This document shows, piece by piece, positions 1-21,613 of a DNA stretch of 21,613 nt. The notes beneath the pieces were generated by a model that searched no databases, had not been told where the DNA came from, and saw nothing but the letters and a program-made list of their open reading frames with translations. The stretch is from a virus: positions 1 through 21,613 of IMG/VR virus record IMGVR_UViG_3300032050_000927; one strand, 5' to 3'. A program made the position numbers and the translations under genes. Within the stretch, counting starts at the first letter, position 1, and each line of letters opens with the position of its first letter.

Positions 1-2
1 CG

Positions 3-260
3 GATCGCATCAGGGCCAGCGGCCATGCGTGCCGCATTAAACAGGCCGGACACATGGCTGCACCCGACCGATACAACGTCAGATCCGAAATTACCTCTTG
101 CGAGGTGGGGGTCGTCCACACATGGCCTTTGTATGCGCAACTCGCCGCTGCCATGAAAGGTGCCGCGCAAAGGCTCGGCATCGCCATCACCTGGGGCGGC
201 GATTGGCCGAGCTTTCCCGATGGCCCGCATTTCGAATTGGATCGGGGGAAGTATCCATGA
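3..260 (+). CDS. Phage endolysin, M15-type peptidase (C-terminal part, 5' truncated)
   Basis: The frame is open from the window edge to the TGA at 258-260, so only the C-terminal ~85 residues are present. The tail reads WPLYAQLAAAMKGAAQRLGI, then TWGGDWPSFPDGPHFEL, which matches the end of M15 D-Ala-D-Ala carboxypeptidase-like phage endolysins; His in GPHFEL is the last zinc ligand of that family. Family members cleave peptidoglycan cross-links for lysis. Upstream, where SxHxxGxAxD should lie, the frame reads QAGHMAAPDRY, with His and Asp two residues too close. A +1 shift at about position 58 gives HPTDTT, closer to the expected HAVDxx. The gene may therefore be frameshifted or decayed, or simply divergent. 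It overlaps the holin start by ATGA, as expected for a lysis cassette. The ATG at 54 is internal to the open frame and is probably not the real start. Confidence 0.6.
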   Translation, partial: DRIRASGHACRIKQAGHMAAPDRYNVRSEITSCEVGVVHTWPLYAQLAAAMKGAAQRLGIAITWGGDWPSFPDGPHFELDRGKYP

Positions 261-646
261 TCGCTGCCCTGCTGCCCGCGCTGGTGCCGATCCTGGGCGA
301 TGCACTCAAACGGCTATTCCCCGATGCCGAGGCACGGCAGCGCGCGGAGGCGGAATTGAATGCCGCCCTGCTTGCGCGCGCCGGTGAATTGGAAAAAGCC
401 GCCGCCGATATCATCAAGGCCGAGGCCCAATCCGAGCATTGGCTTGCCGCCTGCTGGCGGCCAATCCTGATGCTGACCTTTGGCTTGTTGATCGTTGCAC
501 GCTGGCTTGGCTGGTCCGCACCTGGGATCAGTGAGGCCGAGGCACTCAAACTGTGGAACATCGTCGAGATCGGCCTTGGTGGTTACGTGATTGGCCGTTC
601 TGCCGAAAAGACGCTGCCCAGGATTGTTGAGGTACTGAGGCGATGA
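257..646 (+). CDS. Holin, GTA/3-TM type
   Basis: A 129-aa protein starting at the ATG that overlaps the endolysin stop (ATGA), with GGGGGAAG a few bases upstream as ribosome binding site. The frame is open further upstream, but that stretch is the endolysin read out of frame. Residues 1-20 form an amphipathic or hydrophobic segment (MIAALLPALVPILGDALKRL), residues ~25-55 are a charged Ala/Glu-rich helix, and then come SEHWLAACWRPILMLTFGLLIVARWLGW (in two parts: SEHWLAACWRP and a membrane segment) and a final hydrophobic stretch near IVEIGLGGYVIG. EAQSEHWLAxxWRPxxML is characteristic of the 3-TM holin family found in gene transfer agents and alphaproteobacterial prophages. Its role is permeabilising the inner membrane to release endolysin. 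Its position next to the endolysin and before head-tail genes supports this. Family membership is fairly secure; function is by homology. Confidence 0.8.
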   Translation: MIAALLPALVPILGDALKRLFPDAEARQRAEAELNAALLARAGELEKAAADIIKAEAQSEHWLAACWRPILMLTFGLLIVARWLGWSAPGISEAEALKLWNIVEIGLGGYVIGRSAEKTLPRIVEVLRR

Positions 647-951
647 GCGCCTTTGGTGACGCCATGGCCAGCCTGATCGCTGATCCACATCTTGGCTGTG
701 ATGCTGAGTATCGCCAGGGCGGCACGGGCGCGCCGGTCAGCCTGCGCGTGCTGCGTTCCTCGCCCGACCGCCTGGCGGATGCTTTTGGTACAGAGGTGAT
801 TTCAGGCAGCGATATTCTCTCACTCCCCATCGCCACCCTGCCTGATATCGCGGCGGGCGATAGTTTCTCGATCGATGGCGAAGTTCTCACCGTCCGCCAT
901 GCCGAACGCGACGCCACCGGCACGGCCTGGCGCGTCTTTTGCCAGCGATAG
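643..951 (+). CDS. Phage head-tail joining protein (lambda FII-like)
   Basis: 102 aa, starting with ATGA overlap on the holin gene. The sequence begins MSAFGDAMASLIADPHLGCD and then shows a compact beta-rich pattern (APVSLRVLRSS, DxxxLPIATLPDIAAGDSFSIDGEVLTVRHAERDATG). The statement 'small size, N-terminal helix then beta barrel, IAxGDxFxIDGexxTV' fits the gpFII-like head-tail attachment family that docks the tail onto the portal/connector. Neighbours on the 3' side are tail completion, terminator and tube genes, the usual order for this part of a siphovirus late operon. No membrane segment or catalytic motif is visible. Assignment rests on size, fold-like pattern and position. Confidence 0.7.
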   Translation: MSAFGDAMASLIADPHLGCDAEYRQGGTGAPVSLRVLRSSPDRLADAFGTEVISGSDILSLPIATLPDIAAGDSFSIDGEVLTVRHAERDATGTAWRVFCQR

Positions 952-960
952 GCACGCAGC

Positions 961-1689
961 ATGAGGCTTGGCGCGCAGCTTGTCGGCGATCTCCGAAAAA
1001 TGCTCGCCGAAGAACTGCGCGCGGGCGAACGCGCCGCCATGACCGCGATCCGCACCGAGACCGCCGAGGTCAAAGCCGAGCTCCGCCAGCAGGTCACCAC
1101 CGCCTTTGCCGGCAATGCGCGCGGCATCGCCAATGCCTGGCGGTCCATGGTGTTTCCTCGGACGGGCCAGTCACTCCGGCCTGCGGGGCTGGTCTTCACC
1201 AAAGTCCCCAAGGTGATTGATGCCTTTGAACGCGGCGCGCTGATCCGCGCCAAGGGCGGACGTAAATTCCTCGCTATCCCGACAGGCTTTAACGCCGCGC
1301 GTGGCAGGCGCGGGCGCGGCGAGAAAGGCATGCGCGTGACGCCAGCGCAAATGGTGGCCTCGGGCCAGGCGTTTCTGCGGCCCTTCAAATCCGGGCGCGG
1401 CTTTGTCTGGTGCCTGCCACTCCGCGCCGGGGAACAGGCCGGGCGGCGACGGCAGCGCCTTCGTTTGATTGCCGGGGGTGTCACCGAGATCGGCACCGCT
1501 CATCGCCGTGGCCGAGAGGCCTGGGCGCGCGGGCTGCTCGCGCGCGGCATGGTGCCGATGTTCCTGCTACTGCCGCAGGTGAAGCTCACAAAACGCCTGG
1601 ACGTAAAGGGCGCGGCAGAGCGTGGCCTGCGCCGTCTGCCCGGGCGTTTTGTGGCGGCCTGGGCCGCCGAGGCAGGGAGACCGCGATGA
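961..1689 (+). CDS. DUF6441-like phage tail completion/minor tail protein
   Basis: 242 aa, basic (many Arg in the middle and C-terminal parts), starting at ATG 961 nine bases after the previous stop. The N-terminal ~50 residues form a charged helix (LRKMLAEELRAGERAAMTAI, then TAEVKAELRQQ), followed by a hydrophobic-basic region with IANAWRSMVFPR and a C-terminal segment ending RLPGRFVAAWAAEAGR. This layout resembles the DUF6441 family of alphaproteobacterial prophages, which sits between head-tail joining and tail terminator genes and probably has the role of the HK97 gp10-like neck/tail completion protein. The exact structural role is not established. The next gene begins inside its stop codon (ATGA), so the two are translationally coupled. 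Confidence 0.6.
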   Translation: MRLGAQLVGDLRKMLAEELRAGERAAMTAIRTETAEVKAELRQQVTTAFAGNARGIANAWRSMVFPRTGQSLRPAGLVFTKVPKVIDAFERGALIRAKGGRKFLAIPTGFNAARGRRGRGEKGMRVTPAQMVASGQAFLRPFKSGRGFVWCLPLRAGEQAGRRRQRLRLIAGGVTEIGTAHRRGREAWARGLLARGMVPMFLLLPQVKLTKRLDVKGAAERGLRRLPGRFVAAWAAEAGRPR

Positions 1690-2114
1690 GCCTACGTGAA
1701 GCCGCCCTGACTGCCCTGTTCGCGCGCCTGAACGCCAGTCTGGCCGCGCGCAACCCGGTGCCCGTGATACGCCGCAATGAGACCGTGCCGCAGCGCCTGC
1801 CCGCGGGCGGGCTGGTGGTGCTGCGCGATGGGGAGAGTGTGGCGGAAACGCCCATCCTCTCGCCCTTGGCCTATGCGATTGAACACCGCGCCGAGATTGA
1901 AGTGCTGGCGGCGGATAACACGCTGCTGGATGCGCTGCTGGTCGCCATCGCCGCCGCCATCACCGCGGATGCCATGCTGGGCGGTGCGGTGGAATGGGCG
2001 CAGCCAGGCAGCGCAGATATCGAGGATGTTGAATTCGAAGGCGCGGCCAGCGCGCGTGCTGCGAGCCTGCCTGTCACCCTATTTTTTACCGCCACCGGGT
2101 CACCGCTGGCCTGA
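1686..2114 (+). CDS. Tail terminator-like minor tail protein
   Basis: 142 aa from the ATG at 1686, which overlaps the previous stop. The reading frame is open upstream to about 1410, but that part is the preceding gene read out of frame. Residues 1-20 form a helix (MSLREAALTALFARLNASLA), then PVIRRNETVPQRLPAGGLVVLRDG, and a helix with LLDALLVAIAAAITADAML. The final third is a strand-rich end (DIEDVEFEGAASARAASLPVTLFF). A small alpha/beta protein in this position, directly before the tail tube gene, corresponds to the lambda gpU / HK97 tail terminator class that caps the finished tail tube. No diagnostic motif exists for the class, so this rests on gene order, size and secondary-structure pattern. 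Confidence 0.6.
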   Translation: MSLREAALTALFARLNASLAARNPVPVIRRNETVPQRLPAGGLVVLRDGESVAETPILSPLAYAIEHRAEIEVLAADNTLLDALLVAIAAAITADAMLGGAVEWAQPGSADIEDVEFEGAASARAASLPVTLFFTATGSPLA

Positions 2115-2135
2115 TCGCCCACCAGGAGAAACCCC

Positions 2136-3092
2136 ATGCCCCGTGCCATTGGCGCAAATGCGCGCCTGCTCATGATTCCTGAGGCCAGCTATGGCACCGC
2201 GCCAAGTGGTAATTGGCGGCGCATGCCCTTTCTGTCCTGCAACCTGGGCGCGGAGCAGCCACTGCTGGATGCGGATGTGATTGGCATTGGCGGCAATCGT
2301 GACACTGGCGCGCCGCTATTGGATACGGTGACGGTGGCGGGCCAAGCGGTGGTGCCGATTGATCTGATCAATTTCGGGCATTGGCTACGGTTGCTATTCG
2401 GCCCACCGACCACAAGCGGCACCAGCCCGAATTTCATCCATAGCTTTGCCTCGGGCCTGGCGGCGCTGCCCTCCAACAGTATCGAAATCGGCTATCCCGA
2501 TGTGCCGAATTACGATGTTTGCACGGGCGTGCGCGCTGATACGCTGGAGATGGATTTCACGCCCACCGGTGCTGCCAGCGCGACGATTGGGCTGCTGGGC
2601 CAGGGGTCACTACGCGGTGCGGCGAGTTCCGGCGGCACGCCAAGCGGCGCGGCTTTTACGGCCTTTAATAAGGCGCAGGGTTCCATCACGCGCGCTGGTG
2701 CGGCGCTGGCGCAGGTGACTGGCGCGCGGATCAGCTTTTCGAATGGCATGGAGACGGTGCGCACGATCCGCGCTGACCGGAAGGTAGAGGGTGTGGATCC
2801 GGGTATTGCGCGTTGCACCGGGCAAATCACGGTGCGGTTTGAGAATACGGTGCTGCTAGCGCAGGCGCAGGGCGGCACGCCAGCAGAATTCGCTATGGCG
2901 TTCACGATGGATACCAATCGCAGCCTGACGATCACGCTGCATGAGGTTTATCTGGCGCTGGCCAAGACGCCCATCGAAGGACCGGCGGGGGTGGAGGCGA
3001 GCTTTGATTTCAGGGCTGCGTTCAATGCAACGGCGGGGCGGATGATGACGGTGGCACTCAGGAACCAGCAGGTAGGGACGGAGTATGGGTGA
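2136..3092 (+). CDS. Phage major tail tube protein
   Basis: 318 aa with a good ribosome binding site (AGGAGAA, seven to eight bases before ATG 2136). The sequence is Gly/Ala/Thr-rich and strand-rich throughout, with MPRAIGANARLLMIPEASYG at the N-terminus, followed by PFLSCNLGAEQPLLDADVIG and GNRDTGAPLLDTVTVAGQAV. The body reads as a duplicated beta-sandwich. The conserved-type ISFSNGMETVRTIRADRKVEG segment (within residues ~200-220) matches the tail tube family Phage_tube_2 found in alphaproteobacterial siphoviruses. The protein forms hexameric rings that stack around the tape measure. At 318 aa it is longer than lambda gpV (~250 aa) but normal for this family. It is the last + strand gene before the antisense kinase insertion. 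Confidence 0.75.
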   Translation: MPRAIGANARLLMIPEASYGTAPSGNWRRMPFLSCNLGAEQPLLDADVIGIGGNRDTGAPLLDTVTVAGQAVVPIDLINFGHWLRLLFGPPTTSGTSPNFIHSFASGLAALPSNSIEIGYPDVPNYDVCTGVRADTLEMDFTPTGAASATIGLLGQGSLRGAASSGGTPSGAAFTAFNKAQGSITRAGAALAQVTGARISFSNGMETVRTIRADRKVEGVDPGIARCTGQITVRFENTVLLAQAQGGTPAEFAMAFTMDTNRSLTITLHEVYLALAKTPIEGPAGVEASFDFRAAFNATAGRMMTVALRNQQVGTEYG

Positions 3093-4800
3093 GGTCAAAA
3101 TTTCCACTACTGATCTTACGTGAAAGGAAAAGTGTCCTTAATCAAAGGGCTATCCTATTCCTATTTCAGTGGGCCTAACGCGCCAAATTGCCGACCGCAG
3201 CCTTACTCAGGAGATCCATCCAGCGCTGGCAGAAGGAGTTCATCTCGTCTTCGGTTAGGATATCACGAGGTACATGAGTAAGACTCCAAGTGTGCATCAC
3301 ATTATTAGACGCGGCCAAGTCGGCATCACGCCCTGAGGGCAGGTGGCGCGGTATCCCTGAAGGGTTTCTCGTCAAACTCTGATAAGCTACTTCGGTCCAG
3401 CGATATGATCCTCGGTCATTCTTAGCATACCAAAGTGAGGCGCTCCTTTCATAACTTGCGGTCTCGACCGATACGATGTCGCCGCAGACGACATCCCAAC
3501 CGCAATTCGCAAAGTCACTAAGTGGAATGTCAGGGTAATGGCCAGCTGTGATGGTTAATTTGGCGCTCCCAAACTCCACCTTGAACGATTTTTTGTGTCT
3601 CGTGCCGGCCTCTTGGATTTTTGCTTGCGGCGCATGCGCTTTGATTTCGCCTAATAGCCTACTGGCGATGGAGCACATCTCAGAAAACGCGTAGGCGGCT
3701 AGCTCTGTACGCTCATGTCGTCTCGCCTCTTCTTCGGCTAGAGCGGCCTCCGCACGAGCGGTGGCTTCCGCGATCCGCGCCGATGCCTCTCCGAGAGCCA
3801 CAGCGCCGGGTCCAGAACCGCCAGGCCGGGCTTGGATGGACGTAAGCTCCGACAGCACATCCTCAATATGAGGACGGGCGAGCGCCGGTTTCGCCACCAT
3901 CCGCAACAACAGGCTGCGGATCGGCGCCGAACCTGCCGTTATTAAAGGAGGGGCCCTTCGGTGCTGCTCCGCATAGTCGTCTACGTTTGGACCAGGATAC
4001 AGGGAGTGCCCACTGAGGATCTCGGCCCCGATGCACCCGAGAGCGTAAACATCAGTCGCGTGCGTGGCGCGCTGACCATTCCACTGCTCGGGCGCAGCGT
4101 AGGGTGGGCTCAGCGCATCTTTCAACGTCCGGAGTGATGTCTTGGCTTCTGTGGGCCGTGCGATACCAAAATCTGCAACATTCCATCTGTTGCCGTATCG
4201 TAGCACATTCTCCGGCTTCAAGTCGCGATGCACCCAATCGTCAACCTCGAGCAGACCACTCGCAATTTCGAGCAATGTTAGGACTGCCTCGGTCTCAGTT
4301 ATTGCTGCCCCTGCCTTAAGGTGGTCCCTGAGGCTCCTCTCGGCACGAGGCATCACGAGACAGGCTCGACCGGAAGCTACGTCATTTCCTAAATCAAGGA
4401 TGGGAATGACATGATGAGTATCTCGGCCGAGAAAAGCGCGCGCGAAATCGAGCTCTCGATGAGTAGCGTCACCGATGTCGCTTCTCAGAAGTTTAATTGC
4501 AACAGGTGTCCCATCCTCGGCAACGCCGGGGTGGACGGATCCAAAGCCTCCGGGGCGGCCGAGTAAGGTTTGCTCGTCCAGCAACCAAACTGACCGTTCC
4601 AGCTTCAACTGTCTCATGCAAACCAGCCCGTCTCTCAGGCGTCGATTTGAGCGCCCTCTTTGAGAGATTAGTATCAGATATGAAGCCAAAGAAACATACT
4701 GCCGCCTTCACTGGTGCCGCGATGAAGCTATGCGCTCGTGAGGCGCCGCTCTCAGCAATGCGATGGCCCCCGATGAACGACCTTGTTGGAGATTCCCCCC
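3093..4800. other. Cargo (moron) insertion between tail tube and tail chaperone
   Basis: The stretch between the tail tube stop and the tail chaperone start holds only one gene, the kinase, read against the late operon. It is visibly richer in A and T than the flanking phage genes. The left flank (3093-3174, 82 bp) contains a weak 5-bp hairpin, AAGGA/TCCTT around 3124-3139, without a T-run, so a terminator is doubtful. The right flank (4618-4800) holds the kinase leader on the minus strand, AT-rich around 4665-4690, and the chaperone's ribosome binding site GGAGA near 4789. I see no flanking direct repeats, transposase or att-like core. How + strand late transcription passes through or around the antisense gene is not evident. 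Confidence 0.6.
3175..4617 (-). CDS. Hanks-type serine/threonine protein kinase with C-terminal unknown domain
   Basis: 480 aa from ATG 4617; a TTG at 4689 would add 24 residues that do not resemble a kinase start, so the ATG is preferred. All kinase landmarks are intact (numbering from ATG): Gly-rich loop LGRPGGFGSV (19-28), VAIKLL lysine (42), catalytic HRDLKPEN (130-137), DFG (149-151), APE (175-177), helix F region DVYALGC (189-195), and the late conserved ARP (247-249). It should therefore be an active kinase. Residues ~276-306 are an Ala/Glu/Arg-rich helix, probably a coiled coil, linking to a ~170-residue C-terminal domain I do not recognise (KKSFKVEFGSAKLTITAGHY, then ADLAASNNVMHTWSL, ending FCQRWMDLLSKAA). 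No transmembrane segment is seen, so it is cytoplasmic. It lies antisense inside the tail operon, which points to independent expression as a lysogenic-conversion or defence-type gene. Substrate unknown. Confidence 0.9.
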   Translation of the reverse strand: MRQLKLERSVWLLDEQTLLGRPGGFGSVHPGVAEDGTPVAIKLLRSDIGDATHRELDFARAFLGRDTHHVIPILDLGNDVASGRACLVMPRAERSLRDHLKAGAAITETEAVLTLLEIASGLLEVDDWVHRDLKPENVLRYGNRWNVADFGIARPTEAKTSLRTLKDALSPPYAAPEQWNGQRATHATDVYALGCIGAEILSGHSLYPGPNVDDYAEQHRRAPPLITAGSAPIRSLLLRMVAKPALARPHIEDVLSELTSIQARPGGSGPGAVALGEASARIAEATARAEAALAEEEARRHERTELAAYAFSEMCSIASRLLGEIKAHAPQAKIQEAGTRHKKSFKVEFGSAKLTITAGHYPDIPLSDFANCGWDVVCGDIVSVETASYERSASLWYAKNDRGSYRWTEVAYQSLTRNPSGIPRHLPSGRDADLAASNNVMHTWSLTHVPRDILTEDEMNSFCQRWMDLLSKAAVGNLAR

Positions 4801-5178
4801 ATGCTCACCCTCAACCTCCCCACCACCCCCTACTGGCTCACCCTCCCGCGCGGTGTCCGCGTGGAAATCCGCCCCATCACAACCGCCGTGATGGCCGCCG
4901 CCCAGGCAGCCTCCGCCCGCCGCCTCAGCGCGCTCCGTGCGGCAGAGCCGGAGCTCGACCCCGACATGGCCCGCGGCCTAGCCTTCGCCTATCTGGTCAA
5001 GGCACTGGCCCGCCACGCCATCCTCGCCTGGGAAGGCATCGGCGACACCTCCGGTAAGCCCCTACCGCTCTCCCCCGATGCGGTCGAGCGCCTGATGGAT
5101 CTGGACGACATCGCCGCCGCCTTCTGGGATCGTGCCACCACCCCCGTCGCCGCCGTGGCCACTGAGGGAAACGGCTAA
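4801..5178 (+). CDS. Phage tail assembly chaperone (lambda G-like, zero-frame product)
   Basis: 125 aa from ATG 4801, preceded by GGAGA at 8-9 bases. A TTG at 4783 would add six residues but lies before the ribosome binding site, so it is rejected. The sequence begins MLTLNLPTTPYWLTLPRGVR, then EIRPITTAVMAAAQAA. It continues with mostly helical segments, LAFAYLVKALARHAILAWEG, SPDAVERLMDLDDIAAAFWD, ending VATEGNG. Its size, helical character and place immediately before the tape measure are those of tail assembly chaperones, which coat the tape measure before tube polymerisation. Like lambda G, it ends on a slippery heptamer that lets a fraction of ribosomes continue in the -1 frame. With frameshifting the product would be about 232 aa. 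Confidence 0.8.
   Translation: MLTLNLPTTPYWLTLPRGVRVEIRPITTAVMAAAQAASARRLSALRAAEPELDPDMARGLAFAYLVKALARHAILAWEGIGDTSGKPLPLSPDAVERLMDLDDIAAAFWDRATTPVAAVATEGNG
5166..5172 (+). promoter_or_regulatory. Slippery heptamer GGGAAAC for -1 frameshifting
   Basis: In the chaperone frame the bases read G GGA AAC, the X XXY YYZ pattern with X=G, Y=A, Z=C. Four bases later comes the zero-frame stop TAA (5176-5178). Slipping back one base gives GGG AAA and enters the frame that runs to 5498. Lambda uses the related GGGAAAG between G and T. Its position at the very end of the zero frame, in-register phase and downstream hairpin make this a strong call. Confidence 0.85.
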
Positions 5179-5498
5179 GGGCCCGCGCCGCATGGCATTT
5201 CGGCAGCGGGCCCGAATATTGTCGCGGCTGCGCGGCCATCGCGCGCGATTGCGGCGATAGCTGCCCCTACACGCAACACGCGCCGCTCAGCGTCGAAGCC
5301 CATGCCTGCTGGGCCGCCGGCACCGCCTGCGCTGAGGCCAGCATGGCCGGCATTACGCTCAACATCGCCAATGCGCTTGCCGCCGCGCGCGATCTCGGTG
5401 CGCAGGGCTGGGCCGCTTCGGAAATGCTGATGGCGATGCGTATCGGCATGGCCGAAGGCATCGCCACGCGCGGCAGGGAGGAAACGCCCCATGGCTGA
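5166..5498 (+). CDS. Tail assembly chaperone extension (lambda T-like), made by -1 frameshift
   Basis: This frame opens after TGA 5163-5165 and runs to TGA 5496-5498. No ATG, GTG or TTG occurs before the ATG at 5343, so expression by slipping at GGGAAAC is the best explanation. It would fuse 108 residues to Asn-124 of the chaperone. The extension contains YCRGCAAIARDCGDSC (Cx2Cx6Cx3C), further cysteines in HACWAAGTACAE, and helices ITLNIANALAAARDLGAQ and SEMLMAMRIGMAEGIATRG. The cysteine spacing suggests metal binding, which is an inference. The end overlaps the tape measure start (5491) by eight bases, as in many phages. In lambda the T part of GT recruits tail tube subunits to the tape-measure-chaperone complex, so a similar role is likely here. 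Confidence 0.75.
   Translation, partial: GKRLRARAAWHFGSGPEYCRGCAAIARDCGDSCPYTQHAPLSVEAHACWAAGTACAEASMAGITLNIANALAAARDLGAQGWAASEMLMAMRIGMAEGIATRGREETPHG
5179..5213 (+). promoter_or_regulatory. Frameshift-stimulating RNA hairpin
   Basis: GGGCCCGC (5179-5186) pairs perfectly with GCGGGCCC (5206-5213). The stem continues with GCCG (5187-5190) against CGGC (5201-5204) across one bulged A at 5205, leaving a 10-nt loop (5191-5200). This 12-bp GC-rich stem starts six bases after the slippery heptamer, within the usual spacing for -1 frameshift stimulators. There is no T-run after it, and it lies inside a downstream coding frame, so it is not a terminator. Confidence 0.8.
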
Positions 5499-7644
5499 CG
5501 CCACCCGCCGCGTCTCGGTGCGCCTGTCCTTGGACGACGCCGCGCGCGTAAAACAGGAACTGCGTGAGGTCGGTGAGACCGGCCAACGCTCCCTCGCGCG
5601 CATTCAGGGCGGCGCGGAACGTGCGTCCCACGCGCTGGATTTGCTGGATATCGCCGTGCGCGGCGTGCAGATAGCCGGCCTCGCCGCCGGGCTGCGCGCG
5701 GTGGTGGTCGCCGGCGATGCGCTGACGCAATCCATGGGGCGGCTGAATACCGCGCTCGGTTCGGTGGAACGCGCCGGGGAAATCTATGACAGGCTCTATC
5801 AGGATAGCCTGCAAACCGGCGTCGCCGTGCGTGAAAGCGTGGACGCCTTTGCGCGGTTTTCTATCGCCGCGCGGGAGATCGGTGCCACTTCGGATCAGGT
5901 CGCAACTCTGGTCGGCGGCTTGCAGCGCATCGCCATCGCCTCGGGCGCCTCGCAGCAGGAAATCTCCTCCGCCACCCAGCAGCTGGCCCAGGCCCTGGCA
6001 TCGGGGACGCTGCAAGGCGATGAACTGCGTTCCATCCTGGAAGGCCTGCCGACGCTCGCGCAGGCGCTGGCGCGCGAGCTTGGCGTTTCCATCGGTGAAC
6101 TCCGCAAGCTCGGGTCTGAGGGCAAGCTCACCGCCGATACGGTTTTCCCCGCGCTGCTGGGCGCCGTTGAAAAACTGAATGGCGAATTTGAACGTGCGCC
6201 GCTTTCGGTGGGGCGTGCCTTTGGGCAGCTCACCGTCGCGACGGATCAATTCCTCGCCCGGCTGGATCAGGCCATCGGTCTTTCCAATACGCTGGCCCAG
6301 GCGCTGTCCGGCGCGGCGCGCGTGCTGGATGGTGTGCGGCGCGGCTCCGGCCTTTTGCTACCCACCGAGCAGGAGGCCGCGCGCCGGGCGGAGGCTGCGG
6401 CACTGCGCGCGCAAATCGCGCGGCTTGAGGCTGAAATCGAAGGCCAAAGCCAGCCGGCCGAACCACGGCGCGGTACCATCCGCAGCGGCCTGGTCGGCAC
6501 CGCGCAGCAACAGGCTGGTGTGGACCGCGCCGCCCGGCTGGAGGAATTGCGCCGCCAGTATCAGGAACTCTCCGAGGAAATCACGCGCGGGGAACAGGCC
6601 GCCGGCGAACGCCAGCAGCGCGAGGCGGAAAGCGCCGCCGCCCAAGCGGCCGATGCACGCCGCCGCCGTGCCGGCGCGGATGCCGAGGAATTGCGCCGGA
6701 CCCTGGATGACCGCTTTCGCATCAATAGCGAATATGAGGACCGCGTCCGCCGCCTGCGTGAGGCTGAGGCCGCCGGTGGCATCACCGCCGCCGATCGCAG
6801 CCGGCTTGAAACCCTGGCGCTGCAAGAACGTGATGAGGCGCTACGCCGTATTGAGGGCACTACCCGCCGTGTGGCGGCCATCCCGCCCGCGGATCGTGCG
6901 GCGGAACGCGAATTGAATGATCTGCTGCGCGAACGCGAAAGGCTGATCCTGGATAATGAGAATGCCTATGAACGCTATCAGCGCCGCCTGGAACGGCTTG
7001 GAGATCTGGCTGAGCGTGCCGAGCGCGCAGGCCGGCCCATCCCCACCGAGACCATCGCCCGCGAAGGCGAACGCGCGCTGAGCGAATTGGAGGAGGCCGA
7101 GCAGCGCATCAAGCGCAGCACTGAAAACACCCGTGACGCCGCGCGGGAATTGGGGTTTGCGTTTTCCTCGGCCTTTGAGGACGCGATTGTGCGCGGTGCC
7201 AGGCTGTCTGAAGTGCTCAAGGGTCTGTTGCAGGACATGACGCGCATCATCGCCCGGCGCACCATTACGGAACCTTTGGGCAATGCGGCCTCGGCCGGGC
7301 TTTCCAGCATTGGCGCGGGGAATTGGCTGAATGATATCGGCACCGCCATTGGCGGATTGTTCCGCGCCGATGGCGGCCCGGTGTCGGCGGGGCAGCCCTA
7401 TATCGTTGGCGAACGCGGCCCGGAATGGTTTGTGCCAAACCAGGCCGGCACGGTGCTGCCCAATGGCAGCGCGCCAGCCGGCACCACGATCAATACCTCC
7501 ATCGCGATTGATGCGCGTGGCGCCGATGCGGGGGTGGAGGCAAGGCTGCGCATTTTGGCCGGGCAGATTGCGCGGCAGGCGTCGTCCATGACTCTGGATG
7601 CCATTCGCCGTGGCGGCAGCGCTTATGAAACAGTGCGGGGATAG
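5491..7644 (+). CDS. Phage tail tape measure protein
   Basis: 717 aa with a strong ribosome binding site (GGGAGGA, 5476-5482). Residues 1-50 are a charged helix. Residues ~55-255 form the conserved tape measure N-terminal domain, with ALASGTLQGDELRSILEGLP at about 168-187 and LRKLGSEGKLTADTVFPALL at about 204-223. Residues ~300-560 are a long Glu/Arg/Ala-rich region consistent with coiled coil. Near 580-610 comes a hydrophobic stretch (MTRIIARRTITEPLGNAASA), followed at ~628-648 by GGPVSAGQPYIVGERGPEWF, the typical C-terminal tape measure motif. The protein sets tail length and is threaded through the tube; 717 aa is moderate and predicts a fairly short siphovirus-type tail. It follows the chaperone frameshift pair, as is standard. 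Confidence 0.9.
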   Translation: MADATRRVSVRLSLDDAARVKQELREVGETGQRSLARIQGGAERASHALDLLDIAVRGVQIAGLAAGLRAVVVAGDALTQSMGRLNTALGSVERAGEIYDRLYQDSLQTGVAVRESVDAFARFSIAAREIGATSDQVATLVGGLQRIAIASGASQQEISSATQQLAQALASGTLQGDELRSILEGLPTLAQALARELGVSIGELRKLGSEGKLTADTVFPALLGAVEKLNGEFERAPLSVGRAFGQLTVATDQFLARLDQAIGLSNTLAQALSGAARVLDGVRRGSGLLLPTEQEAARRAEAAALRAQIARLEAEIEGQSQPAEPRRGTIRSGLVGTAQQQAGVDRAARLEELRRQYQELSEEITRGEQAAGERQQREAESAAAQAADARRRRAGADAEELRRTLDDRFRINSEYEDRVRRLREAEAAGGITAADRSRLETLALQERDEALRRIEGTTRRVAAIPPADRAAERELNDLLRERERLILDNENAYERYQRRLERLGDLAERAERAGRPIPTETIAREGERALSELEEAEQRIKRSTENTRDAARELGFAFSSAFEDAIVRGARLSEVLKGLLQDMTRIIARRTITEPLGNAASAGLSSIGAGNWLNDIGTAIGGLFRADGGPVSAGQPYIVGERGPEWFVPNQAGTVLPNGSAPAGTTINTSIAIDARGADAGVEARLRILAGQIARQASSMTLDAIRRGGSAYETVRG

Positions 7645-7649
7645 CAGCC

Positions 7650-8336
7650 ATGGTCGAATATGCCTGGCCCGAAATACTGCGCCCAACGCGGCTGACATTC
7701 TATTTGCAGCACAACACGACGCGCTTTGTCTCGCCCATCACGCGCCAGGCGCAGGTGCTGCGGCGTGAAGGTGCCCGCTGGGTGGCGCAGGCGAGCTTTG
7801 ATCCTTTGGACCGCGTGCGTGCGGGGATACTGGAAGGGTTGCTGGCTGCGCTGGGGGGCTCGCTCAATACGGTCAGGATCTATGATTGGCGGCGGGAATT
7901 CCGGAGCGGCGATCCGCGCAGCCAGGGCCAGGTGCCTAGCGGTCCATTCTCCTTTGATGATACGACGATCTTTACCGATGGCACGGGCTTTGTTGTGGGC
8001 TCGGGCAATCCTGCGCTGGCGGCTGGCGCGCCGCGCGGTGCGCTTTCGATCCAGACGCAGGGTTGGTATCCTAATGCCATCGCGATTGGTGCCGGCGATA
8101 TGATCGGCCTTGCCGGGCGGCTTTACATCGCGACCGAGGCGATCACGGCATCCGGTACTGGCACCGCGACCATTCCGATCGCGCCGCCCCTGCGTGAAGC
8201 GCTGCTGGTGAACCAACCGCTGGTACTGACCAAGCCCACCGTGCCGATGCGACTGGTCTCGGATGATGAGGCAGCCAATCCGACGCGGCCGGGGCGTTTC
8301 ACGGCCATCACCATTCGGCTTGAGGAGGCGTTGTAA
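7650..8336 (+). CDS. Phage minor tail protein (distal-tail position)
   Basis: 228 aa, starting five bases after the tape measure stop, with only a weak ribosome binding site. The N-terminal part reads YAWPEILRPTRLTFYLQHNT and ITRQAQVLRREGARWVAQAS, the kind of short strands found in distal tail and baseplate proteins. A variable middle follows (GPFSFDDTTIFTDGTGFVVG) and a barrel-like end with IGLAGRLYIATEAITASGTG and RLVSDDEAANPTRPG. I see no enzyme motif. The position after the tape measure corresponds to lambda gpM / distal tail protein genes. Related sequences in alphaproteobacterial prophages are usually left hypothetical. Structural role by position only. Confidence 0.55.
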   Translation: MVEYAWPEILRPTRLTFYLQHNTTRFVSPITRQAQVLRREGARWVAQASFDPLDRVRAGILEGLLAALGGSLNTVRIYDWRREFRSGDPRSQGQVPSGPFSFDDTTIFTDGTGFVVGSGNPALAAGAPRGALSIQTQGWYPNAIAIGAGDMIGLAGRLYIATEAITASGTGTATIPIAPPLREALLVNQPLVLTKPTVPMRLVSDDEAANPTRPGRFTAITIRLEEAL

Positions 8337-8911
8337 TGTCCGGCAGCAATCCATCGCCGCGCCTGACCCCCGCGGCCATTGCTGCGGCGGCATCGCCCAT
8401 CGCGGCGCCTGTCGTGCTGGTGGAGCTTGATTTCGCCTCGGGCTTTTTTCGCGCCTGGACAGGGATTGGGCCATTGCATTGGGCGGGCAAGGTGTTTGAG
8501 GGGCTGGGCGCCATTGGTGCCGTCAGCGAGATTGAGGAAACAGTGGAATTGCGCGCGGTGCGGTTGACGTTATCGCTCTCACCGGTGCCGCAAGATGTGG
8601 TGGATATCGCGCTGGCGGAGCGCAGCTTTCGCCTGCGCCCGGCGCGGCTTTGGGGCGTGCTGCTGGATGCCGAGGGCGCTTTTGTGGCGGATCCGTTCCC
8701 GCTTTGGGCGGGGCTGATGGATGTGATGGAAGTGACGGATGGGACCGAGGCGCGCATCGCGCTGACCTGCGAAAGCCGCCTGGTGGATCTCGAACGCGCC
8801 GAGGTGCGTCGCTACACCGATGCCGATCAGCAGGCGGAATATCAGGGCGACCGCTTTTTCGAATATGTGCCTGCCCTGCAGGAGGCGGAAATCCGGCTGC
8901 CGGCGCAGTGA
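8336..8911 (+). CDS. Phage minor tail protein (lambda gpL-position, baseplate hub type)
   Basis: 191 aa, with its ATG overlapping the previous TAA by one base (TAATG). Key stretches are VLVELDFASGFFRAWTGIG, WAGKVFEGLGAIGAVSEIEE, TVELRAVRLTLSLSPVPQ, then FPLWAGLMDVMEVTDGTEA and ESRLVDLERAEVRRYTDADQ. The pattern 'W-x-G-x-x-F-x-G-x-G ... E-x-x-E-x-R-A-x-x-x-x-L-S' and 'Y-T-x-x-D-Q-x-x-x-Y-x-G-D-x-x-F-x-x-V-x-x-L-Q-x-x-E' is recurrent in small tail proteins placed between tape measure and NlpC/P60 genes. These probably build the tail-tip ring that carries the fibre protein. No cysteine-rich metal motif as in lambda gpL is visible, so equivalence to gpL is positional. Confidence 0.6.
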   Translation: MSGSNPSPRLTPAAIAAAASPIAAPVVLVELDFASGFFRAWTGIGPLHWAGKVFEGLGAIGAVSEIEETVELRAVRLTLSLSPVPQDVVDIALAERSFRLRPARLWGVLLDAEGAFVADPFPLWAGLMDVMEVTDGTEARIALTCESRLVDLERAEVRRYTDADQQAEYQGDRFFEYVPALQEAEIRLPAQ

Positions 8912-9261
8912 TGCGACGGGGGGATTGGGCGGTGCGGCTGGCGGCCCTGCTGTCGGCGGCGGAAGCACGCGCCTTTGATGCGCGGCATTGGAATTGCGCC
9001 AGCTTCGCGCTTGCCGCTGTGGAGGCTGTCACTGGCAACAAGCCTGGCGTGAAGGTCCTGCCATCGCTTAAAGCCTCGGCGGATAGCGCTGGCTTTCCGC
9101 GCATCGCGCCTGCCTATGCGCGCGCGGGCGATGTCGTCCTGGCCGGTGATCCACCGCGCCTTGGCGTGGTGGTCGAAGCAGGCCGCGCGGCCTTTGTCGG
9201 CACGCGTGGCCTGACCACCGCAGCAATTACGGATTGCAGCACAGCCTGGAGGATCGGTTGA
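8911..9261 (+). CDS. NlpC/P60-like tail-tip protein (DUF6950-like)
   Basis: 116 aa from ATG 8911, which overlaps the previous stop (TGATG). An upstream extension of the frame to 8650 is the previous gene read out of frame. HWNCASFALAAVEAVTG at residues 29-45 is the expected cysteine-helix motif of a papain-like NlpC/P60 fold. RAGDVVLAGDPPRLGVVVEA follows at ~71-90, where true peptidases carry GD(I/V) and HVGI. The histidine of HVGI is replaced here (RLGVVV), and no obvious catalytic His remains, as is common in DUF6950-type proteins. It may be a structural tail-tip subunit rather than an active peptidoglycan hydrolase. Its slot between hub and J-like genes equals lambda gpK. Confidence 0.65.
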   Translation: MRRGDWAVRLAALLSAAEARAFDARHWNCASFALAAVEAVTGNKPGVKVLPSLKASADSAGFPRIAPAYARAGDVVLAGDPPRLGVVVEAGRAAFVGTRGLTTAAITDCSTAWRIG

Positions 9262-9262
9262 T

Positions 9263-11257
9263 ATGCCCGTCGCCATCCCGATCATTGCTGTCGCCGTCGG
9301 CGCAGTCGCCTCAGCCGCAGTCGGTGGTGGCATCATCGGCGCCTTGGTTGGCGCCGGCACTGCCTTTGCCATTACCAGCGTTGGCGGTTCGGTCTTTCCC
9401 TCACGCCCGCCCTCATCCCCCGCTATTCCAAGCCGCGCGGTCGATAATACCACCGCCCCCGGCGCGGGGCGCACACAATCCGTCCGCCAGCCACTGACGG
9501 AACACCAGATCGTCTTTGGCCGCTGCAAGGTCGGCGGGCCCATCGTGTTCATCCATTCCGCAACCGATGATCAGGGCCGCGCAGATGGGTATTTCTACGC
9601 TGTCGTCGTACTCGCCGCGCATCGGGTGCATTCGATCGGCGATGTCTGGCTCGGCGATACGCTCGCGACCGACGCGAAGTTCTCCGGCCTGGTGCGGATT
9701 GATCGCCATTTGGGCGCGGCGGACCAAGCCGCCAATGGGAACTTGATCGCCGAGACCGCCGGCAAATGGACCGCCAATCATCGCGGCCGCGGGCGCGCCT
9801 ATGTCGCGGTGCGCCTGAAAATCACTGCCCAGGCCTTTCCCTCTGGCCCGCCCAATATCGCGGCCCTGGTCCAGGGGGCGAATAGCATTCTCGACCCGCG
9901 CAGCAATACCACCGGCTGGTCTGACAATCCCGCGCTTTGCCTTGCCTGGTATCTCACCGCGCCCTTTGGCTGGAAGGCATCCTGGGATGATATCGACATC
10001 CCCGCTTTGATCGCCGCCGCCAATATCTGTGACGAGCTGATCGGCACGCGCGCCGGGATTTATGAAAAGCGCTACACGGTAAATGGTCGTGTCTCGCTGG
10101 GCGAAGGCAAGATCGCGATTACGCGCAAACTGGTCGCCGCCATGGCGGGGGCGCTGGTGGTCTCGGGCGGGCGGTTCTTTATTCATGCCGGCGGACCCGC
10201 GCTGCCTGTCACCACGCTCAACGCCAATGCGCTGCGCGGTGATGTCACCATCCAAGGCAGCCGGCCGCGCCGGGATCTCTTTAACGGCGTACGCGCGGTT
10301 TATGTGGACCCTGCCAAGAACTGGCAGCCAACAGATGCGCCGCCCTTGCTCGCTGCGAATTACGTCGCCGAGGATGGGGGCGAGGCGATTTATCGCAGCA
10401 TAGAATTTCCGCTGACGACTTCGGTCGCGACCGTGCAGCGCATCATGAAGGCCGAATTGGAACGCAATCGCCGCCAGCGTGAAGTAGCCTTTCCGGCCAA
10501 TCTATCCGCCCTGCGGCTGCGGCCCTGGGATAGTGTGACGCTGGCGCTTGACCGGCTGGGGCCCTTTCCCGCGCGAGTGACGGGTTGGCGGCTGGCGCCT
10601 GATGGCGGCGTGGATCTGACGCTGGCCGAGGAGGATCCCGCGATCTGGGATTGGGACCCGGCCGTGGATGAACGTGCGACAGGCGATAGCCCATCGGTGG
10701 TGCTGCCCAACCCGGGCGTGATTGCCGCGCCTGCCACGATCAATGTGGAAACACCAACGGGTGTCAGCTTTACCGCAATGGCAATTTCCTGGGCGGCGGT
10801 CGGTAGTGCGTATCTGTCCGGCTATGAATTGGAATTCCGCCCTGCCTCTGTGGCGGCCTGGCAGGGCTATGGTGGGGCGCTGAGCGCCACCGCGGCCTCT
10901 ATCGCCACCAGTGAGCCGACGGCGTTCCGGCTGCGCGCCGTGGCCCGCAGTGGCGCGGTATCCGGCTGGCAGGAGGCTGCAATCCCCGGCGGTGTTACCG
11001 CACTGGCAGCGCTTGGCATTGCGGGCGGTGTCCGGCTTTCGGGGATCCTGCCGCCGGAGGTAGTGCGCTTGCAGGTGTTTGAGGCGAGCAGCGCCAATCT
11101 TGCTCAGGCGGTGAAGCTGGCCAGCGAACCCACCGCGCTGCCTTGGGACCGCACCGGGCTCAGTGTGGGTGATGCGCGCTGGTATTGGCTGCGCTCTGTC
11201 TCGGCCGAGGGCAATGTCTCTGCGCTGATCGGGCCGGTCACCGCTACCGCAATCTAG
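9263..11257 (+). CDS. J-like tail tip / host specificity protein
   Basis: 664 aa with GGAGG at 9248-9252. Residues 1-45 are a Gly/Ala-rich hydrophobic segment (AVAVGAVASAAVGGGIIGAL). LTEHQIVFGRCKVGGPIVF at ~79-97 is the usual start of the conserved tail-protein region (Phage-tail_3/J-like). The hub core runs to about residue 470, with NPALCLAWYLTAPFGW, IYEKRYTVNGRVSLGEGK and PWDSVTLALDRLGPFPARVT. Residues ~490-664 form fibronectin-III-like beta domains (AMAISWAAVGSAYLSGYELE; TALPWDRTGLSVGDARWYWL). In lambda-like tails this protein forms the central tip that contacts the receptor. It is about half the length of lambda gpJ (1132 aa) but normal for alphaproteobacterial prophages. The next gene probably supplies the receptor-binding spike. 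Confidence 0.75.
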   Translation: MPVAIPIIAVAVGAVASAAVGGGIIGALVGAGTAFAITSVGGSVFPSRPPSSPAIPSRAVDNTTAPGAGRTQSVRQPLTEHQIVFGRCKVGGPIVFIHSATDDQGRADGYFYAVVVLAAHRVHSIGDVWLGDTLATDAKFSGLVRIDRHLGAADQAANGNLIAETAGKWTANHRGRGRAYVAVRLKITAQAFPSGPPNIAALVQGANSILDPRSNTTGWSDNPALCLAWYLTAPFGWKASWDDIDIPALIAAANICDELIGTRAGIYEKRYTVNGRVSLGEGKIAITRKLVAAMAGALVVSGGRFFIHAGGPALPVTTLNANALRGDVTIQGSRPRRDLFNGVRAVYVDPAKNWQPTDAPPLLAANYVAEDGGEAIYRSIEFPLTTSVATVQRIMKAELERNRRQREVAFPANLSALRLRPWDSVTLALDRLGPFPARVTGWRLAPDGGVDLTLAEEDPAIWDWDPAVDERATGDSPSVVLPNPGVIAAPATINVETPTGVSFTAMAISWAAVGSAYLSGYELEFRPASVAAWQGYGGALSATAASIATSEPTAFRLRAVARSGAVSGWQEAAIPGGVTALAALGIAGGVRLSGILPPEVVRLQVFEASSANLAQAVKLASEPTALPWDRTGLSVGDARWYWLRSVSAEGNVSALIGPVTATAI

Positions 11258-11267
11258 GGGCGCTGCC

Positions 11268-13103
11268 ATGGCCGCACGCATCGATGATCTGCTGGTGCTG
11301 GGGCAGAATATCTCGAAGACCGATCTCGCAAAATATCTGCGTGATCGTGAAGCGGTGCTGCCCTTTGATTTTGGCGGGCTGGGCGATGGCGCGGCGAATG
11401 ATCGCGCGGCCATCCAGGCCTGTTTTGATCGCGCGGCGGCGGATCGGAAATTCGCCGTCATCCCGCCCGGCACCTGGCGCGTGGATGCAGGTGTGACGCT
11501 TGGCGGCGGTGCGCGCGGGCTGATCATGCAGGGGGTGATCCAGTATACCGGCGCCACCAATGCGCCGGCCACCGTGCTGACACTGGGCGATGGCGGCACC
11601 ACCCGCAATGGCGAAAAGCTCTATCTCGGCCTGCAAGTCACGCGACAGATCCAATCCGATTGGGTCAGTGAGGCTGATATCGGCATCCTGGCGCACAATC
11701 TGGATTCATCGCTGATTGATCTGCGCCTGGTATCCGGTTTCACCATCGGGCTGCGCACACTGGGCGATGGGCGCGGCTTTGAGGATAGCACGCTGATCCT
11801 GGGGCGCATTCTGAACAACCGCTACGGGCTTGATGCGCATGCCGCGACGGCGACGGCCTGGAATACCTCCATCCGATACTATGGCGGGCATTTCGCCTGC
11901 GGCACGGGGATCAACCCTGGGCTGGACCGTTTTGGCGTACGGTTTTCGCGTGGCGCCGCGGATGCTTATAACAACCACAATCGCCATGTCTTTGACGCGC
12001 CAAATTTCGAGCTGCGCCAGCTTGATCCAAATATCGCCATTCCCTTTTTGAATGAGACCAACGGCACGGCCATCATCGCGCGCAATATACGGATGGAGGG
12101 CTGTTCCCCTTTTGCCGCGCGGCACACGGCGGCCGCGACCGATTGCGAATATGATGTGGCCTGGGCACAAAGCTACACGATTGGCGTTGACTATACGCCA
12201 AGCGCGACACGCGCCGGCAATGCCGTATTCAACCGCCACCGCGCGCCGACATCGCGCCTCACACGCCTGCTGGCGCAGATCCCGAATATCCGCGCCGCCG
12301 CTTTCTGGCAGAGCGGCACCGAGATTGGTGTGGAGGGCGCCTGCATCATGGCGACATCTACCACCGCCGAGACCGCCATGGCCGCGCTGTCCTGGAATGG
12401 GCTGAATGGCATCACGCCGACCGCGCGCGGCCTTTTGCTGAACCCCAATCGCGGCATCGGCTTTGTCGTGCAGACCACCCACGCCAAGGAATTCGCGCTG
12501 GCGCATTGGTTGGTGGGCGGTGCCGATGGCGGGCGGCTTTGTCTCCGCTGCTTTGATGGCGCTGGCATTGTGCGGGAGAACATCGCCGGCGATGCACTCG
12601 CATCGGGCACCACGCTGCAATGGGCACCGACCTCCAAAACCTGGCAGGCGGGCGCAGTGATGCAGGAGAGCGACCTCAACCGCCGCCAGACGGTGCGCTT
12701 TGGGCCGGAGGTGGCCTTTGCGCAAATCGGAATCATCGGCTTTGACGGGCAGATTGAGTTGGAGGCGCTGCGCCTTTACGGCCTGCCCGAAGATGCGCCG
12801 GCGATCCTGTCCGGCTGCCCAGCTTTGCCCGCAGGCAGCAGGACGCTGATGTTCTCGGCCAGTTGGGATTTGCCGAGCATGCCGCCAGGGGCGACGACGA
12901 ACGCGGATGTGACGGTGCCCGGCGCGCGGCGGGGGGATTTCGCGGATGCGTCGCTCGATACCAGCAGCATTGCCTTTGTGCTGGATTGCCATGTCTGGTC
13001 GAATGACAAAGTGCGCGTGACAGCGCGGAATGTGAGCCTGTCTACCGTGGATTTACCGGCTGCGCCGCTGCATGTGCAGGTGGTGAAGCGAAGGGTGGGG
13101 TGA
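11268..13103 (+). CDS. Tail spike with pectate-lyase-type beta-helix
   Basis: 611 aa, starting ten bases after the J-like gene. Residues 1-30 (ARIDDLLVLGQNISKTDLAK) look like an attachment segment. LPFDFGGLGDGAANDRAAIQ at ~31-50 and FAVIPPGTWRVDAGVTLGGG at ~63-82 form the classic N-terminal signature of pectate_lyase_3 tail spikes. The following ~300 residues are Gly/Asn/Asp-rich short strands consistent with a right-handed parallel beta-helix. Then comes a C-terminal beta-sandwich-like region (~480-611; QIELEALRLYGLPEDAPAIL). Such spikes bind, and often depolymerise, capsule or exopolysaccharide. Catalytic residues cannot be assigned by eye. It is the last phage gene on this strand; a structured inverted repeat follows. 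Confidence 0.7.
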   Translation: MAARIDDLLVLGQNISKTDLAKYLRDREAVLPFDFGGLGDGAANDRAAIQACFDRAAADRKFAVIPPGTWRVDAGVTLGGGARGLIMQGVIQYTGATNAPATVLTLGDGGTTRNGEKLYLGLQVTRQIQSDWVSEADIGILAHNLDSSLIDLRLVSGFTIGLRTLGDGRGFEDSTLILGRILNNRYGLDAHAATATAWNTSIRYYGGHFACGTGINPGLDRFGVRFSRGAADAYNNHNRHVFDAPNFELRQLDPNIAIPFLNETNGTAIIARNIRMEGCSPFAARHTAAATDCEYDVAWAQSYTIGVDYTPSATRAGNAVFNRHRAPTSRLTRLLAQIPNIRAAAFWQSGTEIGVEGACIMATSTTAETAMAALSWNGLNGITPTARGLLLNPNRGIGFVVQTTHAKEFALAHWLVGGADGGRLCLRCFDGAGIVRENIAGDALASGTTLQWAPTSKTWQAGAVMQESDLNRRQTVRFGPEVAFAQIGIIGFDGQIELEALRLYGLPEDAPAILSGCPALPAGSRTLMFSASWDLPSMPPGATTNADVTVPGARRGDFADASLDTSSIAFVLDCHVWSNDKVRVTARNVSLSTVDLPAAPLHVQVVKRRVG

Positions 13104-13112
13104 AGGACGGGG

Positions 13113-13219
13113 TGCGATGAACGCCCCCGGCGAAGACGCCGCCATCAGCCGGGACAGCCTGCCCCTGGCGTCGCGAGGGTTTCGGCTGGTGGAGAGAGTG
13201 TGAGGGGGCGTTCGTCGCA
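13113..13219. repeat. Structured inverted-repeat element (three-way junction)
   Basis: Arms 13113-13128 and 13204-13219 are complementary over 16 bases with a single G.T wobble (13118/13214). Just inside is a perfect hairpin, GGCG-AAGA-CGCC (13129-13140). Beside it lies a second long stem, 13142-13153 with 13181-13192 (10 pairs with one wobble, plus two G.T). Together they make an outer stem opening into two inner stems. The element lies between the tail spike stop and the 3' end of the convergent minus-strand gene, so it could act as a bidirectional terminator, though no T-run is present. A small RNA or a mobile palindromic repeat is equally possible. Confidence 0.55.
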
Positions 13220-13256
13220 GACCTCCACTGATTTGAACCAAACTGCCGGCGCAGGA

Positions 13257-14333
13257 TTATGCACCAGGCGCATCCCCCATGCTCACCATGCGCTTCACAT
13301 CCTCACCCATGAAACCAATCGCGGCCGGTGCGCGCCGGCCAGGAATGGCGGCGACATCATAAAGTTCCTGCACCACACCTTCAAAGCGGAGCCAATGCGG
13401 CGCATCGCCTGATCCCAGATCAATCACCATCACGCCGCAGCGCGGCTGCGCCCCGCGTGATGCCAAAGCCTCATCCAAAGCAAGCCCGCTGAAGGTGCGG
13501 TTTTCGCGCGGCATTGAAAGGCCAACCACGGCGTAATCGCCAAGGAAGGCCATGCCGCGCAAAAAGCCAGGGCAGAAGGCAATCGGTTCAAACTTCCCGC
13601 TTGCCACATCAACGCGGCCGAATTCCCCGCTGCCCGCATTCAGCAGATAAAGCGTACCCTTATGCAGCCGCGGCGAATGCGGCATGGAAAGCCCCTGCGC
13701 GACAACCTCACCAGACGCCACATCAATCACCTGCCCGCCAGATGCGCGATGTTCGCGCCAGCCATCCGCCACATCGGAAGCCCCCACCAGAGTCACGTAG
13801 CGCGGCGCGCCGGCCTCATCCATCGCAAGCCCGTTCAAATGGCAGCGATCTTCCGCCGCAAGCTTTGAGATGAAGCGCGGCCGCCAGAGTGGCGCAAAGC
13901 TGTGATCCTCATCCACGGTGGCGAGGCAGGAAAACAGCGTATTGACGAAAACCGGCCGCCCATCGGGCAAAAGCGCCAAATCATGCGCATCCAGATCGCC
14001 CGTCACCCAGCAGCGCCGCGGCGCGTAAAGCACATCATGCCCCTGATAGGCGGGCGGCGGAGGCGCGCCAGGTGTATCGGCCAGCAGATCGCGAAAGCGC
14101 CAGATTTGCGACAGCGTCGTGACATGCAGCGCATCCGCGCTGACATGAAGGCCCATGCAGCGCGGCAGGCTCCGTTCAAACACCGAAAGCCGGCCATCCG
14201 GGCGCGTGCCGAGCAACAAAAGCTTCCCCGCCTGATAGGTAGTGACCGCCATACTGCCACCCTGGTTTGCAAGCCAGGCACTGAAGTGGCGGGAGGTATG
14301 CACGGCGAAGCGGGGTTCGGCTATTTCGGACAT
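13257..14333 (-). CDS. TIGR03032/DUF4915-type protein
   Basis: 358 aa, starting at ATG 14333 with AGGAA eight bases upstream on the minus strand. The opening reads FAVHTSRHFSAWLANQGGSM, AVTTYQAGKLLLLGTRPDGR, and RSLPRCMGLHVSADALHVTT. Further on come LDAHDLALLPDGRPVFVNTL, FISKLAAEDRCHLNGLAMDE and YVTLVGASDVADGWREHRAS. Later come GQVIDVASGEVVAQGLSMPH, SPRLHKGTLYLLNAGSGEFG, and PGFLRGMAFLGDYAVVGLSM. These stretches match the strongly conserved blocks of the TIGR03032 family. The repeating strand pattern suggests a beta-propeller. No signal peptide or membrane segment is visible. The family's function is unknown. The gene is divergent from the giant FG-GAP/RTX gene across a 199-bp AT-rich region, so co-regulation is possible. 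Confidence 0.8.
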   Translation of the reverse strand: MSEIAEPRFAVHTSRHFSAWLANQGGSMAVTTYQAGKLLLLGTRPDGRLSVFERSLPRCMGLHVSADALHVTTLSQIWRFRDLLADTPGAPPPPAYQGHDVLYAPRRCWVTGDLDAHDLALLPDGRPVFVNTLFSCLATVDEDHSFAPLWRPRFISKLAAEDRCHLNGLAMDEAGAPRYVTLVGASDVADGWREHRASGGQVIDVASGEVVAQGLSMPHSPRLHKGTLYLLNAGSGEFGRVDVASGKFEPIAFCPGFLRGMAFLGDYAVVGLSMPRENRTFSGLALDEALASRGAQPRCGVMVIDLGSGDAPHWLRFEGVVQELYDVAAIPGRRAPAAIGFMGEDVKRMVSMGDAPGA

Positions 14334-14432
14334 TTTGGAAATTCCTGATGCGATCGTGGATGATATGCTGCGCTGATGAAGGTATCCCGAGAACTGCAGG
14401 CGACTTAAAGCATTGTGCCAGTCCTTTTTTGC

Positions 14433-14461
14433 TTGACTCTCTCATTTAACAGAATGTTAAT
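14433..14461 (+). promoter_or_regulatory. Putative sigma-70-type promoter of the giant gene
   Basis: TTGACT (14433-14438) is separated by 17 bases from GTTAAT (14456-14461), which matches four of six bases of the -10 consensus. It lies in the conspicuously AT-rich part of the 199-bp divergent intergenic region, about 70 bases before the giant gene's ATG. No operator-like palindrome was obvious. The remainder of 14334-14532 shows nothing else I can name. Confidence 0.4.
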
Positions 14462-14532
14462 ATTTCCCCCAATCGCACAAGATTACAACTTTCGTCGGAT
14501 CGTCTTCATTTTTGCAACCGGAGACACGCATC

Positions 14533-17500
14533 ATGCCGCCACCGCTTGATCTTGCCGATATCGCTGCCGGACAGGGGGGCTTTGTCATCTATGGTGAAGA
14601 TGCGTGGGATAATGCTGGTTTGTCCGTTGCCTCGGCGGGGGATGTGAATGGTGATGGTTTTGACGATCTGATCATTGCAACCCCCTTCGCCGCGGCGGCC
14701 GGCAACAGTAAGGTTGAAGCAGGCAGTACCTATATCGTATTCGGCAAGGCCGCTGGCTGGACCACTTCTATCGACCTGAACGATGTTGCTGCTGGCATTG
14801 GTGGCTTCGTCATCCATGGTGAGGACCCCCTCGACGCGTCCGGCATATCCGTAGCCTCGGTAGGAGACGTGAATGGCGACGGCTTTAGCGATCTGATCAT
14901 CGGTGCTGCCGCAGCCGATGCTGCCGGCAATGCTAAAGATCGCGCAGGGAGTAGCTATGTCGTGTTCGGCAAGGCGGCCGGCTGGGGTGCGGCCATTGAT
15001 CTAAGCAGCGTCGCTTCGGGATCCGGCGGGTTCGTTATCCATGGTCTGGACTCTATGGACGAGTTGGGCCGGTCTGTGGCTCATGCCGGTGATGTGAATG
15101 GCGATGGCTTCGATGATCTGATCATCGGGGCGCCAGACGGCGACGGGGCTGGCAACGCCAGGCCAGGTGCTGGCGATAGTTATGTGGTGTTTGGCAAGGC
15201 CTCTGGCTGGGGCGCTTCCATCGACCTTGCTGCCATCGCCATCGGTGACGGTGGCTTCGTGATATACGGTAAGGTCGGCGATGAGATTGGCAGAGCCGTG
15301 GCCTCAGCCGGGGATATCAACGGCGACGGCTTGGATGATCTGATCATCGGGGCGTGGTCAGCCGATGGGACGAGTACGAACGTCAATGACAATCGCGGCA
15401 ATAGCTATGTCGTGTTCGGCAAGACGAGTGGCTGGAATACTCCGGTTGATCTTTCAACCATCGCGGCGGGCACGGGTGGTTTCGTGATTTATGGTCAAGA
15501 CGCCCTTGACCGGTCGGGCTTCTCGGTGGCTTCTGCTGGCGATGTCAACGGTGATGGCTTCGGTGACCTGATCATAGCTGCGATTTTCGGCGATGGAGCG
15601 AATAATGACAAGCCAAACGTCGGCGACAGCTATGTGGTGTTTGGCAAGGCGTCTGGCTGGGGCGCAGCGAATGATCTTTCCGAAATCGCCTCCGGCAACG
15701 GCGGCTTCGTGCTCCATGGTCAAGATGCTGACGATTGGGCGGGCTTTGCGGTGGCTTCGGCCGGGGACGTGAATGGCGACGGCTTTGATGATCTGATCAT
15801 CGGGGCGCCCTATGCGGACGCTGCGGATAATTCGAAATTTCGAGCCGGCGAAATCTATGTGGTCTTCGGCAAGGCAAGTGGCTGGGGTGCGCCAATAGAT
15901 CTCGCAAACGTGGCTGCTGGGGCAGGCGGTTTCGTGATCCATGGCCAGGGTTCAGTCGATCGTTCGGGGCGCTCTGTAGCCTCCGCTAGGGATGTGGATG
16001 GAGATGGTTTTGATGATTTGATCATTGGGGCGAGGTATGGCGATGGAGCGAACAACGCCAAGCCAAACGCCGGCGAAAGCTACGTGGTGTTTGGCCGGGA
16101 CTTCACCGGCACGGTCACCCATGCCGGGACGGCGGTGGCTGATGCGCTGACCGGCACCGTCAGCGCAGACGTGATCGTCGCGGGTCAGGGCGATGATACC
16201 ATCCTTGGCCAGGGCGGCGCTGACGCGCTGCAGGGTGGCGCGGGCAATGACCGCATCGCCGTGGGTGACCTGAGTTTCCTGCGGGTGGATGGCGGCAGCG
16301 GCACCGATACGCTGGTGTTGACCGGCACTGGGCTCACGCTCGATCTGGCGGCCATCCCCGACACGAGGCTGCAAAGCATTGAGGCAATAGAGCTTGGCGG
16401 CAATGCGCTCCGCGTCACCGCGCTTGAGGTTTTGAACCTGTCGGACACCACGAATACGCTGCGCGTTACCGGCAGCGCGGGCGCCACGCTGAGCTTCGCC
16501 GATACCGGCTGGGTCCGGGGCACAACCGCAGAAGGCTTCACCACCTTCACCAAGGGTGCAGCGACGCTGGAGGTGCAGAGTACCATCCAAATCCCCGGCG
16601 GCGCCATCGCGCCCATAAACCTTGCCGATATCGCTGCCGGACAAGGGGGCTTTGTCATTTATGGGCGTGATACGGGCGATATGAGCGGCCGTTCAGTGGC
16701 CTCAGCAGGCGACATAAATGGTGATGGCTTCGACGATCTCCTCATCGGTGCGCCTTACGCATATGGCAACGACAATGCCAAGGGAGGTGCCGGTGAGAGC
16801 TATGTCGTGTTTGGCAAGGCCGCTGGCTGGGGTGGGCCTATCGAACTTGCCGCCATAGCCTCCGGTGTCGGAGGTTTTGTGCTTTATGGGCGTGACGGTT
16901 ACAGGCAATATAATGGGCGTGGCTATGCTGGGGATAATTCCGGCTTCTCGGTGGCCTCCGCCGGCGATATAAATGGCGATGGCTTCCATGATCTGCTCAT
17001 CGGGGCGTTCGGTGGCGATGCCGCAGGCAATCTGAAGGATCGAGCAGGTGATAGCTATGTAGTGTTCGGCAAGGCTTCTGGTTGGGGCGCTCCCGTCGAC
17101 CTCTCCACCATCGCTAGTGGAACGGGTGGTTTTGTAATCTATGGCGAGGATGTCTACGATTGGTCCGGCTTCTCGGTGGCCTCCGCCGGCGATATAAATG
17201 GCGATGGCTTTGACGATCTGATCATCGGAGCGCCTTTTGCCGGTGACGCGGATAACCTGAAGCGTCGCGCTGGGGATAGCTACGTGGTGTTTGGTAAGGC
17301 TTCTGGTTGGGGCGCGCCCATTGACCTTGGTACCATCGCTGCCGGTGATGGTGGCTTTGTGATTCATGGCCAGGATGGAGGTTCTTACTCTGGCTTCTCG
17401 GTTGCATCCGCTGGGGATTTGAACGGCGATGGCTTCGATGAGATCATCATCGGAACATCAGGAAGCGGTAAGAATTCTGGGCCTGACGCCTATGTGGTTT

Positions 17501-20500
17501 TCGGCAAGGCAAGTGGCTGGGGGGCGGCGATTGACCTGACTGATGTCGCCGCTGGCAATGGCGGTTTTGTCATCAACGGCGAGGGCTCCTACGATTTCTC
17601 TGGCCGATCTGTGGCCTCCGCCGGGGACGTGAATGGCGATGGCTTTGCCGACATGATCATTGGCGCGCCCCTTGGTAACGCAGCAAATAACCTGAAGGAG
17701 CGTGCCGGCAATAGCTATATTGTGTTTGGCAAGGGTTCCGACTGGGGTCCCGCACTTGACCTGACCACCATCGCTGCGGGCAATGGTGGTTTTGTGATTT
17801 ATGGACGGGATGTCTCAGATTGGAGCGGCTGGTCGGTGGCCTCCGCTGGGGATGTAAATGGCGATGGCATTGATGATCTGATCATCGGGACATTCGCTGC
17901 CGGCGAGAGTTATGTGGTGTTTGGCAAATCCAGCGGCTGGGGCGCTGCGATTGATTTGACTACGATTGCTGCCGGTGTCGGCGGCTTCATTGTCAATGGA
18001 AGGGATGTGATAGATTCATCCGGCTTGGCTGTAGCCTCGGCCGGCGATATCAATGGTGATGGCTTTGATGATCTGATCATCGGGGCACCTTTTGCTTTCG
18101 CAGCTGACAATGCAACCCGTTACGCCGGCGAAAGCTACGTGGTGTTTGGCCGTGACTTCACCGGCACGGTCACCCATGCCGGGACGGGGGCGGCTGATGC
18201 GCTGACCGGCACCGCCAGCGCAGACGTGATGGTCGCGGGTCAGGGCGATGACACTATCTTTGGCCAGGGCGGCGCTGACGCGCTGCAGGGTGGCGCGGGC
18301 AATGACCGCATCGCCGTGGGCGACCTTAGTTTCCTTCGCGTTGATGGCGGCAGCGGCACCGATACGCTGGTGCTAGCCGGCACTGGGCTGACGCTTGATC
18401 TGGCGGCCATCCCCGACACAAGGCTGCAAAGCATTGAGGCGATAGAGCTTGGCGGCAATGCGCTCCGCCTCACAGCGCTTGAGGTTTTGAACCTATCGGA
18501 TACCACCAATACGCTGCGCCTGACCGGCAGCGCGGGTGCCACGCTGAGCTTCGCCGATACCGGCTGGGTCCGGGGCGCAACTGCAGAAGGCTTCACTACC
18601 TTCACCAAGGGTGCAGCGACGCTGGAAGTGCAGAGCTCCATCCACATTCCTGGCGACGCCATCGCGCCCATAAACCTTGCCGATGTCGCTGCCGGACAAG
18701 GGGGCTTTGTCATTTATGGGCAGGATGACGGTGACCGATCCGGTCGTTCCGTGGCCTCGGCCGGGGATATCAATGGTGATGGCTTCGACGATCTGATCAT
18801 TGGGGCGTTCTTCGGCGACGCGGCGGGCAATGCGAAGTACAACGCTGGCGACAGCTATGTTGTGTTTGGCAAGGCGTCCGGCTGGGGTGCGCCGATTGAC
18901 CTTGCCACCATCGCTGCCGGCACGGGCGGCTTTGTCATCCATGGGCAGGATGGCAGTGATTATTCCGGCTATTCTGTGGCCTCGGCCGGGGATATCAATG
19001 GTGATGGCTTTGCTGATCTGATCATCGGGGCGTACGGCGGCCGCGCGGCGGGCAATGCGAAAGGCGCCGCCGGCGAAAGCTATGTGGTGTTTGGCAAGGC
19101 ATCCGGCTGGGGTGCGGCGATTGACCTGGCCACCATCGCAGCCGGCACGGGCGGCTTTGTCATCCATGGGCAGGATTTCCGGGACTATTCCGGCCGTTCC
19201 GTAGCCTCGGCTGGGGATATCAATGGTGATGGCTTCGCCGATCTGATCATCGGGGCGGCCGTCGGCGACGCGGCGGGCAATGCGAAATACAATGCTGGTG
19301 ACAGCTATGTGGTGTTTGGCAAGGCATCCGGCTGGGGTGCGGCGATTGACCTTGCCACCATCGCTGCCGGCACGGGTGGCTTTGTCATCCATGGGCAGGA
19401 TGGCCGTGACTATTCCGGCGTTTCTGTGGCCTCGGCCGGGGATATCAATGGTGATGGCTTCGCCGATCTGATCATCGGGGCCGACCGAGGCGACGCGGCG
19501 GGCAATGCGAAAAGCCGCGCCGGCGACAGCTATGTGGTGTTTGGCAAGGCATCCGGCTGGGGTGCGCCGATTGACCTTGCCACCATCGCTGCCGGCACGG
19601 GCGGCTTTGTCATCCATGGGCAGGATAACTATGACCGATCCGGCTTTTCTGTGGCCTCGGCCGGGGATATCAATGGTGATGGCTTCGACGATCTGATCAT
19701 CGGGGCGCTTGATGGCGACGCGGCGGGCAATGCGAAATACAATGCTGGCGACAGTTATGTGGTGTTTGGCAAGGCATCCGGCTGGGGCGCGCCGATTGAT
19801 CTTGCCACCATCGCTGCCGGCACGGGTGGCTTTGTCATCCATGGGCAGGATGCCTATGACCTATCCGGCTGGTCTGTGGCCTCGGCCGGGGATATCAATG
19901 GTGATGGCTTCGCCGATCTGATCATTGGGGCGCCCTTAGGCGACGCGGCGGGCAATGCGAAAGGCTATGCCGGCGACAGCTATGTGGTGTTTGGCAAGGC
20001 ATCCGGCTGGGGTGCGCCGATTGATCTTGCCACCATCGCTGCCGGCACGGGCGGCTTTGTGATCCATGGGCAGGATGCCAATGACAGATCCGGCGTTTCT
20101 GTGGCCTCGGCCGGGGATATCAATGGTGATGGCTTCGACGATCTGATCATTGGGGCGTGGACCGGCGACGCGGCGGGCAATGCGAAAAGCTATGCCGGCG
20201 AAAGCTATGTGATTTTCGGCCGCGACTTCACCAACGCCTTAACCCATGCCGGCACAGCCAGCGCTGAACTTCTGACCGGCACAAACGCCGCCAATGTCAT
20301 GGTGGCCGGGCTCGGCAATGACACGCTGGATGGCTTTGGCGGTGCCGATGCGCTGAAGGGCGGCGCCGGGGATGATCGGGTTCAGGTTGCGGATTTGGCC
20401 TTCCTGAATATTGATGGCGGCAGCGGCACCGATACGCTGGTGCTGACCGGCACCGGGCTCACGCTCGATCTGGCGGCCATCCCCGAAACAAGGCTGCAAA

Positions 20501-21613
20501 GCATTGAGGCGATAGAGCTTGGCGGCAATGCGCTCCGCATCACCGCGCTTGAGGTATTGAACCTGTCGGATAGCACAAATACGCTCCGCGTGACCGGCGA
20601 TGCGGGCGCCGCGCTGACCTTCACCGATACCGGGTGGGTTCGGGGTGCAAACTCAGATGGCTTTGTGACCTTCACCAACGGTCTTGCCACCTTGATTGCG
20701 TCCGAAAGCCTTGTGCCGAGCGCCCCAACGGCTGGAAACGATACGCTGGATGGTACTTCTGGCGATGACACTATTGATGCGCTTGGTGGCGCCGATTTAG
20801 TGCGTGGGCTCGCAGGCAATGACAGCTTGATGGGCGGTGACGGCACAGATACCCTGGATGGCGGCGTGGGCGCTGACAGTCTGCAGGGCGGTTCCGGTAA
20901 TGATCGGCTGGACGGTGGCAATGATGCCGATACGCTTTCTGGAGGTTCTGGCGCTGACCATCTGATTGGCGGCGAAGGTCTGGATTGGGCGACGTATGCA
21001 GAGCTGACCATAGCGACCCAGTCGATCACGGTGAACCTTGCCACAGGCGCTGTCACGGGTGCGGCGGGCAACGACCTGCTGTCTGGGATAGACAACGTGC
21101 ATGGCGGTGCGGGCAATGACAGCCTGTTCGGTGATGACTTTGCCAATCTGCTTGCCGGCGCCGCCGGCAATGACCGCTTGAATGGTGGCGGAGGCAATGA
21201 CACGCTAGATGGCGGAGCGGGTGCCGATACCATGTCTGGCGGCAATGGCGATGATGTCTTTATTGTTGGCGATGGTGATGTATTCTCGGAAGCAACTGGG
21301 CAGGGTACCGACCTAATCCTACTGCGGCGAAGTGCAATCAACCTGACCAGTATCGGTGTCGAGAATGTGACAGGCGATATGGTTGGTCTGGCCTTTTCCA
21401 TTATCGGCAACACTCTTGCGAATATCCTGACGGGCGGAGCCCTAGCTGATACGCTGAATGGTGGCTCCGCGAATGACACGCTGCTGGGCGGTGCGGGCGC
21501 TGACTGTCTGATCGGCGGTGCTGGGATTGATGTGATTGATGGTGGCGCTGGCGACGACCTGATCATGGTTTTGGGCGCTGAGGGCGAATACGACACGCTG
21601 CAGGGTGGTGCGG
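14533..21613 (+). CDS. Giant FG-GAP/RTX protein, probably type I secreted (3' end outside window)
   Basis: Starts at ATG 14533 with GGAGA at 14520-14524 and stays open to the window edge: at least 2360 codons without a stop (read line by line in frame). There is no N-terminal signal peptide, fitting type I secretion, whose signal would be at the missing C-terminus. Layout by residue: propeller A 5-522, linker 523-695, propeller B 696-1207, linker 1208-1380, propeller C 1381-1897, linker 1898-2067, RTX region 2068-2360+. Each propeller has seven FG-GAP repeats of about 75 aa, each with a calcium loop of the form DxNGDGxxD and a YVVFGKASGWG strand pair. Linkers and the C-terminal part contain GGxGxDxLxGG nonapeptides that bind calcium outside the cell. 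Likely roles are adhesion, surface layer or biofilm matrix; which one cannot be told from sequence. Only one cysteine was noticed in the RTX part. The secretion ABC transporter is not in the window. Confidence 0.85.
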   Translation, partial: MPPPLDLADIAAGQGGFVIYGEDAWDNAGLSVASAGDVNGDGFDDLIIATPFAAAAGNSKVEAGSTYIVFGKAAGWTTSIDLNDVAAGIGGFVIHGEDPLDASGISVASVGDVNGDGFSDLIIGAAAADAAGNAKDRAGSSYVVFGKAAGWGAAIDLSSVASGSGGFVIHGLDSMDELGRSVAHAGDVNGDGFDDLIIGAPDGDGAGNARPGAGDSYVVFGKASGWGASIDLAAIAIGDGGFVIYGKVGDEIGRAVASAGDINGDGLDDLIIGAWSADGTSTNVNDNRGNSYVVFGKTSGWNTPVDLSTIAAGTGGFVIYGQDALDRSGFSVASAGDVNGDGFGDLIIAAIFGDGANNDKPNVGDSYVVFGKASGWGAANDLSEIASGNGGFVLHGQDADDWAGFAVASAGDVNGDGFDDLIIGAPYADAADNSKFRAGEIYVVFGKASGWGAPIDLANVAAGAGGFVIHGQGSVDRSGRSVASARDVDGDGFDDLIIGARYGDGANNAKPNAGESYVVFGRDFTGTVTHAGTAVADALTGTVSADVIVAGQGDDTILGQGGADALQGGAGNDRIAVGDLSFLRVDGGSGTDTLVLTGTGLTLDLAAIPDTRLQSIEAIELGGNALRVTALEVLNLSDTTNTLRVTGSAGATLSFADTGWVRGTTAEGFTTFTKGAATLEVQSTIQIPGGAIAPINLADIAAGQGGFVIYGRDTGDMSGRSVASAGDINGDGFDDLLIGAPYAYGNDNAKGGAGESYVVFGKAAGWGGPIELAAIASGVGGFVLYGRDGYRQYNGRGYAGDNSGFSVASAGDINGDGFHDLLIGAFGGDAAGNLKDRAGDSYVVFGKASGWGAPVDLSTIASGTGGFVIYGEDVYDWSGFSVASAGDINGDGFDDLIIGAPFAGDADNLKRRAGDSYVVFGKASGWGAPIDLGTIAAGDGGFVIHGQDGGSYSGFSVASAGDLNGDGFDEIIIGTSGSGKNSGPDAYVVFGKASGWGAAIDLTDVAAGNGGFVINGEGSYDFSGRSVASAGDVNGDGFADMIIGAPLGNAANNLKERAGNSYIVFGKGSDWGPALDLTTIAAGNGGFVIYGRDVSDWSGWSVASAGDVNGDGIDDLIIGTFAAGESYVVFGKSSGWGAAIDLTTIAAGVGGFIVNGRDVIDSSGLAVASAGDINGDGFDDLIIGAPFAFAADNATRYAGESYVVFGRDFTGTVTHAGTGAADALTGTASADVMVAGQGDDTIFGQGGADALQGGAGNDRIAVGDLSFLRVDGGSGTDTLVLAGTGLTLDLAAIPDTRLQSIEAIELGGNALRLTALEVLNLSDTTNTLRLTGSAGATLSFADTGWVRGATAEGFTTFTKGAATLEVQSSIHIPGDAIAPINLADVAAGQGGFVIYGQDDGDRSGRSVASAGDINGDGFDDLIIGAFFGDAAGNAKYNAGDSYVVFGKASGWGAPIDLATIAAGTGGFVIHGQDGSDYSGYSVASAGDINGDGFADLIIGAYGGRAAGNAKGAAGESYVVFGKASGWGAAIDLATIAAGTGGFVIHGQDFRDYSGRSVASAGDINGDGFADLIIGAAVGDAAGNAKYNAGDSYVVFGKASGWGAAIDLATIAAGTGGFVIHGQDGRDYSGVSVASAGDINGDGFADLIIGADRGDAAGNAKSRAGDSYVVFGKASGWGAPIDLATIAAGTGGFVIHGQDNYDRSGFSVASAGDINGDGFDDLIIGALDGDAAGNAKYNAGDSYVVFGKASGWGAPIDLATIAAGTGGFVIHGQDAYDLSGWSVASAGDINGDGFADLIIGAPLGDAAGNAKGYAGDSYVVFGKASGWGAPIDLATIAAGTGGFVIHGQDANDRSGVSVASAGDINGDGFDDLIIGAWTGDAAGNAKSYAGESYVIFGRDFTNALTHAGTASAELLTGTNAANVMVAGLGNDTLDGFGGADALKGGAGDDRVQVADLAFLNIDGGSGTDTLVLTGTGLTLDLAAIPETRLQSIEAIELGGNALRITALEVLNLSDSTNTLRVTGDAGAALTFTDTGWVRGANSDGFVTFTNGLATLIASESLVPSAPTAGNDTLDGTSGDDTIDALGGADLVRGLAGNDSLMGGDGTDTLDGGVGADSLQGGSGNDRLDGGNDADTLSGGSGADHLIGGEGLDWATYAELTIATQSITVNLATGAVTGAAGNDLLSGIDNVHGGAGNDSLFGDDFANLLAGAAGNDRLNGGGGNDTLDGGAGADTMSGGNGDDVFIVGDGDVFSEATGQGTDLILLRRSAINLTSIGVENVTGDMVGLAFSIIGNTLANILTGGALADTLNGGSANDTLLGGAGADCLIGGAGIDVIDGGAGDDLIMVLGAEGEYDTLQGGA
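14545..16098 (+). repeat. FG-GAP propeller A, seven blades
   Basis: Calcium loops begin at 14641, 14866, 15091, 15313, 15541, 15766 and 15991, a spacing of 222-228 bases. Blades have diverged from each other in both DNA and protein. Blade 7 has DVDGDGFDD in place of DxNGDGxxD, still suitable for calcium. The block opens with LADIAAGQGGFVIYG, the same phrase that opens block B; block C opens with LADVAAGQGGFVIYG. Confidence 0.85.
16099..16617 (+). repeat. Linker module 1 (519 bp)
   Basis: Encodes DFTGTVTHAGTAVADALTGT, two RTX-like nonapeptide turns (GGADALQGGAGNDRI), then a strand-rich part with TGTGLTLDLAAIPDTRLQSI and EVLNLSDTTNTLRVTGSAGA. It has exactly the same length as linker 2 and differs from it at only scattered bases, which points to recent duplication or gene conversion. 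Confidence 0.8.
16618..18153 (+). repeat. FG-GAP propeller B, seven blades
   Basis: Calcium loops start at 16711, 16966, 17191, 17416, 17626, 17851 and 18046. The spacing is less regular (195-255 bases). Blade 2 has an extra Gly/Tyr-rich insertion (RDGYRQYNGRGYAGDNSG at about 16891-16944). Blades 4 and 6 have shortened loops. Blade 4 has DLNGDGFDE. The count is still exactly seven. Confidence 0.85.
18154..18672 (+). repeat. Linker module 2 (519 bp)
   Basis: Near-identical partner of linker 1, same length, with the same RTX turns and LEVLNLSDTTNTLR segment. It precedes the phrase INLADVAAGQGGFVIYG that opens propeller C. Confidence 0.8.
18673..20223 (+). repeat. FG-GAP propeller C, seven near-identical 225-bp blades
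   Basis: Calcium loops start at 18766, 18991, 19216, 19441, 19666, 19891 and 20116, exactly 225 bases apart. Most of each unit is the same at DNA level, including the loop phrase GATATCAATGGTGATGGCTT and GGCAAGGCATCCGGCTGGGG. Differences concentrate in a few codons: two after GQD, one before and one after SG, one after GDGF, two after IIGA, and two after GNAK. The homogeneity implies recent tandem expansion or conversion. Confidence 0.9.
20224..20730 (+). repeat. Linker module 3 (diverged copy)
   Basis: Same order of parts as linkers 1 and 2: DFTNALTHAGTASAELLTGT, nonapeptide turns, TGTGLTLDLAAIPETRLQSI, and EVLNLSDSTNTLRVTGDAGA. It is more diverged in its first 170 bases and its last 50. 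The segment around 20416-20580 remains almost the same as in the other two copies. Confidence 0.75.
20734..21613 (+). repeat. RTX calcium-binding nonapeptide region
   Basis: Repeated GGxGxDxLxGG-type units: GNDTLDGTSGDDT, GGVGADSLQGGSGNDRLDGG, then GGAGNDSLFGDDFANLLAGA, AGNDRLNGGGGNDTLDGGAG, and GGAGADCLIGGAGIDVIDGG. An interrupting part of about 35 residues (21000-21090) contains SITVNLATGAVTGAAGNDLL, a typical RTX insert. The array folds into a calcium-filled beta-roll after secretion. It continues past the window end. Confidence 0.85.

Follow-up and report, generated by a model that had tools for sequence, protein, structure and literature searches.

INTRODUCTION

Hotspots for defence genes have been described in prophages and satellites, namely P2, P4, K139-like and Bacillus prophages (Rousset et al. 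2022, PMC9122126). These sites are ∼1–5 kb long with a high turnover, have two conserved phage genes as borders, belong to temperate elements and hold many defence systems, both known and candidate ones; they adjoin cos or stand near repressor or integrase genes. In the prophage-carried KKP module, unchecked activity of a Hanks kinase leads to growth arrest and lytic phages are blocked (PMC11341870). Stk2 of Staphylococcus, a single-gene Hanks kinase, is reported to be protective against phages (Depardieu et al. 2016, as cited in PMC9519451 and PMC11341870). In phage 80alpha, opposed transcription in the noncontiguous tha/ith operon couples Tha defence to lysogeny (PMC11087260), and BstA prophages have a DNA element that spares the phage from its own defence (PMC8585504). 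The moron Tab is described in PMC10884400 as an 83-aa protein that is encoded between the terminase genes of Pseudomonas phage late operons and blocks tail assembly.

Here we analyse a 21.6-kb virus record, IMGVR_UViG_3300032050_000927 (21,613 nucleotides; this whole stretch is called the window), which carries a kinase gene within its tail operon. An earlier note, made from the letters alone, had read this gene as a moron expressed in the lysogen and had suggested superinfection exclusion or host modulation as candidate roles. The moron reading was strongly supported by comparison of the junction in related phages, some of which have nothing there and dozens of which carry cargo of other kinds. 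The larger finding is the site of the kinase: the junction between the tail tube and tail assembly chaperone genes is a prophage defence hotspot that is new, resembles those of P2 and P4 and has an unusual place, inside the tail operon. We found no report of a tube–chaperone hotspot in the literature searched, within the limits of that search. The kinase itself is probably a swappable defence gene.

RESULTS

An intact Hanks-type kinase gene lies antisense in the tail operon

The kinase gene runs on the minus strand from an ATG at 4617 to a stop codon at 3175–3177, with no internal stop codons (Table 1). Pfam Pkinase (PF00069) matches residues 18–255 with an E-value of 1.5e-24, above the cut-off, and all of the catalytic motifs are present: the glycine loop from residue 20, K42 (AIK), HRD (H130-R131-D132), N137, DFG (D149) and APE (175). 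The gene encodes a Hanks-type Ser/Thr kinase, intact and fully equipped at exactly the position given in the earlier note. A longer form starting from a TTG at 4689 was rejected; homologues begin at the same position as the ATG, which supports that start. The genes on either side, encoding the tail tube (Phage_tube_2) and the chaperone (phrog_313), are both on the plus strand, opposite to the kinase gene. The claim that the kinase DNA is AT-richer proved correct, with GC at 56.7% and GC3 at 57.5% against 62–71% and 71–86% for the tail genes. A scan at the kinase gene for promoters, by the sigma-70 consensus, and for terminators gave nothing above chance.

Table 1. Coordinates of the kinase gene, its parts and its surroundings in the window
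Feature	Coordinates	Strand	Basis or remark
Tail tube protein (Phage_tube_2), left anchor gene	2136–3092	+	Pfam E 2.2e-47
Exchangeable cargo segment of the hotspot	3095–4798		Homology limits against sister phages
Ser/Thr kinase gene, intact, 480 aa, ATG start	3175–4617	−	Sole cargo gene of the slot
Family-specific C-terminal alpha/beta domain, residues 330–480, motif RSxSLWY...W.E	3178–3630	−	Conserved in 12 full-length relatives; model pLDDT about 70
Predicted long helix/coiled-coil linker, residues 265–329	3631–3825	−	AlphaFold models; 19–27% identity to homologues
Hanks kinase domain, residues 1–262 (K42, D132, N137, D149)	3832–4617	−	Pfam; model superposition on PknB
Kinase upstream region, presumed own promoter	4618–4787	−	Presumed; none recognised by sigma-70 consensus scan
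GGAGA Shine-Dalgarno-like motif before chaperone start	4788–4792	+	Sequence and junction list
Tail assembly chaperone (phrog_313), right anchor gene	4801–5178	+	E 1.2e-14
Tape measure protein, context, after chaperone	5491–7644	+	Profile matches

The AlphaFold model of the full protein (pLDDT 72) shows a PknB-like kinase followed by a long helix at residues 270–328 and an alpha/beta C-terminal domain; the kinase part superposes on PknB 5u94 over 245 residues with a Z-score of 26.2. When the C-terminal part was modelled separately (pLDDT 70), only weak similarities to PDB entries were seen, the best being coproporphyrinogen oxidase (Z 8.2) and frataxin (Z 7.8), both inside the background range. 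Separate searches with the C-terminal ∼150 residues gave no match in Pfam, PDB sequences or viral structures (BFVD, E ≤ 0.001; model pLDDT about 70), in line with the earlier description of this domain as unrecognised. A match of this domain to a phage structural protein, which would have told against the moron reading, was thus not seen in BFVD or PDB sequences. A structural role for the kinase found no support in these same searches, read at a model pLDDT of about 70.

The tube–chaperone junction is a slot with exchangeable cargo

Viral contigs (IMG/VR) were collected by their similarity to the tail tube and tape measure proteins, and the gap was measured where both anchors were present. Junctions were de-duplicated by sequence; loci from L181 upwards partly repeat the contigs of L101–L180. 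This gave 86 distinct tube–chaperone junctions. Three of these were empty, with the stop codon of the tube gene overlapping the chaperone start (TGATG or TAATG, 2 bp). The others measured 642–4472 bp (median 1803), the variable segment extending from directly after the tube stop codon to just before the chaperone start. In the window, homology to the sister phages L105, L106 and L113 (91–93% at the nucleotide level) ends at 3093–3094 and resumes at 4799–4801. Among sisters in general the flanks are 91–94% identical in nucleotide sequence and the cargo has no homology. Only 8 of 138 loci (duplicates included) were within 60 bp of the tube–chaperone gap of the window. Other tail junctions were near-constant in length, with agreement in 142/142 loci for terminator–tube, 85/90 for tape measure to the next gene, and 127/132, 66/66 and 48/49 elsewhere (duplicates included).

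The kinase segment had no match in sister phages except in a twin contig, IMGVR_UViG_3300031787_013141, which differs from the window by one base over the 13.6 kb compared. Among these contigs the window itself was identified as IMGVR_UViG_3300031758_000669. A megablast search against phage records gave no match. The kinase is known at this slot from two contigs only, the window and its near-identical twin. Universal presence, which the earlier note had named as an outcome that would refute its reading, was thus not observed. It is cargo, in a slot which in collinear sisters is either empty or filled with unrelated genes.

In a distant relative on a Shinella plasmid the tube and chaperone genes abut, which suggests that the empty state is probably ancestral. 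Together with the three distinct overlapping junctions, this agrees with the remark that the two genes are usually adjacent. Cargo has a lower mean GC content than the flanks (60.5% versus 69.4%), and the difference had this direction at 77 of 83 sites. Most cargo-bearing sisters have a GGAG(A)-like motif before the chaperone, which the empty sites lack. Insertion by a transposon or integron-like element was rejected; there are no notable terminal repeats around the segment, and its edges are stop and start codons.

Length differences were also observed at other points of the operon. The gap between the window genes 643–951 and 961–1689 is bimodal, being ∼304 bp longer in about half of the relatives, and the 961/1689 junction has more than one length class, with a difference of about 0.13 kb. 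The gap between chaperone and tape measure contains 1.15 kb extra in 5 of 132 loci. A second, less used insertion point follows gene 8336–8911 (at 8911 in the window), where 6 of 53 loci have 0.6–1.7 kb extra.

The slot holds known and candidate defence systems

The main cargo ORFs formed 69 clusters, nearly all of them singletons; ORFs were taken as the longest non-overlapping ones, a choice that may have let in some false small ORFs where the cargo is GC-rich. PADLOC identified complete Lamassu systems in the slots of L226 (LmuA 3e-93, LmuB 8e-165) and L222 (LmuA 7e-28, LmuB 2.5e-108) and a complete IetAS system in that of L153 (IetA 7e-83, IetS 5e-33). As a control, PADLOC was run on ten structural genes of the window and gave no match at 1e-5. 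Single-protein cargo comprised SIR2 with STAND (nSTAND; L241 and L135), TIR with AAA and TPR (L137), caspase (L142, and L124 slightly under the cut-off) and an interferon-inducible-GTPase-like protein (IIGP; L139). In the same group were patatin (L230), PLD (L177), GmrSD (L162) and Schlafen-AlbA (SLFN_AlbA; L111), and also Mrr (L145), FRG (L173), a trypsin-like protein (L193), NERD (L150) and a DEAD helicase (L187). ParDE pairs and a RES-domain protein recur. Some cargo is not defence-like in look (a TauE exporter, MauE/glutaredoxin and an HWE histidine kinase), and many cargo ORFs have no assignment at all.

A second, unrelated Ser/Thr kinase of 544 aa lies antisense in the slot of L103 (3123–4757). 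The tail tube of L103 is 98% identical, and the C-terminal half of its kinase is without assignment, as in the window kinase. Large cargo ORFs without a Pfam family were seen at L168:6120–7643, L149:6172–7578, L190:1340–2590, L254:3181–4293, L106:2082–3020, L147:3877–4833 and L113:6012–7010, and these are candidates for new defence systems.

The slot thus resembles the P2/P4 hotspots (PMC9122126) in being a variable locus, with gaps of 0–4.5 kb between two conserved phage genes; in its turnover, with 69 main cargo clusters in 86 junctions; in containing known systems (two LmuAB, one IetAS and defence-type domains); and in its temperate carriers, as judged from a Resolvase-family recombinase in sisters. 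Unlike the P2/P4-type sites, it belongs to another phage family and lies inside a tail morphogenesis operon, between tube and chaperone; its cargo, most of it antisense, is exchanged precisely at the stop and start codons, which also sets it apart from the P2/P4 hotspots. As with Tab and other morons described in PMC10884400, an accessory defence gene is found inside a late operon, but the parts of that source on which we draw describe no hotspot of such diversity for Tab-type morons. With ∼70 unrelated cargoes in a short, precisely bounded slot, many without a recognised family, the site offers a ready list of candidate defence systems that can be read from short metagenome contigs, and is a good place to find new defence genes.

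Orientation of the cargo and lifestyle of the phages

Cargo was more often antisense to the tail operon than sense, for 48 of the 69 main cargo ORFs (binomial p 0.0016) and for 22 of the 30 with an identified domain (p 0.016), counts which are partly non-independent as two ParE cargoes are related. As ∼30% of cargo is in the sense orientation, opposed transcription cannot apply to every cargo. The two Lamassu variants (L222 and L226) and IetAS (L153) are sense-oriented.

In 20 sister records there was no tyrosine integrase; a serine recombinase of the Resolvase family, of the type used for integration, was present in 15. The recombinase suggests that the phage family is temperate, which would extend to the window, whose sequence does not include that end. 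The tail tube has relatives in Shinella, Methylobacterium and Paracoccus, which suggests an alphaproteobacterial host. The phages are probably a family of temperate siphophages, with Alphaproteobacteria the probable host.

Three related records share one number, 2883273131, which we take to denote an isolate: of 2883273131_000002, _000003 and _000004, two carry ParDE-type cargo and one a patatin-like phospholipase. Several sister records with different cargo under one isolate number suggest that recombination between co-resident prophages would allow exchange.

Relatives of the kinase are thinly spread

Full-length relatives of the kinase share 30–36% identity and have the same C-terminal domain. 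Plasmids of Streptomyces, Rhodococcus and Variovorax carry such genes; others were found in Pseudopropionibacterium, a Chloroflexi MAG and Actinomyces, there in chromosomes or contigs. By part, the window kinase is 33–45% identical to its relatives in the kinase domain and 22–29% in the C-terminal domain, and most of the catalytic motifs are invariant among the full-length relatives, the others nearly so. The family was present in 1 of 398 sampled genomes of Pseudomonadota and, apart from the search centre itself, in none of 396 genomes of Actinomycetota. The C-terminal domain was not found apart from the kinase in plasmids or in 388 Pseudomonadota genomes. Conservation of this domain with the kinase across phyla indicates that it is integral to the family rather than a phage-specific addition.

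The family, which consists of a Hanks kinase, a helical linker and a C-terminal domain without assignment, is therefore thinly spread across phyla and occurs on plasmids, in chromosomes and in this phage, as would be expected of mobile immunity. No conserved neighbour gene of the full-length relatives was found; PADLOC candidate-defence genes lie near two of them, PDC-S06 (2e-116) beside L012 and PDC-S28 (2e-293) beside L009. The family appears to be uncharacterised so far.

No assignment of the kinase to described kinase-based defence systems

The window kinase was compared with PADLOC models that contain Hanks kinases. The Stk2 model aligns only with residues 54–198, within the kinase domain, with an E-value of 1.4e-11; control kinases gave 1e-28 and 1e-32. 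The earlier note had cited Stk2-type abortive infection as a precedent, and as membership this analogy fails, because the model matches any Hanks kinase and scores the controls far higher. Like Stk2, the window kinase is a single-gene Hanks kinase, but its C-terminal region is different and Stk2 is host-encoded in staphylococci. The PD-T4-6 match (1.9e-33) is likewise confined to the kinase domain; the same models gave up to 5.6e-145 with a streptococcal kinase domain and from 1e-71 with four other kinases, and membership was rejected on these far better control scores. PADLOC calls of PD-T4-6 made by these models alone will therefore over-predict. For mad6 of MADS, a multi-gene system associated with methylation, the best model match was 1e-34, again in the kinase domain only and again well behind the control kinases, and the slot has no other MADS gene. 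PD-T4-6 and mad6 thus share a Hanks kinase domain with the window kinase and nothing beyond it.

The window kinase and the KKP module (PMC11341870) are alike in that both provide a prophage with an accessory Hanks kinase, and KKP is a precedent for kinase toxicity as defence. KKP consists of two kinases, one with an FHA and one with a CSD domain, plus a phosphatase; the window slot has a single kinase, with no second kinase, phosphatase, CSD or FHA domain, and the kinase was not assigned to KKP.

Possible functions of the kinase

Our preferred reading, held with moderate confidence, is that the kinase is accessory cargo of a high-turnover anti-phage hotspot, expressed in the lysogen as a single-gene defence of the abortive-infection type and silenced by late tail transcription. 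A defence role is likely by association with the other cargo of the slot. The defence role proposed earlier thus gains from the company at the site (Lamassu, IetAS, SIR2–STAND and TIR, among others), and gains nothing from the kinase itself.

On the preferred reading, the kinase would be expressed in the lysogen, where the tail genes are silent, from its own promoter in 4618–4787. A long helix, which may dimerise the kinase, links it to the C-terminal domain; this domain would keep the kinase switched off until infection by another phage is signalled. The active kinase would then phosphorylate host or phage proteins and bring about growth arrest, for which KKP and Stk2 are precedents. On induction, late transcription through the slot would oppose the kinase gene, lowering its expression and sparing the phage its own defence; sense-oriented cargo (30%) would have to be handled by other means. 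As in tha/ith (PMC11087260), a defence-type gene of a prophage is set against opposed transcription. The arrangement differs, however: in tha/ith it is the inhibitor gene that runs antisense to the gene for defence, and in the window the defence-like cargo opposes the tail operon, with silencing only proposed. Relatives that infect or reside in the same cell probably swap cargo through homologous recombination in their conserved flanks, without a dedicated mobile element.

An alternative, which we regard as unlikely, is that the kinase tunes lysogeny or host physiology by phosphorylating a host regulator, which would keep this or co-resident prophages silent or alter growth of the lysogen. KKP kinases do this besides defence (PMC11341870), part of the slot cargo is metabolic or signalling rather than defensive, and several related phages under one isolate number (2883273131_000002 to 000004) make cross-talk between prophages plausible. 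Yet there is no second kinase or phosphatase beside the gene, and lysogeny control is unlikely to depend on a gene that only 1 of the 86 distinct junctions holds. The recurrence of ParDE, RES and similar toxin–antitoxin cargo would fit a toxin-like kinase that helps to maintain the prophage, has an antitoxin that escaped detection and plays no specific part against phages. As the 1.7-kb slot has no partner ORF and the relatives have no conserved neighbour, we consider such addiction or fitness cargo improbable.

Phage-borne kinases with lytic roles exist, for example the T7 kinase. That the window kinase acts in the phage's own infection, against host defences or in host takeover, would suit its place inside a late operon, but is very improbable: the gene runs against late transcription, defence-type genes abound at the site and homologues occur on plasmids and chromosomes. 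We give least credence to a neutral gene, brought in by illegitimate recombination and under no selection at the slot. High turnover and the near absence of repeated cargo are what such passing freight would produce, but the cargo consists of one to a few intact genes, catalytic residues have been retained, and defence systems of two genes recur in complete form.

Beyond our preferred reading of the kinase as lysogen-expressed defence, a bolder and rather doubtful interpretation is that the slot is a site for inducible-silencing cassettes, in which antisense defence genes are off during the phage's own late transcription; the kinase would then be an uncharacterised defence family with its own sensor/effector domain, and many cargoes would be new systems. 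If this were true, antisense placement would allow a prophage to carry nearly any defence system, and the phage family a large arsenal that changes fast. The antisense bias within the tail operon suggests a simple and testable way for a prophage to escape harm from its own defence genes.

Other genes in the window

Two further genes lie downstream in the window. An antisense DUF4915 protein (PF16261, E 6.5e-128) is encoded at 13257–14333 on the minus strand, after the tail fibre gene; no relative was found in the PDB. A giant, open-ended ORF of at least 2367 aa occupies 14512–21613 on the plus strand from a TTG start, and has FG-GAP/integrin-like and RTX-type calcium-binding repeats. It may be a host adhesin-like gene past the end of the prophage, or further cargo.
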